DNA of 64,000 nt from Alphaproteobacteria bacterium (GTDB lineage Bacteria; Pseudomonadota; Alphaproteobacteria; Rs-D84; CASDRH01), in assembly GCA_025210155.1 (NCBI GenBank), contig JAOASE010000006.1, positions 1-64,000 of the forward strand, read 5' to 3'. The position numbers and the translations under genes were made by a program. Of the stretch, positions 1-64,000 are shown piece by piece. A model generated the notes under the pieces. It had not been told where the DNA came from. It did not search any database and saw nothing but the letters and a program-made list of their open reading frames with translations. Positions within the stretch are counted from its first letter, which is position 1; every line of letters begins with the position of its first letter.

Positions 1-100
1 ATGCTGTTATTGCTAGCACTGTAATTACTGCCATGATGCCTAGAACCCCTAGCATCTCTATCATTGATCGGCCTTTTTGATTGATGTTTTTTATATACAT
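1..100 (-). CDS. Type IV prepilin-like protein, N-terminal fragment cut by window edge
   Basis: Minus-strand ORF starting at ATG 98-100 and leaving the window at the left edge, so only about 33 residues are visible. They form a short basic leader ending QKG, then RSMIEML and a hydrophobic stretch. This is the class III signal of type IV prepilins: cleavage after Gly, Glu at +5 of the mature protein, and a hydrophobic helix that builds the fibre core. A prepilin peptidase would cut it at the inner membrane. Three other genes here (24,197-29,204) have the same N-terminal signal. No clear ribosome binding site is visible. Pilin-like is firm; the mature part is unseen. Confidence 0.7.
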   Translation of the reverse strand, partial: MYIKNINQKGRSMIEMLGVLGIMAVITVLAITA

Positions 101-161
101 ATTAAATACCCTATATTTTGCGGGAATTTTACCATATTTGCAAGTTTAAGTAAATAAAATT

Positions 162-842
162 TTAAATTCTATCTATGATTTTTTCATACCAAGATTTTTT
201 GGAAGATACCGATATGGTATCGTATTTTGAAAGATTATTATAGCTAATCATTGATTTAACTTTTTTGATATAGTCTAGACCTTCTTCAGAATAATATTTT
301 AAACCTTCTGCCAATTCTATACCAGATTTTCCTTCAGATCTCATTTTTCTAAATTCTCTATAATGTTTAGATGTATTTATATTTCCAATATAACTTTTCA
401 TAGATGAATGAAGAGTGTCAAAACTTCTTACCTTATGATTAGATCCCTCTTCTGCATTTAATGGCTTAATTCCTTTTCCTATAAATGTCCATTCACCAAA
501 AAGGGCATTACCTTCTTTAAGGAACCTTGATTGCCCCCAACCTGTTTCTAAAGCGCTTTGAGCCAATATAATAGAAGCAGGAACTCTTTCCTCTTCAGGT
601 AAAGATAAATTAACCTCTTCTATAACAGACAACATTATATTTATGAATTTTTCTTTTCGCTCTTTAACGTCTTTAATTTCGTAAAATTCATCAGGCATAG
701 AAGTCAACTTATACCCATTGTTAAGAAAAGCTGCTTTAATGTCTGCATTATAGCTATTTGTATTACTAAAGACGCTACTTGTTGGAAGAAGCGAAATAAC
801 AATTAGGCACAACAAAGTTGTTATGAGGTGATACTTTTTCAT
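162..842 (-). CDS. Bax-like glucosaminidase (peptidoglycan hydrolase)
   Basis: 226 residues with a Sec-type signal peptide (residues 1-26 or so, ending SVFS). The rest matches the Bax/glucosaminidase fold, with SALETGWGQSRF at about residues 96-107; Glu99 is the expected catalytic acid, followed by GNALFGEW. Proteins of this family cut the N-acetylglucosaminyl-linked glycan of murein, acting in the periplasm. It starts 8 bp after the DUF1460 stop on the same strand, so the two probably share a transcript and a cell-wall theme. Stop is TAA. The substrate is inferred from the family. Confidence 0.8.
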   Translation of the reverse strand: MKKYHLITTLLCLIVISLLPTSSVFSNTNSYNADIKAAFLNNGYKLTSMPDEFYEIKDVKERKEKFINIMLSVIEEVNLSLPEEERVPASIILAQSALETGWGQSRFLKEGNALFGEWTFIGKGIKPLNAEEGSNHKVRSFDTLHSSMKSYIGNINTSKHYREFRKMRSEGKSGIELAEGLKYYSEEGLDYIKKVKSMISYNNLSKYDTISVSSKKSWYEKIIDRI

Positions 843-850
843 GGTTTCAA

Positions 851-1633
851 TTATCTAGCAAGTGTATACACTGCTATTCCTAAGAAATTAGGATCCTTCT
901 CATTTAGTTCAACTAGATATTCCATAAATGGTTCATCTAAAACAACTTGTCTTACTGGACTTGCATGACGGAAATACATTTTAAGATCTTCATCTCTTCT
1001 CAATGCAAAACCAACGTGTGAAACTCATAAATCTGTACCATTAACACTTTTTTCATCACTGAAATCTCTTATTATAAATACAATAGATTCATCTTGCATA
1101 TCGAATTCATCAATTTTTTCAAAAGGAACATAGTCTAGTGAAATGTTTCTCGTATCTTCATAAAGAATTAAGCTTTTTGTTTTTGAAAACCATTTAGATC
1201 TATCGATCAACCCTGTTTTCACCTCTGTATAAGGGAATAAAGATCTTCTTAGAAACCATGAGTTATTTGGAATCCAATCCGATGAAAAAATATGATTTCT
1301 TGATTGAAAACCAATATTACCTGCAAAATATCTAATTTTATTTAAATAATATTTTACTAGAAATTCATTATTTGTTTTTGCCATTCTTTCTGCAACAACT
1401 GTTTCTACGAAAGTTTTTGCATCAAATGTATCAAATCTAATTAGAGGATCTGAATCGTGAGAAGTTTCTTTTCCTTCACCTAAAGGATCTTCTGTATAAG
1501 GAGTACCTACATATTTTTGAGATACTTCTGATATTGTTTTTGGCATTTTCATTACATGATTCATATATGCCACATAAAGACCTAATCCTAATATTACTAA
1601 ATAACCAAGTCTTCTTCCTGTTTTTAAGCTCAT
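851..1633 (-). CDS. DUF1460 (NlpC/P60-clan) protein with an in-frame TGA
   Basis: The frame opens at ATG 1631-1633 and meets TGA at 1025-1027 (codon 203). It then continues without a break for 57 more codons to TAA at 851-853. The part after TGA still looks like the family: VSHVGF carries the expected histidine, and FRHAS follows. The N-terminus has one membrane segment (about residues 9-26). The family motif DCxTFVE appears as DAKTFVET (residues 71-78), so the expected nucleophilic Cys is Ala and the enzyme may be inactive. Either TGA is read as an amino acid (Trp would give GTDLWVSHVGF) or this is a young pseudogene. Cotranscribed with the Bax-like gene. Confidence 0.6.
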
Positions 1634-1810
1634 AAAAAACCCCTTTTAAAGCTATGCTTTTTTTAATTTTCCCCATATTATTTTAAGTTGATAAAAAAAT
1701 CAACATATAATATTATACTATATAGAGGAAACCAAATCAAGTTTTTTGAATTTATAAACTATTTGTCTATGTTTTCTCAGGTTTATATCAAAAATAATAT
1801 AGGAGAAAAA

Positions 1811-2263
1811 ATGAAGTTAAAAGTTTTATATTTAGATCATTTTAAAGGGAAAGAAATTAAAAAAAGTTTTGAAGATAGTGGATATGATTTATATGCATCT
1901 CTAGATAAGCCTTTAACTTTAAAACCAATGGAAATAGCTACTATTCCTTTAGGTATTTCTGTTGAAGTAGATGGTAAATGCCCTGAAGGTTTTAACTGGG
2001 GATTAAGAATTACTGGTAGAAGTGGATTAAACTCAAAAGGTGTATTAGCTACTGTTGGTACTATTGATAGTGGATATAGAGGTGAATTGAAAACTACAAT
2101 AATAAATCTATCTGGAAAGGATTACACTTTTGAACCTGGTCATAGAGTTTGCCAGCTTCTCGTTGTTCTGAAAGCTCATTGTGAAGTTGTAAAAGTTGAA
2201 AGTGAAAATGAATTTTCAGGCTCTGAAAGACAAGAAAAGGCCTTTGGAAGTTCAGGACTTTAG
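1811..2263 (+). CDS. dut: dUTP diphosphatase
   Basis: Hydrolyses dUTP to dUMP and pyrophosphate, keeping uracil out of DNA and feeding dTMP synthesis. I place the start at ATG 1811 because AGGAG lies at 1801-1805 and the protein then has the usual 150 residues; the upstream in-frame extension is not dUTPase-like. The five trimer motifs are present: DSGYDLYA (22-29), RSGL (70-73), GTIDSGYRGE (83-92), GHRVCQLLV (110-118, slightly divergent) and the C-terminal ERQEKAFGSSG arm. The cupin gene follows by 14 bp. Ends in TAG. Confidence 0.93.
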   Translation: MKLKVLYLDHFKGKEIKKSFEDSGYDLYASLDKPLTLKPMEIATIPLGISVEVDGKCPEGFNWGLRITGRSGLNSKGVLATVGTIDSGYRGELKTTIINLSGKDYTFEPGHRVCQLLVVLKAHCEVVKVESENEFSGSERQEKAFGSSGL

Positions 2264-2277
2264 TTAGGAGATATTAT

Positions 2278-2646
2278 ATGGAAGTTTTAGGATATAAAAA
2301 GAGTGAAAGAGGTTCTAGACCTTGGGGTGAATGGGAAGTTATAGAAACTGGCACAGATTTTATTGTAAAAAAGATTACTGTATTACCCAAAAAGAGATTA
2401 TCACTACAATCTCATGATTTTAGATTTGAACATTGGATTATAGTAAAAGGAAATGGAAAAGTTACTATAAAAGATGATATTTTTGACTGCGCTTCAAATG
2501 ATAGTTTTTTTATTCCAGTAAAAGAAAAACATAGAATTGAAAATATATCTGAATCTGATGAACTTATATTTATAGAAGTTCAAACAGGGGAAAAATTAAC
2601 TGAATGTGATATAGTTAGATATGAAGATGATTTTGGAAGAGGATAA
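2278..2646 (+). CDS. Single-domain cupin, mannose-6-phosphate isomerase type II C-terminal-like
   Basis: 122 residues forming one cupin domain. The start RPWGEWEVIE, then KKRLSLQSHDFRFEHWIIVKG and IPVKEKHRIEN, matches the C-terminal domain of bifunctional phosphomannose isomerase/GDP-mannose pyrophosphorylase. The metal-ligand pattern of that domain is only partly kept (QSH, EHW, H near residue 85). It probably interconverts sugar phosphates for surface glycans, but the stand-alone form makes the substrate uncertain. AGGAG precedes the ATG; it follows dut at 14 bp, and a terminator overlaps its stop codon. Confidence 0.75.
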   Translation: MEVLGYKKSERGSRPWGEWEVIETGTDFIVKKITVLPKKRLSLQSHDFRFEHWIIVKGNGKVTIKDDIFDCASNDSFFIPVKEKHRIENISESDELIFIEVQTGEKLTECDIVRYEDDFGRG

Positions 2647-2664
2647 ATAAATATCCTCTTTTTT
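2639..2664 (+). terminator. Rho-independent terminator of dut-cupin
   Basis: GAGGATA (2639-2645) pairs with TATCCTC (2652-2658) around a 6-nt loop, followed by six T. The stem includes the TAA of the cupin gene. Confidence 0.8.
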
Positions 2665-3259
2665 ATTTCTTTATAACTTTAATTTCTTTTAATAGATTAT
2701 GATATGCAAATATAAGCATAACTAACAATGCTGATACAAAAAATTCTAAACTTTCTTCAAAATATCTCATATGATTTTTTTCTGAATAAGATGAAATTAA
2801 GAAATTTAAAATACCTAAAGTTCCTATAGCAAATACTTTAACTCTGGCAGAACTTACCTTTTTAAAGCTATTTATAACTGTTTTAAAAATATCTTTTCCA
2901 TCTCTTATTAAACCAACTAATAATATTAATATGAATGCAGCATCAATATATTTTTTATATTCAATTATATTGTTGTTAGTCATTAGACCTCTTAGAAATC
3001 CAAGTTCTCTATCTATTAAAAATAACATTACCATCATAGGTAGATATGAAAATTTAGAATAAAGTTTTTTCTTGTAGAAGAACATAGCCGCTACGTAATT
3101 AAAAACTGTTAAAACTTCAAATATTCCACCCTCTTCAAAATGCATATGACTATGAGCCTTTAATGCTAGTGCTGAAGCAGCTACTGCTAAATTCATTATC
3201 ACTAACATTACTATAAATTTTAGATTTGAAAGTTTTTGTATATTAATATTTTTTAGCAT
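2663..3259 (-). CDS. Six-helix integral membrane protein, unknown function
   Basis: 198 residues with about six hydrophobic segments and a basic C-terminus. It contains an EEGGIFEVLTVFNYVAA stretch, a conserved-looking DRELGFLR after the third helix, and EESLEF before the last helix. This repeated acidic pattern (E-E-x-x-E near helix starts and R-E-L in a loop) recalls a family of uncharacterised proteobacterial inner-membrane proteins. I cannot assign a function. It starts 20 bp downstream of recR on the same strand, so cotranscription is likely. Confidence 0.65.
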   Translation of the reverse strand: MLKNINIQKLSNLKFIVMLVIMNLAVAASALALKAHSHMHFEEGGIFEVLTVFNYVAAMFFYKKKLYSKFSYLPMMVMLFLIDRELGFLRGLMTNNNIIEYKKYIDAAFILILLVGLIRDGKDIFKTVINSFKKVSSARVKVFAIGTLGILNFLISSYSEKNHMRYFEESLEFFVSALLVMLIFAYHNLLKEIKVIKK

Positions 3260-3279
3260 CTTAATTCTCTCCTTTATAA

Positions 3280-3873
3280 CTAAAAATTCTTTCTTCCTCT
3301 TAGAGCTTCTGAAATAGTTCCTTCATCTAGATAATCAAGTTCTCCACCGATAGGAATACCTTGTGCTAACTCAGACGTCCTTATGTTAGAAGGCAGTTTT
3401 TCTTTAATATAATTTTGTGTAATTTTTCCTTCTATTATAGATGGAAGAGCAAAAATAATTTCCTCAATCTCACCATTAGAACATCTTTCAATTAAAGATT
3501 GGATTTTTAGGTCTTCTGGCTCTATACCATCTAAGGCAGAAATCAGACCTCCTGTGATATGATATAAACCGTTATAATACCCAGTTCTTTCCATAGCTAT
3601 TAGAGATGATACATCTGGAAGGACGCATATAACCTTTTTATCTCTAGCTTGATCTCTACAGATTTCACAAATTTCTTCGGTATCATAATTTCCACAGTTC
3701 TTACATATTTTGATATTTTCTTTTAATTCTGCTAGAACTTGGATCAAAGATGTCAAAGTGTGTTCTTTTTCACTTATTAACTTTAATGTGATTCTTGTAG
3801 CAGATCTCTTTCCTAAAGATGGAAGTTTAGAAATTATTTTCACTGCGTCGTCTATATAGTTTTTACTTTCCAT
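3280..3873 (-). CDS. recR: Recombination mediator RecR
   Basis: RecR works with RecF/RecO to load RecA on gapped DNA. Seen in order: the helix-hairpin-helix LPSLGKRSATRI, a zinc finger with two CxxC pairs (Cys 57/60 and 69/72), a Toprim domain (VICVLPD...MERTGYYNGLYHITGG...SALDGIEPEDL) and the C-terminal ELAQGIPIGGELDYLDEGT...ALRGRK. The open frame reaches a TTG at 3903, but ATG 3871-3873 gives the usual roughly 16 residues before the LPxxGxxSA motif, so I prefer it. Stop is TAG. Confidence 0.92.
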   Translation of the reverse strand: MESKNYIDDAVKIISKLPSLGKRSATRITLKLISEKEHTLTSLIQVLAELKENIKICKNCGNYDTEEICEICRDQARDKKVICVLPDVSSLIAMERTGYYNGLYHITGGLISALDGIEPEDLKIQSLIERCSNGEIEEIIFALPSIIEGKITQNYIKEKLPSNIRTSELAQGIPIGGELDYLDEGTISEALRGRKNF

Positions 3874-4022
3874 ATCTAATTCTTTCGTTACTAGAGGTTT
3901 CAATCTAAATCATTTATCTGCTTTATTAAAAGAACCCTAATGTACTATTTTGTACACTTCGGAACCTTTTAATTTAACATCTAAACGATTTATACTAAAA
4001 CTCCAAGAGTAGGTATTGTTTT

Positions 4023-5000
4023 CTATTTATTTAATTCGTTTAGGACTACCTTTGCGAATTCTATATTTTCTTCTTTATTAATTGAGCTTGTTAATAATGT
4101 TTGTATTAAAACTTTTTCATAACCTTCTAGTGAACCACCATCCATCAAAATTTCATCTTCTTTTTTAAGAACTTCTGTTCTAATAGCCATTTTTTCGAAG
4201 TCTTTTTCTACGGCAGCATTTATATAAGGCATTTGGTAAATTTCTTTACCTTCGTTGTTCCATCTATTATATTCTTCAGTTCCTTTAATTTCAACATTTT
4301 TTGCAGCATCACCTAAATTTGAAATAACTTCTCTATCTAATATAAATCCTACGAAAGATGCTTCACCTGTTTTTAGATGAGTTGGTTTCTCTGTTATATA
4401 CCCCTCATCTATAATTCCCCATCTTTCTGGATTGTTAACTACTTTTGTAAAATATAGATTTCCTTCACAACCTTCATTTATATATCTTTCTGCCATTCTA
4501 GTAATTGGCTGTTTGTACTTAGATAAATCTGTTCCAACTTTTGGAAATATTAAATCATCTGAGAAAATTGTAAAGAAAGGTAGATTTTCTTCTGGGAATG
4601 CGTTTTTAACAAGACCTATAGCTTGCCCTACCCCCTTGGGTGTTTCTTGATAAATGAAAGATAAATCTATTTTATCAAGTATTGATAATTTAGATAGAAG
4701 TTCAGCTTGCTTTTCTCTTCCATTATTTCTGAATTTATTTTCTACTTTTGTATCTTTTTCCAATGCTTCTAAAAAATATTTTTCTACTTCTTTATTGGAA
4801 ACCACCATCGTAACTTTTGGCTTACCTTCCAAAGATATTTCGTTAATGCATCTAAGAGTTTCATCTAGCATTCTCATACTTCCAAAAGGTAGTAAGCTTT
4901 TATGAACCAGACCTTTTGAATGAGGATAATTTCTAGTTCCGTTTCCTGCTGCTAAAATAACAAATCTTAGATTGCTTAATGAATTTTTAATTTCTGACAT
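4023..5000 (-). CDS. Sugar-phosphate nucleotidyltransferase (GalU/GlmU-like fold)
   Basis: 325 residues. The N-terminus has the pyrophosphorylase signature VILAAGNGTRNYPHSKG...KSLLPFG (about residues 13-38), followed by QETPKGVGQAI and FSDDL, the Asp pair that binds metal. Such enzymes make NDP-sugars from NTP and sugar-1-phosphate, usually for envelope polysaccharides. No left-handed helix domain is visible, so GlmU is unlikely; UDP-glucose pyrophosphorylase-like is possible. Monocistronic on the minus strand with its own promoter at 5043-5071. Ends in TAG. Confidence 0.75.
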   Translation of the reverse strand: MSEIKNSLSNLRFVILAAGNGTRNYPHSKGLVHKSLLPFGSMRMLDETLRCINEISLEGKPKVTMVVSNKEVEKYFLEALEKDTKVENKFRNNGREKQAELLSKLSILDKIDLSFIYQETPKGVGQAIGLVKNAFPEENLPFFTIFSDDLIFPKVGTDLSKYKQPITRMAERYINEGCEGNLYFTKVVNNPERWGIIDEGYITEKPTHLKTGEASFVGFILDREVISNLGDAAKNVEIKGTEEYNRWNNEGKEIYQMPYINAAVEKDFEKMAIRTEVLKKEDEILMDGGSLEGYEKVLIQTLLTSSINKEENIEFAKVVLNELNK

Positions 5001-5042
5001 AAATATATTCTTTCCTTTTAAATTAAATCCTTTTCGGGGGAA

Positions 5043-5071
5043 TTTATACTATAAAATATATAGCTTGTCAA
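5043..5071 (-). promoter_or_regulatory. Sigma-70 promoter of the nucleotidyltransferase gene
   Basis: Minus strand TTGACA (5066-5071), 17-nt spacer, TATAAA (5043-5048). This leaves a leader of about 35 nt before the ATG at 5000. Confidence 0.75.
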
Positions 5072-5232
5072 AGGCTTTGAAGAAAATTTGTATTTAAAAA
5101 AGATTTCAAAAAATTTCAGTGAAGTTTTTACCACTTTTGATTTTATTCTTGATTTCATTTTTATTTGTGGCATCATAGAACACAAAGAGAACGAAATATT
5201 TATTTTTTAAAGAAAGTTAGGAACTTTATTTT

Positions 5233-6756
5233 ATGTTAGCAAAGATTAAAACTGTTACTTTTGATGGGATAGAAGCAAAACCTATTACTGCAGAAGTTCA
5301 AGTGGCTGCAGGCCTACCTAAATTTACTATAGTTGGATTGCCAGATAAATCTATATCTGAGGCTAGAGAAAGAATTCAATCTGTTTTTACTGCGATTGGA
5401 TTGTCATTACCTCCAAAGAAGATTACCGTTAATTTAGCTCCGGCAGATATGATGAAGGAAGGATCTCATTTTGATTTACCTATTGCTATGGGTATTTTAT
5501 CTGCTTTAGAAATTGTAGATTATAATAAAATTAAAGACTATGTTTTTATAGGAGAACTTGGACTTGATGGAAATCTAGCAAAGGTTTCGGGAGTTATGCC
5601 TGCGGCATTCTATGCTGTCAGCGAAGGACTAGGGATTGTTTGCCCTAAAGTTCAAGGAAGTGAGGCTTTATGGACTGGATGCGTTGATGTGTTAGCCCCT
5701 GGAAATATAATTAATTTAATGAATCATTTTAATGGTGAACAACCCTTAGCTGCTCCAAATAGAGAAATGGATGATGGGATAAATCACTTTTTAGATTTTT
5801 CAGATATTAAAGGACAGGAATTTGCTAAGAGAGGTTTAGAAATTGCTGCTGCCGGTGGGCATAACTTAATATTTACAGGTCCAGCTGGGGCTGGTAAATC
5901 TGCTATGGCGGAAAGATTACCAACGATTCTACCCCCTATGACTGCAGCTGAAGCATTGGAAGTTTCTATGATACATTCTATTGCTGGAACTTTGAATGCT
6001 GCTGGAATTGAAACAAGAAGACCATTTAGAGCTCCTCATCACACTGCATCTCAGATTGCATTGACAGGTGGTGGAACTAAAGCAAAACCAGGAGAAGTTT
6101 CTCTTGCTCATAATGGTGTTTTGTTTCTAGATGAGCTACCTGAATTTTCAGGACAGACTTTAGATGCTTTGAGACAGCCAATTGAGACTGGAAGGATAAA
6201 TGTTTCAAGAGCTAATAAACATATTTCTTATCCTGCTAATTTTCAACTAATTGCCGCAATGAACCCTTGTAAATGTGGGCACTTTGGAGATAAAGAAAGA
6301 GAATGTAATCAAGCTCCACTATGTGCTTTAAAATATCAAAATAGAATTTCAGGACCTATGTGGGATAGAATTGATATTTATATTGAGGTTCAACAGATAA
6401 ATCCGTGGGAGTTATCTTCTCATACTGCTAAAGCAGAAAGCTCTGCTGAAATAAGAGAAAGAGTTATTAGAGCTAGGAAATTCCAAGAAGATAGATGGGC
6501 TAAAATATTTCCTAAGCAAGGGGTGATTTGGAATAAGAATGTTCCTACTAAGGATATTGAAAAGAACTGCAATATATCACCAGAAGCTTTGGACATATTA
6601 ATTAAATCTGCTGAGAAATTTAAATTATCTGCTAGAGGTTACCATAGAATTTTAAAAGTAGCCCGTACTATTGCTGATTTGGAGATGGAGCTAGAAATTA
6701 CTCCAGAACATATTTCTGAAGCTATTTTATTTAGAAAAAAGGAAGTTAAGCTTTAA
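5233..6756 (+). CDS. comM: Mg-chelatase-like AAA+ ATPase ComM (YifB)
   Basis: 507 residues. The N-terminal third is the Lon-protease-like (ChlI) domain (VAAGLPKFTIVGLPD...EARERIQ). The AAA+ core has Walker A GPAGAGKS (about 216-223), Walker B FLDEL, and MNPCKCGHFGD with paired cysteines. The C-terminal Mg-chelatase domain ends ARGYHRILKVARTIADLE. ComM helicases promote branch migration when transformed DNA is integrated. AGGAA precedes the ATG. The stop and the next gene's start share a base (TAATG), so the UDG-like gene is translationally coupled. Confidence 0.92.
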   Translation: MLAKIKTVTFDGIEAKPITAEVQVAAGLPKFTIVGLPDKSISEARERIQSVFTAIGLSLPPKKITVNLAPADMMKEGSHFDLPIAMGILSALEIVDYNKIKDYVFIGELGLDGNLAKVSGVMPAAFYAVSEGLGIVCPKVQGSEALWTGCVDVLAPGNIINLMNHFNGEQPLAAPNREMDDGINHFLDFSDIKGQEFAKRGLEIAAAGGHNLIFTGPAGAGKSAMAERLPTILPPMTAAEALEVSMIHSIAGTLNAAGIETRRPFRAPHHTASQIALTGGGTKAKPGEVSLAHNGVLFLDELPEFSGQTLDALRQPIETGRINVSRANKHISYPANFQLIAAMNPCKCGHFGDKERECNQAPLCALKYQNRISGPMWDRIDIYIEVQQINPWELSSHTAKAESSAEIRERVIRARKFQEDRWAKIFPKQGVIWNKNVPTKDIEKNCNISPEALDILIKSAEKFKLSARGYHRILKVARTIADLEMELEITPEHISEAILFRKKEVKL

Positions 6757-7298
6757 TGATATTGGAATGTAGAAATTGCGAACTTTGTAAAAATCAAGAG
6801 CCAATGATTGATGTAGCAAAATCTTGTGATGTTATGTGGGTTGGCATTTCTGCTAAAATGATTAATTTTGAAGATGAGTTGCCATTAGATGCTAGGACAT
6901 ATAGTGGAAAACTTATTAGAGAGATCGAAAAACTTGCTGAAAATGTAACGTTTTATAAAACAAATATTGTTAAGTGCCCTCCTTTGAAAAATGGAAAGCT
7001 CGTCTATCCCAACAAAGGAAATATTGATGATTGCTTTCCTAATTTCCAAAAAGAAATTGATAGATTGAAACCTAAGGTTATTTTTATTTTAGGAAAAGTA
7101 AATTCTAATCATATTTTGGGTAAATATGATGAAAAAATTGATAAACTTAATGAAGATTTTAATTACATCAAATATAATATAGGTAGAAATATATTCATAC
7201 CTATACACCACCCTTCATATATAAGTGTATACAAAAGAAAATTTAAAAATAAATATATTGAAAATATAGTAAAAATAATAAATGAGAGTAAGTTGTAA
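6756..7298 (+). CDS. Uracil-DNA glycosylase superfamily protein
   Basis: 180 residues. A cysteine pair near the start (CRNCELC), then VGISAK, YSGKLIREIE, NIVKCPP, a Cys near DDCFPNF, KPKVIFILG and IHHPSY follow the order of family 4/5-like uracil-DNA glycosylases with possible Fe-S ligands. The usual GEAPG active-site loop reads GISAK, which is typical of a sub-group whose activity I cannot confirm. Its start overlaps the comM stop, and an SPL-type radical SAM gene follows by 14 bp. The three genes suggest a DNA-maintenance operon. Confidence 0.72.
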   Translation: MILECRNCELCKNQEPMIDVAKSCDVMWVGISAKMINFEDELPLDARTYSGKLIREIEKLAENVTFYKTNIVKCPPLKNGKLVYPNKGNIDDCFPNFQKEIDRLKPKVIFILGKVNSNHILGKYDEKIDKLNEDFNYIKYNIGRNIFIPIHHPSYISVYKRKFKNKYIENIVKIINESKL

Positions 7299-7312
7299 AG
7301 TGAGGTGGCTTT

Positions 7313-8155
7313 ATGAAGATAAAAGAAATTGAAGCTAAAAATATACTTACAAAGAGTAATCTTGGAGATATGGATTATGCTATAAACCCATATGTGGGAT
7401 GTGCTTTTGCTTGCGAATATTGTTATGCTATTTTTATGAGTAAATTTAGTGGCGAGAGAATGGAGGATTGGGGTAATTATGTTCATGTTAAGAAAAATGC
7501 TCCTGACTTACTTAGGCAGAAACTTTTTAAAATGAAGGATAAACACTCTTCTATCTTTATTTCCTCCGTTACAGACGCATGGCAATATGTCGAAAGAAAA
7601 TATGAAATCACAAGAGAATTACTTAAAATATTAGCGAGAGACGAATATCCTGGAGAAATTACCTGTCATACTAAAAGTCCTCTTATAGAAAGGGACTTAG
7701 ATATAATAAAAACACTTCCAAATGTTGTGGTTGGAATAACCATTACTTCTAGCGAAGATAGTGTTTCTGGATTTCTAGAAGCTAGAGCTCCTAAAGTTTC
7801 TGAACGTTTAAAAACTCTTAAAAAATTTAATGAAAATGGAATAAGAACCTATGCATTTATAGGTCCGCTACTTCCTCACTTCTATTCTAGAAGGGATGAG
7901 TTAGATGAAGTTTTTAAAGCTATAAAAAATTCTGGGACTAATAATATTTATGTAGAGAGACTAAATTTCTCAAATTATATTTCTAGGAGGTTAAAACCTG
8001 TTTTAGATAAAGCTGATGATAAGACTAAAGAAAGCTTTATAAACATGAAAGTCGGATCTGAAGAGTATAAAAAATTAAATAATTTTATATTGGAAATGGT
8101 TAAAAAATATAAAATGAATTTGCTGAATGGAACCGTTATTGAGCATAAAAAGTAA
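7313..8155 (+). CDS. Radical SAM protein of the spore photoproduct lyase-like family
   Basis: 280 residues. The radical SAM cluster motif Cx3Cx2C is at residues 30, 34 and 37 (CAFACEYC) after INPYVGC. Downstream are TDAWQYVERKY, ITCHTKSPLIERD and an ARAPKVSERL block, as in SPL/Rv2578c-like proteins. These use SAM and a 4Fe-4S cluster; true SPL repairs spore photoproduct, but non-sporulating homologues have other, mostly unknown, roles. Its place next to a UDG-like gene hints at nucleic-acid repair; that is inference. Confidence 0.75.
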   Translation: MKIKEIEAKNILTKSNLGDMDYAINPYVGCAFACEYCYAIFMSKFSGERMEDWGNYVHVKKNAPDLLRQKLFKMKDKHSSIFISSVTDAWQYVERKYEITRELLKILARDEYPGEITCHTKSPLIERDLDIIKTLPNVVVGITITSSEDSVSGFLEARAPKVSERLKTLKKFNENGIRTYAFIGPLLPHFYSRRDELDEVFKAIKNSGTNNIYVERLNFSNYISRRLKPVLDKADDKTKESFINMKVGSEEYKKLNNFILEMVKKYKMNLLNGTVIEHKK

Positions 8156-8197
8156 TTTGTGTATTGATTTTTTATCAAAACTTCTTTAGACTTCTAT

Positions 8198-8217
8198 TTC
8201 AATAATGTATTATTGAA
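8198..8217. promoter_or_regulatory. 20-bp palindrome overlapping a -10 box (candidate operator)
   Basis: TTCAATAAT and ATTATTGAA form a perfect 9-bp inverted repeat with a 2-nt centre. A TATTAT -10-like box (8208-8213) lies inside it, upstream of the HAD phosphatase gene at 8260. A dimeric repressor bound here would block that promoter. No regulator is identifiable. Confidence 0.4.
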
Positions 8218-8259
8218 TTGTGAAAATGAAGTTTTAAGCAAAGATAAAGAGGAAGTTTT

Positions 8260-8913
8260 ATGGCTAAAAAGAAAGTTGGAGATAATACGAAAAAGATTCA
8301 TTTATATGACTTTGATGGGACTATTTGCGAAGGTGATACTACATTTAAGTTATACTTATTTTTCTTAAGAAAAAATCCATTAATAATTTTATGGCTACCT
8401 TATCAACTGTTGTTCTTAATCCTTAGAACATTTAGTTTGGTTTCTGATACTAGAGTTAAAGAAATCTTTTTGGTATTCTTGTGGAATCAATATAAGGTTG
8501 AAAAGAAAATAAAAGAATTTTCTGATAACAGACAAAAATATTTGTTCCCTAAGGTATTAGATAAAATTAAAAAAGATAAAGACAGTGGTGCTACATTAAT
8601 TTGTATATCTGCCTCTCCTAGACTTTATATTGAAGAAATGTGTAAGGGATTAGGTTTTGACTATATTATTGCTACTGAAACTAAAGAAGGTAGTTATAGG
8701 AAGTTAGCAAGTAAGAACTGTAGAGGTCCTGAAAAAGTTATTAGACTGAAACAGCTTTTAAAGGATGAAGGTTTGGAAGAAGCTGAAATTGTTAGTATGA
8801 TTTCAGATAGTAAATTCGATAAACCTTTATATGATCTTGCTAAAGAAAAATATATGGTTGATGAAAAGGGAAATATTACTAAAGGAATTCCTGAAAGAGT
8901 ATTCAACTTCTAA
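8260..8913 (+). CDS. HAD-superfamily phosphatase, subfamily IB (SerB-like)
   Basis: 217 residues. The nucleophile motif DFDGT has Asp17 and Asp19; motif II is CISASPR with the Ser/Thr role, and motif III/IV SMISDSKFDKPLYDLA carries Lys/Asp residues. A hydrophobic helical cap (about 40-65) lies between motifs I and II. These enzymes remove phosphate from small molecules, often phosphoserine-like or lipid phosphates. The substrate is unknown. GAGGA precedes the ATG. A shared terminator separates it from convergent murJ. Confidence 0.8.
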   Translation: MAKKKVGDNTKKIHLYDFDGTICEGDTTFKLYLFFLRKNPLIILWLPYQLLFLILRTFSLVSDTRVKEIFLVFLWNQYKVEKKIKEFSDNRQKYLFPKVLDKIKKDKDSGATLICISASPRLYIEEMCKGLGFDYIIATETKEGSYRKLASKNCRGPEKVIRLKQLLKDEGLEEAEIVSMISDSKFDKPLYDLAKEKYMVDEKGNITKGIPERVFNF

Positions 8914-8919
8914 AAATAA

Positions 8920-8947
8920 AAAGCTCCGAATTGGAGCTTTCTTTTTA
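8920..8947. terminator. Bidirectional terminator between HAD phosphatase and murJ
   Basis: AAAGCTCC (8920-8927) pairs with GGAGCTTT (8933-8940) around GAATT; a T-rich tract follows on both strands. Confidence 0.85.
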
Positions 8948-10495
8948 TCTTATACTTCTTATAAATTGTTTATTTAGAACGCCTGTTGCTATTAGAGATA
9001 TTCCGTAAATTAAAGCTCCAAATAGTATAACTAATCCAACGTATAATACTTTTGAAAGTATACCTATGTTAAGCCATGTGTTAGTAAGAAGTGCATTACT
9101 TAAATAATAAACTGAAACTCCCATAACTACACCTGAAACTAACATTAGAATTGTATTTTTTACTACAGAAGCTTTAAGGGCAAACAAACCTCTTTTATAT
9201 GCTGCGTTTGCTAAAGTTGCAAATAGTATAATATTAGAAGATGTTGAGGCAAATGGTATTGCTAAATATCCCATGTATTTTCTAAGAGTAATCATCATAG
9301 CTATACTTATGGCAAACGAAAATACTGTGTGATAGAAAACTGTCTTTGTATCCTTATCTGAATAGAAAGCTGTTGATACGATTCTTATGTATGAAAGGAA
9401 CGGAACTCCTATTGCCAACAATATCATTGCTTTGTACGTTTGTGCATTATCTATTGCAGTGAAAAGACCTCGTTCAAATACTAGAGATGAAATATATCCT
9501 CCAAAGAAAATTAATCCTAAAGCACATGGTATCATTAATAACGATGATAATTCGAATGCTTTATTTTGGTAAACAAACCTTTCTTTTTTGCTTTTTGCCT
9601 TAGATGAATATGGAAGCAAAATCATAGACAAAGGAACGCCTATTATTCCAAATGGAAATTGTGTTAATCTTTCTGCATAATAAAGCCAAGATACTGCTCC
9701 CGCATAGAAACTTGCGAATAATGTTCCTGAGAAAATTATTGCTGTATTTAATAAACCTGGGATTATATTTTTTATGAAAAGCTTAATTTTATTGTCTTTT
9801 AAAATAGATTTAATTTTAAATGGGCTTATCAGAGAAACTTCTGAATATTTTTTGTCTGAATACATTTTTGTTATTGTAAACATAATCATAGAAGAAACTA
9901 GATATGCTAGTATAACATAATAACCTATTAATGCTGATGAATGATAAACTAAAATTGTAGCAATAATTATTGCATTCAAGATTAAATTAACAAACATTGC
10001 TAAAGCAAATCTTTTTACACTTTGTAATATACTTGTGAAGAAAGAATATAACGACATGAAAATTAAGAATGGGAAAACTATTCTACTTAAGTCTATCGCT
10101 AATTTAAATTGTTCTGGGTTGTTTGCAAATCCTGGAAGTAAAACTCTTAAAACAGATGGCATAAATATTTCTATTACTGCTGTAAGGGTTAGCATAAACC
10201 AAAATAGTACTGAATATGATCTTGAAGCGAATATTTTTGCATCTTTATCTTTTTTATTTTTTAAGTCTTCTGAGAAGATAGGAATGAAAGAATTTGCAAC
10301 AGCACCTTCTCCAAAAGCTCTTCTTAATGCATTAGGGATTTTAGTACTTGCTAGAACAACGTCAGCTATAGCCGTACCACCTAAATATTTTGCAAAGAAT
10401 AAATCTCTTACTAAACCAAGTATTCTTGATGCTAAAATTGGCAATGAACTACTAAAGAAGTTAAATAAAAAGTTTTTAGATTTTTTGCTTGTCAT
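8945..10495 (-). CDS. murJ: Lipid II flippase MurJ
   Basis: 516 residues with about 14 transmembrane helices. The N-terminus SRILGLVRDLFFAKYLGGTAIADV and RRAFGEGAVANSFIPIF are the MurJ/MviN hallmarks. It moves undecaprenyl-linked lipid II across the inner membrane for peptidoglycan synthesis. The charged residues within the first two helices needed for transport (R18/R52 region in E. coli) have counterparts here. Start at ATG 10493-10495 follows AAGAGAAG. Divergent from bamD. Confidence 0.93.
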   Translation of the reverse strand: MTSKKSKNFLFNFFSSSLPILASRILGLVRDLFFAKYLGGTAIADVVLASTKIPNALRRAFGEGAVANSFIPIFSEDLKNKKDKDAKIFASRSYSVLFWFMLTLTAVIEIFMPSVLRVLLPGFANNPEQFKLAIDLSRIVFPFLIFMSLYSFFTSILQSVKRFALAMFVNLILNAIIIATILVYHSSALIGYYVILAYLVSSMIMFTITKMYSDKKYSEVSLISPFKIKSILKDNKIKLFIKNIIPGLLNTAIIFSGTLFASFYAGAVSWLYYAERLTQFPFGIIGVPLSMILLPYSSKAKSKKERFVYQNKAFELSSLLMIPCALGLIFFGGYISSLVFERGLFTAIDNAQTYKAMILLAIGVPFLSYIRIVSTAFYSDKDTKTVFYHTVFSFAISIAMMITLRKYMGYLAIPFASTSSNIILFATLANAAYKRGLFALKASVVKNTILMLVSGVVMGVSVYYLSNALLTNTWLNIGILSKVLYVGLVILFGALIYGISLIATGVLNKQFIRSIR

Positions 10496-10555
10496 AATTG
10501 CTTCTCTTCTATAAAATTGGAATAACTATTTATGAGAGAAAGGATATAGTAAGTA

Positions 10556-11344
10556 ATGGTAAAAGTAAAGAGCATTTTAAAAGTTTTAGTCATTCCTGCA
10601 GGATTTATTTTAGGTGGTTGTACTGCTAAAAATGAAGAGGTGAGTTTAATAAAAATGAAACCTTGTGAAGTTTATAATAAAGCTGTAGATTCTTTCAACG
10701 AAAAATCTTATTTGATGACAAATCAACAGTTAGATGCTCTTGATGAAAACTTTCCATTTTCTGAAGTTATGGATAAATCTCTTTTCTTAGCTGGTAAATC
10801 TTACTTCCTTAATGATAAATTTATGGAAGCAGTTGAAAGATTTAAAAGGTTCCTGAAATTATATCCTAAACATGAAAGAGCTCCTGAAGCTGAATATATG
10901 TTATCTATGTCATACTGGTATATGTCAGGTACTGTATCAAGAGACATTACTTTCTTAAATATAGCTAAAAAGAGCATGAAAAAATTCGTTAATAAGTATC
11001 CTGAAAATGAAAATACTGAAAGATTTAAGAAAAAGATAAAAGCGATAGATAATTCTTTGGCCAAAAAAGAAGTTGATACCGCTGTTTACTTTTTAGATGA
11101 TCATGATCACTCTGCTGCAATAAGTAGATTGCAAGTAGTTCTTACTCAATATAAACATACTGATTTAGTTCCTGAGGCTCTTTACAGAATGGTGGAGGCT
11201 TATACTTCTATACAATTAATGGAAGAAGCAGAATTCTATAAGGAAAAACTTAAAAAAGATTTCCCTGAGAGCGAATGGAATAAAGAAGTTGTAAAGTGGT
11301 ATAAAAAAATAGATGAAATTCAATCTAGAAAAATAAAAGGATAA
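10556..11344 (+). CDS. bamD: Outer membrane assembly lipoprotein BamD
   Basis: 262 residues. Signal peptide with lipobox LGGC (Cys22), then TPR-like helices: SYFLNDKFMEAVERFKRFLKLYPKHERAPEAEYMLSMSYW is the BamD core, followed by FVNKYPEN and TDLVPEALYRMVEAY. BamD is the essential lipoprotein partner of BamA in inserting outer-membrane barrels, which fits the porin-like protein and autotransporter here. It lies 2 bp before the lolC frame, in the order bamD-lolC-MFS-lolD-lpxI. Confidence 0.9.
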   Translation: MVKVKSILKVLVIPAGFILGGCTAKNEEVSLIKMKPCEVYNKAVDSFNEKSYLMTNQQLDALDENFPFSEVMDKSLFLAGKSYFLNDKFMEAVERFKRFLKLYPKHERAPEAEYMLSMSYWYMSGTVSRDITFLNIAKKSMKKFVNKYPENENTERFKKKIKAIDNSLAKKEVDTAVYFLDDHDHSAAISRLQVVLTQYKHTDLVPEALYRMVEAYTSIQLMEEAEFYKEKLKKDFPESEWNKEVVKWYKKIDEIQSRKIKG

Positions 11345-11346
11345 TT

Positions 11347-12603
11347 ATGTTTACTAAATTTGAAAGAATGGTTGCTATGAAATACCTGCGTTCGAAAAAG
11401 GAAAGAACTTTTTCGATTATAACAGGTTTTTCTCTAGCTGGCATTACCCTTGGTGTGGCAGCTATTATAATTGTTATGTCTGTTATGAATGGATTTAGAG
11501 AAGAATTTATCAGTAAAGTTATTGGTATTAGTGGGCACACTACAGTATCCTCTTTTTATACTTCTGGATTGCAAAATGCCGACGATGTGGTTAAAGAAAT
11601 AGAAGCTAACAAAGATATTGAGGATGAATTTGTTAGAGCTGTTCCTACTATTGAAGCACAGGCTATATTTTCTGGTAATGGGCAGACTATTGGTGGAATT
11701 GTTAAAGGTGTTACTTACGAAAATCTTATGAAGGAAGAAATGATAGCTTCATGATAATCTGTTAAGAAAGTAGAAAACATAGAAGAAGGTGAAATTATTA
11801 TAGGATATGGAGTTGCTAGAAAATTGGGTCTAGTTAATGGTGATAAAATTACACTTATATCTCCTCAAGGAAATGTAACTGCATTTGGAACTTTTCCTAA
11901 GATACAGGCCTTCACTATTGCTGGGCAGTTTAATATTGGGATGTATCAATATGATTCGAACTTTGCTTTTATGCAAATAAATGATTCTAGAAAGTATTTT
12001 AATAGATCTCCTGATAGTGCTGACTATATAGAAGTATTTTTTAAAGATCCAGAAATTGTTGAGACGTTAAAACCTTTGGTAATAGATAATTTAGGAAAAG
12101 AATTTATTGTTAACACTTGGAAAGAAAATAATCAAACTTATTACTCTGCTTTAAAGACTGAAAGAAATGTTATGTTTATTATTTTAACATTGATAATAAT
12201 AGTTGCATCTTTCAATATTATTTCGTCTTTAACTATGATGGTAAAAGATAAAGGGACTGACATTGCCGTATTTAGAACCATTGGTGCAAGTAGAAAATCT
12301 GTGATGAAAATATTCTTTTTATCTGGGGCTACCATAGGAGTTCTTGGGACTTCAGTTGGTGTTTTTCTTGGGACTATAATTGCTTATAACATAGATTGGA
12401 TTAAGCAATTTGTAGAGTTCTTAACAGGTGCTGAATTATTTGCTAAAGAAGTTTATTTCTTGTCTCAACTTCCATCTTCAGTTCATGTATTTGATGTAGT
12501 TTGGATAGCAGCAGTCTCTTTAGCTATATCATTCATAGCAACCATCATACCAAGTTATAGCGCTTCTAAAACAGAACCTGTTGAAGCATTAAGATATGAA
12601 TAG
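11347..12603 (+). pseudogene. lolC: LolC/LolE lipoprotein-releasing permease, interrupted by in-frame TGA-TAA
   Basis: The N-terminal part (135 codons; YLRSKKERTFSIITGFSLAGITLGVAAII) and the C-terminal part (VENIEEGEIIIG through FxxP-like loop, three more helices and PVEALRYE) are one LolC/E protein in one frame. They are split by TGA 11752-11754 and TAA 11755-11757. The second half has no start codon with a ribosome site. The hexamer ATGATA occurs at 11740-11745 and again at 11751-11756; removing six bases restores an uninterrupted TCA-TCT junction, so a short duplication may have caused it. LolCDE is normally essential and lolD nearby looks intact, so an assembly error or strain lesion is possible. 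Final stop TAG. Confidence 0.75.
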
Positions 12604-12609
12604 GATTTA

Positions 12610-13812
12610 ATGAAAATGTTTCATCATTCTGTTAGAAAAATATCTGTTTATAAAAATAATGAATGCAAAGTATTTGCTAACATGGCTTTATTAAATGGGC
12701 TTGGGGAAGCTGCATTTTTCACTATATTTCCACTAATTCTTAACGATACACTTAAAAGTGAGTCTGTTGTTAGCCTTTACTATTCTTTAATAGCTATAGC
12801 TGTTTTTCTAGGATCAATGCTTAGCACATATTTATTTTCTAAATTTTCTAAAGTATGGATTATAAAAATAACACTATTAGTTTCAGTTTTATCTCTTTTA
12901 GGAATGACTATTGCTAAGAATATTTGGGAATTAAGTGGAGTAGATATACCTAGAGCTATATGCCTAACTCTTGCAAATTTAGCAATATCTATATTTGTAT
13001 TTGACTTCTCAACAAACTCTAATATATCACGAAATGAAGCTAGATATTATATATTCATGAATATCGGATGGTTTATAGGCCCAATACTTGGTGGATATAT
13101 TGCTAAATTTACTGGAAAAGAAAGTGTATTTATATTTGTTAGTGGAATATATCTTATATCCTTACTATATTTCATGCATCAACATATTATTGTTAAAAAT
13201 AAAAATATAAATCATAAAAAAGAAAATATTTCCTTAAAAATAATATTTAATAACACTATAGAATATTTTAAAAACAAGGAGCTTATAAAAGTATTTTTGG
13301 TAGCTCTTGGATTAAATTTTTGGTGGGCGATTAGCTATCTTTATATTCCAATAGCTGTTGAAAATTTAGGATATGGAACTGATGTAGTTGGGTACGTTGT
13401 ATCTGGGGGAATTTTACCACTACTACTACTTGAGGGATTTGTAGGAAGATCCGCTGATAAAAATGGAGTTAAAAAATATATAATTATTGGATTTTTGTTT
13501 TTATCAATATTAACCGCTCTATTTACTATTTTGGAGAGCAGCCCTATAACTCTTATAATAGCTTTTGCTGTTGTTAACATAGGAGCTGCATTTATAGAAC
13601 CTTTAAAAAATAGTTATTTCTATAAAGCTTCTAAGAAGGAGGATGAAGATAAATTCTTTGGAATTTATAATCTTTCTAATCCTATAGCAAATATGGCTGG
13701 TCCTTTAATAGGTGCAGCGCTAATTTTTACCGGAGGGTTTAATGCTATGTGGATTGCTAGCGCAATTATATTACTTGCGTTTGCTATTATTTCTACTAAG
13801 ATAAAAGAATAA
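12610..13812 (+). CDS. Major facilitator superfamily transporter
   Basis: 400 residues and about 12 hydrophobic helices in two halves, with a basic loop near residues 197-212 (KNKNINHKKENISLK). GFVGRSADKNGVKK in the second half resembles the loop 8-9 motif, and GPILGGYIA and AGPLIGAALI are MFS-type helix ends. Substrate unknown; drug or metabolite efflux is plausible. It sits between lolC and lolD with gaps of 6 and 12 bp, an unusual insertion into a lipoprotein-export operon. Confidence 0.8.
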   Translation: MKMFHHSVRKISVYKNNECKVFANMALLNGLGEAAFFTIFPLILNDTLKSESVVSLYYSLIAIAVFLGSMLSTYLFSKFSKVWIIKITLLVSVLSLLGMTIAKNIWELSGVDIPRAICLTLANLAISIFVFDFSTNSNISRNEARYYIFMNIGWFIGPILGGYIAKFTGKESVFIFVSGIYLISLLYFMHQHIIVKNKNINHKKENISLKIIFNNTIEYFKNKELIKVFLVALGLNFWWAISYLYIPIAVENLGYGTDVVGYVVSGGILPLLLLEGFVGRSADKNGVKKYIIIGFLFLSILTALFTILESSPITLIIAFAVVNIGAAFIEPLKNSYFYKASKKEDEDKFFGIYNLSNPIANMAGPLIGAALIFTGGFNAMWIASAIILLAFAIISTKIKE

Positions 13813-13824
13813 TATGGTGATAAT

Positions 13825-14511
13825 ATGGAAAATAATAAAATAGTTTTGGAATTTAAAAATATTTGTAAGAGTTTTTCTCAAGGTGGAGAAAGACTGGAAG
13901 TTCTTGACGGGGCAAATTTATCTGTAGCTAAAGGAGAGATAGTTTCTTTACTTGGACCTTCGGGGTCTGGCAAATCTACTCTTCTACAAATAATTGGCTT
14001 GCTTGATAAAGCTGATGCTGGTGAGATTTTTGTTGATGGCATTGAGGTATCTAATGCCAATGATGAAGTACAAACAAAAACTCGTTTAGATAAGATCGGT
14101 TTCGTTTATCAAAGTCATAATTTATTTAGAGATTTTACTGCATTAGAAAATGTTATGATGCCCCTTTTGATACAGGGAGAAAATATAGAAATAGCTAGAA
14201 AAAAAGCTATAGATCTTTTGGAAGACTTAGATCTTGGAGATAGAATGGATCATAGACCTGCAGAGCTTTCTGGTGGACAGTGCCAAAGAGTGGCTATTGC
14301 TAGAGCGCTTGCCAACGAGCCTGAAATTTTATTAGCCGATGAACCTACTGGAAATCTTGATCCAGAAACTTCTGAACATGTATTTGCCATGCTTATGAAA
14401 ATTGTAAAAGAAAAAGCATTGTCTTGTATTATAGTTACTCATAATAGAGAGCTGGCTAAAAAAGCTAAGAAGATTGTTGAGATTAAAAATAAAAAACTTG
14501 AAGAGATATAA
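13825..14511 (+). CDS. lolD: Lipoprotein-releasing ABC ATPase LolD
   Basis: 228 residues, a single ABC ATPase. Walker A GPSGSGKST (44-52), Q-loop VYQSHNLFRDFTALENVMMPL, signature LSGGQ, Walker B ILLADEPTGNLD and a switch histidine in VTHN are all present. The LLxxxxL-dFTALENVMMPL pattern is typical of LolD/MacB-type ATPases. It powers LolC/E in extracting lipoproteins from the inner membrane. The partner permease lies one gene upstream and is interrupted. Confidence 0.9.
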   Translation: MENNKIVLEFKNICKSFSQGGERLEVLDGANLSVAKGEIVSLLGPSGSGKSTLLQIIGLLDKADAGEIFVDGIEVSNANDEVQTKTRLDKIGFVYQSHNLFRDFTALENVMMPLLIQGENIEIARKKAIDLLEDLDLGDRMDHRPAELSGGQCQRVAIARALANEPEILLADEPTGNLDPETSEHVFAMLMKIVKEKALSCIIVTHNRELAKKAKKIVEIKNKKLEEI

Positions 14512-14566
14512 ACATCTTCTTTTACATAAAATACTTATTTAAGTTATTTTAATATTAGGATTAAAA

Positions 14567-15439
14567 ATGAAAAAAAGTAATAAAATAAAAAAGCCTATTG
14601 GGATTATTGCTGGGAATGGTATGTTACCTATTCTTCTTATAAAAAAATTTAAGAAGGAAAAGATTCCATTTTTTGTAGCTGGTATTGAGGGGGATTTTAA
14701 AGATGCTGAAAGCCTTAAATTAAGTTCAGATACATGTAAATATTATAACTTATCTCAATTAACCTCTGTTATTAAATTCTTTAAGAAAAATGGAGTTAGG
14801 GAAATAGTTTCTATCGGAGGCACTTCCCGTCCAGATTTTAAAAAAGTTAAAATAAATTTCTTTAATTTAAAAGTTCTTTGGAAGCTTTTTAGATCTGAAA
14901 AAAAAGGGGATGATGGTCTTTTTGTTATACTTAAAAATGAGTTTTTTAAAAAGGGCTTAGAAATGAAATCTTTACATTATTTCATGCCTGAACTTTTAGC
15001 TGAAAAAAAATGTTATACTAAGTTAAAACCCACTATGAAAGAAAAGAAATTTTTTGAAATTGGTAAGAAAGCTGCTAAGAAATTGGGAGATGCTGATATA
15101 GGGCAAGCAGTTATAACTCAAAATGAAAATATATTCTTAAGAGAAGATAGAGGTGGAACCGAGGCTATGCTTAAAAAGGCTGGAGCTATTATAAGAGGAT
15201 TTTACCCTTCTAGAGAATTAGCTGATAAAGCTAAAGAAAGTTTTGTTCTTTTTAAAATGAAAAAAGATGATCAACTTGAAGAAATTGATATTCCTACGAT
15301 AGGAATAAACACTATAAAACAATGCCATTCCGCTAATATAAAAGGGGTTGTTATTGAGGCTGGAAGTTCTTATATGATTGAAAAAGAAAAGATTATTAAG
15401 GAAGCTGATAAGCTTAATATATTTGTTGTTGGTATTTAA
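14567..15439 (+). CDS. lpxI: UDP-2,3-diacylglucosamine hydrolase LpxI
   Basis: 290 residues. The N-terminus IGIIAGNGMLPILL and the C-terminal GIKGVVIEAG-like VIEAGSSYMIEKEKII, along with REDRGGTEAMLKKAG, match LpxI (DUF1009). This enzyme cleaves UDP-2,3-diacylglucosamine to lipid X and replaces LpxH in many alphaproteobacteria, so the cell makes lipid A. AGGA lies before the ATG. A bidirectional terminator follows. Confidence 0.9.
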   Translation: MKKSNKIKKPIGIIAGNGMLPILLIKKFKKEKIPFFVAGIEGDFKDAESLKLSSDTCKYYNLSQLTSVIKFFKKNGVREIVSIGGTSRPDFKKVKINFFNLKVLWKLFRSEKKGDDGLFVILKNEFFKKGLEMKSLHYFMPELLAEKKCYTKLKPTMKEKKFFEIGKKAAKKLGDADIGQAVITQNENIFLREDRGGTEAMLKKAGAIIRGFYPSRELADKAKESFVLFKMKKDDQLEEIDIPTIGINTIKQCHSANIKGVVIEAGSSYMIEKEKIIKEADKLNIFVVGI

Positions 15440-15440
15440 A

Positions 15441-15467
15441 AAAGCTCCGTAATGGAGCTTTTTTTTT
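15441..15467. terminator. Bidirectional terminator after lpxI
   Basis: AAAGCTCC (15441-15448) pairs with GGAGCTTT, followed by a run of nine or so T; the minus strand also has a T run, serving the convergent gene ending at 15466. Confidence 0.85.
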
Positions 15468-16056
15468 AAACGGCTTCTGAAAACCGAATAAAACATTCCA
15501 AGAGATTTTGATCTTCTGGTTCTGCAGTTTCACCTAGATCATAATAAAAATTAGTACCTTCAGGGTTTATTGAGTTAGGATAAAAATCTATCCTCAACCC
15601 TTTATTCCCTCTGAAAAGTTCAAACGTAACTTCATCTTTAAGATTCAACGTTAACTCTTCTACAAATACTTTTTTGTTTTTGAAATCAACCAAATACTGT
15701 ATGAGAGTTTTTTTTGTGACCTCATCGAAAATGTGAGCACATTGAAGCTTTGAGATTTCTATACCTATTGATGCAATGCCTTTGTCATAAGTTCCATAGA
15801 TAAAAATTTGCTCTCTTTTGTAACTTTCAAATGAAAGCTCTATTCCAAAATCTTCAAGAAGTTTTACTTCTTCGCTATTAACATTCTCAGGTGAAAGATT
15901 AAAGTCTTTTGAAATTATATCTCTTATGAGAGACTCTAATTTTTCTTTTCTTTCATCATTGATTATAGATTTATCTATATAGACTCTTTTCATATTGTAA
16001 GATTTAATGGTTTTTAAATACTTTGTTATTAAACAGTAGAATCTTATTTTGCTCAT
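15466..16056 (-). CDS. Uncharacterised protein
   Basis: 196 residues from the ATG at 16056, or 175 from ATG 15991-15993 (residue 22); neither has a convincing ribosome site, and the first 21 residues look non-conserved. Soluble, acidic, no signal peptide or membrane segment. It has an EERKEKLESLIRDII-like helix and then alternating beta-type segments (QIFIYGTYDKGIASIGIEISKLQCAHIFDEV). No family recognised. Monocistronic between two terminators. Confidence 0.55.
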   Translation of the reverse strand: MSKIRFYCLITKYLKTIKSYNMKRVYIDKSIINDERKEKLESLIRDIISKDFNLSPENVNSEEVKLLEDFGIELSFESYKREQIFIYGTYDKGIASIGIEISKLQCAHIFDEVTKKTLIQYLVDFKNKKVFVEELTLNLKDEVTFELFRGNKGLRIDFYPNSINPEGTNFYYDLGETAEPEDQNLLECFIRFSEAV

Positions 16057-16059
16057 GTC

Positions 16060-16095
16060 AAGAAAGAAAAAGCTGATGAATATTTCATCAGCTTT
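16060..16095 (-). terminator. Terminator of proS
   Basis: A perfect 12-bp stem (16069-16080 with 16084-16095, arm AAAGCTGATGAA) with a 3-nt loop. On the minus strand it is followed by a TTTTTCTTTC tract. Confidence 0.85.
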
Positions 16096-16117
16096 AATTT
16101 TTGTTAATAGCTTTTTG

Positions 16118-17374
16118 CTATGATAACTTTTTGATTAACTCTTCTATTGTTATAAATTTAATATCATCAGAGTTTCTCTTTTTAAATTCAATTAAACCTT
16201 CTTCTTTGAATTTTTTACCAATAACGGCTCTATATGGTAATCCTATTAAATCTGCATCACCAAATTTTTCACCAGCTCTTACATTTCGATCATCATATAA
16301 AACTTCTATATTTTTATGTGATAATTTTTTATATAACTCTTCTGCTTCTTTATTATTACCCTCGCCTAATAAAGATATTAAGTGAACTTTGTAAGGCGCT
16401 ATATTTTTTGGTAGCATTAAACCTTTTTCATCATTAAATATTTCTGAAATAACTCCTAATAAACGAGAAACTCCAATTCCATAACATCCCATTATAATAG
16501 GTTTTTCTTTACCATCTTTATCCATAAATTTTGCATTGAATGCATCAGAATATTTTGTTCCTAACTTAAATATGTTTCCGACTTCACAAGCAGATACTTT
16601 TTCTAGCTTACTTTCATCACCATCTTTATAATTTTTAATATTTTCTGCTAGTGCATCTTTATCATCTATAAGCTCTTCGTTTAATGCTAAATTTGTGCCA
16701 GGAATTCTATAAATAGTATCCTCTCCTGCCGGAGTTAACGTTTGGAATTCATGGGAATATTTAGAAAAACTACCTCCTGAAGCGGCTGTTAATAAAGTTA
16801 TGTCTCCGATACCACATCTTTCAAAAATTCTTTTGTATGCTTCTACAGCCCTTTCATAATACTTATCTAAATCTTCTTGAGATGGATGAAAAGAATATAA
16901 ATCTTTCATCATAAACTCTCTTCCTCTCATAATACCAGATTTGGCTCTTGCTTCGTCTCTAAATTTACTCTGAAATTGATATAGATTTAAAGGCATATCC
17001 TTATAAGATGTTATAAATGAACTACCTAGAGGAGTTATTACTTCTTCGTGCGTTGGTCCTAAAGCTAAATCTTTGTTTCCACTACCTTTTAATTTAAATA
17101 AAACATCTAGCGTATCCCAACGATCAGTCTTATCCCAAAGTTCTCTTGGGTGTAACGCTGGCATTACTAATTCTTGTCCATCTATTTTATTTATTTCGTC
17201 TCGAATTATGTTTTCTATCTTTTTTAAAGAACGTAAACCTAATGGTAAAAAAGTATAAACACCTGCCATAACCTTTTGTATATAGCTTGCCCTTATTAAA
17301 AGTTGAGCGTTTTTAGATGGTTCGTTTTTAATATTTTCTTTTATACTTTTTTGTAATAATTGACTCTGTCTCAT
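16118..17374 (-). CDS. proS: Prolyl-tRNA synthetase, short alphaproteobacterial type
   Basis: 418 residues. Class II motifs: motif 1 near MPALHPRELWDKTDRWD, motif 2 FRDEARAKSGIMRGREFMMKDLYSFH, motif 3 GCYGIGVSRLLG, and the anticodon-binding C-terminal domain (VHLISLLGEGN...VLYDDRNVRAGEKFGDADLIGLP). The editing insertion found in E. coli ProS is missing, as in alphaproteobacterial ProS (about 420-440 residues). AAGGA precedes the ATG. Ends in TAG. Confidence 0.95.
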   Translation of the reverse strand: MRQSQLLQKSIKENIKNEPSKNAQLLIRASYIQKVMAGVYTFLPLGLRSLKKIENIIRDEINKIDGQELVMPALHPRELWDKTDRWDTLDVLFKLKGSGNKDLALGPTHEEVITPLGSSFITSYKDMPLNLYQFQSKFRDEARAKSGIMRGREFMMKDLYSFHPSQEDLDKYYERAVEAYKRIFERCGIGDITLLTAASGGSFSKYSHEFQTLTPAGEDTIYRIPGTNLALNEELIDDKDALAENIKNYKDGDESKLEKVSACEVGNIFKLGTKYSDAFNAKFMDKDGKEKPIIMGCYGIGVSRLLGVISEIFNDEKGLMLPKNIAPYKVHLISLLGEGNNKEAEELYKKLSHKNIEVLYDDRNVRAGEKFGDADLIGLPYRAVIGKKFKEEGLIEFKKRNSDDIKFITIEELIKKLS

Positions 17375-17510
17375 TTTATTTTCCTTTACTATATTTATTA
17401 ATCAAAACTTTATTAATGGATTTTGCACCATTATTGCATGATAAACTACACCCTCACGGGAGATAAATTGTAAAAGTTTTGTATTTTAATATAGTTCATG
17501 GTAAATATTC

Positions 17511-17759
17511 CTATAGTTCTTCTTTAATTGTACCTTGCTCGTCTTTATAACGGAAAGTAATTCTTCCTTTACTTAAGTCGTAAGGTGTCATTTCTACGTT
17601 TACAACGTCACCAACAAGGACCCAGATTCTGAACTTTCTCATTTTTCCAGCTGTGTGAGCTGTGATAACGTGTCCATTTTCTAGTTCTACTTTGAACATA
17701 GTGTTAGGTAGTTTTTCTATTACTTTACCTTTTATTTCGATTAGATCTTCTTTAGCCAT
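17511..17759 (-). CDS. infA: Translation initiation factor IF-1
   Basis: 82 residues, one S1-like OB fold: [44 protein letters not shown] and [18 protein letters not shown]-1 blocks the ribosomal A site during initiation. It is about ten residues longer than E. coli IF-1 because of a C-terminal tail, as often in alphaproteobacteria. GGAG precedes the ATG. A strong promoter and leader hairpins lie upstream. Ends in TAG. Confidence 0.93.
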
Positions 17760-17806
17760 TTTTTACTCCATCTTTTCCACATAAAATTGCAGAATTTTAA
17801 AATAAT

Positions 17807-17849
17807 AAAAGTTCAGTCATGTATTGTTTATACACTCCCTAGAACTTTT
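17807..17849 (-). promoter_or_regulatory. Hairpin in the infA leader (possible attenuator)
   Basis: AAAAGTTC (17807-17814) pairs with GAACTTTT (17842-17849); inside, ATGTAT (17819-17824) pairs with ATACAC (17830-17835) with one wobble. On the minus strand an AT-rich tract follows, so it could end a short RNA started at about 17953 or attenuate infA. Confidence 0.45.
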
Positions 17850-17959
17850 AATTTTATTCCACAATTTTCTGAAGAAAAATCTGGGTAAAAATTGATTTAA
17901 ACTTCTTCATTGCAGAACTAATATGTTTTTCATTTGATTATTTTTTATAATTGTTTATT

Positions 17960-17987
17960 ATTTTAATAATTAAAAGCTTAGTGTCAA
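17960..17987 (-). promoter_or_regulatory. Sigma-70 promoter upstream of infA
   Basis: Minus strand TTGACA (17982-17987), 16-nt spacer, TAAAAT (17960-17965). Predicted start near 17953, giving a leader of about 190 nt before infA. Confidence 0.65.
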
Positions 17988-18021
17988 GAATAAAGCTAAA
18001 ACAAAAGGATAGATTAATATT

Positions 18022-19233
18022 ATGACTTATTTGAACTATTTTCAGTTTGATGATGATCCGTTTTTAAATACTGGAGAGCCTAAGTATAAATTTAGAATTA
18101 AAAAACAATGGAAAGTTTTTAAAAAAATCTTAGACATATGTTATGTGGATCATAAAGTATCTTTTGTTTATGGTAAAGAAGGTGTTGGTAAAACCTTTGT
18201 CGCGAATGAACTGAAAAAGATCTTAGAAAAGTCTAAAAGTGTTACTATGTATAATTCTAAATCCTCTAAAAACTTAGAGGAAACAATCAAAAATTCTCTT
18301 AAAAAATCAAACTCTATAGGTAAGAAATTAGTTTTTATAATAGATGAATACGAAGATCTTTTAAAGACTGAGAAAGACTTTTTAGAAAAAAATATTTCGG
18401 ATAAATTTTTAAAGAAAAATAATTTGAACATTGTTATTTTTTCTAAAGAACCTATTGGATATATTTGGGAAAGAGATAAGCTTACAAAAACTAGGTTTAA
18501 AATATCTTCAATGGGAATGTTTGAAGGTTACTCTTATACAAATTATATGATTGAAAAAAGTAAATCTTTAAATAGCTGGAGAAAGAGATTTCCAAAATGG
18601 TTTGTTTTATTAATTTCTGCAATGTCTAACGGAAGAGTTAAGTTTGTTAATAGGCTTGCATCTGAGGCTATTAAAAATGCATATAAAAAGAAGAGACATA
18701 GAGCTTCTGTTCGAGGACTACTAGGATATTTCTCTGAGGATACTAGAATTTTAAGAACAAATCTTTCCGAGAGATTTAAGCAACTATTTATTATAATAAC
18801 ATCATTCTTTTTACTTATAGAAATGCATTCTATTATGAAGGATAAACTTTATAAACAAAAAGTTTTTAATATAACCCAAGAAATAGATAGTGAGTTTAAC
18901 CTTGAAGAAGAAATAAATCAAGAGATTGAAAAGATTGAAAAAATCGAAAAGAAAAAAACTGCTAAAAAATCCCCTGTTAAAAAGATTATTAAGAAAGAGG
19001 TTGTTAAAAGGACTGCTACTAGAAAACAAATCTCTGAAACTAATGGAGATGTATATGTTTTAGTTCAATCCGGCGATAGCTTTGGTAAAATAGCTAAAGA
19101 AATGAAATTGTCTTCGAATAAATTAAAAGAACTTAATGGTCAAATTTCAAATGTTGGAAACATAAGCATAGGTCAAAAAATTTATATAAAGAGAAATTCA
19201 ACAATAGATAAAATCAAAAAAGAAGAAGAGTAA
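18022..19233 (+). CDS. ExeA-like AAA+ ATPase fused through a membrane helix to a LysM domain
   Basis: 403 residues. N-terminal AAA+ (Walker A GKEGVGKT, 51-58; Walker B-like VFIIDEYEDLL near 100-115) resembles the GspA/ExeA cytosolic ATPase. A single hydrophobic helix (about 256-273, IIITSFFLLIEM) follows, then a lysine/glutamate-rich linker (about 290-335) and a C-terminal LysM (VLVQSGDSFGKIAKEM...LKELNGQI...ISIGQKIYIK). ExeA proteins use ATP to open murein for secretion machines; here LysM replaces the usual peptidoglycan-binding domain. It may place a pilus or secretion complex. A terminator follows. Confidence 0.75.
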   Translation: MTYLNYFQFDDDPFLNTGEPKYKFRIKKQWKVFKKILDICYVDHKVSFVYGKEGVGKTFVANELKKILEKSKSVTMYNSKSSKNLEETIKNSLKKSNSIGKKLVFIIDEYEDLLKTEKDFLEKNISDKFLKKNNLNIVIFSKEPIGYIWERDKLTKTRFKISSMGMFEGYSYTNYMIEKSKSLNSWRKRFPKWFVLLISAMSNGRVKFVNRLASEAIKNAYKKKRHRASVRGLLGYFSEDTRILRTNLSERFKQLFIIITSFFLLIEMHSIMKDKLYKQKVFNITQEIDSEFNLEEEINQEIEKIEKIEKKKTAKKSPVKKIIKKEVVKRTATRKQISETNGDVYVLVQSGDSFGKIAKEMKLSSNKLKELNGQISNVGNISIGQKIYIKRNSTIDKIKKEEE

Positions 19234-19250
19234 AAACTCTTCTTTTTTTA
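19224..19250. terminator. Bidirectional terminator between the AAA+/LysM gene and rluD
   Basis: AGAAGAGT pairs with ACTCTTCT around AAAA, followed by seven T; the minus strand also reads into a T-rich tract. Confidence 0.8.
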
Positions 19251-20234
19251 TAGTGAGAATTCATCTAAGAAATCTATTAAATCCTGCATATGATCTGGCG
19301 TTGGAGCCTTAAACTTCATTCTTTTTCCAGTAGTTGGATGAGTAAATTCTAATTTATAAGCATGAAGCATTTGACCATCTAAAGCTTTTAGGTAATCCTG
19401 AACTTCTTTATTTTTAACAGTTATTATATTACTCTTTTTACCTTTATAAACAGGGTCTCCAATTAATGGATTTTTCTTGAATTGCATATGAACTCTGATT
19501 TGGTGTGTTCTACCTGTTTCCAGTTTGAATTTCATTAGAGAAATTGGAGGTAAATCTTGATTTTGGAAAACTCCCATTGTTTCATAATTAGTGATAGCTT
19601 TTTTACCAACATCTTTTCCACAAACAGTCATTTGCTGTCTTTTAATTCTATCTCTGTTTATATTTGTTTCCACTCTACCTTCAATAGGATTTGGGATACC
19701 CCAAACAAGAGATTTATATTCTCTATCTATGGAATGATCTGAGAATTGTTTAGTAAGAGATAAATACGCTTCATTTGTTTTAGCAACAACCAGAAGACCT
19801 GAGGTGTCTTTATCTATTCTGTGAACTATTCCTGGACGAGTATTTCCTCCATCACTAGCTAGCTTTCCTTTTGTGTGGTGCAATAAAGCATTAACTAATG
19901 TTCCGGACGTATTGCCAGCTCCAATATGAACCACCATTCCTTGAGGTTTATTTACAACTATAACATCTTCATCTTCATAAACTACATCAACAGGGATATC
20001 CTCTGGCTTAAGAGTTAATTCTTCTTCCTTTGGGATTTCAATACAAATAATATCACCAGTTTTCACTGACAATTTATTTGTTATTTTTTCATTAGATGAT
20101 TTTATTTCTACTAAATTTTCTTTTATTAGATTTTGAACTTTACCTCTAGAAATTTCTAATTTTTCAGCTAGGAATTTATCTAATCTTTGACCATTGCTTT
20201 CTTCTAATACTTCTACTTCTTTTCTATCTGACAA
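19248..20234 (-). CDS. rluD: 23S rRNA pseudouridine synthase RluD
   Basis: 328 residues. N-terminal S4 RNA-binding domain (RLDKFLAEKLEISRGKVQNLIKENLV) and the RluA-family catalytic domain with PGIVHRIDKDTSGLLVVAK; the Asp in HRIDKDTSG is catalytic. Also VVNKPQGMVVH and GRTHQIRVHM. RluD modifies helix 69 of 23S rRNA at the subunit interface. Its start overlaps the end of the upstream zinc-ribbon gene by 11 bp, implying translational coupling. Confidence 0.92.
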   Translation of the reverse strand: MSDRKEVEVLEESNGQRLDKFLAEKLEISRGKVQNLIKENLVEIKSSNEKITNKLSVKTGDIICIEIPKEEELTLKPEDIPVDVVYEDEDVIVVNKPQGMVVHIGAGNTSGTLVNALLHHTKGKLASDGGNTRPGIVHRIDKDTSGLLVVAKTNEAYLSLTKQFSDHSIDREYKSLVWGIPNPIEGRVETNINRDRIKRQQMTVCGKDVGKKAITNYETMGVFQNQDLPPISLMKFKLETGRTHQIRVHMQFKKNPLIGDPVYKGKKSNIITVKNKEVQDYLKALDGQMLHAYKLEFTHPTTGKRMKFKAPTPDHMQDLIDFLDEFSL

Positions 20235-21027
20235 AATTCACCTCTACATACGAATAATCTTTTCCTGAAAGTTCTAACATTATTGAGAATCTTTTATTTT
20301 CTTTTGGTTGAATGATTTTATCACCCATATTTTTAGATATGAAATCTACAACTTGATTATTATCATCAAATGTTTCCAATTTGATTGGAGGGAATTTAAT
20401 TCTAAAATCAGATGTGTTTTCAACTGATCCCTTGATAAGAAGGAACTTTCTATTTCCTTTAGTAACAAGGTTAATAGGTGGAATTAATTTTATGTTAAGA
20501 TGTTTTTTAGCCATGCTAACATCTTTTGTTGTATCTGCTTCTACTATTTCATTATTGCTATTATCAAATGTTGGTGCTTTTTCTCCTATAGAGATTAAAA
20601 GAACTAGAGAAGCTGATATAAGAATTATAAATAATAGGCTTCTTGGCTTAAGTAATGCTTTGAAGATATTTGATAAGAACTCTTGGAATGCAGTTAGTAA
20701 TAAAAGTAGCATTCCGAAAATTGTTTTTTTATCTTTATGAATATCTTTTTCTGAAACAACTTCTTTATGTAACGGAGCTGAATCCATCTCCACTTCGACT
20801 TCATCATCTTCTATAATAATCTTTTCTTCTGAAGAATTTTTTATTTCTGCTTTTTCTTCAACAATATCTTTTACAGGTTCTTCATCTTTTGATAGAAGCA
20901 CAGATGTTTCTTCTTCCCATTCATGATTACAAATAGAGCATGAAAGAGTAGTGGATTTTTCATCCTTATTTATTAATTTTTTTGGTAAATCGAAATCTGT
21001 TCCGCATTTTGGACAATGTATAATCAT
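20224..21027 (-). CDS. MJ0042-type zinc-ribbon / DUF3426 membrane protein
   Basis: 267 residues. The first 40 form a zinc ribbon (CPKCGTDF...CSICNHEW), then an acidic linker (about 48-95), one transmembrane helix (about 133-150, SLLFIILISASLVLLI) and a C-terminal DUF3426 beta-sandwich (LLIKGSVENTSDFRIKFPPIKLETFDDNNQVV). This architecture is common next to ftsE-like genes in alphaproteobacteria; the function is unknown. It is divergent from ftsE with its own promoter. Ends in TAG. Confidence 0.85.
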   Translation of the reverse strand: MIIHCPKCGTDFDLPKKLINKDEKSTTLSCSICNHEWEEETSVLLSKDEEPVKDIVEEKAEIKNSSEEKIIIEDDEVEVEMDSAPLHKEVVSEKDIHKDKKTIFGMLLLLLTAFQEFLSNIFKALLKPRSLLFIILISASLVLLISIGEKAPTFDNSNNEIVEADTTKDVSMAKKHLNIKLIPPINLVTKGNRKFLLIKGSVENTSDFRIKFPPIKLETFDDNNQVVDFISKNMGDKIIQPKENKRFSIMLELSGKDYSYVEVNFVR

Positions 21028-21074
21028 ATCTTGACCCTCACAATTCCTTTTCCACTTTTTCTCTCTCTTATTAA

Positions 21075-21103
21075 ATAATACATTTTTATTGTCTATTTTT
21101 CAA
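21075..21103 (-). promoter_or_regulatory. Promoter of the zinc-ribbon/rluD operon
   Basis: Minus strand TTGAAA (21098-21103), 17-nt spacer, TATTAT (21075-21080), about 48 nt before the ATG. Confidence 0.65.
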
Positions 21104-21130
21104 CTTTTTTTATAAAAAAATAATAAAGTA

Positions 21131-21159
21131 TTGAAAAGAATCCAAAGATTGAATATAAT
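21131..21159 (+). promoter_or_regulatory. Promoter giving a leaderless ftsE mRNA
   Basis: TTGAAA (21131-21136), 17-nt spacer, TATAAT (21154-21159). The ATG at 21167 is 7 nt downstream, where transcription should start, and there is no Shine-Dalgarno sequence. Confidence 0.75.
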
Positions 21160-21166
21160 TTGTTTT

Positions 21167-21856
21167 ATGGAAAATAATGTAGGTAAAAAACAAAATATAA
21201 TAAATCTTCGAAATGTAGGTATGAGATACGGCAATAATCCTGAGGTTTTGTCGGATGTTGACCTTAATATAGACAAGGGAGATTTCTATTTCTTAAAAGG
21301 TCCTTCTGGTTCTGGAAAGACATCTTTATTGAAACTAATATATCTTGATCACAAAGCTGTTAGAGGTGAAGTTAAAATTCTTGGACACAATGTTGACTCT
21401 CTTAGCAGAAATAGTTTAGCCAATATTAGGAAAAGAATTGGCGTAGTTTTCCAAGATTATATGTTATTAAATCACTTAACTGTTTTTGATAATGTAGCCC
21501 TTCCTTTAAGAATTTTGGGTAAATCAGAATCTTATATTCAAAAGCATGTTACTGAGATGTTAAATTGGATTGATATGGGGCAACATATGCAGACTACTCC
21601 TAATGCATTATCTGGAGGACAACAACAAAGAGTTGCCATCGCTAGAGCTGTTATTCATAATCCTGATATACTTATAGCCGACGAACCTACTGGTAGTGTT
21701 GATGATGCTATAGCTTTAAAACTTTTATATTTATTCATTGAATTGAACAAGAGAGGTACTACTGTTATTTTATCTACTCACAACAAACAACTTATGGAAA
21801 AATTTGGATATCCTGTAATTGAACTTAAAAATGGAGGGTTAAAACAACATGTATAA
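21167..21856 (+). CDS. ftsE: Cell division ABC ATPase FtsE
   Basis: 229 residues. Walker A GPSGSGKTS, Q-loop VVFQDYMLLNHLTVFDNVALPL, signature LSGGQQQRVAIARA, Walker B DILIADEPTGSVD, and STHN with the switch His. The NHLTVFDNVALPLRI pattern marks FtsE. With FtsX it controls murein hydrolases at the septum. The open frame reaches TTG 21131, but that codon is the -35 box, so the ATG at 21167 is the start. It overlaps ftsX by 8 bp. Confidence 0.92.
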   Translation: MENNVGKKQNIINLRNVGMRYGNNPEVLSDVDLNIDKGDFYFLKGPSGSGKTSLLKLIYLDHKAVRGEVKILGHNVDSLSRNSLANIRKRIGVVFQDYMLLNHLTVFDNVALPLRILGKSESYIQKHVTEMLNWIDMGQHMQTTPNALSGGQQQRVAIARAVIHNPDILIADEPTGSVDDAIALKLLYLFIELNKRGTTVILSTHNKQLMEKFGYPVIELKNGGLKQHV

Positions 21857-22775
21857 AAAAATCTCTTCATTAAATAAGTTCAAAGATAACTTTTTTGCAG
21901 GAGAAATAGATAATAACTTTATTTCTTTCATAAGTGCATTCATAGTATTTCTTATGATTTTGTTTTCTAGTTTAATATTCTCTATAAATTCTATTTTTGG
22001 GAATTGGCAAGATAACCTTTCAAGAAATTTTACAATACAAGTTCTACCTTATTATAAAACTGTTTCAGGTGAAAATAAAATAAGTAGTAAGGATGTTGAA
22101 AAAAGAACATCATCTCTTATAGATCAGCTTGATAAGTTAAAAGGTATTAAGTCTGTTAAAATACAAAAAAGCGAAGATTCCGTTAAAAATCTAAAAAAAT
22201 TATTAGGCGGAAATTCTGTTAATATAGATAAAGTTCCTTTACCTATAATAGTAAATATAGAAACAAGTGAGTTTATAGATATTTCTACAAAAGATATAGA
22301 AAGAGCTACTAAAAAGATAGATGGGGTTAAGATTTTTGATAATAGATCTTGGGTTAAAGAGTTTGTTGACTTCGCCAGTATCATTAAAAATATATCTTAC
22401 TTTATTATAGCTACGTTGCTATTAACATCTATTGTTGTTGTCTTCTACTTTACGAAATCATTCCTTAAAACTCAGAGGAAGGTTGTTAAAATAGCCCATA
22501 TAGTTGGTGCCCATGATAATTTCATAGCAAATGCATTTTCTAACAGAATATTATTTTTAAGTGCTACAGGTGCTATCTTTGGAACTATAGTTTCTATATT
22601 ACTTCTCATTGTTCTTAAATATATGTTTGCTGGAATACAAACTATAACTACTATGGAAGTTTCTATATCTATGTTTGGGTGGTTATGTATACTTTCTATT
22701 CCTTTCGTGGTATCATTCCTATTCCAAAGGGTTGCAAATAGAACTATTTTGCGTTATCTTGTTAGACAAGATTAA
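21849..22775 (+). CDS. ftsX: Cell division permease FtsX
   Basis: 308 residues with four transmembrane helices: one near residues 28-52, a large extracytoplasmic loop (about 55-170), then three helices in the C-terminal half (about 180-205, 230-260, 275-295). The loop contains IKSVKIQKSEDSVKNLKKLLG and DGVKIFDNRSWV, like the murein-hydrolase activator-binding domain of FtsX. Forms a complex with FtsE and is translationally coupled to it by overlapping reading frames. Confidence 0.88.
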   Translation: MYKKISSLNKFKDNFFAGEIDNNFISFISAFIVFLMILFSSLIFSINSIFGNWQDNLSRNFTIQVLPYYKTVSGENKISSKDVEKRTSSLIDQLDKLKGIKSVKIQKSEDSVKNLKKLLGGNSVNIDKVPLPIIVNIETSEFIDISTKDIERATKKIDGVKIFDNRSWVKEFVDFASIIKNISYFIIATLLLTSIVVVFYFTKSFLKTQRKVVKIAHIVGAHDNFIANAFSNRILFLSATGAIFGTIVSILLLIVLKYMFAGIQTITTMEVSISMFGWLCILSIPFVVSFLFQRVANRTILRYLVRQD

Positions 22776-22798
22776 TTTTAACTACTTAAGGACTTTTT

Positions 22799-23434
22799 AT
22801 GAGACATCATAAAAGACATAAATCTAGCTTTATAAAGGATATGTTCAAACTTTTTATGGTTATGATGTTCTTTTATCTTGCTGGCTTTTCTTATTTTGTT
22901 AAATCTATGCCCTTCTCTAGAGATGAATTAAGACCTAGCAATGATTACGATGCTATAATTGTTTTTACGGGAGAAGGTGAAAGAATTGCAGAGGGACTTA
23001 AGCTTTATTATAATAATGTTTCTAAAAATTTATTTATAAGTGGTGTATTTAAAGATTTACCTATTAAATATTTCTTTAAAATGAAAAATGATGAGGCTGA
23101 CTTTGATAAGCTTGATACTATTGGCATAGACTATGATAATTTTGCAAAGAATACTATTGATAATATAGTTTCTACTAAGCTTTATACTAGCACAGAAGGA
23201 TTTAATAAAATTATCCTTATAACATCATTCTATCACATGCCAAGAGTTAAGTTTTTAATGAGTAGATTTGCATCAGATATTGAAGTTGTATATCATCCTG
23301 TATTCCCTAGAAATATATCTAGAAGCATTCTTGATAAAGAATTTTTAGAGATTTCATTGCTTGAATATAACAAAATCTTAACATATATAATATGGGAAAT
23401 TCTTGGCATAGAAAATGAAAACTTGAAAGACTAA
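22799..23434 (+). CDS. DUF218 (YdcF/ElyC/SanA-like) membrane-anchored protein
   Basis: 211 residues with one N-terminal transmembrane helix and a DUF218 domain: YDAIIVFTGEGERIAEGLKLYYNN, LFISGVF, KNTIDNI and ITSFYHMPRVKFLMSR. Proteins of this fold (ElyC, SanA) affect envelope integrity and possibly lipid-carrier supply. The ftsE-ftsX-DUF218-plsC order is widely kept in alphaproteobacteria. AAGGA precedes the ATG. Confidence 0.83.
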   Translation: MRHHKRHKSSFIKDMFKLFMVMMFFYLAGFSYFVKSMPFSRDELRPSNDYDAIIVFTGEGERIAEGLKLYYNNVSKNLFISGVFKDLPIKYFFKMKNDEADFDKLDTIGIDYDNFAKNTIDNIVSTKLYTSTEGFNKIILITSFYHMPRVKFLMSRFASDIEVVYHPVFPRNISRSILDKEFLEISLLEYNKILTYIIWEILGIENENLKD

Positions 23435-23486
23435 TTCTTTTGTTTTAAAATCTCACAAATATTTAATTTAATTTTACGGAGGAAGC

Positions 23487-24191
23487 ATGAACTTCTTAAG
23501 ATCTATATTTTTTAATGTATACTTTTTTATAATAACTACCCTATTCTGCTCTTTGGGATTGGCTTTTATTTGGATGCCTACATCTTTTATTCTTAAAATT
23601 GCATATACTTGGAGTTGGATGACTCAGCTAGGTCTTAGATTATTCCTTAATATAAAGATTAATATAAATGATGAGGCCGGACTAGATAATATGAGAGACG
23701 GAAGCTATATAGTTGCGTCTAAACATCAATCTGCTTTAGAAACTATTATATTCTATACTATTTTTAGAAATCCCATATTTGTTTTAAAGAAAGAGTTAAC
23801 TTATATTCCTATCTTTGGTATTCTTGCTTGGAAAATACATATTTCTGTTGATAGAGGAAATAGAAAGGCTATGAGCGGGATATTAAAACAACTTCCTAGA
23901 GCTATTAAAAGAAAAAGAAAGATTATTATATTTCCTGAAGGCACTAGAAATAAAGTTGGTATGAAAAAAGATAAAATAAAATATAAATCTGGCGTTTATT
24001 ATATTGCTAAAAACAATCCTGACTTAAAAATACTTCCTGTTAACATTAATACTGGTGAGGTATGGGGTAAAAAAGCATTTGTTAAGAAGTCTGGAGCGGT
24101 TAATATAAACATATACAAACCTTTTAAAGCTTCTGATATGAAAAATAAAAAGCTCTTTCTAGAAGAGCTTAAAAATGCTGTTGAAAAATAA
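23487..24191 (+). CDS. plsC: 1-acyl-sn-glycerol-3-phosphate acyltransferase PlsC
   Basis: 234 residues. Acyltransferase box I reads KHQSALET (the HX4E variant of HX4D common in this clade), and box III reads FPEGTR. A hydrophobic N-terminal helix anchors it to the inner membrane. It makes phosphatidic acid from lysophosphatidic acid. A strong GGAGG site lies before the ATG. Last gene of the ftsE operon; it converges on the prepilin-like cluster with only a few bases between them. Confidence 0.9.
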   Translation: MNFLRSIFFNVYFFIITTLFCSLGLAFIWMPTSFILKIAYTWSWMTQLGLRLFLNIKININDEAGLDNMRDGSYIVASKHQSALETIIFYTIFRNPIFVLKKELTYIPIFGILAWKIHISVDRGNRKAMSGILKQLPRAIKRKRKIIIFPEGTRNKVGMKKDKIKYKSGVYYIAKNNPDLKILPVNINTGEVWGKKAFVKKSGAVNINIYKPFKASDMKNKKLFLEELKNAVEK

Positions 24192-24196
24192 TATTA

Positions 24197-25615
24197 TTAC
24201 TGATTATTTACATCAGAGTTCTCTGTTATATATGCATCCATCTTCGTATTGGCAGCTTCTAATGCCTTAAATAACTCTGTAAAAGTAGAATTTTCGGCAA
24301 ATGAAGTTTTATATAAAGTTTTATTTGCTAATCCTTTATCATTAACTGAACCATCTAAATTTTTCAAACTACTAGCCTTGCTTATCACTAGAGAATTAAA
24401 TCTATGATCATCCGTACTAGTATCAAGATAGAAAATTCCTGATGCATCGGTAGTTACCCTTCCGTTTGTATATAATATATCGCCAAATATCATATGAACA
24501 TCTGCATGATTTGCATCGACATTATTTGCCCTAACATAACCTGATATTTCGAATCCATGATTTGGCTGTAGTGTAAGATCTCCTCCTATCATAAATCTTT
24601 CCGTTGTCACACCTTGAGCATATACTACACTGGCAGATGACGATTCTGCTTCTCCATAGAAATATATATCTCCATTTATAACCGGTGTATTTGAACTATC
24701 TAAGGTAAGCACATGGTTATTTAAGTCATCACCATATGCTGGAAAAGTCATGACATCTGTATATAAATTTCTAAATTGAAAACTTTTTAATCCATCGTCT
24801 TTAGATAAAATTAATTCATCTGCTTCTATTGGACTTCGAATATCCATATAATTAGATACTATATATTTTGAACTCATAGCTCTTAAATTTTCTATATTCT
24901 TAAGAGACATAAACATATTTGTTGTCATTTTATTGAAATCTTCTTGGTCTGTATATTTTTTAGCAATGAAATTACCTGCCTTAGTATTACTTGAGAATAA
25001 TATTGCAACGTCATTTTCTGATATATCATCTGTTAGATTAAAACCACTTGGATTCCAATCACTTAAATCAGATTCCCATCCAAACCCCATAATCTTATCT
25101 GCCTCTACATAAGCCCCGTAAGAACCTAATTCCTTTACGATAGCAGATGCTTTTTTACTCTTTATTTGAGCAGAAGGATTTTCTCCTATTATAAGCGCTT
25201 CAATACTTTGAGTACTTTCAGTCGATACCACTCTTAGATATATAGCATAAGATTTGTCTAAAACATTTGTTGATGATGCCTCAAATATACCATGCTTATT
25301 TAAAATTTCTTCTGTCATTATATTTCCGCATTCAGAAGGACCCAAAACAACACTTATATCTGAAAGGCTCACCTTGCAAACATCTTTGCTTGAAGATGAA
25401 ATGTTTTCTAATATGTCTGACTTATACTCGCCAACAAACCCCTCTACTGATTTATATAATTTCAACATATCTTTAACTATTAGAATATTCTCAGATAACT
25501 CTATTTGTTTTTTAGATTGGGCTTGAATGATTGGAAGAATTATAACTAGAACTGTAACCATTAGGATCATTTCTAGTAACATTCCACCTTTTTGATTTCT
25601 TTTTTTATTTTTCAT
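24197..25615 (-). CDS. Large prepilin-like surface protein 3
   Basis: 472 residues. Class III signal RNQKG/GMLLEM (cleavage after the first G; Glu at +5) and one hydrophobic helix (about 12-32). The mature part is Ser/Thr/Asn-rich and beta-like, for example GDLTLQPNHGFEISGYVRAN and SSASVVYAQG. This resembles minor pilins with a large C-terminal adhesive domain, such as PilV of conjugative thin pili, but the similarity is architectural only. Last of three tandem paralogues (27,465 to 24,197 on the minus strand), separated by about 29 bp. The four visible cysteines could pair in the periplasm. Confidence 0.7.
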   Translation of the reverse strand: MKNKKRNQKGGMLLEMILMVTVLVIILPIIQAQSKKQIELSENILIVKDMLKLYKSVEGFVGEYKSDILENISSSSKDVCKVSLSDISVVLGPSECGNIMTEEILNKHGIFEASSTNVLDKSYAIYLRVVSTESTQSIEALIIGENPSAQIKSKKASAIVKELGSYGAYVEADKIMGFGWESDLSDWNPSGFNLTDDISENDVAILFSSNTKAGNFIAKKYTDQEDFNKMTTNMFMSLKNIENLRAMSSKYIVSNYMDIRSPIEADELILSKDDGLKSFQFRNLYTDVMTFPAYGDDLNNHVLTLDSSNTPVINGDIYFYGEAESSSASVVYAQGVTTERFMIGGDLTLQPNHGFEISGYVRANNVDANHADVHMIFGDILYTNGRVTTDASGIFYLDTSTDDHRFNSLVISKASSLKNLDGSVNDKGLANKTLYKTSFAENSTFTELFKALEAANTKMDAYITENSDVNNQ

Positions 25616-25644
25616 AAATTCCTCTTGAGTAAAACTTTAATTAA

Positions 25645-27441
25645 TTAGAAGAAGCTGTAACCGGAACATATAGTTCCTACACTTCCAAAGGTATCTGGGG
25701 ATCCGCAATATTCTGCTAACATACTTCCACAGAAAACAGAATCTGATGAACCTGCTCCAGAAGGATATATATCTGGACAAGTAGCTTCAATATCACTTCT
25801 TCTTCCTCCACTTTTAGAACATATATCGCATATGTAATCTCTAGTCTTTGCAGAGGTATTTCTAAAACTTGTTATAAGATTATTTACTTTATTATTAAAA
25901 TCCTCTCCTTTAACTTGGATAGAATCTGCATTTAAAATACCGTCTAAACCAATAATAACTTGATTAGATCCATATTTTCTAAGACTTGTGGTTCTTATAA
26001 TATTGGCATTAAGAGAATTCGTTGTAAATGTTCCATTAGCTCTAAACTCTGTAGAATTTATATCTGGAGTATTTCCATTTGGTATTAAGTTAGCTATGTA
26101 CAATTCGTTAGCTGAAAATCTTTCAGAAACATTTAGCCTTTCGAATATTCCTATACCTTTCTTATCACTAATCTCTCCGGAACCGACTGAAGATCCTGAC
26201 AAAACTAATTCCTCTACATTTATTGTAGAGCCATTTGATGCTAGAGTTATTTGATCATTACTTTGAATTGAATTTAAGCTAACAGTATACCCACCTGAAG
26301 ATGTAGCATCATCTCCATCATTAATATCTTTATCTAAGTCTAACTCACCTCTAAGAAGAAGATAATCTCTTATGGATAAAATACCGTTTCCATCTCCATT
26401 AAATGATATTTCATTCGCAATATCTATGCTATCTATAAGAGCCTCTTCAGATAAAGATATGCCTTCATTACCTATTGCAGATGCTGCAGAATCATAAACT
26501 ACTTGAGTTATACATTCTCTATCAGCTGAAACTGTATTACCTTGAGCATCTTCTTTTGTATTGCAAATAGATGATTGTGAGTTATCTGTCCACTTTCTAC
26601 ACTTACACAAGTCTTTGCTAATCTCTGCTCCAGCCGGTCTTGATGCCCCACCTACGTAGCTAGCGCCTGACTTACTTATGATTTGATCAACATCTAATTC
26701 TTTAACATGTTTAACGTCATTGAAATTCATATCTATATATGTTTCCATATCATTTTTACTTGTATCTAATCTATTTAGAAAACTGTTGTATTCTTTTATA
26801 ACATTGTTATCTATCACTAAAACTATCTTTGGTTGGTCTGCATTAAATGTTATGTTTGGAAAGTCTGATGTAGGCCTTCTCCAGTAACCAGAAATACTAT
26901 AAATATTGTTATCATCTCCATCATAATAGGCAAAGTTTGCACCCGCCATAGAAGCTATTTTTCTTAAAGCTTCATAAGAAAACACATCATCAGAATTCAT
27001 AAATAATTCCTTATTAATATCTAAGAATGCAGTAACAGATAATCTTTTAGGGCAAGCATCTTCCAATGCAGCCGTACAACCTTCTACCTTTTCATTATGA
27101 TATTTTTCTGAAGTTAAATAATATCTTCTTAAACTAAAATATTTTTGTAATATCGTATCTGTATTACTAGTTAAACCATAATTACTAAGGTTTAAATCAG
27201 ATTCGTTCTTTGCTCCATTACTTGTGGTTTGGAAGCTTTCTTTGTTAACGATAGTATAGTTAATTAAAACATCTTCTAACTCCTTTAATTTTTGAGCTAT
27301 TAAAGTTTGTTTAACTTTTTGAGTTTGACCATCTATCATTGAATATATGAATGGCATAAGAATTAAGAGAGCTCCTATTGCTAGAATTATCTCTAACACA
27401 TTCATACCTTTTTGATTTCTTTTTCTATTGTTAATATTCAT
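25645..27441 (-). CDS. Large prepilin-like surface protein 2
   Basis: 598 residues. Class III signal RNQKG/MNVLEI (Glu at +5) and hydrophobic helix LAIGALLILMPFIYSMI. The body has beta-rich Ser/Asn-rich segments (VELVLSGSSVGSGEIS-like, ANGTFTTNSLNAN). The C-terminal 65 residues hold six cysteines (two in CDIC), and there are further pairs around residues 120-130 and 275-310, so the protein is probably disulphide-stabilised outside the cell. Middle member of the tandem cluster. Function is not known; pilus-tip adhesin is my inference. Confidence 0.7.
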   Translation of the reverse strand: MNINNRKRNQKGMNVLEIILAIGALLILMPFIYSMIDGQTQKVKQTLIAQKLKELEDVLINYTIVNKESFQTTSNGAKNESDLNLSNYGLTSNTDTILQKYFSLRRYYLTSEKYHNEKVEGCTAALEDACPKRLSVTAFLDINKELFMNSDDVFSYEALRKIASMAGANFAYYDGDDNNIYSISGYWRRPTSDFPNITFNADQPKIVLVIDNNVIKEYNSFLNRLDTSKNDMETYIDMNFNDVKHVKELDVDQIISKSGASYVGGASRPAGAEISKDLCKCRKWTDNSQSSICNTKEDAQGNTVSADRECITQVVYDSAASAIGNEGISLSEEALIDSIDIANEISFNGDGNGILSIRDYLLLRGELDLDKDINDGDDATSSGGYTVSLNSIQSNDQITLASNGSTINVEELVLSGSSVGSGEISDKKGIGIFERLNVSERFSANELYIANLIPNGNTPDINSTEFRANGTFTTNSLNANIIRTTSLRKYGSNQVIIGLDGILNADSIQVKGEDFNNKVNNLITSFRNTSAKTRDYICDICSKSGGRRSDIEATCPDIYPSGAGSSDSVFCGSMLAEYCGSPDTFGSVGTICSGYSFF

Positions 27442-27464
27442 AATATATCTATCCTATAAATTAT

Positions 27465-29204
27465 TTATTTCCAATAATCACTATTTATTGATGTTACTGC
27501 ATTTTTTAAATTTCTTATAGATGTACTCATACTAGACATTGAAGAACTTCCTTCAAGACTTCTTATCTCATCTCTTATTGTAACAATTTCAGCTCTTGTA
27601 AGTGGGCAGTTTTCATCATAAACAGATTCTTGAAGTCTATCTTTTTCAAAACAAAAATGCGCGTATTGCATTGCTTTTTGCATATCATAAAGGGCGTTGA
27701 ATACTGCGGATGCTTTACAATTATTTGCTACCGGGCAATCTGATGAATAAATAGCATTAGTCAATGTAAATACATTTACTCTAGATGACACATCTAAATT
27801 TATATCTTGTACCATGTTAGTATCTCCACCTGGATTTAATCTGGCTACCTCTTGTATATCCAACTGATCTTTATCACTATCAAAATCAAGAGTTGATGTA
27901 TCTTGAATTACAATACCAACTTGCCCACCACCTAATTCTAAAGCGTTTACACCAGATATTGTTATATTATTATCTGTAGGACCTGATCCTACTAGCTTTA
28001 TAAGAGCGTCCTCTGAATTAGTTGAGTAACCACCTAAATTTTCAACACCTATATCCGAGAAAGTCGTTGAGTTTTCATCTTCTGCCATGGTTAAGTTCTC
28101 TATATACATAGGAGATGATGAACCTAGACTTAAATCTTCAACCGCTATTTCTTTATCTATAGATATATCTTCGAAAAATCCGCCTTCAAAAGTTAGATTT
28201 TGAGTTATGATATGACCTAGATTTAAGTTTTGAAGAGAACTTATAGTTACAGGATCTTCAGCTTGATTTTCTATAGTTTTAACAGGTTGAACTGATGTGC
28301 CTATTGTACTTGAACTGCTTAAAGATCCCGTTGAAATTGTTTCAAAATAACTTGTTTCTGAAATCGTTCCATCTATAGTTATTTTTTCAACATTCGCAGT
28401 ATAAACATCATATAAATTGTTGTCATCTCTTTGCTCTGATGTACTGAAATTTAAATTAACTAACATAGTATTTTCAATACCATTATCAGATGATGTTTTA
28501 TCTTTATATAAGAATTCACTTACAACAACATCTCCGTCAGAAAGAGCTACCATTATGAATTCGTTTTCTCCATCTGTATATGTAGCTGAATTTATAGCAT
28601 TATAGATATCCTTTGGCACTTGAAATAAACTTCCTGAGGAAGAAGCTACACATACGTCTCTAATATAATCTGTTGCATCCGCACAACTTCCGCCACCTAC
28701 AGGAGATGTTCTAACGACTGCCGCTGAGAAACCGATTCTATTAACGATTCTTTTTAATCTTAATTTTGATAGATCTCCTTTTGTTACTATCAAGTAACCT
28801 CTTGTTAAAAGTCCGTTTGTAGTATCTTTATCTAAAATCAAATGATATGTTTGACCCAAACTGTTTCCATTAAGAATACCTTCTATATTTTCTTTTTTTA
28901 TTCCGTATCCTGAAAGAACACTAAGATTGTCATCATCGCCAACAGATCCAGTTCCAACATAAATAGTCGAACCTTCTGATATTACAAAACTACCATCTTT
29001 TTCTTTATCTTTATTTGCAGATAAATAATTACTAGCAGATTCTCTGATTAAATTTATTTGGCTGGCAATTGCCTGCTCTTCTAATTTTTTATTTCTTTCT
29101 TGAATAGCTCCCATTAACATAGGTAGAACTATGATAAACAATGCAATACCTAATAGCATTTCTAGTACAACAGAGCCGTTTTGATTTGATTTTAAATTTC
29201 TCAA
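27465..29204 (-). CDS. Large prepilin-like surface protein 1
   Basis: 579 residues. Class III signal KSNQNG/SVVLEM (Glu at +5) then helix LLGIALFIIVLPMLMG. The central region is a repetitive beta-type sequence (ISSLQNLNLGHIITQNLTFEGG and VEDLSLGSSSPMYIENLTM), and the C-terminal part is helical with a Cys pair motif (CPVANNC) and two more Cys. First gene of the three-gene cluster and so probably the nearest to the promoter. Only the N-terminus is clearly homologous among the three, as expected for pilins with different outer domains. Confidence 0.7.
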   Translation of the reverse strand: MRNLKSNQNGSVVLEMLLGIALFIIVLPMLMGAIQERNKKLEEQAIASQINLIRESASNYLSANKDKEKDGSFVISEGSTIYVGTGSVGDDDNLSVLSGYGIKKENIEGILNGNSLGQTYHLILDKDTTNGLLTRGYLIVTKGDLSKLRLKRIVNRIGFSAAVVRTSPVGGGSCADATDYIRDVCVASSSGSLFQVPKDIYNAINSATYTDGENEFIMVALSDGDVVVSEFLYKDKTSSDNGIENTMLVNLNFSTSEQRDDNNLYDVYTANVEKITIDGTISETSYFETISTGSLSSSSTIGTSVQPVKTIENQAEDPVTISSLQNLNLGHIITQNLTFEGGFFEDISIDKEIAVEDLSLGSSSPMYIENLTMAEDENSTTFSDIGVENLGGYSTNSEDALIKLVGSGPTDNNITISGVNALELGGGQVGIVIQDTSTLDFDSDKDQLDIQEVARLNPGGDTNMVQDINLDVSSRVNVFTLTNAIYSSDCPVANNCKASAVFNALYDMQKAMQYAHFCFEKDRLQESVYDENCPLTRAEIVTIRDEIRSLEGSSSMSSMSTSIRNLKNAVTSINSDYWK

Positions 29205-29274
29205 AGAAGTCTCTCCTTATAAATTTCTCTCCTATGAATTATAGCAAAATTTTTAAAGTTATGAAAGCTTTTTA

Positions 29275-29302
29275 TTGAAAGTTTTTCTAAATATGGTATA
29301 AT
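29275..29302 (+). promoter_or_regulatory. Promoter of the small membrane-anchored protein gene
   Basis: TTGAAA (29275-29280), 16-nt spacer, TATAAT (29297-29302), about 27 nt before the ATG at 29330. Confidence 0.75.
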
Positions 29303-29329
29303 GTTTTTATATTAATTTTGGAGGAATTT

Positions 29330-29782
29330 ATGAAACATAAGATGAAACACAAAAGAATTTTTATATTTGCTTTAATATTGTTTGTTGCTGGATTGATGGG
29401 ATATACAATTAGCCAACATACTATGAAAACAAATTTACAAACTGAAAAATCTAATATTGTGAAAAACTACGTAGCCACCATTTCTGTTTATAATGAAATA
29501 TTTAATGAAGCCAAAGGTGTTATAGCGAGTAGCGATGAAGAGTTTGAAAAATTTTCAAAACTTAATGAAAAAGTAAATACTGTTAACCTAGATAATTTTG
29601 ATAGTGTTTATGATTTGCAAATAGAATTATTTAGTGAATTTTTTACATTTGTTCAAGCTAATAAAAACATTATATTTAATGAAAAAAGTTCTAAGGAATA
29701 TTTATTTGATGACTTTAGAAAAAGAAAAGATTATTTCTTTATAGTTTCTAACTCTTATCAAGAGATGTTGAAAGATGCATAA
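29330..29782 (+). CDS. Small membrane-anchored protein, unknown function
   Basis: 150 residues from ATG 29330, chosen because GAGGA lies at 29321-29325; the frame extends to a TTG at 29318 with no support. A short Lys/His-rich head (MKHKMKHKR), one transmembrane helix (about 8-25) and a helical extracytoplasmic or cytosolic tail rich in Glu, Asn and Phe. No family recognised. Its 3' end overlaps the 3' end of convergent ksgA by 35 bp, and its terminator lies within ksgA. Confidence 0.65.
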   Translation: MKHKMKHKRIFIFALILFVAGLMGYTISQHTMKTNLQTEKSNIVKNYVATISVYNEIFNEAKGVIASSDEEFEKFSKLNEKVNTVNLDNFDSVYDLQIELFSEFFTFVQANKNIIFNEKSSKEYLFDDFRKRKDYFFIVSNSYQEMLKDA

Positions 29783-30620
29783 AATTTTCTGGGGTTAATT
29801 CTTCTGCTCTTGCGGAAATTTTAACTCCTTTTTTTTGCCAATTTTCTATGACTTCAATTGAATTTTCATGAATTTTCTTTAGAGAAGATTTAATAGTTTT
29901 TCTTCTTTGGTTGAATGCTTGTTTTACAATTTCTTCTACTGATTTAAAATTGAAGTTTTTAGATTCTTTAAATGGAATAAATTGAAGAACTATTGTATCT
30001 ACTTTTGGTGCAGGTGTAAATGATCCCGCTCCTATATTAAATTGCTTTTGAACATTACAAAGTAATTGAGATAGTATTGATATACGACCATATTGTTTTG
30101 TTTTAATTGATGCTTTTATTCTATCGGCAACTTCCTTTTGGAATATAAGTGTCATTCCATCAATTAATTTATCTTTATGAATAAGTTCCAACCACTTTAC
30201 TAGAAGATGAACAGAGATATTGAATGGTAGATTAGATGCTATTAAAAATTTTTCATCATTTGGGCAATGTTCTTTTTTTAAAACTTCATAATCTATTTTC
30301 ATAGCATCTCCTTCTATTATTTCTAATCTATTAGGGTATGCTTTTTGAAGTTCTTTTTGAAGAGGAATTATATCTTTATCAAAATCTATTACTATTACTT
30401 TTTTTGCACCGTTATTTAATAATGAACGAGTTATTCCTCCTGGCCCACCACCTATTTCAACAACTACGGCATCTTTTAATCCTCTTGCTGATTTTGCAAA
30501 TCTGTCGGTGATATTTAAATCAAGCAAGAAGTTTTGACCTAAAGATTTTTTAGGTTCTATGCCGTGCTTTTTAAGCATATCTGCTACTGATGGCAGATTA
30601 TCATAATAGTGTTTTTCCAT
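29748..30620 (-). CDS. ksgA: 16S rRNA adenine dimethyltransferase KsgA
   Basis: 290 residues. N-terminus KKSLGQNFLLD, SAM-binding VVEIGGGPGGIT, and the catalytic SNLPFNIS (N-L-P-F form of the NxPF motif). C-terminal KQAFNQRRKTIKSSL follows. It dimethylates A1518/A1519 of 16S rRNA late in small-subunit assembly. There is no ribosome site, and a -10-like box ends 8 nt before the ATG, so the mRNA may be leaderless. Ends in TAG. Confidence 0.93.
   Translation of the reverse strand: MEKHYYDNLPSVADMLKKHGIEPKKSLGQNFLLDLNITDRFAKSARGLKDAVVVEIGGGPGGITRSLLNNGAKKVIVIDFDKDIIPLQKELQKAYPNRLEIIEGDAMKIDYEVLKKEHCPNDEKFLIASNLPFNISVHLLVKWLELIHKDKLIDGMTLIFQKEVADRIKASIKTKQYGRISILSQLLCNVQKQFNIGAGSFTPAPKVDTIVLQFIPFKESKNFNFKSVEEIVKQAFNQRRKTIKSSLKKIHENSIEVIENWQKKGVKISARAEELTPENFMHLSTSLDKS
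29791..29836 (+). terminator. Terminator of the 29,330 gene, embedded in ksgA coding sequence
   Basis: GGGGTTAA (29791-29798) pairs with TTAACTCC (29821-29828) and is followed by eight T. It lies antisense within the ksgA 3' end. Confidence 0.65.
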
Positions 30621-30628
30621 GAGTTGAG

Positions 30629-30655
30629 GATATAATGCTTAAATTAAAAATGCAA
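30629..30655 (-). promoter_or_regulatory. Candidate promoter giving a leaderless ksgA mRNA
   Basis: Minus strand TTGCAT (30650-30655), 15-nt spacer, TATATC (30629-30634), 8 nt before the ATG at 30620. No Shine-Dalgarno is present. The spacer is short, so this is weaker than the ftsE and radC cases. Confidence 0.4.
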
Positions 30656-30665
30656 GAGTGGATTT

Positions 30666-30703
30666 TTATAAAATAAAATTCCCGCCGTTGTTGGCAAGGA
30701 ATT
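30666..30703 (-). terminator. Terminator after the 30,709 gene
   Basis: AATTCC...GGAATT outer stem with a GCC/GGC inner stem (30677-30703), followed on the minus strand by an AT-rich tract. Confidence 0.65.
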
Positions 30704-30708
30704 CTATA

Positions 30709-30963
30709 TTAAATTTTAAGCTTCTTTCTTAACACGCTAGTTTCAGTATGTATTTGATAAGCTCCTGCATTGATGTCTTTTGAAGCTTTTTCCCAAGTTA
30801 CAGAAGAAAAATCCGGAGAGATATCCGAAGCATATACTTTACATACAAATTCATTATCTAATGTGTATACTAAACTATGAAATCTATAATGCTTTATTCT
30901 GAAATTATTTTTTGAAAGTTCTGTTTTTATAGGTTCTTCTAAAAAAGATTCATTTAAGTCCAT
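30709..30963 (-). CDS. Small uncharacterised protein
   Basis: 84 residues, soluble, mixed charge, with no signal peptide or membrane helix. It looks like a small alpha/beta domain (FRIKHYRFHSLVYTLDNEFVCKVYA...SSVTWEKASKDINAGAYQIHTET). No family recognised. It sits alone between pnp and ksgA on the minus strand with its own terminator downstream, which supports it being a real gene. Confidence 0.55.
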   Translation of the reverse strand: MDLNESFLEEPIKTELSKNNFRIKHYRFHSLVYTLDNEFVCKVYASDISPDFSSVTWEKASKDINAGAYQIHTETSVLRKKLKI

Positions 30964-31020
30964 GTTTAAAAATTTTAGGTTTATTACATGCTATATTTCT
31001 GAAAATACTTTGTCAATATA

Positions 31021-31055
31021 AATAAAAGCCCCGCGATTGCAGGGCTTTATTTTTT
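31021..31055. terminator. Terminator after pnp
   Basis: AAAGCCC pairs with GGGCTTT (hairpin 31025-31048) with T-rich flanks on both strands. Confidence 0.85.
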
Positions 31056-31070
31056 GGAATTTGTTAGAAA

Positions 31071-33308
31071 TTATCTTTTTCTACCATTTCCGTTTCTTCT
31101 GTCTCTACCATTATCTTGGTTTTCGAAGTCTTTTTTGTTAAGTTTTTGACCTACTCTTTTCATAGATACTTTAACTTTACCTCTATCCATTCCAAGAACT
31201 ACAACTTTAACAACTTGACCAACTTTAATTGCGTCTTCGATGTTTTCAGTTCTTTCGTCTGAAATTTCAGAAATATGTAAGAAACCATCTTTACCTGGCA
31301 TTAGGTTAACAAATGCACCGAAAGGTTTCATATCTACAACTTCACCGTCATAAACTTCACCAAATTCAGGTTCTTTAACGATACCTTCTATTATAGCTTT
31401 TGCTTTTTCAATATTTTCTGAAGAACCAGCTATAACTACTGTACCAGTTTTACCTTCTTCTTTTATTTCAATTTTAGTATCTGTTTCTGCTGTAATTTCT
31501 TTAATTACTTTACCACCAGAACCGATTACGTCTTTAATCTTAGATGCGTCGATTTCGATTGTAGCTATTTGAGGAGCTTCAGCAGAAAGTTCTTTTCTTG
31601 GGGCTTTGATAGCTTTAGCCATTTGTTTTAAGATATGAATTCTTCCATCTTTTGCTTGTTCTAAAGCTTGTTCCATAATATCAAATGTAATTGATGTAAT
31701 TTTCAAGTCCATTTGAAGAGATGTAATACCTTTTTTAGTACCAGCTACTTTAAAGTCCATATCTCCCAGGTGATCTTCGTCACCCATAATATCTGAAAGA
31801 ACTGCGAATTCTTTACCTTCTTTGATTAGACCCATTGCAATACCAGATACTGCATCTTTAACTGGAACACCAGCGTCCATCATAGCTAAACTTGCACCAC
31901 AAGTAGTTGCCATAGATGAAGAACCATTAGATTCTGTTACATCTGAAAGAACTCTTATTGTATAAGGGAATTCTTCATGAGATGGCATCATTGGGTTGTT
32001 AGCTCTAAACGCTAATTTACCGTGACCAATTTCTCTTCTACCGGCTCTACCAAGCCTTCCACATTCACCTACTGAGAATGGAGGGAAGTTATAGTGAAGC
32101 ATAAATCTATCAAAAGAAACTCCATCTAGGCTATCGATTAATTGTTCGTCATCTTTAACACCTAGAGTAGTTGAAACTAATGCTTGAGTTTCACCTCTTG
32201 TGAATAATGCTGAACCGTGGTTTTTAGATAAAACGCCAACTTCACATTCGATAGGTCTGATTTCAGTTGTTTTTCTTCCGTCGATTCTTTTACCTGTTTT
32301 TAAAATAGATTGTCTAACAACATTTGCTTCTAGTTCATGGAAAGCATTTGATAGGCAAGACCATCTTTGTCTTTTTTCTTTCATTTTAGCTTCGAATTCA
32401 GCTACTGAAACTTTAGCCATTTCTTTTTGAAAATCAGCTTCAAAAGATTCTTTTAATTCATCTCTAACAGCGTCAACAGCAGCATATCTTTCTGCTTTAG
32501 TTTTGATAGAGAATGCTTTTTCAAGACCTTTTCTACATTTCTTTTCAACTTCTTTGAAAGCTTTAGTAGCGCATTCTGAATTATCTGCAACTTCCCATCT
32601 TTCGTTGTTAACTTCTTCAGCTAATTCGTTAATTCCTTGGATAACTGATTGGAAACCTTCGTGACCGAATTTAACAGCTGATAACATAGTTTTTTCATCT
32701 AAGTTTTGAGCTTCAGATTCAACCATTAGAACACCTTCTTTAGTACCAGCAACAACTAGGTCTAAATCTGAAGAAGACATTTCTGTATTAGTTGGATTTA
32801 ATTTGAATTCACCATCAATTAAGGCAACTCTTGATCCACCGATTGGTCCCATGAATGGAATACCTGAAATTGATAAAGCTGCTGAAGCTGCAATCATAGC
32901 AACGATATCTGCTTGATTTTCTTTATCGTAGTTATAAGTTGTACAAATAATTTGTACTTCATTTTTATAACCTTCTGGGAATAGAGGTCTAATTGGTCTA
33001 TCGATCAATCTTGAAACTAGAGTTTCGTGAGTTGATGGCATACCTTCTCTTCTATTGAAAGAACCTGGGATTTTACCAGATGCTGAGAATTTTTCTTGGT
33101 AGTGAACTGTAAGTGGGAAGAAATCTTGACCTTCTACAGCTTCTTTTTTACCTACAACAGTTGCTAGAACCATTGTTTCACCCAAAGTTGCCATTACAGC
33201 ACCATGAGCTTGTCTTGCAATTTTACCAGTTTCTAAAACTAGTGTTTGATCTCCGAAAGGAATTTCCTTTCTGATTTCGTTGAACATTTTTGATTTTTTA
33301 GTAAACAT
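31071..33308 (-). CDS. pnp: Polyribonucleotide nucleotidyltransferase
   Basis: 745 residues, full family length. Two RNase PH domains (N-terminal [22 protein letters not shown]; second [19 protein letters not shown]...[14 protein letters not shown]), then KH ([17 protein letters not shown]) and S1 ([33 protein letters not shown]) RNA-binding domains, ending in a basic tail ([11 protein letters not shown]). It degrades RNA 3'-5' with phosphate. rpsO, its usual upstream neighbour, is absent. A structured leader lies upstream, hinting at post-transcriptional control. Confidence 0.96.
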
Positions 33309-33391
33309 TTTTTACCTTCGTTCTTTTACGAATTACCAACCTTTACAATAGCAAAAATTTATACGGAAATTCGTATTTTCATTAATTTATA

Positions 33392-33524
33392 GGAGGTATG
33401 AGATAATATCTTTTGTAGAAAGACTTTAAAAGTCATTAGTAAGATAGTTTGTTGCTTTTCACCCATTTTCAACGTAAGTCTTTGTGTAAAAAGGAATAAA
33501 CTATCTTCTCATATTCCCAATTTC
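33392..33524 (-). ncRNA. Structured RNA in the pnp leader or separate small RNA
   Basis: On the minus strand transcription should start near 33524 from the promoter at 33531-33559. A closing stem pairs 33507-33518 with 33392-33403 (11 of 12 positions counting G-U), an upper stem pairs 33498-33506 with 33441-33450 and extends with mismatches, and a small GACTT/AAGTC hairpin lies in the junction. The fold covers about 125 nt. E. coli pnp has an RNase III-sensitive autoregulatory leader in the same position, so a pnp control element is my first guess; a 6S-like RNA is an alternative. The stretch 33309-33609 holds no coding sequence. Confidence 0.45.
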
Positions 33525-33530
33525 TTATTA

Positions 33531-33559
33531 ATTTTATATTTATAATGGATAAATTGCAA
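33531..33559 (-). promoter_or_regulatory. Promoter upstream of the pnp leader RNA
   Basis: Minus strand TTGCAA (33554-33559), 17-nt spacer, TAAAAT (33531-33536). Confidence 0.5.
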
Positions 33560-33599
33560 GAAATTTGTTTTTTCTTATTATTTATGAGAAATAAAAACA

Positions 33600-33630
33600 C
33601 CCTTTCAATTTAATGAAAAGGGTTTTTTAG
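33600..33630. terminator. Bidirectional terminator at the end of the 33,610 gene
   Basis: CCCTTTCA and TGAAAAGGG form the stem; the loop contains the TAA of the minus-strand gene; T-rich tracts flank both sides. Confidence 0.7.
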
Positions 33631-34008
33631 CAAGACTAAAATATATTGACTTGCAATCGATAAGTGAAAAAATGCTCCAAAGGCAAAAGATAACATCATT
33701 ATTCTACTAAGATCAAAAGCTTTTTTATTTATAACAAAGCTTCCATCTCCTGGAAGAAAAATAATCCCTCTAAATGCCATAAAACTCATAAAAGTTCCTA
33801 TAGTTAATGATAGAAAGTATGTCATAAAGAAATCAAACTTTATATCTTCCTTCATAGGGAGAACCTGATTGAATGCAGACTCCGTTGTTTCAGGATTAGA
33901 AAATATACATAAAATGCAAAATACTATTAGGTACCCTAAGAAGAATAAGGAAAGAGCAATAAAAAATCTTTTTAAATTATTTAATCCGTCCGTTAATAAA
34001 CTGTTCAT
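33610..34008 (-). CDS. Small integral membrane protein, unknown function
   Basis: 132 residues with about three transmembrane helices (FFIALSLFFLGYLIVFCILCIF; YFLSLTIGTFMSFMAF; IMMLSFAFGAFFHLSIA) and a short hydrophilic loop. No recognised family. Divergent from radC and upstream of pnp, from which it is separated by a terminator. Confidence 0.6.
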   Translation of the reverse strand: MNSLLTDGLNNLKRFFIALSLFFLGYLIVFCILCIFSNPETTESAFNQVLPMKEDIKFDFFMTYFLSLTIGTFMSFMAFRGIIFLPGDGSFVINKKAFDLSRIMMLSFAFGAFFHLSIASQYILVLLKNPFH

Positions 34009-34094
34009 AAGTAAATAGGTTTAAAGTTTTTATTAGCGATAAGACTAATCATATAATCAATTTTGTCAATGGAATTTTTTCCTACATATAATAG

Positions 34095-34123
34095 TTGAAA
34101 AAGTTTTGTTCTTAATATATTCT
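34095..34123 (+). promoter_or_regulatory. Promoter giving a leaderless radC mRNA
   Basis: TTGAAA (34095-34100), 17-nt spacer, TATTCT (34118-34123), then 7 nt to the ATG. There is no ribosome binding site in those 7 nt (ACTCCCT). Confidence 0.7.
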
Positions 34124-34130
34124 ACTCCCT

Positions 34131-34826
34131 ATGGAAAAGGTTAGTGAAAATAAGCCTCATTATGTTGGGCATAGACAAAGACTAAAAGAGAAACTTCTTG
34201 CTGTGGGTAAAGAAGGATTGTCTGATTATGAATTAATGGAATTACTCCTTATGCTTGCAATTCCTAGAATAGATGTTAAACCTTTAGCCAAAGAATTATT
34301 AGCAAAATTTGGATCTTATTCAAATGTTATTTATGCAGATGCTGCAGACCTTATTAAGGTAAAAGGAATTAAGGAAAATACTATAGCTGTTTTTAAAACG
34401 GTTGAAGCATCTATTGTTAAAACACTTGAAAGTGATATGAAAGAAAAGAATATTATTAATAATTGGGATAAGTTGATAAATTATTGTATGTCTAATGTTT
34501 CCAACAATAATATTGAGGAATTTAGGGTTCTTTATTTGAATACCAAGTTTCATTTGATAAGGGATGAGATGCAACAGAAAGGGACTATAAATTATGCAGC
34601 AGTTTACCCTCGTGAGATTGTTAAAAAGGCACTGGAATTAAATGCTCATAGTATTATTATGATACATAATCATCCATCTGGAGATCCTACTCCATCTATG
34701 GCTGATGTGGATATTACACAAAAAATTAAAAAAGCCTTATCTCCTCTTGGCATTGTTATGCATGACCATGTCATTTTTGCTAGAGGTGGGGATAATTATA
34801 GTTTTAAGGATAATGGAATTTTATAA
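34131..34826 (+). CDS. radC: RadC (JAB/MPN domain) protein
   Basis: 231 residues. N-terminal UPF0758 helical region (HYVGHRQRLKEKLL...LSDYELMELLLMLAIPR) with a helix-hairpin-helix, and a C-terminal MPN/JAB metalloprotease-like domain with HNHPSGDPTPSMADVDIT, which supplies the zinc ligands. Despite its name RadC has no firmly proven repair role. It is transcribed alone; the promoter places the start of the mRNA at the ATG. Confidence 0.9.
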   Translation: MEKVSENKPHYVGHRQRLKEKLLAVGKEGLSDYELMELLLMLAIPRIDVKPLAKELLAKFGSYSNVIYADAADLIKVKGIKENTIAVFKTVEASIVKTLESDMKEKNIINNWDKLINYCMSNVSNNNIEEFRVLYLNTKFHLIRDEMQQKGTINYAAVYPREIVKKALELNAHSIIMIHNHPSGDPTPSMADVDITQKIKKALSPLGIVMHDHVIFARGGDNYSFKDNGIL

Positions 34827-34920
34827 ACACAATCTTTTATTCGAATTTAAGGCAAAGTATCGATTGTAAAATTTTAATCATGTATTATTTATTAAAAAAT
34901 ATTAAATTAGGAGAAATTAA

Positions 34921-35373
34921 ATGGGAGTTGATGTAAATTATCACATAATAGAAGAAGGAATTTCTAATGTTAGGGCATTGGTTTTTTCTAGAAATAAAGG
35001 AAAAGTTTTTCTGATAAAAAGAACTAAAAAAGATAGACCTGTTTATTGGACATATCCAGGAGGACATGTAGAAGATGGGGAAACAGTTCAGGAAACTTTG
35101 GAAAGAGAGATTTTAGAAGAACTTGGAATTAGAATTTGCAAAGTTGAACCATTTATGAACTATGAATTTGAGGATGGTTCTAAGCAGTTATTTTATACCT
35201 GTAAAGAAGCGGAAGAATTTGAAAGAGTAGAACCTACTGGACCTGAATTTACAACCCCAAGAGAGGATAATAAATTTGAAGTTCATGAAGTAGATTTAGA
35301 AGAAATAAAAAACTTAAATGTTCTTCCTGAAGAAATTACTGAAATGTTTTGTTTCAAATATGATTTAGATTAA
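34921..35373 (+). CDS. Nudix hydrolase
   Basis: 150 residues. A full Nudix box GGHVEDGETVQETLEREILEELGI starts near residue 45, with the metal-binding REILEE helix. The substrate cannot be told; the TPREDNKFEVHEVDLEEIKNL tail resembles proteins acting on nucleoside diphosphates linked to another moiety. AGGAG precedes the ATG. It converges on lysS across a shared terminator. Confidence 0.83.
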   Translation: MGVDVNYHIIEEGISNVRALVFSRNKGKVFLIKRTKKDRPVYWTYPGGHVEDGETVQETLEREILEELGIRICKVEPFMNYEFEDGSKQLFYTCKEAEEFERVEPTGPEFTTPREDNKFEVHEVDLEEIKNLNVLPEEITEMFCFKYDLD

Positions 35374-35381
35374 AAATAAAA

Positions 35382-35405
35382 AGGAGCTTTAATAGCTCCT
35401 TTTCT
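35382..35405. terminator. Bidirectional terminator between the Nudix gene and lysS
   Basis: AGGAGCT (35382-35388) pairs with AGCTCCT (35394-35400); T-rich on both sides. Confidence 0.85.
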
Positions 35406-35422
35406 TTATTATTTGTAAGAAG

Positions 35423-36907
35423 TTATTTTTTCTTACTTAGATTTGGTTTCATAGTTGGGAATGCTATGATATCTCTGATAGATTCGTTACCTGTGATAAT
35501 CATGATAAGTCTATCAAGTCCGATACCTAGCCCACCTGTAGGAGGCATTCCGTATTCTAATGCAGCAATGAAATCTTCATCAAGATCTTCTGCTTCATCA
35601 TTGAATTCTTTTTGAGCTACCTGAGCTTCCATTCTTTCTCTTTGGTCTCTTGGATCAGATAATTCAGAGTAAGCGTTAGAAACTTCCATACCACAAATTC
35701 TTGTTTCAAATCTTTCAACTAATCTTGGATGATCTCTGTGCTCTTTAGTTAAAGGAGAAACATCTTTTGGATAGTCCGTAACGTGAACTGGTTGAATTAA
35801 CTTTGGCTCTACTAGCTCGAAGATTTCTTCAATAACTTGTCCCCAGTTCATGTTTTTATCAGTGTGAACTTCTAGTTCGTCAGCTATTTTACGAACATCT
35901 TCAACAGTCGATTCTAGAGAAATTTCTTTACCTAATTCTTCTTTGATTAGATCAAGCATTGTTGCCCTTCTGAATGGAGGTGTGAAATCTACTTCGTGTC
36001 CTGCAAATGAGCATTTGTAACTTCCGTGAACTGATTTAACTAAATGAGCTATTAGGTTTTCTGTTAGTTCCATCATATCGTTGTAGTCAGCGAATTGTTG
36101 ATATATTTCCATCATTGTAAATTCTGGATTATGAGTTGTATCTATACCTTCGTTTCTGAACATACGACCAATTTCGAAAATTCTTTCAAATCCACCTATT
36201 GTTAGTCTTTTAAGGTGAAGCTCTGGAGCGATTCTCAAGAATAGGTCCATATCCAAAGCATTGTGGTGAGTAGTAAATGGTTTTGCTGCTGCTCCAGTTT
36301 GTTGTGTATGTAAAATTGGAGTTTCAACTTCCATGAAGTCTTTATCTCCTAAATATCTTCTAACTTCGCTTATGATTTTAGAACGGTTTCTCAAAGTCGC
36401 TCTACTATCTTCGTTCATGATTAAATCAAGATATCTTTGTCTGTATTTAATTTCAGTATCTTTTAAGCCGTGATATTTTTCTGGCAATGGTAATAAGTTT
36501 TTAGATAGAACTGTTAATTCTTTAACCCTAACTGTTAGTTCACCAGCTTGAGTTCTTGTTATAACACCTCTTACTCCAGCCCAGTCACCAACTGCTAAAT
36601 TTTTCATTATAAATTGTTGATCTTCTGGAAGTTCTTTTTTATATGCGAAAACTTGGATTTTACCACTTTCGTCTCTAACGTCCATGAACATTCCTGAATT
36701 TCTATATGCGTAGATTCTACCAGCAACTATTACTTCATCTTCAGTTTGTGTATCAGCTTCTAGACCCTTATACTTGACTTGAAGTTCTCCAGCCTTATGC
36801 GTAGGCTTAAATATATGAGGGTATGCGTTGATACCTGCATCTTCTAGTTTTGCTAATTTTTCTAATTTTGATAGCTTTTGCTGATTGTAAACTTTTTCGT
36901 TGCTCAT
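35423..36907 (-). CDS. lysS: Lysyl-tRNA synthetase, class II
   Basis: 494 residues. An OB-fold anticodon-binding domain (VIVAGRIYAYRNSGMFMDVRDESGKIQVF), then class II motifs: EVETPILHTQQTGAAAKPF, FEIGRMFRNEGIDTTHNPEFTMMEIYQ (motif 2) and MPPTGGLGIGLDRLIMIITG (motif 3). It charges tRNA-Lys. AAGGA precedes the ATG; a consensus promoter lies about 65 nt upstream. Confidence 0.95.
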   Translation of the reverse strand: MSNEKVYNQQKLSKLEKLAKLEDAGINAYPHIFKPTHKAGELQVKYKGLEADTQTEDEVIVAGRIYAYRNSGMFMDVRDESGKIQVFAYKKELPEDQQFIMKNLAVGDWAGVRGVITRTQAGELTVRVKELTVLSKNLLPLPEKYHGLKDTEIKYRQRYLDLIMNEDSRATLRNRSKIISEVRRYLGDKDFMEVETPILHTQQTGAAAKPFTTHHNALDMDLFLRIAPELHLKRLTIGGFERIFEIGRMFRNEGIDTTHNPEFTMMEIYQQFADYNDMMELTENLIAHLVKSVHGSYKCSFAGHEVDFTPPFRRATMLDLIKEELGKEISLESTVEDVRKIADELEVHTDKNMNWGQVIEEIFELVEPKLIQPVHVTDYPKDVSPLTKEHRDHPRLVERFETRICGMEVSNAYSELSDPRDQRERMEAQVAQKEFNDEAEDLDEDFIAALEYGMPPTGGLGIGLDRLIMIITGNESIRDIIAFPTMKPNLSKKK

Positions 36908-36969
36908 TTATGAATTCCTTCAATTAATTTTAGTCGTTAAAAACCCCTTATAATATAGGGATAAGAGAA

Positions 36970-36998
36970 ATTATACTTATATAAAAAATAGATGTCAA
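36970..36998 (-). promoter_or_regulatory. Consensus sigma-70 promoter of lysS
   Basis: Minus strand TTGACA (36993-36998), exactly 17 nt, TATAAT (36970-36975): a perfect consensus. The leader contains a CCC...GGGG hairpin followed by T5, which might attenuate lysS. Confidence 0.85.
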
Positions 36999-37039
36999 TG
37001 CTTTAAATAGTGTTTTTTGTAGGATATAGTTGAAAATAC

Positions 37040-37067
37040 TTGACTTTTATGGCTGATAAGTTATTAT
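37040..37067 (+). promoter_or_regulatory. Promoter of the structured RNA upstream of rpsD
   Basis: TTGACT (37040-37045), 16-nt spacer, TATTAT (37062-37067); predicted start near 37074. Confidence 0.6.
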
Positions 37068-37073
37068 GTTGGT

Positions 37074-37197
37074 AATTTCCGAGAACGTAGGTCTGAGTAG
37101 TAGGTCTTCAAAGCCTCCTAAGGATAAGGTACCTCGCCCGAATTAATGGGACTATCGGAAGAAGTCAATTTAGAGAAAAAGGCTTTTTGATTTTTAA
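37074..37197 (+). ncRNA. Candidate structured RNA upstream of rpsD
   Basis: This stretch is richer in G+C than its surroundings. TTCCGA near the 5' end pairs with TCGGAA at 37155-37160; inside are pairings AGGT/ACCT, TAGG/CCTA and CCC/GGG around GAATTAAT. A weak AAAAAGG-CTTTTT element and a T tract follow at about 37175-37196. It could be an S4-controlled rpsD leader or an independent small RNA. It lacks the conserved SRP, tmRNA, RNase P or 5S motifs I looked for. No coding sequence occupies 36908-37273. Confidence 0.5.
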
Positions 37198-37273
37198 CAA
37201 ATCAATTATTGTTTTATGATATATTTCATTTTGCACTGCCCTGCTCTCTATGCTTAAAATAAAGGAAAAGGCT

Positions 37274-37891
37274 ATGACTAAAAGAATTCAAGCTAAACAT
37301 AAAATCGACAGAAGACATGGTGTAAACCTTTGGGGTAGAGCTAAGTCACCAATCAACACTAGAGCTTATGCTCCAGGTGAACATGGTGCTATGAAAAAAC
37401 CTCAAAAGTCTGACTTTGGTAAACAGCTTTATGCTAAACAACTTTTAAAAGGTTTCTACGGAAGTATCTCTGAAAAGAAATTCAGAAAATATTATGATGA
37501 AGCTGTTAGAAGAAAAGGTGATACTGCTGAAAACCTAATCGGTTTATTAGAATCTAGATTGGATGCTGTTGTTTATAGAGCAAAATTTGTACCTACAGTT
37601 TTCGCTGCTAGACAATTAGTTAACCACGCTCACGTTTTAGTGAACGGTAAAAAAGTAAACATCGCTTCTTACAATGTAAAACCAGGTGATGTAATTACTA
37701 TTAGAGAAAAATCTAAAGGCATGAAACTTATCACTGAAGCTCTTGCTTCTAAAGAAAGAGAATGTCCAGAGTACATTAACTGTGATGAAAAGAAAATGGA
37801 AGCTACTTACGTTAAAGTACCTTCATTCGAAGAAGTTCCTTACGCTGTTGTTATGGAACCAAATCTAATCATCGAGTTCTACTCAAGATAG
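37274..37891 (+). CDS. rpsD: Small ribosomal subunit protein S4
   Basis: 205 residues from ATG 37274, chosen because AAGGAAAAGG precedes it and [14 protein letters not shown] is the normal S4 start; an in-frame ATG at 37250 lies earlier. It has [23 protein letters not shown], an S4 RNA-binding domain ([34 protein letters not shown]) and the C-terminal [19 protein letters not shown]. It starts 30S assembly and can repress its own mRNA. The codon bias is clearly AGA-rich. Ends in TAG. Confidence 0.96.
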
Positions 37892-37901
37892 TATCGATTT
37901 T

Positions 37902-37928
37902 AAAACCCTCTGGAAACGGAGGGTTTTT
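37902..37928 (+). terminator. rpsD terminator
   Basis: CCCTC (37906-37910) pairs with GAGGG (37919-37923) extended by A/T pairs, followed by T5. Confidence 0.8.
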
Positions 37929-37995
37929 ATTTACAATGCTTTTTAAATATAAGTGGTTTTTCGTAAATAAACTCTTTAATTTTCAACCTTATTAT

Positions 37996-38003
37996 GTTAT
38001 AAT
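37996..38003 (+). promoter_or_regulatory. Extended -10 promoter giving a leaderless rsmH mRNA
   Basis: TGT-TATAAT around 37996-38003 is an extended -10; the -35 region is weak. The ATG at 38010 is 6 nt downstream and no ribosome site is present. Confidence 0.65.
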
Positions 38004-38009
38004 TTTTGC

Positions 38010-38954
38010 ATGGAAAAATACGACTTACATACTCCCGTTTTGATAAAAGAAATTATTGAAACTTTTGACCCTGTTGATAATGGGGTTTATATTGATTGCA
38101 CATTTGGTGCCGGCGGATACACTAGAAGATTTTTAAAGAAATCTAAATGTAAAATCATAGCATTTGATAGAGATGAAAATGTTGCTGCTACAGCTAAAGA
38201 ATTTAAGGAAGAATTTGGCGATAGATTTGAATTCTTTCAATTACCATTCTCAAAAATAGGTGAAGTTTTTGCTGAAGGAAAAATTAATAATGGTGAAAAA
38301 ATTGATGGGATAATTTTTGACATCGGTGTTTCTTCTATGCAGATAGACCAAAAAGAAAGAGGCTTCTCTTTTAGATTTGAAGATGCTCCATTGGATATGA
38401 GAATGAGTAAAGAAATCAAAACTCCTGCGTGGGAAATTTTAAAAGATTTTTCTGCTAAAGAGTTGGCTGATATTTTTTATAATTTTGGAGATGAAAAAAA
38501 TTCTTTTAGAATTGCTAATAGAATTGTTAAAATAAGAGAGGAAAAACCTTTTCAAAAAACAGGTGACCTTGTTAAATGCATTGAAGATGTTGTTGGGAAA
38601 TTTAAATCCAAATCTTCTATACAAAGAGTGTTTCAATCTTTAAGAATTTTTGTTAATGATGAATTGGGTGAATTAAAAACAGCCTTATCTGCTACTAAAG
38701 AAATGGTAAAAAAAGATGGGATAGTTGGAGTTGTTACATTCCACTCTATTGAGGATAGAATTGTTAAGAATTTCTTTAAAGAAAATTCTAATTTGAAAAC
38801 GTCTACAAATAGATATGCTCCCGTAGATTTCAACGAAGATGAAAAATTTGATTTTAAAATTATAGATAAACGTGGTATAGTTGCTAGTAGTGAAGAGTTA
38901 GAACATAATCCTAGATCTCATTCTGCAAGATTTAGATATGCTATTAGAAATTAA
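38010..38954 (+). CDS. rsmH: 16S rRNA m4C1402 methyltransferase RsmH (MraW)
   Basis: 314 residues. HTPVLIKEII at the N-terminus, SAM-binding GVYIDCTFGAGGYTRRFL, GIIFDIGVSSMQIDQKERGFSFRFEDAPLDMRM and the C-terminal TFHSIEDRIVKNFF are diagnostic. Methylates C1402 in the P site. First gene of the dcw cluster; mraZ is not seen upstream. It is followed by ftsL. Confidence 0.95.
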   Translation: MEKYDLHTPVLIKEIIETFDPVDNGVYIDCTFGAGGYTRRFLKKSKCKIIAFDRDENVAATAKEFKEEFGDRFEFFQLPFSKIGEVFAEGKINNGEKIDGIIFDIGVSSMQIDQKERGFSFRFEDAPLDMRMSKEIKTPAWEILKDFSAKELADIFYNFGDEKNSFRIANRIVKIREEKPFQKTGDLVKCIEDVVGKFKSKSSIQRVFQSLRIFVNDELGELKTALSATKEMVKKDGIVGVVTFHSIEDRIVKNFFKENSNLKTSTNRYAPVDFNEDEKFDFKIIDKRGIVASSEELEHNPRSHSARFRYAIRN

Positions 38955-38978
38955 AATGATTTGGAGAGAGCTAAGTAA

Positions 38979-39323
38979 ATGAAAGAAAATTTAAAAAAAG
39001 TATTAATATTGTGGAAGGACATAATTTTTCATCCGAATAAGATTCGTGGTGGTTTTTCTATATTTATATTTTTGATTATATTTCTTCTTGTTTATAGTAT
39101 CCAATATCACATATCTGTTAACGCAACTAAAACTACAAGATTAAATGCTAAGATTAGAGATTTAGATACTCAATTAAAGATTTTAAAAACCGAGTTTGAA
39201 TATCAAACTTCAAATCCTAGAATTGCTCATCTTTATGACTTATATTTAAAAGATGATTATCAAAACAAAAATAGAAAAATCTATATTGAACAATTAGAAA
39301 TTAATTCCAAAGCTTTTGAATAA
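38979..39323 (+). CDS. ftsL: FtsL-like cell division protein
   Basis: 114 residues: short cytosolic head, one transmembrane helix (about 25-45, FSIFIFLIIFLLVYSI) and a coiled-coil region (RLNAKIRDLDTQLKILKTEFEYQT) with a SNPRIAHLYDLYL tail. The sequence is too divergent for recognition by sequence alone; size, topology and position between rsmH and ftsI make FtsL the obvious call. GGAGAG precedes the ATG. It joins FtsB/FtsQ at the septum. Confidence 0.75.
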   Translation: MKENLKKVLILWKDIIFHPNKIRGGFSIFIFLIIFLLVYSIQYHISVNATKTTRLNAKIRDLDTQLKILKTEFEYQTSNPRIAHLYDLYLKDDYQNKNRKIYIEQLEINSKAFE

Positions 39324-39336
39324 AATTGGGTATTTC

Positions 39337-41067
39337 ATGAAGAGGAAGATTACTTTTAGAGAGAGACTTAATAAGATGCTAAACAAATGGTTTGAGCATA
39401 ATACTTGGGTCTCTATTAATTACAAAAAAGAAATTCCTTCCTTTATAATAAACAGTGTCACTATAGATAAGAAAAAAGTTGATAGAGAACTTAGAATAAA
39501 TGTTTTAATACTTGTTTCATTTTTGCTATTTGGTGGTATAATATACAGAGCTTTAAGCCTTTCTGTAGAAGTTAATAATCCATTTAAAAATTTATTTAAG
39601 AAAAAAATTGAGATTGCCAAGTCCACAACAAAAGATGAAAACTTAAGTAGAATTGATATTGTAGATAGAAAGGGGGTTGTTCTTGCTACAGACCTTCCTA
39701 TTGAAGAACTTTATGCAAACCCTTCCATGATATTATTCCCTGAGAAAACGGCTAAAGCTATTAAAAAGATTTTTCCTGAGCTTAACGAGAACAAGCTACT
39801 TAAAAGATTTAAATCTGGGAAAAAATTTGTTTATGTTAAAAGAAAAATTTCTCCTGAAGAAAAGCAAGAGGTTTTGAAAATTGGAGATCCTGGACTTAAC
39901 TTTATTAAGAGAAATTCACGATTCTATCCTCAAGGAAAGCAATTCTCTAAAATACTTGGAAGTACAGACATTGATAATAATGGTGTTAGTGGCATAGAAA
40001 AATATTTTAACGAAGCTATATTAAATACAAATAAAAATGAAAATATTAAGCTATCTGTTGATACGAATATTAATTATATGATTAGAAAGCATCTTCTTGA
40101 TGCCATGGAGAGATTTTCTTCTAAAAATGCCGGTGCAATTCTTATGAAAAAAGATACAGGTGAAGTTATATCTATGGTTTCTCTTCCTGATTACCACCCT
40201 AAGAATGCTAAGAAATTTGTTAACAATCAATTGTATAATAATCATATGACTTTAAGTGTTTATGAAGCTGGCTCTATATTTAAAGTTTTCAACACTGCTA
40301 TGGCTTTGGAAGAAGGCTTGTTTGATCTAGGTAGGACTTATGATACTAGAAAGCCTGTTAAAATAAAAGGCGCTACTATAAAAGATAAAAAGCCTCATGG
40401 AATTATCAACATACCTGAAGTACTTTCGTACTCTTCTAACGTTGGATCTGCTAGAATTGCACTAGAATTAGGAAGAGAGGTTCAGGAAGAAACTTTAAGA
40501 AAATTTCATTTGTTCGAAAGAAGTCCTTTAGAGATTCCTGAAGTTGGATTATCACTAACTCCTAAACCTTGGAATGAAGTTGCTACCGCTGTTCTTTCTT
40601 ATGGATATGGTATGTCTGTTAGCCCTATCAATTTACTTTCAGCTTTCAACGCAACTATTAATGATGGATGCTATGTTAATCCAACACTGATAAATCTATC
40701 TGAAGAAGCGGAAGATATTGTTAGAAGAAATTGTGATAGAGTTATATCTGAAGAAAATTCAGAAATTATTAGAAAGAATTTGAGACTTGTTGTTCTTAAT
40801 GGTACTGCTCAATTAGCAAAATCTGATAAAATTAAAATTGGTGGTAAGACAGGAACTTCATTTAAACAAGGTAATGGAGGATATTCTGAGGCAAAGATAA
40901 CATTCTTTACGTCTGCTTTTCCAATTGAAAATCCTAAATACTCTTTATTAATTTTCTTCAATGATGTGAAAGCTGAAAAAATCAGAAAATGGTGTAACGA
41001 CGCATCTTGTAATGCTGTTCCTGTTAGTAAGGATATTATTGAGGATATATATGAAATCCTAGACTAG
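39337..41067 (+). CDS. ftsI: Septal peptidoglycan transpeptidase FtsI (PBP3)
   Basis: 576 residues from ATG 39337; the open frame reaches TTG 39316, which overlaps ftsL. One N-terminal transmembrane helix, a dimerisation domain (IDIVDRKGVVLATDLPIEELYANP), then the transpeptidase: SxxK in YEAGSIFKVFN, SxN in SSNVGSARIA and KTGT. Also GVSGIEKYFN. It cross-links septal murein. Ends in TAG. Confidence 0.92.
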   Translation: MKRKITFRERLNKMLNKWFEHNTWVSINYKKEIPSFIINSVTIDKKKVDRELRINVLILVSFLLFGGIIYRALSLSVEVNNPFKNLFKKKIEIAKSTTKDENLSRIDIVDRKGVVLATDLPIEELYANPSMILFPEKTAKAIKKIFPELNENKLLKRFKSGKKFVYVKRKISPEEKQEVLKIGDPGLNFIKRNSRFYPQGKQFSKILGSTDIDNNGVSGIEKYFNEAILNTNKNENIKLSVDTNINYMIRKHLLDAMERFSSKNAGAILMKKDTGEVISMVSLPDYHPKNAKKFVNNQLYNNHMTLSVYEAGSIFKVFNTAMALEEGLFDLGRTYDTRKPVKIKGATIKDKKPHGIINIPEVLSYSSNVGSARIALELGREVQEETLRKFHLFERSPLEIPEVGLSLTPKPWNEVATAVLSYGYGMSVSPINLLSAFNATINDGCYVNPTLINLSEEAEDIVRRNCDRVISEENSEIIRKNLRLVVLNGTAQLAKSDKIKIGGKTGTSFKQGNGGYSEAKITFFTSAFPIENPKYSLLIFFNDVKAEKIRKWCNDASCNAVPVSKDIIEDIYEILD

Positions 41068-41131
41068 TTTACCGTGCCTTTTGCTTTACTTAATTCCAAT
41101 TATAACAAATTAAATTTATCCTATTTTTTAC

Positions 41132-41159
41132 TTTCAAATTCCACATATTGTGATATAAT
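41132..41159 (+). promoter_or_regulatory. Promoter of mraY-ftsW-murG
   Basis: TTTCAA (41132-41137), 16-nt spacer, TATAAT (41154-41159) with an upstream TG (extended -10). About 29 nt before the ATG. Confidence 0.6.
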
Positions 41160-41188
41160 ATTTTTATTAAAAATTTAAGGAGAATTTT

Positions 41189-42268
41189 ATGCTTTATAAT
41201 TTATTTGCAAGCCACGATGGCATCTTTAACGTTCTTAGATATACATCATTTAGAGCTGGCGCTGCTTTAATAATTTCTATTATATTTTCACTAATACTAG
41301 GAAAGTATTTAATACCTGTTTTCAAAAAACTTCAAGGGCAAGGACAAACTATTAGAGAAGATGGGCCTCAAAGTCATTTATCTAAAAAAGGAACTCCTAC
41401 AATGGGAGGATTTATATTTATAATTGCATTCCTTTTGAGTTCTATTTTATTTGCTGATTTAACTAATCCTTTTGTATGGATTGCTTTAGCTGTTACGGCT
41501 GGATTTTTCTTAGTTGGATTTGCTGATGATTACCTTGTTGTTAAGAAAAAGAGTTCTAAAGGTTTAAGTGCTAAATTAAGACTATTAATAGAATTTTTAA
41601 TTGTTGGTTCTGCTGTTTATGCAATACAACAACTATTCCCTTTTAATTTACAAAATGAAGTGCTACTTCCATTCTTTAAAGACTTCTCTTTAGATCTTGG
41701 AATTTTCTTTATAGTATTTGCATGTGTTGTTGTTGTCGGCACTTCTAACGCTGTAAATATTACAGATGGATTAGATGGACTTGCCACTTTGATTTCTATA
41801 AATGTAATTTCTGTTTTAGCGATATTTGCATTCCTTTTAGGAAGGGTTGACTATTCTAATTATTTACATTTTCAATATATACCTTATGCGTCTGAGTTAT
41901 TAATTCTATCATTTGCATTTATTGGTGGATTACTAGGATTTTATTGGTACAACTCTAAACCTGCTCAAATATTCATGGGGGACTGCGGTTCTTTGGCTAT
42001 AGGTGGTTTCTTAGGTATTCTATCTGTTATGTTGAAGAGTGAATTTGTTTTAGCTATTGCTGGAGCTGTATTCATTGCTGAAATATCTTCATCTGTTATA
42101 CAAAGAGTTTATTATAAGATAAGTAATGGTAAGAGAGTTTTTAAAATGGCTCCTTTACACCATCATTTTGAACTTTCAGGATGGGCTGAAGAAAAGATTG
42201 TGGCTAGATTTTGGATAATTTCTTTCCTATTCTGTATGATTGCTTTATTGAGTATAAAACTTAGATAA
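41189..42268 (+). CDS. mraY: Phospho-N-acetylmuramoyl-pentapeptide transferase MraY
   Basis: 359 residues with ten membrane helices. GQTIREDGPQSHLSKKGTPTMGG, FADDYL (the Asp pair), NITDGLDGLA, FYWYNSKPAQIFMGDCGSLAIGG and MAPLHHHFE are the MraY signatures. Makes lipid I in the inner membrane. AAGGAG precedes the ATG. murE and murF, normally upstream, and murD, normally downstream, are missing. Confidence 0.96.
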   Translation: MLYNLFASHDGIFNVLRYTSFRAGAALIISIIFSLILGKYLIPVFKKLQGQGQTIREDGPQSHLSKKGTPTMGGFIFIIAFLLSSILFADLTNPFVWIALAVTAGFFLVGFADDYLVVKKKSSKGLSAKLRLLIEFLIVGSAVYAIQQLFPFNLQNEVLLPFFKDFSLDLGIFFIVFACVVVVGTSNAVNITDGLDGLATLISINVISVLAIFAFLLGRVDYSNYLHFQYIPYASELLILSFAFIGGLLGFYWYNSKPAQIFMGDCGSLAIGGFLGILSVMLKSEFVLAIAGAVFIAEISSSVIQRVYYKISNGKRVFKMAPLHHHFELSGWAEEKIVARFWIISFLFCMIALLSIKLR

Positions 42269-42294
42269 GTTGGATTAGTTCTGTAGGAGAGATA

Positions 42295-43431
42295 ATGAGT
42301 TTTGAAATAGAAAGTATTGATATAAGAGACAAAATGAAAGAGAAGCTTCTTTCTTTTGATAAGGGGTTGTTAATTCCTGTTATAGCTCTTATGGTTATAG
42401 GCTTTCTTATGGCATTCTCAGCCTTTCCTTATAATGCTCAAAGAATTGGCGCCAATGGGTTTGCTCTTACTAAAAAATATTTAATATATGCTTTTGTATC
42501 TTGTATAGTAATGGCTATATTTTCTTTTTCAAATCAAAGAAGAATTAAAAGTTTAGGTATAATAGGTTTTATAGGGACTCTTGCCCTTCTTGTTTCTGTT
42601 TTTTTTATAGGAACCACTATTAAAGGTGGTACTAGATGGATTGATATAGGTATCACAACTATTCAACCATCTGAATTATTAAAACCATTTTATATTATTG
42701 TTAATGCTATTCTACTTGTTAGATTTAAGAAAAATATGAAAAAGAATAGAACTCTTCAAGCTAGAAAACTTGGAGTTCTTATACTTGCTCTATTCGGATT
42801 TATTGCTGGAAATATTATTATTCAACCGGACCTTGGTATGACACTTGTTTTCTTCGTTATATTTGCTTCTCAGGTTTTCATTGCAGGCTTTCCTTGGAAA
42901 TATGTTATTGGATTTGCTGGTATCGGTGTGGGTATGATATTTTTGGCTTATAACACCCTACCCCATGTGCATAAAAGAATAAATACTTTCTTGTATCCAG
43001 AGCAATCAGATACTTATCAGATTGATAGTGCTTTGAGAACTATTAAAGCATCTGGATTCTTTTCATCTCCTGGAAATATATTGAAAAAGAATGTTCCCGA
43101 TGTTCATACAGATTTCATTTTAGCAGCTATATTTGAAAATCTTGGAATTATTGGTGGAGTTGGAGTTCTTTGCCTGATACTTTGGATTGTTATTAAAGGA
43201 TTTAAAGTGTGTAAAAAACGCCTAATAGATGATGACTTTGCATTATTTGTTGCATTCCCTATGATAATATTATTTCTAACGCAATGCTTGATTAATATTG
43301 GAGGTACTTTAAGATTAATACCTTCTAAAGGTGCTACTCTACCATTTGTATCTTATGGAGGTTCTTCATATTTATGTTTTGCAGTTGTGTTTGGGGTTTT
43401 AATAAGCTTAACTAGAAAATATAATTTTTAA
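42295..43431 (+). CDS. ftsW: Septal glycan polymerase FtsW
   Basis: 378 residues, about ten membrane helices of the SEDS family: GGTRWIDIGITTIQPSELLKPFYI, IIQPDLGMTLVFF, DSALRTIKASG, and DFILAAIFENLG. C-terminal SKGATLPFVSYGGSSYL is the conserved SEDS end. Acts with FtsI. Starts 26 bp after mraY with AGGAGA before the ATG. Confidence 0.93.
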   Translation: MSFEIESIDIRDKMKEKLLSFDKGLLIPVIALMVIGFLMAFSAFPYNAQRIGANGFALTKKYLIYAFVSCIVMAIFSFSNQRRIKSLGIIGFIGTLALLVSVFFIGTTIKGGTRWIDIGITTIQPSELLKPFYIIVNAILLVRFKKNMKKNRTLQARKLGVLILALFGFIAGNIIIQPDLGMTLVFFVIFASQVFIAGFPWKYVIGFAGIGVGMIFLAYNTLPHVHKRINTFLYPEQSDTYQIDSALRTIKASGFFSSPGNILKKNVPDVHTDFILAAIFENLGIIGGVGVLCLILWIVIKGFKVCKKRLIDDDFALFVAFPMIILFLTQCLINIGGTLRLIPSKGATLPFVSYGGSSYLCFAVVFGVLISLTRKYNF

Positions 43432-43457
43432 TACATTTTGTTGATAAGGATTTTAAT

Positions 43458-44552
43458 ATGAAAAATAAAAAAATAGTTTTTACTGCTGGTGGTACTGGCG
43501 GACATCTATTCCCTTCTGTTGCTGTTGCAAAGGAAATGAAAAAAGATGGTTATAGAGTATTTCTTATAACAGATAAAAGAGGTAAAGAGTTTACTGAAAA
43601 AGGGGTTTTTGAAAAAGTTATTTCTATACCTGCTGGGGGGATAGTTGGTAAATCTAAATTATTTAAAATAATGAGTTTGATGAAACTTGGATTTGGCTCT
43701 TTTATTTCATTTATTAAGCTTTTGTTTATGAGACCTAAAGTGATAGTTGGATTTGGCGGGTATACTACTGTGTCTGTTATATTGGCAGGATGGATATTAA
43801 GAAAGAAAGTTATAATACACTCTGCTGATTCTGTTATGGGATTATCTAATAAAATACTTTGTAGATTTGCAAATAAAATTTTGACCTCTTTCGAAAATGT
43901 AAAAGGCATTCCTGCTGGAAATAATAGTAAAATAGTTTTTACAGGACTTCCTCTTAGAGAAAATATTTTAAAACTTTCAGAAAGTAAAAAATATAAAGCT
44001 CCTTCAAAAGATGAAAAGATTAATATTATTATTACTGGAGGTTCTCAAGGATCTGCTGCCCTTGGTAAAGATTGTGCAATAGCTTTTTCTTTACTTGATG
44101 ATGAAGTAAAATCTAGATTAAATATAAATCATCAGGTTAGAAAAGAAGATATTGATACTGTATTAGATATTTATGAAAATGCTGGATTATCTAAGAATAT
44201 TAATTGCGAACCTTTCTTTGATAATATGTCTGAATTATATAAAGACTGCCATTTGTTTATTGGAAGAAGTGGTGCTTCTTCAGTAGTGGAAAATGCTTTG
44301 CTGGGTGTTCCTTCTATCTTCATACCTCTTTGGCATAAGGATAGACAGCAGTTCCTTAACGCTGAGCAGTTAACATCTGTCGGTGGAGCTCTTATGATAG
44401 AACCTAAAGAGTATTCTTCGGAAGTTTTAAAAAACATTCTTAACGAAGTTTTTGATGGTAAAAAACTTTTAGATATGAACAAGGCTTTATCTCAGGTTTC
44501 TATTAAGAATGGTAGCGTAGAAATACCTCTAGTTCTTAAGGAAGAATTTTAA
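43458..44552 (+). CDS. murG: Lipid II synthase MurG
   Basis: 364 residues, GT-B glycosyltransferase. VFTAGGTGGHLFPSVAVAKEM (first nucleotide-sugar/acceptor loop), ITGGSQGSAALGKD, and GRSGASSVVENALLGVPSIFIPLWHKDRQQFLNAEQLTSVGGA in the C-terminal domain. Adds GlcNAc to lipid I. Last gene of the shortened dcw cluster; murC, murB, ddl, ftsQ, ftsA and ftsZ are not downstream here. Confidence 0.95.
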   Translation: MKNKKIVFTAGGTGGHLFPSVAVAKEMKKDGYRVFLITDKRGKEFTEKGVFEKVISIPAGGIVGKSKLFKIMSLMKLGFGSFISFIKLLFMRPKVIVGFGGYTTVSVILAGWILRKKVIIHSADSVMGLSNKILCRFANKILTSFENVKGIPAGNNSKIVFTGLPLRENILKLSESKKYKAPSKDEKINIIITGGSQGSAALGKDCAIAFSLLDDEVKSRLNINHQVRKEDIDTVLDIYENAGLSKNINCEPFFDNMSELYKDCHLFIGRSGASSVVENALLGVPSIFIPLWHKDRQQFLNAEQLTSVGGALMIEPKEYSSEVLKNILNEVFDGKKLLDMNKALSQVSIKNGSVEIPLVLKEEF

Positions 44553-44615
44553 AATTTGACTTTGTCATTTATCCTACTAATAATTATTATATGAATTAAT
44601 TAAAAGGAGGTTTAA

Positions 44616-45365
44616 ATGGATAAAAAATCAAATAATAAGAAAAAGTATACTCCAAAGAATTTTCAAAAAATGGATAAAACTAAAATGCTTTCTGGTGCTG
44701 TTTTAGTTTTATTTTTAACGTCTTCTGTACTTGGATATAAGTTATATAATGTTTCTTCTAATGAGATTGAAGTTACAGAGTGCTCTGGTGATTGCTTGGA
44801 TAAACAATTAGAAGGCAAAAGATCTTTTGATGAAAAATCTCAAAGAAAGAATTCTTTTCTAGAACAAAAAGAAAGAATGCATAAGAAAGTGGCTCCTCAT
44901 AGAGATTTTCATAGAAATGCTTTTGAAGAACTTTACGATGAAATGGAAAGAAACTTTGATGATATGGCCGGAAGTTTTGAAAGGTTTGCTGATAGATTTG
45001 AAGATGAATTTGTAGAACCTTTCGAAAAAGTTCAAGAGAGAAATAGATTTCTAAGAAGAAACTTTTCTATGAAAGATGATGCTGATAGCATAACTTATGT
45101 TGTGAGATTAAATGAAATTAACAAAGATATGGTCGATCTTTCAATAAAAAATGGTGTTCTAGTTATAAATGTAGAAAAGAAAATTGATGATGTTAAAAAA
45201 GACGAAGACTCTTACTCTAGAAGAGCTAGTTTTAATTCATATCATAAGGAGTTCTTACTACCTCAAAATGTAGATACTAAATCTGCTAGTGCTGTAATTG
45301 AAAATGATGAACTTAGAATATCTTTTAAAAAGAAAGTTAAAGATAAAAAAATTGAGATAAAATAA
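44616..45365 (+). CDS. Membrane-anchored Hsp20/alpha-crystallin-like protein
   Basis: 249 residues. A Lys-rich head, one membrane helix (about 27-45, LSGAVLVLFLTSSVLGYKLY), two cysteines (CSGDC) just after it, a Glu/Arg/Phe-rich helical region (about 75-150), and an alpha-crystallin domain: VRLNEINKDMVDLSIKNGVLVINVEK...FNSYHKEFLLPQNVDTKSASAVIENDELRISFKKK. sHsps are usually cytosolic; this one would face the periplasm. GGAGG precedes the ATG. Function as a periplasmic holdase is inference. Confidence 0.75.
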   Translation: MDKKSNNKKKYTPKNFQKMDKTKMLSGAVLVLFLTSSVLGYKLYNVSSNEIEVTECSGDCLDKQLEGKRSFDEKSQRKNSFLEQKERMHKKVAPHRDFHRNAFEELYDEMERNFDDMAGSFERFADRFEDEFVEPFEKVQERNRFLRRNFSMKDDADSITYVVRLNEINKDMVDLSIKNGVLVINVEKKIDDVKKDEDSYSRRASFNSYHKEFLLPQNVDTKSASAVIENDELRISFKKKVKDKKIEIK

Positions 45366-45386
45366 GAACATTATCTTAAGTAATTT

Positions 45387-45421
45387 AAATATAGTCTTCT
45401 TAAACGGAGGCTATATTTTTT
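45387..45421 (+). terminator. Terminator after the Hsp20-like gene
   Basis: AAATATAGTCTTC pairs with GGAGGCTATATTT (some G-U) followed by a T run. Confidence 0.7.
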
Positions 45422-45503
45422 ACGTAAGTATTACCTTGAGTTTATTCTTGTTTTTTGAAAAGTTATAATTTATAATTGCTTAAATAAACGTTCAATTATA
45501 TAC

Positions 45504-45519
45504 AAGGAGAATTGTTATA
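45504..45519 (+). promoter_or_regulatory. Ribosome binding site and ATA start codon of infC
   Basis: AAGGAGA (45504-45510), then ATTGTT, then ATA (45517-45519). ATA has normal spacing; ATT at 45511 is also in frame but touches the Shine-Dalgarno. No ATG, GTG or TTG occurs in a sensible place. Confidence 0.7.
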
Positions 45520-46068
45520 AATACTTTTAATAGAAATCCTAAACAAAGAGATTTAGGGCCAAGAAGAAACGAACAAATTAGAGTTCCTTCTGTTCAAGTT
45601 ATTGATAATAACGGTCAAAACTTAGGTGTTATACCTACTAAGCAAGCGTTAGATCTTGCTAAAGAAGCTGGATTAGATTTATTAGAAATTAATCCTAATT
45701 CTGAGACTCCAATTTGCAAAATTATGGATTATGGCAAGTGGAAATATGAAGAGAAGAAAAGAAAGAACGAAAATAAAAAGAAAACTAAAATTGTAGAAAC
45801 TAAAGAATTACAATTTAGACCAAATATTGAAAAACATGACTTTGATACAAAAGTTAAAAGAGCTGTTAAATTCCTAGGTAAAGGAGATAAAGTGAAAGTT
45901 TCTCTTAGATTTAAAGGAAGAGAATTTGCTCATAAAGAAGAGGCTCAAAAAATATTTGATAACATCTTAGAAGAGTTAGGTGATTTAGCAACTTTAGATG
46001 TTAAACCAAAGTTTGAAGGAAGACAAATGATGATGATTTTAGCTCCAGGCGAAACATCTAAGGACTAA
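45517..46068 (+). CDS. infC: Translation initiation factor IF-3 with a rare ATA start
   Basis: 183 residues. N-terminal GPRRNEQIRVPSVQVIDNNGQNLGVIPTKQALDLAKEAGLDLLEINP...CKIMDYGKW (ribosome-binding N domain) and C-terminal KFLGKGDKVKVSLRFKGREFAHKEEAQKIF. IF-3 discriminates against non-canonical start codons; E. coli infC starts with AUU and is thereby autoregulated. Here the homology extends about 70 codons upstream of the first ATG (45724). The best start is ATA 45517. It lies apart from rpmI-rplT, unlike the usual infC-rpmI-rplT order. Confidence 0.9.
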   Translation: MNTFNRNPKQRDLGPRRNEQIRVPSVQVIDNNGQNLGVIPTKQALDLAKEAGLDLLEINPNSETPICKIMDYGKWKYEEKKRKNENKKKTKIVETKELQFRPNIEKHDFDTKVKRAVKFLGKGDKVKVSLRFKGREFAHKEEAQKIFDNILEELGDLATLDVKPKFEGRQMMMILAPGETSKD

Positions 46069-46093
46069 TATCTTTCTTGTAAATGAATATTAA

Positions 46094-46122
46094 AAATAGG
46101 TTATTAATTTAACCTATTTTTT
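46094..46122. terminator. Bidirectional terminator between infC and queH
   Basis: AAATAGGTTA pairs with TAACCTATTT around TTAATT; T-rich on both strands. Confidence 0.8.
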
Positions 46123-46825
46123 ATTTTAGTAAATCATCTATTTCTTTTTTTGTAAGAGGATTTATATCTTCTATTGTTTTTTCGATGTTGAAATCTTTTA
46201 TCTGCTTCTCTTCTGAAACTTTCTTTTCTGTTCTATGGGAAAAAGGACAGCCACAATAATCTTGTTCATATATATTTAAGTCTTTTATCAATTCAGCTTT
46301 TCTAATTTGTCCGCCTGACTTTTTCCAGTTTATATCCCAGTAATCTAAACTAAAGTCTTTAGCGATTCTATTACCTATTTCGTTAACCTGAGATAGATCT
46401 TTCCATCTAGATGTTGCTAACGTAGAGCTTACTACTTTAAAACCATTCCTTTGAGCATATTCGAATGTTTTTCTTAATCTCATAGAGAAACACTTTTCAC
46501 ATCTCTTACCTCTTTCTGGTTCGTTTTCTAGCCCTTTTATTTCTTCTAACCATTTATCTGCTTCATATTCTAAATCTATAAATGGGAAGCCATATTTAAT
46601 AGCAAGTTTTCTATTTTCTCTTAATCTCTTATTATATTCTTGTTCTGGAAAAATGTTGGGATTATAAAAAAGTATTGTAGTGTTTATGTTGTTTTTAGCT
46701 AATCTCTCTATAACTTCGCATGAACATGGAGCACAACAAGTCAGCAAAACTAGTTGTTTTTGTTCAAATGGAAATTCTAGAGGTATGTTTAATAAATCTG
46801 CCATAATAAACCTTTTACTTTTCAT
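46121..46825 (-). CDS. queH: Epoxyqueuosine reductase QueH
   Basis: 234 residues. CC near residue 30 (LTCCAPCS), C-x-x-C in RGKRCEKCFSMRL, and the C-terminal DYCGCPFS supply the cluster ligands typical of QueH (DUF208). It makes queuosine from epoxyqueuosine in the tRNA wobble base, independent of cobalamin. The rest of the queuosine pathway is not in the window. Confidence 0.88.
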   Translation of the reverse strand: MKSKRFIMADLLNIPLEFPFEQKQLVLLTCCAPCSCEVIERLAKNNINTTILFYNPNIFPEQEYNKRLRENRKLAIKYGFPFIDLEYEADKWLEEIKGLENEPERGKRCEKCFSMRLRKTFEYAQRNGFKVVSSTLATSRWKDLSQVNEIGNRIAKDFSLDYWDINWKKSGGQIRKAELIKDLNIYEQDYCGCPFSHRTEKKVSEEKQIKDFNIEKTIEDINPLTKKEIDDLLK

Positions 46826-46880
46826 CTATTGTTGCTATAATACATCATATATCGTTATTAATAAAAATGGAAGAGGAAAA

Positions 46881-48035
46881 ATGAAGTTAAAAAATATATC
46901 TATAGGATCTTTTTTAATTGCTTGTGTATCTCTAAATACTAGTACTTCACATGCTTTAGATTTTAGTTATAATACATCTACTACAGCTATGATTGTTAGT
47001 AGAGATCAAGATAGAGAAAGTGATAGTCTTTCTGAAGGAGCTAGATTTTATGGTAGCTTTTCATTAGCTCAAAAACTATCTAAACAAACAAAATTAGGAT
47101 TTACTGCTGTTTTAGATTCTGATTATAACTACAGCTACTTAGATAGAAATCAAGATTTTTTAAAAGAAGCTTATGCTTTCTTAGAATTTAATTCTTCAAG
47201 ATTAGAACTTGGTAAAGTTAAAGATATAGCTGCGAAGATGATGGTATCTGCACCTGATGTTGGTTTGATGGGGGTTGATAGATCTATGGCTTATAAATTC
47301 ATATATCCAACACCTGGATTTACTATGATAGATAGCATTGCATCTGACTTTGGTGAAGAAAAGATGGGTATCAATTATATCTATAAAATGGATAATGATT
47401 TTAAAGTTGGATTTAACTTTTCAACTGGTGATAGAGAATTTAATAAAGAAGATGAATTCTATTCTAGAGAAGATGATTTTGGAAGTTCTTTCTCTTTATC
47501 TTTGAAGAAAGATTCTTTCTATTCAAACGCATTTCAAACATCAGTTTTTGCAGCAATTTTATATGCTGACGACACAAACATAGATGGATATTCTAAAGCC
47601 TCTGGAAGAACAGAAGTAAGTGCAGGAACAAATATAAATTATCATAATTTAGTTCTTGGTGCTGGCGTTAGATTGATAGATGAAAACTCTCCTGAAAACA
47701 TTTCTTATGAAGGTAATGCTTACAATTATGGTTTAGCTTATTCATTTGGACCATGGGAAGCTAGTTTCTCAGTTCATGAATCTGAAGCTGAGGGACTTGT
47801 TTCAAATAAAAGAAATGACGAAAGTAAATTAGAAATGCTTTCATTTAACTACAAGCTTAATAAGAGAACTACTCTTTCAACATCTTTTGGAAAAGTAGAA
47901 TATAAGGATGAAACTGGGGATTCTAATGAGGGGGATCTTGTATCTTTCGGATTTAGAATTAATCTTAGAGATACTATTAATGTAATGGATAGTGTTACTG
48001 AATCTAGTGTTTGGAATGATTCTCCAAACTATTAA
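46881..48035 (+). CDS. Outer-membrane beta-barrel (porin-like) protein
   Basis: 384 residues from ATG 46881, which follows AAGAGGAAAA. Signal peptide ends about residue 24 (NTSTSHA). The mature part is a run of amphipathic beta strands with short turns (FSYNTSTTAMIVSR, FSLSLKKDSF, GLAYSFGPWEASFSVHESEA, LSFNYKLNKRTTLSTSFGKVEY), with FGFRI near the end. It resembles gram-negative porins (porin_4 type); the substrate is unknown. Divergent from queH. Confidence 0.78.
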   Translation: MKLKNISIGSFLIACVSLNTSTSHALDFSYNTSTTAMIVSRDQDRESDSLSEGARFYGSFSLAQKLSKQTKLGFTAVLDSDYNYSYLDRNQDFLKEAYAFLEFNSSRLELGKVKDIAAKMMVSAPDVGLMGVDRSMAYKFIYPTPGFTMIDSIASDFGEEKMGINYIYKMDNDFKVGFNFSTGDREFNKEDEFYSREDDFGSSFSLSLKKDSFYSNAFQTSVFAAILYADDTNIDGYSKASGRTEVSAGTNINYHNLVLGAGVRLIDENSPENISYEGNAYNYGLAYSFGPWEASFSVHESEAEGLVSNKRNDESKLEMLSFNYKLNKRTTLSTSFGKVEYKDETGDSNEGDLVSFGFRINLRDTINVMDSVTESSVWNDSPNY

Positions 48036-48058
48036 TGAATAATATATGGAGTTAGGTG

Positions 48059-48967
48059 TTATTCGATGTCGAAATCATCTAATTCCATATCATCAAAATC
48101 ACTGTCTAAATCTTCTCCAAAATTATCAGAATCAAGAACTAACTCTCCAACAGGAATATCGTTTATATCTGCTATTCTACCTCTCATAATATATTCTTTG
48201 AATGTTATATAAGAATCTAGTGAAGTTCTTTCAACCGTTTCTATTAACTCAATTCTATCAGAATAATATAAAAAGTTTTTAACACCCCAAAAAGCCATTT
48301 GAGTAGCACTTCTTTTAGCTCTGCTTGGTATCCAATGCTTCCATGCTGAATTTAAAGGATCTATAAAGATATCTATTACTCCACCAACAGCTTCTCTAGT
48401 GCTCATATGACCTACCAATGGTAAATATATATTATATCCAGCTGGAACTCCCCATACGGCCAATGTTTGCCCCATATCTTCCTCATCTCTTTCCCAACCT
48501 AAAACTTCATCTCCAAAATCATAAAGCCCTGCTATTCCGACAGTAGAATTAAGTCCAAATCTAACCGTACCTTTGAATCCATTTTCTAAATCAAATTGTA
48601 GGAAATTATGAAGAACATATAATGGCTCCAATAAATTTTCGAAAAAGTTTAATAAACCTTCATGAGCAGTTTCATTTCTCATACTATTATACCAATTAGC
48701 TAACGGCCCAAGTATATTTCTTGAAAAACTCATATTTAATTTATGAATTCTTCTATTAAAATCTTCATCTAAGTCTTTTATGTTTATTAACTCTGTCTCT
48801 ATTAAATTAACATTGTATATTTTTTCATCATTTTCTATCACAGATATATCTGATCTTTTAGCTAATTCCGAATTACTAGCTAAAGCTATATTTTTTGAAA
48901 AAGGATTTGCTAAAAATAGAAAAAAGCAAATGACAAGTAATAAAATTTTGTGTATAATAATTCTCAT
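48059..48967 (-). CDS. mlaA: MlaA (VacJ)-family outer-membrane lipid transport protein without a lipobox
   Basis: 302 residues. NRRIHKLNMSFSRNILGPLANWYN, RFGLNSTVGIAGLYDFGDEVLG, DMGQTLAVWGVPAGYNIYLPLVG and IDIFIDPLN are MlaA signatures. MlaA removes misplaced phospholipids from the outer leaflet. The N-terminus is a signal peptide (about 1-30) without a lipobox Cys, so it may be a soluble or helix-anchored variant. The C-terminus is very acidic (about 18 Asp/Glu in the last 40 residues). Confidence 0.88.
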   Translation of the reverse strand: MRIIIHKILLLVICFFLFLANPFSKNIALASNSELAKRSDISVIENDEKIYNVNLIETELINIKDLDEDFNRRIHKLNMSFSRNILGPLANWYNSMRNETAHEGLLNFFENLLEPLYVLHNFLQFDLENGFKGTVRFGLNSTVGIAGLYDFGDEVLGWERDEEDMGQTLAVWGVPAGYNIYLPLVGHMSTREAVGGVIDIFIDPLNSAWKHWIPSRAKRSATQMAFWGVKNFLYYSDRIELIETVERTSLDSYITFKEYIMRGRIADINDIPVGELVLDSDNFGEDLDSDFDDMELDDFDIE

Positions 48968-49021
48968 AATGATTATATTGTAATAGCAATTATATAAAAT
49001 TAAAAGAGAAAAGTTTTTAAG

Positions 49022-49744
49022 ATGACATTAGATGAATTTGTTAAAAATAATACTAATATTATATCTCTTAATGTATATTTCGAAGCATTAAGTGAGGATG
49101 ATATTATTAATATTTGTAATTTAGCTAAGAATAATAAGTTTAAAAACATATCTACTACTGAGAGATTTATTGATGCTATTTGGAAAAATACCGAAAAGGA
49201 AAACATATCTAACAGCGTTATACTAGACAACTTTGACAATGACTTTTCCAATGAAGAACTTTTTAAAAATATTAAAAATCTTTGTGCTAAGGGTGTTAGT
49301 TCTATCGAGTATATACCTCAGAAAGACATTTCTATTGAAGAGCTTGATAAGAGTATTGAGATGATGGCTAAAGCCAAGTTTAAAAGAGTTAGTCTATTCG
49401 TTGTATTAGAAAACCATTTATTTGAAAATAATAAACATATCAAAAATATAATTGAGAGTATCATTCTAAATAAAAATGTTGCTGGAATTAAAATTTCTTC
49501 TGGATCTAAAAACGAAAATGCAGATTCTTTTATGTTTAATATAGCTATAGATGTTTTGAACTCATCTGAGAGATTTGATTTTAAGATTGATACATCTTTA
49601 AACATATATGATTCCGGAAAATTCCTTGAGGCTGACAATGTTCAGAGACTAGCAAACCTAGTTTTGGGCGATGAATGGGCTGAAAATAATTTAATAATAA
49701 GTTTTAGTTATGATTTATTTAAGAGAGATATTATAAGTTTATAA
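49022..49744 (+). CDS. DeoC-like TIM-barrel protein (divergent)
   Basis: 240 residues. The sequence VAGIKISSGSKNENAD matches the KTSTG loop of deoxyribose-phosphate aldolase, keeping the Schiff-base Lys, and total length and helix-strand spacing fit the class I aldolase barrel. The usual Asp-containing strand reads SIEYIPQ, so the catalytic Asp is not obvious. Activity is uncertain; treat as DeoC-like only. Convergent with pheT across a terminator. Confidence 0.5.
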   Translation: MTLDEFVKNNTNIISLNVYFEALSEDDIINICNLAKNNKFKNISTTERFIDAIWKNTEKENISNSVILDNFDNDFSNEELFKNIKNLCAKGVSSIEYIPQKDISIEELDKSIEMMAKAKFKRVSLFVVLENHLFENNKHIKNIIESIILNKNVAGIKISSGSKNENADSFMFNIAIDVLNSSERFDFKIDTSLNIYDSGKFLEADNVQRLANLVLGDEWAENNLIISFSYDLFKRDIISL

Positions 49745-49748
49745 AAAT

Positions 49749-49775
49749 AACCCCCTTAATTAATAAGAGGGTTTT
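49749..49775. terminator. Bidirectional terminator before pheT
   Basis: AACCCCCTTA pairs with TAAGAGGGTT; T-rich on both sides. Confidence 0.75.
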
Positions 49776-49792
49776 ACTTTATATTAAATAGA

Positions 49793-52213
49793 TTATTTAT
49801 CTCTAAGTTCTCCATTTAACGTTTTCTTAACTGAGTTTGATATAGTTTCTATTAACAATGCGATATCTTTATCTGTTAAAGTTTTTTCACCCTGGTCTAT
49901 TTCTACTGAAAGAGCTATAGATTTTTTACCTTCTAGATTTTCTCCTTCGTAAACATCGAAGATGTTAACATTAGAAATTAGATTTCTATCCGTTTTATAT
50001 ACTTCCTTAATTAAATCTCCAGCTTTTGTATCTTTATCTAGTATAAAAGCAAGATCTTTATAAAGAGGTTGTAAGTCTGATTTTTTCAACAGCGCCTTTT
50101 GAGTTTGCTTTTTAGCTTTTGGGGAAGGAACTTCATTTAAGTATAGTTCAAAGGCAAAAAGATTATTTCTTTTTATTCCAAATGCTTTCAACATATTTGG
50201 ATGAAGTTGTCCAAAAGTTGCTATAACTTTTTTACCTAAAAGCACAGATGCACCTCTGTAGTTATGAGCCCAAACAGGAACAAAACTTTCATCTTGAGAT
50301 ATAGTTAATTTCTCTTCTTTTAAACCTATCTCTTTTAATAAAGAAAGAAGGTCATTTTTAATGTCATAAATATTAACTTCTCTACTTTCTCCATTCCAAG
50401 ATTTTTCGAAATTTAATCCTGATCTAATACCTGCTATATTTTTACTTTGCTCTTCAGGATTTCCTTCTCCATAGAAAACTTCTCCAACTTCAAAGAACGA
50501 TAAATTTTTATATCCTTTTGCAAGGTTATGAGATAATGCTGAAACTATATTTGGTAATAAAGATTCTCTCATAACGTTGTATTCTGATATAATTGGATTG
50601 TTAATTTTTATATTAGAATTACATCCAAATAATTTACCTTTTTCATCGTTAGCAAACTCCCAAGAGATTATTTCTGTTAATCCTCTTGATGCTAAAACTC
50701 TTCTTAATTTTGCTTCCCTTTTATTTGCTAGAGGAATTGAACAAGAAATAGAATCTTTTTTCTCTGGAGTAACTAAAGGAATTTTATCGTAACCATATAT
50801 TCTGATTATTTCTTCCGTAATGTCATGAGCTTCATGAAGATCTCCTCTATGGGAAGGTGTTGTAACTTTCAATTTATTTCCATTATCAGATACTTCACAA
50901 CCTAGACCTTTAAGAATTCTAATCATTTCTTCTTTAGGACAATCTATTCCAATAAGAGTTTTAAAATCAGAAATTGGATATGTAATTTCAAATACGTTTT
51001 TAGGTTCTTTTCCAACTATGTTTAAAGTTGAAATTTCCCCACCACAAACTTCTTGAATAAGTTTTGCGGCTTTCTTAATTCCCATTATAGTAGACGCAGG
51101 ATCTATAAATCTTTCGAACCTATATTTAGCATCTGAATTAACTTTTAATCTAGCTGCTGTTTGTCTGATTTTGATAGGATCAAATAATGCAGATTCCAAG
51201 ATAACATCTGTTGTTTCTTCTGTACATCCACTTTCATACCCACCCATAATTCCGGCAATAGAAACTAATGATTCTGCATCTGAAATAGTTATGTCATTTT
51301 CTTTAACCTCGTACTCATTATCATCTAAAGCTTTTAATTTTCCAGTCGAATCCGTAGAAATTGTTAATTCTGACCCTGAAATTTTCTTAGCATCAAACAC
51401 ATGTAGAGGTCGAGCCATATCAAAGCAAATATAATTAGTAATATCAACTAAAGCAGATTTAGGATTTATTCCAACAGCTTCCAATCTATCTTTTAACCAC
51501 TGAGGAGATTCACAATTTTTAATACCTTTAATATAGTAAGTTGCGAACATAGGACAAGCATCTGAATTTTTAATTTTCACATTGATAGGATTTGCAAAAG
51601 TTTCTTTGATTTCAGTTAAAGTTTCAGCTTCTTTTTTTATAGTTCCTAGACCCGCAGATTGAAGGTCATATGCTATACCTCTAACACCTAAATAGTCCGC
51701 TCTATTCGGAGTTATCTCTCCATCATATATAGTGTCTATTCCAAACATTTTTTCTAAAACTGGAACTGCTGATTCACCAGCTTCACATTTTATATCTGAT
51801 GGAATATCTATAATACCATTATGATCAGATCCAACTTTTAATTCTCTACATGAACACATCATACCTTGAGATTCTTCTCCACGGATTTTTGCTGGAGCAA
51901 ATTTCCATCCGCTTTCTGGAATTATATTTCCCGGTCTTGCGAGAATTCCCTTTAAACCTTTTCTAACATTTGGAGCCCCACAAACTATGTTAAGAGTCTT
52001 CGTTCCATCATTAACTTTTAACAAATTTAATTTGTCTGCGTTTGGATGTTTTTCAACTGATAAAATTTCACCAACTATAAAATCTTTTAAAGCTTCTGCA
52101 GGATTTTCTATTTCTTCTATTTCCAATCCTATCATAGTTAGTTTATCTGCAATTTCTTCTGGTGCTGCAGTTGTATCTAGATAATCTTTTAACCAATTGT
52201 GTGTCCACTTCAT
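49793..52213 (-). CDS. pheT: Phenylalanyl-tRNA synthetase beta chain
   Basis: 806 residues, normal length. N-terminal tRNA-binding OB fold (KDFIVGEILSVEKHPNADKLNLLKVNDG), B3/B4 editing region (VDITNYICFDMARPLHVFDAKKISG), B5 (SDFKTLIGIDCPKEEMIRILKGLGCEV), the catalytic-like core and a C-terminal ferredoxin-fold anticodon domain (YKDLAFILDKDTKAGDL...LTDKDI). Pairs with PheS as alpha2beta2. A small Smr gene separates it from pheS. Confidence 0.95.
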   Translation of the reverse strand: MKWTHNWLKDYLDTTAAPEEIADKLTMIGLEIEEIENPAEALKDFIVGEILSVEKHPNADKLNLLKVNDGTKTLNIVCGAPNVRKGLKGILARPGNIIPESGWKFAPAKIRGEESQGMMCSCRELKVGSDHNGIIDIPSDIKCEAGESAVPVLEKMFGIDTIYDGEITPNRADYLGVRGIAYDLQSAGLGTIKKEAETLTEIKETFANPINVKIKNSDACPMFATYYIKGIKNCESPQWLKDRLEAVGINPKSALVDITNYICFDMARPLHVFDAKKISGSELTISTDSTGKLKALDDNEYEVKENDITISDAESLVSIAGIMGGYESGCTEETTDVILESALFDPIKIRQTAARLKVNSDAKYRFERFIDPASTIMGIKKAAKLIQEVCGGEISTLNIVGKEPKNVFEITYPISDFKTLIGIDCPKEEMIRILKGLGCEVSDNGNKLKVTTPSHRGDLHEAHDITEEIIRIYGYDKIPLVTPEKKDSISCSIPLANKREAKLRRVLASRGLTEIISWEFANDEKGKLFGCNSNIKINNPIISEYNVMRESLLPNIVSALSHNLAKGYKNLSFFEVGEVFYGEGNPEEQSKNIAGIRSGLNFEKSWNGESREVNIYDIKNDLLSLLKEIGLKEEKLTISQDESFVPVWAHNYRGASVLLGKKVIATFGQLHPNMLKAFGIKRNNLFAFELYLNEVPSPKAKKQTQKALLKKSDLQPLYKDLAFILDKDTKAGDLIKEVYKTDRNLISNVNIFDVYEGENLEGKKSIALSVEIDQGEKTLTDKDIALLIETISNSVKKTLNGELRDK

Positions 52214-52260
52214 TTTATTTTCCTTTTGCTAATCTCTTCAATTTTACACGAAGATTTTTC

Positions 52261-52509
52261 CTATTTATTCTTCTTTAAATATATTATTAAAACGCCTGTA
52301 TTATTTCTATCGAAATCTGTTTTTCGAATATACTCTTCAAATTGCTCTGCTTCTAACCAAAGTGGAAGTTTTTGTTTCAATATTCCACTTTTACCTGTCA
52401 CTATACGAAGAGTTTTTTCTCCATTTATGAAACCGTTTATAACAGCTTTTTTTACTATTGAAAATGCTTCATTTTGAGTTTCTCCATGCAGGTCAATTTC
52501 TTTTTGCAT
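52261..52509 (-). CDS. Small stand-alone Smr-domain protein
   Basis: 82 residues, essentially just an Smr domain: EIDLHGET at the N-terminus (DLHG motif), then LRIVTGKSGILKQKLPLWL (the TGKG-like motif) and GVLIIYLKK. Smr domains nick or bind nucleic acids, as in MutS2 and ribosome-rescue nuclease SmrB. Its ATG abuts the pheS TAA, so it is coupled to pheS and precedes pheT. Ends in TAG. Confidence 0.8.
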   Translation of the reverse strand: MQKEIDLHGETQNEAFSIVKKAVINGFINGEKTLRIVTGKSGILKQKLPLWLEAEQFEEYIRKTDFDRNNTGVLIIYLKKNK

Positions 52510-53538
52510 TTAACTTAATCCATTTTGATTATTAGAATTATCTTCTGGATCGAAGCCGTAATATTCTAACCACTTTGCATCTGTTTCGAAGAATTTTCTT
52601 AAATCTTTAATTCCATATTTAACCATAGCGATTCTATCTATTCCTGTTCCGAATGCAAAGCCACTATATTTAGAACTATCTACTCCAGCATTTTCTAAAA
52701 CTTTAGGATGTGTCATTCCACAGCCTAATAGCTCCATCCAGTCTCCATTATAGAAAACATCTACTTCTACAGATGGTTCTGTGAATGGGAAGTCGTGCTG
52801 TCTTACTCTAATTTGAGGATCATCTATTTCAAAAAATTCTTTTAAGAATGTTTTTAGAACTGATAATAAATCCTGCATAGTAACTTTACCTTTTTCATCT
52901 ATCCAAAGACCTTCTACCTGATGGAACATTGGAACGTGTGTAGCATCGTTATCAACTCTGAAAACTCTACCTGGTGCAAATATTTTAATTGGAGCACCAT
53001 GTTTTAGCATTTCTCTAATTTGAACATTAGATGTTTGAGTTCTTAGTAGATGACCATTACTCAAATAAAAAGTATCTTGCTCTTGTCTTGCTGGGTGATG
53101 AGGTGGTATATTTAATGCCTCGAAATTATACTTATCAAAATCAACATGAGGTCCTTCGGCAAAACTAAATCCTAATGAAGAGAAAATTTCATTTATTTCT
53201 TCTATGACTTTATTTAATGGGTGAAGCTTACCAGATTTTTTAACATCAGGAGATGTTAGAGAAAGATCTAACTTTTCGCTTTTTAACTTTTCATTAAGAA
53301 GAGCTGTTTCTATATCATTTCTTTTTTGATCAAAACTTTCTTGAAGAGCTGTTCTTATTTCATTCATAACTTGTCCAAATTCTTTCTTTTGATCATTTGG
53401 AATAGTTGCCATCTTTTTCATTTCATTAGCAACAGCACCTGATTTACCGAATATTTCTTGCTTAACAGCTTCAAGTTCTTCAGATGTATTAACTAATTTA
53501 ATTTTCTCTATTAATTGATCTTTATTTATTTCTATCAT
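52510..53538 (-). CDS. pheS: Phenylalanyl-tRNA synthetase alpha chain
   Basis: 342 residues. N-terminal coiled-coil (residues 1-90) that binds tRNA, then HPLNKVIEEINEIFSSLGFSFAEGPHVDFDKYNFEALNIPPHHPARQEQDTFYL, motif 2 near APGRVFRVDNDATHVPMFHQVEGL and motif 3 GFAFGTGIDRIAMVKYGI. It has its own promoter after the rplT terminator. Confidence 0.95.
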   Translation of the reverse strand: MIEINKDQLIEKIKLVNTSEELEAVKQEIFGKSGAVANEMKKMATIPNDQKKEFGQVMNEIRTALQESFDQKRNDIETALLNEKLKSEKLDLSLTSPDVKKSGKLHPLNKVIEEINEIFSSLGFSFAEGPHVDFDKYNFEALNIPPHHPARQEQDTFYLSNGHLLRTQTSNVQIREMLKHGAPIKIFAPGRVFRVDNDATHVPMFHQVEGLWIDEKGKVTMQDLLSVLKTFLKEFFEIDDPQIRVRQHDFPFTEPSVEVDVFYNGDWMELLGCGMTHPKVLENAGVDSSKYSGFAFGTGIDRIAMVKYGIKDLRKFFETDAKWLEYYGFDPEDNSNNQNGLS

Positions 53539-53562
53539 TTGCTCTTCCTTTGCTTTCCTTTT

Positions 53563-53590
53563 ATTATAAAGCTTTTGGATTATTTTTCAA
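53563..53590 (-). promoter_or_regulatory. pheS promoter
   Basis: Minus strand TTGAAA (53585-53590), 16-nt spacer, TATAAT (53563-53568), just after the terminator of rplT. Confidence 0.75.
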
Positions 53591-53593
53591 ATC

Positions 53594-53622
53594 AAAAAAA
53601 GGTTGCTCCAATTGGGGCAACC
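53594..53622 (-). terminator. Terminator between rplT and pheS
   Basis: GGTTGCTCC/GGGGCAACC stem (53601-53622) with loop AATT; on the minus strand seven T follow. Confidence 0.85.
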
Positions 53623-53665
53623 TCTCTTAAAACTTTAACAATTTATTTTATGCTTAAAGCTGCCC

Positions 53666-54028
53666 TTATTTAGAGCTAATAAATCGTTTTGCTTCTTTTG
53701 CTACTGCAGCAAATTCTGCTGAGTTGTTTACTGCTAAGTCAGCTAGAACTTTTCTGTCTAGTTGGATGTTAGCTTTTTTCAAACCACCCATTAATTGAGA
53801 ATATGTAAGGCCATTTTCTCTAGCAGCTGCATTAATTCTTTGAATCCATAGAGATCTGAAGTTAGATTTTTTCTTTTTTCTGTCTCTATATGCATAAGAT
53901 AATGCTTTTTCAACTTTTTGAACTGCAACTCTGAATACTGTAGAATTTCTTCCTTGGTATCCTTTAGCCATGTTCAATATCTTTTTGTGTCTAGCTCTAG
54001 TAGTAACACCTCTTTTAACTCTTGCCAT
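53666..54028 (-). CDS. rplT: Large ribosomal subunit protein L20
   Basis: 120 residues. [86 protein letters not shown]: full L20. Binds 23S rRNA and often represses its own operon. It lies 12 bp after rpmI. Confidence 0.97.
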
Positions 54029-54040
54029 TGTCTAATCTCC

Positions 54041-54256
54041 TTATTTTCTGAACTTAGATGCAAATGGCATCCATTTTTTAATAGTAGTTGCATTTTCGTC
54101 ACTAACGATGTGTGATTTAGTTGCAGCTTTATTATGTCTTTTAGTTTTGTTTCTCATAAAGTGATTATGACCAGCAGTTCCGAAACGTTTTAGCTTACCA
54201 GTACCAGTTAGCTTAAATCTTCTTTTACAAGCTGATTTAGTTTTTAATTTAGGCAT
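54041..54256 (-). CDS. rpmI: Large ribosomal subunit protein L35
   Basis: 71 residues. MPKLKTKSACKRRFKLTGTGKLKRFGTAGHNHFMRNKT is L35. Basic throughout. First gene of the rpmI-rplT unit, with a leader of about 150 nt that contains a GGGTTTA/TAAATCCC hairpin near its end, a possible L20 control site. Confidence 0.95.
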   Translation of the reverse strand: MPKLKTKSACKRRFKLTGTGKLKRFGTAGHNHFMRNKTKRHNKAATKSHIVSDENATTIKKWMPFASKFRK

Positions 54257-54411
54257 TTCTGTAATCCTTTTTTATTTTTAATCTTTTATTCAATTAGGGG
54301 ATTTATTAAGGAATTAAACCCTTATAAATACTTAACCCTTTCTCTATAAAAAGATTGATTAATTTAACACTGTAAGGCATACCTTTGAGCCCTATAGCAT
54401 TATTTTCGTTG

Positions 54412-54440
54412 ATTATATTAATAATTATTTGTAAATGCAA
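54412..54440 (-). promoter_or_regulatory. rpmI-rplT promoter
   Basis: Minus strand TTGCAT (54435-54440), 17-nt spacer, TATAAT (54412-54417). Predicted start near 54405, giving a long leader. Confidence 0.7.
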
Positions 54441-54456
54441 GACTTTTTTAAATGCT

Positions 54457-56637
54457 TTAGGCATGAAGCATCATTCTTTTTTTAGGACGTTCTAATTTTG
54501 CATCTGCAGAATTTTCTAACTTTTCTCTTTCTAACACCCAATCAGGCAAGAAAGGAGCTTGAGGCATCTCTTTTTTGGCTACTTGAACTGGATCTTTAAA
54601 CCACAATGGAGATTCTGCTTTTATTGGCTTATCAGGAGCTCCTTGGTAAAGAACTACCTGCTCTCCAAATGGTAAAGACATTAAGTCCATAGCGTCAAAA
54701 ACTTTTTCACTTTGAAGAGATTTTCCAACATCAAGAGAGAAGCCATCAATCTTTTTGTCACCATGCCTAGTATCTCCCTGAACTATTGTCTTATTACCAA
54801 TCATGTCTGCAAATCTTTTGGCCGATTTTTCATTATTTTGAGCTAGTATAATTTTTGCAGCAGTAGTGGACATCACTGTTTCGACAGCATCTCTTCCATA
54901 GTCAGCCTCAATTTGTCCTAAGTCTTGACATATCAATAAATAAGAAACTTTTTGTCCACGACCAACTGCAGGACCATCAATCAACGCACTAAGTTGAGGC
55001 ATTTGAGGGAACTCGTCTAATGCAAATAGCACAGGGCAAGGCCCCACTTCTTCTCCATTGAATGTTGAACTAGGTGGATGAGCAATTAAAAAATTAGACA
55101 TAAGCTCTATGAACATACCTGAAATTTTATTAAGAGCTCTTGCATATTCAACATTAACAGAAAGATAAACTGTTAGTGGTTTGAACTTACCATCTTTAGG
55201 ATCTATCATACCTCTAAGGTCCGCAAAACCAAATGATGTTGAAGATGTTCTTTCTCTAACCGCAGAGTTTTTGAAAATTGCTATACCCATCATTGCGTTA
55301 GAAAGAATTGAACCTCTTTCTTTATCAGGAGTATTTGCTAACTGGTTTAACTCTAATATCGCTCTATTTGAATATTTAAATTTTTTAGCTTCTGCAACCG
55401 CAGTTTCGAAGAAGTCTTTCATTGGATCCGCGAACATAGCAGATTGATCTCCACCTTGCTGTCTCTTTTTAATTATTTCTGCTGCTTTTAGCTGACTTTC
55501 TGTCATCCAGTCTAATAAAATTGGAATAGATGGCTCATTTGTTCTTATCTTTTCAGGAATACCTTCCCAAGTTCCAATAGGAACATAATTTTGATAATCT
55601 AACCTTCCTTCTTCAAGCATTTTCAATGCTCCTCTAGCGAAAGAATCATCTATTTCTATATAATAATCTGATAATACGTCGGCATCTTTTGAATCGAAAG
55701 TTCCCTCTTTTAATCTTTGATAGAAATAGTCTGAAGCTTTAGCTCTTTCAAATTTAGAGAAAAGGAAATGGAATAATCCATTAAGTGCATTTTTACCACC
55801 ATTAGACCAGTGAGGATCTGAGGAAGAACCCTTCTTATCTTGAATAAGAACGTTTGCCATAGATTCTATATACATATCTCTGTCTGGGCCTTGAGGAGGC
55901 ATTAGTTTAGGAGATAGTGCATTCCATGATGGATAATAGATTCCATTTTCAGGGTCATTTTGAGCACCCCAATTTAATGTAAATGTTGGACCCACACTAG
56001 CTCTATAACCAGATGTAGTGAAACAAAGTTCTGGCTTAGGATCATTTACAACTATTGAAACATCATCACAATTAAACAGTGTTGGAATGATAATAGCTGT
56101 TGTTTTACCTGTTCCTGGAGGTGCTGCGGCAAGAACAGAAAGTGTTTCAGGTAACTTCATATACTTACCTTTAAATTTACCAAGTACTGTTATTACACCA
56201 TCGAAGAGACCAAGTTTTTTAATATCACCCTCTGTTGCCTCTCTACCTGTACCTTTTTGATTCAAGTGCTTTTTCTTACCCCAAGGATTGGAGTTTGAAT
56301 AATGAACATTTAGAGCATAATAAAGTGGAATTGGTAATAGAGGCAATAAAGGAGTATTGCTCCAATCTAAAAATACCAAAGAATTTAACCAAGCTAAGAA
56401 TTCTACTGCTACGGATAGACCTCTGGACTTAACGATATTTATATAGAATGTTTTTATTTCTGGAGAGAAAAAAGCACTTATAACATATTCTTCTCTAGCC
56501 CAAGCTGACAAATGAAGAGTAAAGATTATCATCATGTACGCAAGAATATAGACGTATATTCCATACATCATATCGTATACTAAACCTTTATGTCTATCTC
56601 CAGAGACATCGTTTGTAAACCATTTTTCTTTGAACAT
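54457..56637 (-). CDS. TraG/VirD4-type coupling ATPase
   Basis: 726 residues. Two to three N-terminal membrane helices (about 20-110), Walker A AAPPGTGKTTAIIIPTLFN, DPKPELC, and Walker B PVLFALDEFPQMP with DGPAVGRGQKVSYLLICQDLGQIE. Coupling ATPases feed substrates to a type IV secretion channel. No virB gene, relaxase or oriT-like sequence is visible here, so it is isolated from the rest of its machine. Ends AKLERPKKRMMLHA, basic. A terminator divides it from the autotransporter. Confidence 0.88.
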   Translation of the reverse strand: MFKEKWFTNDVSGDRHKGLVYDMMYGIYVYILAYMMIIFTLHLSAWAREEYVISAFFSPEIKTFYINIVKSRGLSVAVEFLAWLNSLVFLDWSNTPLLPLLPIPLYYALNVHYSNSNPWGKKKHLNQKGTGREATEGDIKKLGLFDGVITVLGKFKGKYMKLPETLSVLAAAPPGTGKTTAIIIPTLFNCDDVSIVVNDPKPELCFTTSGYRASVGPTFTLNWGAQNDPENGIYYPSWNALSPKLMPPQGPDRDMYIESMANVLIQDKKGSSSDPHWSNGGKNALNGLFHFLFSKFERAKASDYFYQRLKEGTFDSKDADVLSDYYIEIDDSFARGALKMLEEGRLDYQNYVPIGTWEGIPEKIRTNEPSIPILLDWMTESQLKAAEIIKKRQQGGDQSAMFADPMKDFFETAVAEAKKFKYSNRAILELNQLANTPDKERGSILSNAMMGIAIFKNSAVRERTSSTSFGFADLRGMIDPKDGKFKPLTVYLSVNVEYARALNKISGMFIELMSNFLIAHPPSSTFNGEEVGPCPVLFALDEFPQMPQLSALIDGPAVGRGQKVSYLLICQDLGQIEADYGRDAVETVMSTTAAKIILAQNNEKSAKRFADMIGNKTIVQGDTRHGDKKIDGFSLDVGKSLQSEKVFDAMDLMSLPFGEQVVLYQGAPDKPIKAESPLWFKDPVQVAKKEMPQAPFLPDWVLEREKLENSADAKLERPKKRMMLHA

Positions 56638-56692
56638 AGTTTAAAACTCTCCAATTTATAAGATATATTATAGCAGAAAATTTATATAAAAT

Positions 56693-56716
56693 AAAGGAGG
56701 AATTTCGTCCTCCTTT
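56693..56716 (-). terminator. Terminator of the large autotransporter gene
   Basis: AAAGGAGGA (56693-56701) pairs with TCCTCCTTT (56708-56716); T-rich on the minus strand. Confidence 0.8.
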
Positions 56717-56725
56717 TTATTCAAA

Positions 56726-59700
56726 TTAGTTTAATATTAAAACCTTCAACATTAGACTTGAACCACTTCCTAGATCATCCTTGTCCATTTGATATTGTAA
56801 TTTATAATTCAAGTTATCTTTTATAATATCTGCGCTTATATATGAATTCATTACATCACCAACTCTAGCGTTTCCGTTTAAGGTTAATTCCTGATTTGTG
56901 TTATCTTCTATAAACCTAACATCATACGTATTTGCATCATCACTCGTATTAACACCATATTTAACTCCGAATGTTAAATTAAGTTTATCATATGAAGACC
57001 CATTACCTTGGAAAGATTCAAAGATTGAAAGACCCGCACCAACGATAGTATCTTCATATTTAAGATCTGCAACTTCTAATTCAGCTCCCGTTTCTGAAGT
57101 TTCTGTAAATCCATCAAAACTTGTACTTCTAAGATCTGCAAATATAAATGGATTAACATTTGAGAATGGTAAGCCAGCTTCTAGATATACTTGAGCAGTA
57201 GTTCCTGAAGTTTCCCCTTCAGCCTGCTCTATTCCATTTTCTATGGCAACAGTTCTATCATATGAACCTGAGTGTGTCATATAAGATCCGATCATTTTTA
57301 AATTAGTACTAGGAGTTAGATAAGTATAGTAACCTGAAAAACCTATTGATGTATTTTCTAAGTTGTAACTTTCTGCGTTATTATAGTCGAAAGTTTCTTT
57401 AGTTTCATTTTGTAAAACAGAACCAGCAAGACCATATTTAGAGATTTTAAAGTTTCTGCCCTTTCTTCCGTACGTAGTAAAGTCATAACCCAAAACAGCT
57501 CCTGTTGTATCTATATCATAATCTGCATTATATCCAGCTGAATCAGCATCTAAATCACCGCTGTATGAATTTGATATTGCTGTGAACCAAGGGTTTCCAA
57601 AATTATATAAACCTGATTTTTGATAACTTTTATTTTTCGCTAAGAATGACATTGGCACATTAATTGTTGAATAGATATCTGAATTACTTAAAACCGCATC
57701 TCTAAATATTGAAGAGTTGTTAAATGCTGTTGTTTCAAGGGCATTGTAAATTCTTAAATTTAACATATCATATCTATTAGCTAAATCTTCTTCATCACTA
57801 GCAAATACAACTCCATTTATAACTCCATTCATAGCCTTAGAAGGAGCTTGAGTTGATCTATTATTTTCCAGTCCTTGAATAAAGTTTCCTAATGTTAATT
57901 CATTTTCTGACATGGTTGCAGGAGCAATCATACTATCTGTATCTATCTCCACTCTGTAAGAAAGTTGAGTATTGTCTGCTGTATTTTTCTCTAGCGACAC
58001 CAAGTAATAAGACTCTGTTATATTGTCGGAAATCTCTAAGTTTGTTGTATCTATTGCATTGTTAGAGTTCATTACCAATATATCATCTTTTCTATCTGAT
58101 ACTATAGAACTTTCTAGATTAAGCTGAACTGTAACGCCATTTCCATCTGCTGTAGCTCCGGAATCAGCCTTATCTTCAAATACTATTGTATCTGAATCTA
58201 TTGCTCCTGTTGTGCCATGTTTTGTTTCATCATAATTAATTATAACTTTACCCTCATTATAGAATGTAGTTGTACTAGATATATTTTGAACAGATCCTGT
58301 TTTATCAACAACCATATCTCCTGAGTTACCAAAATCATCATTTAAAGTAAGTGTTCCATCTATATCTAATGAACTATCTTTAGTTGTAGTAGTATTTCCT
58401 CCAACAACATTTAGAGTGTCTCCCTCTGTTATTCTTATATCAGAGTCTATATTTGCTCCTGATGTCGATGTTAATGTTGAAGTTTTTCCTGTATCAAATG
58501 TTAAATTATGTTCAACATCACCACTAGCATCTACCACAACGTTTACAGTATCTGTTTCTGAGGTGAAAATAACATTTGCTTCTTCCCCAACAGTAATATC
58601 TCCAAATGAATTAAGGTCGAAGTTATCTGATCCTAACATTTTTCCATTTAAAATTAAATCTCCACCGGCCATATTTAGATTTCCATTTATTGCAAATTCT
58701 TCATTACTTGTGAAAGTCGCATTTTCTGATATGCTTAGAGTTGCTCCAGCTCCAATTTCAATTGCTTTGTTAGCTTCCACATAACCACTTTCTATATTCC
58801 AAGTAGCCGCTAAAGATGATATGCCTGAAATTTCTGTTGCCGAGGAAGATGTTGAACCTCCATACATGTTTATAGTACCTGCATTGGTAAATGTTCCTGT
58901 GTTATATACACTTCCATGTAAATTCAATTCTGCATTTAAAGCATTAGTAAAATCACCATCATCATTGTTATTAAAATTATTATTTATAGTAAGTATAGAG
59001 TGTGCATTATTATTAAAATCTGAATTATTATTTAATGTGCCAACTATAATTTCTGATTTATTTGCGGCGTCTACTCCCTCATTAACTATATTTCCTTCGT
59101 TATCTAAAGTACCTGAAAAAGTAATTTTATCATGATTTGTTAAATTATTATTATTGATAACTTTTCTTGAAGCAGAGCTAAATAATACATCATAAGAAAT
59201 ATCTCCAGAATTAGTGTTTCCAACAGTAACATCACCATCTAATTCTATATCTCCACTTTGATTTTTAACTTCATAATGAGCTGTTTTATTTGTTGTTGCA
59301 GTCGAGTCAAAATTCCAAGTTCCTTCAAATTTATTAATACCAGAAACCTCTATTCTATCATTTGCAGAAGTTACCTTAGATGTTTCACCAGTAAGAGTTA
59401 CTGTTGCATCATCTCCAGATCCATATTCTTTTGTGAAATTGTTTGCTTCAGTTCCAACATAAATATTTCCTCCAACAAGTAATTCACCGTCATCTTTTAA
59501 TGTAAATGTACCATATCTAAGATCTAAATCTTCTTTAACATACATTCTTCCGTCTTCTTCTATTATGAACGTTGAAGCATTAGATTGTTGTACGAAATCA
59601 CCTAAAATATTTAAATAACTATCAACTCCAGATGAAGATAATGAATCATCAACACCATCACCTAATTCGAAATAAGACGAAGCGTAAGTTCCTTCTATTC

Positions 59701-62700
59701 CATTTATGAATTTGCCAGCTACATGCATAGATCCTTCTTCAATTATATTGTTATTAGAAACTTCTAATTGGATGCCATTTGTATAACCTATTGGAGTTAA
59801 TGTTGTGCCGTCCCAATTATAACCTATTGCCATCATACCATTTTGATCTATAGTAATATTACTCTTAGATTCTACGGAATTTTTAACTATCATAGTACCT
59901 GAATTTACCCAAACTTTGTTTTTACTATTATCCGATGTTGTGCCACCCCATGTAGACGTTCCGTATGTTCCGTTAGATGTTAACTCTCCTCTTAAAGTTA
60001 AATTACCAGTTCCAACATTAAATATACCTACTCCAACATAACCATCTAAAATGTTATCACTATCAAGGTCTTCTCCTACACCAAGATTGCCGTCTTTATC
60101 AGAATCTTCTCCATATTGAGTTGTCTTTCCTATCGTAACTTTAGACCCTTTTTCAACATAGAATTCACTATCATCTTTTGTTGTAAGATTTACGAATCCT
60201 ACAGGGTTATAATCCGGAGTATCATCAACTATAAAATCGAATTCAACATCTGTATTATCACCAACTCTTATAGATCCATTATTTGTAAATGTTTTAGATT
60301 TACTACTTCCTGAAATAGTCCAGTCTACACTTGCATTTTCAAATACAAGGTTTCCATTATTTTCACCGCCATTATTAGCTAGATTTAGATCAAAATAACC
60401 TCTTCCACTTGATTGGCTAGCGCTTCTTGTAAAGTTATAAGTACCATCTCCATCAAAGTTAGGAATACTTGCTATTGTAGTAACTTCATCAGCCGCATCA
60501 GAAGTTCCTCCTATAAAGTTAATTTCTCCATTATTTATGAATTTTTGTTTGTCAGGATTACCAAAACTAAGATTTCCTGAAAGATTTACTAGACCACCTG
60601 AAGCAATAAGAAAAGATCCATCTTCTATAAGCATATCTCCGCCTATGAAAACTTGTCCATCTGATGAAACGATTAGCTCAGATTCGCTTCCATGTTGAGT
60701 GAAATCTCCAGCAACATAAAGGAATGCATCTCCATATTCATCTTCAGCACCACCATCTCCTATGTATAAGTGAGATGATTTATAAGTACTTTCTCCATTA
60801 GAGTCATCTTTAAAATAGTTGTGGAAGTTTCCTGAAACGAAGATACCTCCATTATCAACTCTAACACCACCTTTTTCTATATTTTTAACATTTGTTTCTA
60901 CACCATCAATGATTGTAGAAGTTTTTTCATTATATAGATCATTTGCAAAATATGCATCTTTAGGAGTTCCTGTAAAAGAAATGCTATTGTCCATCAAACC
61001 TTTATATGTATCTTCAGCACTTGTTGGAAGCCCTGAGCTTAATTGACCAACTAATATAACTGAATCGTATTTCATGTTTACTTCTGCAAATGAAGTAAGA
61101 GTTGAATTACTTATTAGTATACCAGCTATTTCTTCTTCTTCGTCAACATCTCCCTTACCTTCAACATCTGTAGTTTTTTCACCACCTAAAGACCCTAGAG
61201 ATATAGATGGATCTTTTATTAAAGATTCCCCCTCTCCTGTATAAGTTGTATCAAAAAGACTTAAGTTTGCATAATCATCTTGATTTGTAACACCGATAAT
61301 TGAAACGAATTGAAGCTTTCCATCTACTAATTGAACATCAATAAGCTCATCAAGAGTTATTTTACCATCAGAATTTAAGTCAAAGCCAGAGTCTGCTAAT
61401 TCTGTTCCATCTATAACACCATTATCGTTAGCATCTGCCTCTGCTAAAATTATATTTTTATAATTAGAATCTGTTGATTCAACTTCTATAGTTGCCATTT
61501 CTGCTTCTATAGCATTAACAACTTGATTTCCGTTTGTATTTCCACTGAAATTTAAATCATCTACAACATATTGAATACCATTATAATTTATACCAAAAGA
61601 ACCATCTGTTATATCTTCCACTTCAGATTTGATAACCCCTCCATCTTCAATAGTTGTTCCAGATTCTATTTGAACTAACCATTCGGCATCAGAGTTAATA
61701 TTATGTTTTTGATTGTCATCACCTGTGTCTCTACCAAAAACACCATAATCACTAGATTCATTTTTAATTAAAGATTCTGATGAACCACTTATAGTATCAA
61801 TTAGTGATATATAATAACCTTCCCCAACTTCAGTAGAGAATTTGATTTTATTATCATTTGTTAATACTGCAGTTACCGCAACATTTTGATCTATGAAGGC
61901 CTGATTTAAAATATCCACAACATCTTGAGAAGTCGATATACCTTGGAAATTTAAATCTTTAACTTGAACTAAGTCTCCATTTACGTTCATACCAAGAACC
62001 CCATCGGAAATACTAGACATACTTGATACGTTGACAGCTTCTTCAGTTACAACATATCCACTTCTTCCTTCTATAGTAGTATATTCTACTTCACCCAAGT
62101 TTATAACTGGAGCCCTATCTTCACCTCCACTTACAACTGTCACCCTAGTTCCGTTTGTAGCTGAAGCTTGATTGAAATCATCGGCATCTGTCTTTTTACC
62201 ATTAATATATAAAACATCATCTGTTGGATTATTATTAAAATTATCTAATGTACCTAGATATAGTCCATTTTCATTTTCAACATTAAGATTACCTGCTATC
62301 TTAACTTCTCCAAGACCTATAACTGTAGTTCCACCATATGCATTAACTGTACCATTATTTTTAATATAAAGGGAGGCGTCATTATCTTTATTTGTAGATG
62401 TAAGATAAATTATATCATCTTTATCAGAACTGTAATCTGCTTGAATATCTGTAGTTAATGGATTATTAATAGGATCTGGATCCGATATATCTACCCCTGT
62501 TTCGTTATTAGCTTTCAAATTATCAGCATTACCTATAAAGATATTTAGTGTACCTGAATCTTTAACTAAAATGTTAGAAGTATTTTCAAAATATCTTTCT
62601 CGTTTATTTGATGGAGCACCTGTTTCTGTATCTACTATTATAGATGTTACAGAATCATTAACTTTGAAATCTATATTGTTATAAAAAGTGTAATCCGAGT

Positions 62701-64000
62701 CTGATGAACCATTATAATCTTGAAGATAATTTAGTGTTGCTGAATTACCATCATCCGCCTTAACATCAAGACTTATAACTATTTCATCTTTATCACTAAA
62801 TACGTAACTTGATACTCCACCAAGGTATATTGCTCCATCACCTGTGATAGAATTTCCCGTTCCTATTGTTATATCATCATTAAGATATAGAGAACCATTT
62901 ACTACTAAATTTTGTTGTAGATCAAAATCTCCATCAACATATAGGAAGCCGTCTTCATTTATCTCCAATGTGGATCCTTCTTCAACCGTTAAACCTCCAA
63001 CATATGCAAATGAATCTTTTTTGTAAAACATTCCTGAGTATGAACTTAAATTGCTATCTAAGTCATCATCACCTAATATAAAACTAGTATCGTCTGCTAA
63101 TGTTAGAGTGCCTGATAAATAAAACTGACCTTCTGTAATTTCAATCTGTTGGTTTTTATCTTCATTCAGTGTTAAATCAACTGGAGTTACATTATAATCT
63201 TCTCCTCCAATTAACTTATCTGTATCATTATCATCATCAGCATCGCCAACAAATTTATCAAATTCAAATGATGAGCTATTTATAGTTCCGTCTTTAACAT
63301 CTTCAAATATTTTTTTCCCATCAAAACCAATCATTATAACGCCTCCGTCAGAATTTGTTATAGTTTTTTGATCCAATTTATTATCTGTATCAGAACCTGT
63401 ATTAGTATTATCTATTAAGATTAATCCACCTTTATTATTTATTTCTGTTATATCTGTGTTTCCTGCTACATGGAATACAGGGAATGATTCTCCAACATAA
63501 TTTCCATCTTCATCGTAGATCAAACCTTTTTCATTGTTTAATAAAGTGTCATCATCTCCGCTACCTAATTCTAAATCACCGTTGATTTGTACGTAACCTC
63601 TATTTCTTAAAATTTCTTGCTCTATTATTAACTTAGATGTTTCTGAATCTCCGTCTTCATCAACTAAATATAATTCAGCTTCACTTCCTATTAGGACTTC
63701 TTCACTGCTGTCTAATTTAATTCTATGCTCTTCATCTGATGCAAATAAATCAGTATCATTACTATCTTTGAATGTAGATGTAAAATACCATTTTCCTTCA
63801 TTAAAGTTTTCTACATCGGCATCTCCAAATATATGAGTTTCACTGTTAGAACCACTATTAATATAGCTTCCTCCATCTAATTTTAGATCACCTGCAATAT
63901 AAGTAGAACCTTTATTTTTATAAATTCCTGTATTAGATAATATTAAATCATTCTCCAAAGAATCTATGAAGTAAACCTTACCCTCATTATCAATTGTCCC
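56726..64000 (-). CDS. Giant autotransporter adhesin, 5' end beyond the window
   Basis: At least 2424 residues. The frame is open past 64000; the TTG at 63956-63958 is an internal Leu codon, not a start. The visible passenger is a long Asn/Gly/Asp-rich beta-helix-like repeat (patterns such as LYLNDDITIGTG, GDLNVENENGLYLG, INMYGGST). Two flagellin-like modules lie at about 61.2-62.0 kb, one with a paired EF-hand. The last 330 or so residues (56,726-57,700) form an autotransporter barrel beginning near NPWFTAISNSYSGDLDADSAGYN and ending LMLKVLILN rather than in an aromatic residue. It would be displayed outside the cell via the Bam complex. Terminator follows. Confidence 0.85.
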   Translation of the reverse strand, partial: GTIDNEGKVYFIDSLENDLILSNTGIYKNKGSTYIAGDLKLDGGSYINSGSNSETHIFGDADVENFNEGKWYFTSTFKDSNDTDLFASDEEHRIKLDSSEEVLIGSEAELYLVDEDGDSETSKLIIEQEILRNRGYVQINGDLELGSGDDDTLLNNEKGLIYDEDGNYVGESFPVFHVAGNTDITEINNKGGLILIDNTNTGSDTDNKLDQKTITNSDGGVIMIGFDGKKIFEDVKDGTINSSSFEFDKFVGDADDDNDTDKLIGGEDYNVTPVDLTLNEDKNQQIEITEGQFYLSGTLTLADDTSFILGDDDLDSNLSSYSGMFYKKDSFAYVGGLTVEEGSTLEINEDGFLYVDGDFDLQQNLVVNGSLYLNDDITIGTGNSITGDGAIYLGGVSSYVFSDKDEIVISLDVKADDGNSATLNYLQDYNGSSDSDYTFYNNIDFKVNDSVTSIIVDTETGAPSNKRERYFENTSNILVKDSGTLNIFIGNADNLKANNETGVDISDPDPINNPLTTDIQADYSSDKDDIIYLTSTNKDNDASLYIKNNGTVNAYGGTTVIGLGEVKIAGNLNVENENGLYLGTLDNFNNNPTDDVLYINGKKTDADDFNQASATNGTRVTVVSGGEDRAPVINLGEVEYTTIEGRSGYVVTEEAVNVSSMSSISDGVLGMNVNGDLVQVKDLNFQGISTSQDVVDILNQAFIDQNVAVTAVLTNDNKIKFSTEVGEGYYISLIDTISGSSESLIKNESSDYGVFGRDTGDDNQKHNINSDAEWLVQIESGTTIEDGGVIKSEVEDITDGSFGINYNGIQYVVDDLNFSGNTNGNQVVNAIEAEMATIEVESTDSNYKNIILAEADANDNGVIDGTELADSGFDLNSDGKITLDELIDVQLVDGKLQFVSIIGVTNQDDYANLSLFDTTYTGEGESLIKDPSISLGSLGGEKTTDVEGKGDVDEEEEIAGILISNSTLTSFAEVNMKYDSVILVGQLSSGLPTSAEDTYKGLMDNSISFTGTPKDAYFANDLYNEKTSTIIDGVETNVKNIEKGGVRVDNGGIFVSGNFHNYFKDDSNGESTYKSSHLYIGDGGAEDEYGDAFLYVAGDFTQHGSESELIVSSDGQVFIGGDMLIEDGSFLIASGGLVNLSGNLSFGNPDKQKFINNGEINFIGGTSDAADEVTTIASIPNFDGDGTYNFTRSASQSSGRGYFDLNLANNGGENNGNLVFENASVDWTISGSSKSKTFTNNGSIRVGDNTDVEFDFIVDDTPDYNPVGFVNLTTKDDSEFYVEKGSKVTIGKTTQYGEDSDKDGNLGVGEDLDSDNILDGYVGVGIFNVGTGNLTLRGELTSNGTYGTSTWGGTTSDNSKNKVWVNSGTMIVKNSVESKSNITIDQNGMMAIGYNWDGTTLTPIGYTNGIQLEVSNNNIIEEGSMHVAGKFINGIEGTYASSYFELGDGVDDSLSSSGVDSYLNILGDFVQQSNASTFIIEEDGRMYVKEDLDLRYGTFTLKDDGELLVGGNIYVGTEANNFTKEYGSGDDATVTLTGETSKVTSANDRIEVSGINKFEGTWNFDSTATTNKTAHYEVKNQSGDIELDGDVTVGNTNSGDISYDVLFSSASRKVINNNNLTNHDKITFSGTLDNEGNIVNEGVDAANKSEIIVGTLNNNSDFNNNAHSILTINNNFNNNDDGDFTNALNAELNLHGSVYNTGTFTNAGTINMYGGSTSSSATEISGISSLAATWNIESGYVEANKAIEIGAGATLSISENATFTSNEEFAINGNLNMAGGDLILNGKMLGSDNFDLNSFGDITVGEEANVIFTSETDTVNVVVDASGDVEHNLTFDTGKTSTLTSTSGANIDSDIRITEGDTLNVVGGNTTTTKDSSLDIDGTLTLNDDFGNSGDMVVDKTGSVQNISSTTTFYNEGKVIINYDETKHGTTGAIDSDTIVFEDKADSGATADGNGVTVQLNLESSIVSDRKDDILVMNSNNAIDTTNLEISDNITESYYLVSLEKNTADNTQLSYRVEIDTDSMIAPATMSENELTLGNFIQGLENNRSTQAPSKAMNGVINGVVFASDEEDLANRYDMLNLRIYNALETTAFNNSSIFRDAVLSNSDIYSTINVPMSFLAKNKSYQKSGLYNFGNPWFTAISNSYSGDLDADSAGYNADYDIDTTGAVLGYDFTTYGRKGRNFKISKYGLAGSVLQNETKETFDYNNAESYNLENTSIGFSGYYTYLTPSTNLKMIGSYMTHSGSYDRTVAIENGIEQAEGETSGTTAQVYLEAGLPFSNVNPFIFADLRSTSFDGFTETSETGAELEVADLKYEDTIVGAGLSIFESFQGNGSSYDKLNLTFGVKYGVNTSDDANTYDVRFIEDNTNQELTLNGNARVGDVMNSYISADIIKDNLNYKLQYQMDKDDLGSGSSLMLKVLILN
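61205..62040 (-). repeat. Two diverged flagellin-like modules in the autotransporter
   Basis: Module A (about 61,740-62,040): SDGVLGMNVNG, DLNFQG, QDVVDILNQAF, KIKFS, SLIK. Module B (about 61,205-61,640): TDGSFGINYNG, DLNFSG, NQVVNAIEAEM, then the EF-hand insert, KLQFVS, SLIK. The same landmarks occur in the same order, so one module arose by duplication. The pattern recalls flagellin hook IN repeats. Confidence 0.55.
61348..61440 (-). other. Paired EF-hand-like calcium sites inside the autotransporter passenger
   Basis: The translation reads DANDNGVIDGTEL and then DLNSDGKITLDEL, two 12-residue loops with Asp/Asn at positions 1, 3, 5 and Glu at 12. This matches the EF-hand consensus and is inserted between the helix and the closing strand of the second flagellin-like module. 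Confidence 0.65.

Follow-up and report, generated by a model that had tools for sequence, protein, structure and literature searches.

Three adjacent prepilin genes

What do three large prepilin-like genes, lying one behind the other in the genome of an alphaproteobacterium, contribute to the cell, and do they belong to a pilus? The window analysed here, i.e. the whole stretch of 64,000 nucleotides, equals contig C6:1-64000 of a genome of 1.03 Mb (97% complete, 12 contigs). The genes occupy 24197-29204 on the minus strand and are named C, B and A in the order of their transcription. Subunit C (27465..29204, minus strand, TTG start) is a prepilin of 579 aa with Glu5 present, composed of a PilV-type proximal domain and a distal part rich in Ser, Thr and Asn. 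Subunit B (25645..27441, minus strand, ATG start, 598 aa) has the same type of proximal domain and a distal part that holds most of its 12 cysteines, and subunit A (24197..25615, minus strand, ATG start, 472 aa) combines such a domain with a distal part for which a C-terminal helix is predicted. Intergenic gaps are short, with 29 nt between A and B and 23 nt between B and C.

All three proteins begin with a type III prepilin signal, in which a short basic leader and a G precede Glu5 and a hydrophobic helix. In the ORF order 472/598/579 aa, the junctions of leader and helix read NQKG/GMLLEMILMV, NQKG/MNVLEIILAI and NQNG/SVVLEMLLGI, the slash marking the junction. Coordinates, sizes (472-598 aa) and signals given in the original prediction of three tandem prepilin-like genes are all correct. 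The outer parts had also been described as rich in Ser, Thr, Asn and cysteines. The first half of this description stands, as the three amino acids make up some 25-27% of the mature proteins A, B and C vs 17% in other proteins of the window, while cysteines are abundant in B, moderate in C (6) and scarce in A (2). Similarly, the outer parts were thought to be different from each other; this applies to the distal parts, but over the first ~230 residues of the mature proteins all three share a single homologous domain.

Homology to PilV

Scanned directly against Pfam and NCBIfam, the three proteins yield nothing above cut-off, neither a GspH/I/J/K family match nor any known domain in the distal parts; a weak ComGE-like match is confined to the helix of C. 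Pfam Shufflon_N (PF04917) does not match the three proteins directly, and a PDB profile search returns solely other pilins, via the helix. For profile-profile comparison the pilin helix was removed in order to keep the generic pilin signal from driving the result. Under these conditions the family profile aligns to one built from 11 plasmid PilV proteins (hhalign, probability 98.9%, score 90.6), against scores of 6.7 for reversed PilV, at most 9.5 for 20 column shuffles and at most 2.6 for the other pilins of the genome. Orthologues sorted by position, likewise with the helix removed, match PilV with 99.3% (A), 98.6% (B) and 99.3% (C) probability, with controls at or below 1.5%, and the homology spans some 190-250 residues past the helix. 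A plasmid-PilV HMM, helix included, recovers 59 of 60 trio proteins, among them all three of the window (A 8e-9, B 4e-8, C 3e-5). Shufflon_N matches 14 of the 60 family members at E <= 0.1, the best at 1e-6.

Judged from these sequence comparisons, A, B and C are very probably minor pilins of a type IVb pilus and of the PilV type in the wide sense. Their size, which had been regarded as far larger than that of a normal pilin, is typical of type IVb tip pilins, R64 PilV having 474 aa. The PilV tip adhesin of IncI-type conjugative plasmids (R64, TP114; Shufflon_N PF04917) shares with the trio the homologous proximal domain, a similar size and the same kind of assembly operon. However, IncI PilV is one gene, whereas the trio consists of three fixed paralogues, is chromosomal and lies apart from the pil operon.

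Type IVb assembly machinery

The genome encodes a T2SSE ATPase (C6:81526-82728), a secretin (C6:85475-86050) and a prepilin peptidase (C7:17886-18278), each in one copy. The pil operon is arranged as TcpQ, secretin lipoprotein, PAP_PilO, a protein at the PilP position, ATPase and T2SSF, in agreement with PilL-N-O-P-Q-R of R64. BLAST finds counterparts in R64 for the ATPase (3e-50), the secretin (6e-32), PilR (5e-31), PilL/TcpQ (3e-7) and PilO (1e-4). From operon order and these five counterparts we conclude that a type IVb pilus of the R64/TCP kind is encoded on the chromosome. The major pilins are presumably the small pilins that carry the motif GRSMIEMLGVLGI, which are dispersed over C2, C3, C7 and C12. 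In relatives, a second ATPase match was considered as a retraction ATPase and rejected; its sequence reads rather like that of a VirB11-type secretion ATPase.

Peptidase and type IVb operon are thus present, and an absence of such genes, which would have spoken against the original prediction, is not observed. The prediction of pilus-tip proteins draws support from the PilV homology, the type IVb assembly operon and the prepilin peptidase, the position at the tip itself being a presumed one. The accompanying idea of an undescribed surface system is replaced by that of PilV-type tip pilins in a pilus of the known R64/TCP type.

The trio (C6:24-29 kb) is located outside the pil operon (C6:80-88 kb) and the peptidase on C7. 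This distance of ~52 kb, together with distal parts that carry no known domain, might be taken to mean that the three prepilin-like proteins serve another machine, in the membrane or at the surface, and not a pilus tip. The extent of the PilV homology beyond the helix and the retention of PilV-type machinery in the genome both argue against such an assignment, which we consider very improbable.

Conservation of the trio in the order

Searched with a proximal-domain profile, 194 of the 201 genomes of the order give a match; they represent 23 of 23 genera and six families. Ten genomes were examined closely, and each has the three genes at one locus. Most genomes of the order seemed to have a fourth copy as well; it was dismissed, as it results from gene B being split into two matches. 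In the 19 loci retrieved with the trio intact, the genes are adjacent, co-directional and in the fixed order C-B-A, closely spaced, or overlapping if the first possible start codon is used. Genes and order recur across a whole bacterial order, and the pattern is therefore beyond chance.

In a maximum likelihood tree of 60 proximal domains, with sequences labelled by operon position alone, each position forms one clade (A 98/92, B 98/94, C 96/89), and each of these clades follows the families. The duplications are consequently older than the order, and inheritance of the set is vertical.

Seven of the 201 genomes are not matched (G169, G104, G143, G167, G191, G088 and G011). The first four lack the trio as well as the neighbouring rluD, yet possess the type IVb ATPase; the joint lack of rluD, with the pilus ATPase kept, suggests that a gap in assembly or binning is likelier than loss. 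G191 has neither the trio nor the type IVb ATPase. The remaining two genomes are fragmentary: G088 is 86% complete and again has no rluD, and G011 is 70% complete.

When the named genome collection is scanned with an orthologue of A, 13 named MAG loci are found; with the 579-aa protein as query, no relatives appear. Related records bear the title uncultured Alphaproteobacteria, and several originate from animal gut samples. A literature search that lacked most subscription journals turned up no paper describing such a trio.

Counterparts outside the order

Among 385 genomes searched at class level, a minority match the proximal profile, mostly with single and often much longer genes. The PilV-like genes of other orders (e.g. 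L176, L177, L178, L181) share this profile with the trio and encode 852-1195 aa, but each is one gene and not a trio; L177 matches Shufflon_N at 1.3e-16. The tree sets the trio of the order apart from these sequences (89/97).

A tandem triplet is nevertheless present in G288, from another part of the class (L174 6058-11073; 659, 426 and 578 aa). Its members group with each other (98/92) and not with A, B or C, from which an independent triplication follows. Tandem pairs occur in G246 and G300. Two genomes of one family, G221 and G352, contain ~7 scattered PilV-like genes each. Unlike the trio, these are candidates for a real diversification of adhesins.

Distal parts and the question of interchangeable adhesins

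Among related species, the distal parts are conserved to 60% in A and 54% in B, vs 67% and 60% in the respective proximal domains. A search for shufflon repeats at the trio reveals just weak, chance-like inverted repeats and no invertible 3' segments. Since shufflon-like repeats are not found, the genes lie outside the pil operon and conservation of the distal parts comes close to that of the proximal ones, A, B and C are not shufflon adhesins; in this they differ from shufflon PilV, neither its repeats nor its hypervariable C-terminus being seen. A shufflon PilV in the strict sense would moreover sit within the pil operon, beside the prepilin peptidase. Single-chain AlphaFold models (21 and 19 sequences) reach a mean pLDDT of 52 and 45 and are fair in the proximal domain only. 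Foldseek with the model of A, which is weak distally, gives nothing significant.

The description of the three proteins as interchangeable adhesins is contradicted by the data, which point to ancient, non-equivalent paralogues that are co-inherited in fixed order and whose distal parts are not hypervariable. A related explanation holds that A, B and C are three separate homotrimeric adhesins, used alternatively or side by side on one type IVb pilus, each with its own target. For PilV as well as for TcpB and CofB, a single gene does supply the tip (PMC9045228, PMC9565799). In addition, A, B and C have dissimilar distal parts, and some other Alphaproteobacteria have several scattered PilV-like genes. 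Nevertheless, three independent adhesins fit poorly with a set in which no member is lost or reshuffled in the closely examined genomes, in which number and order are fixed across six families with each paralogue vertically inherited, and in which distal parts are nearly as conserved among related species as proximal ones. We regard separate homotrimers as a minority possibility.

Glu5 and the presumed arrangement of the tip

All examined A and B retain an acidic residue at +5. Gln occupies this position in 12 of 19 orthologues of C, and in C only, by two independent replacements on the tree; the named MAG loci display the same pattern. The C of the window retains Glu5, likewise the C of families f1, f4 and f6 and of genus g19. 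The pilin that enters the tip first does not need its own Glu5, and most multi-pilin systems have one minor pilin without it (PMC5207764). A loss confined to C would fit, as expected, with C as the tip-most subunit.

The fixed set of three genes and the loss of Glu5 in C only lead us to favour, with somewhat better than even confidence, the reading that the trio are PilV-type minor pilins forming one mixed tip complex of a type IVb pilus, with C outermost. The prepilin signals, the PilV homology, the machinery, the order-wide conservation as a fixed trio and the monophyly of each paralogue are observed, whereas tip location, complex formation, stoichiometry and ligand are what we infer here. 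The single longer gene usual elsewhere in the class and the separate triplet of G288 are in keeping with this reading. For the Glu5 argument, the count is two independent events, and for the argument from convergence one lineage. Once the prepilin peptidase has cleaved A, B and C, the proximal pilin domain common to them would dock in the filament and the distal part would point outward. The three different paralogues would build one tip, in its simplest form a C:B:A heterotrimer of 1:1:1 with C tip-most. Such a complex could prime pilus assembly, pass through the secretin and make contact outside the cell, either for adhesion or for carriage of a secreted protein.

The tips formed by TcpB and CofB are homotrimers of one protein (PMC9565799). 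By description, TcpB and CofB, the single minor pilins of the TCP and CFA/III type IVb pili, resemble the trio in being large prepilins with a pilin domain and a long distal part, and in their TcpQ-type operon; they also provide the model for tip location and priming. They differ in being encoded by one gene and forming a homotrimer (PMC9565799, PMC5207764), as opposed to three paralogues here. A homotrimeric tip may have turned into an obligate heterotrimer by two duplications before the order radiated, and separately in G288, after which C would have been free to lose Glu5; we give this course of events an even chance.

Against the mixed tip speak the Glu5 kept in the window's own C and the place of the trio ~52 kb from the pil operon; moreover, three subunits stacked without a trimer, as GspI-J-K, would explain the same data. 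The trio would then be a priming complex like GspI-GspJ-GspK, with its members at successive tip positions and one of them having the contact function. Like the trio, the GspI-GspJ-GspK tip complex of type II secretion and the type IVa minor pilins comprise several different minor pilins. One of theirs may lack Glu5 (PMC5207764), as C does in 12 of 19 orthologues but not in the window. Exactly one of the three subunits tolerates the loss of Glu5 in its orthologues, as does GspK (PMC5207764), and the gene order is fixed, both in accordance with stacking. All three proteins, however, have long distal parts, do not match the GspHIJK families and are closely related to each other and to PilV; furthermore, an independent triplet of the same kind in G288 suits a threefold tip better. 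A stacked complex is therefore unlikely in our estimation, and the mixed tip remains the preferred reading.

Other pilins and surface proteins of the genome

The genome encodes a second, unrelated family of giant pilins of 504-537 aa, with two genes on C4 (C4:40251 and C4:41861, L019) and one each on C1 (C1:6704, L020), C11 (C11:39370, L021) and C3 (C3:2788, L024). Its members consist of a major-pilin-like N-domain (hhalign 99.3% to small pilins), a linker and ~11 repeats of ~26 residues with a C-x8-C-x17 spacing, and exactly 26 cysteines occur in five of five. For the repeat part, neither a significant Pfam match nor a PDB match was obtained. This family is possibly more novel than the trio. 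The other giant pilins were considered as members of the trio family and rejected by profile comparison.

A fourth prepilin-like gene had been noted as cut at the left edge of the window. A minus-strand prepilin gene, interrupted by the end of the contig, is indeed present there (window 1-100), but it belongs to another pilin family (KGRSMIEMLGVLGIMAVITVLAITA) and stands outside the trio. Together with a fragment without N-terminal part at the start of C3 (L024 18-1178), it resembles the Cys-repeat/GRSMIEML pilin family, and contigs seem to break inside these repeated pilin genes. Two tandem small prepilins of 148 and 155 aa (L017 7150-8076, G000:C3) have a weak PilS/N_methyl resemblance and are flanked by ORFs that look phage-like.

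At the right end of the window, a giant ORF extends from 56726-64000 on to C6:66580 (L025), in frame by coordinate arithmetic. It comprises ~3284 aa with a signal-peptide-like N-terminus and encodes a putative giant secreted surface protein. It adjoins a coupling protein of the VirD4/TraG type (window 54457-56637; PF02534, 2.8e-48), and a VirB11-like ATPase is found in relatives.

Significance

The solved type IVb tips, TcpB and CofB, are homotrimeric, and a three-paralogue tip present throughout an order would, if true, show a route to asymmetry. It would bridge the simple tips of TCP and CFA/III and those built from several subunits in type IVa pili and type II secretion, while the rule that the tip-most pilin may lose Glu5 would become testable in natural sequences. 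For the organisms themselves, the trio provides a handle on how uncultured Alphaproteobacteria with small genomes contact their surroundings.
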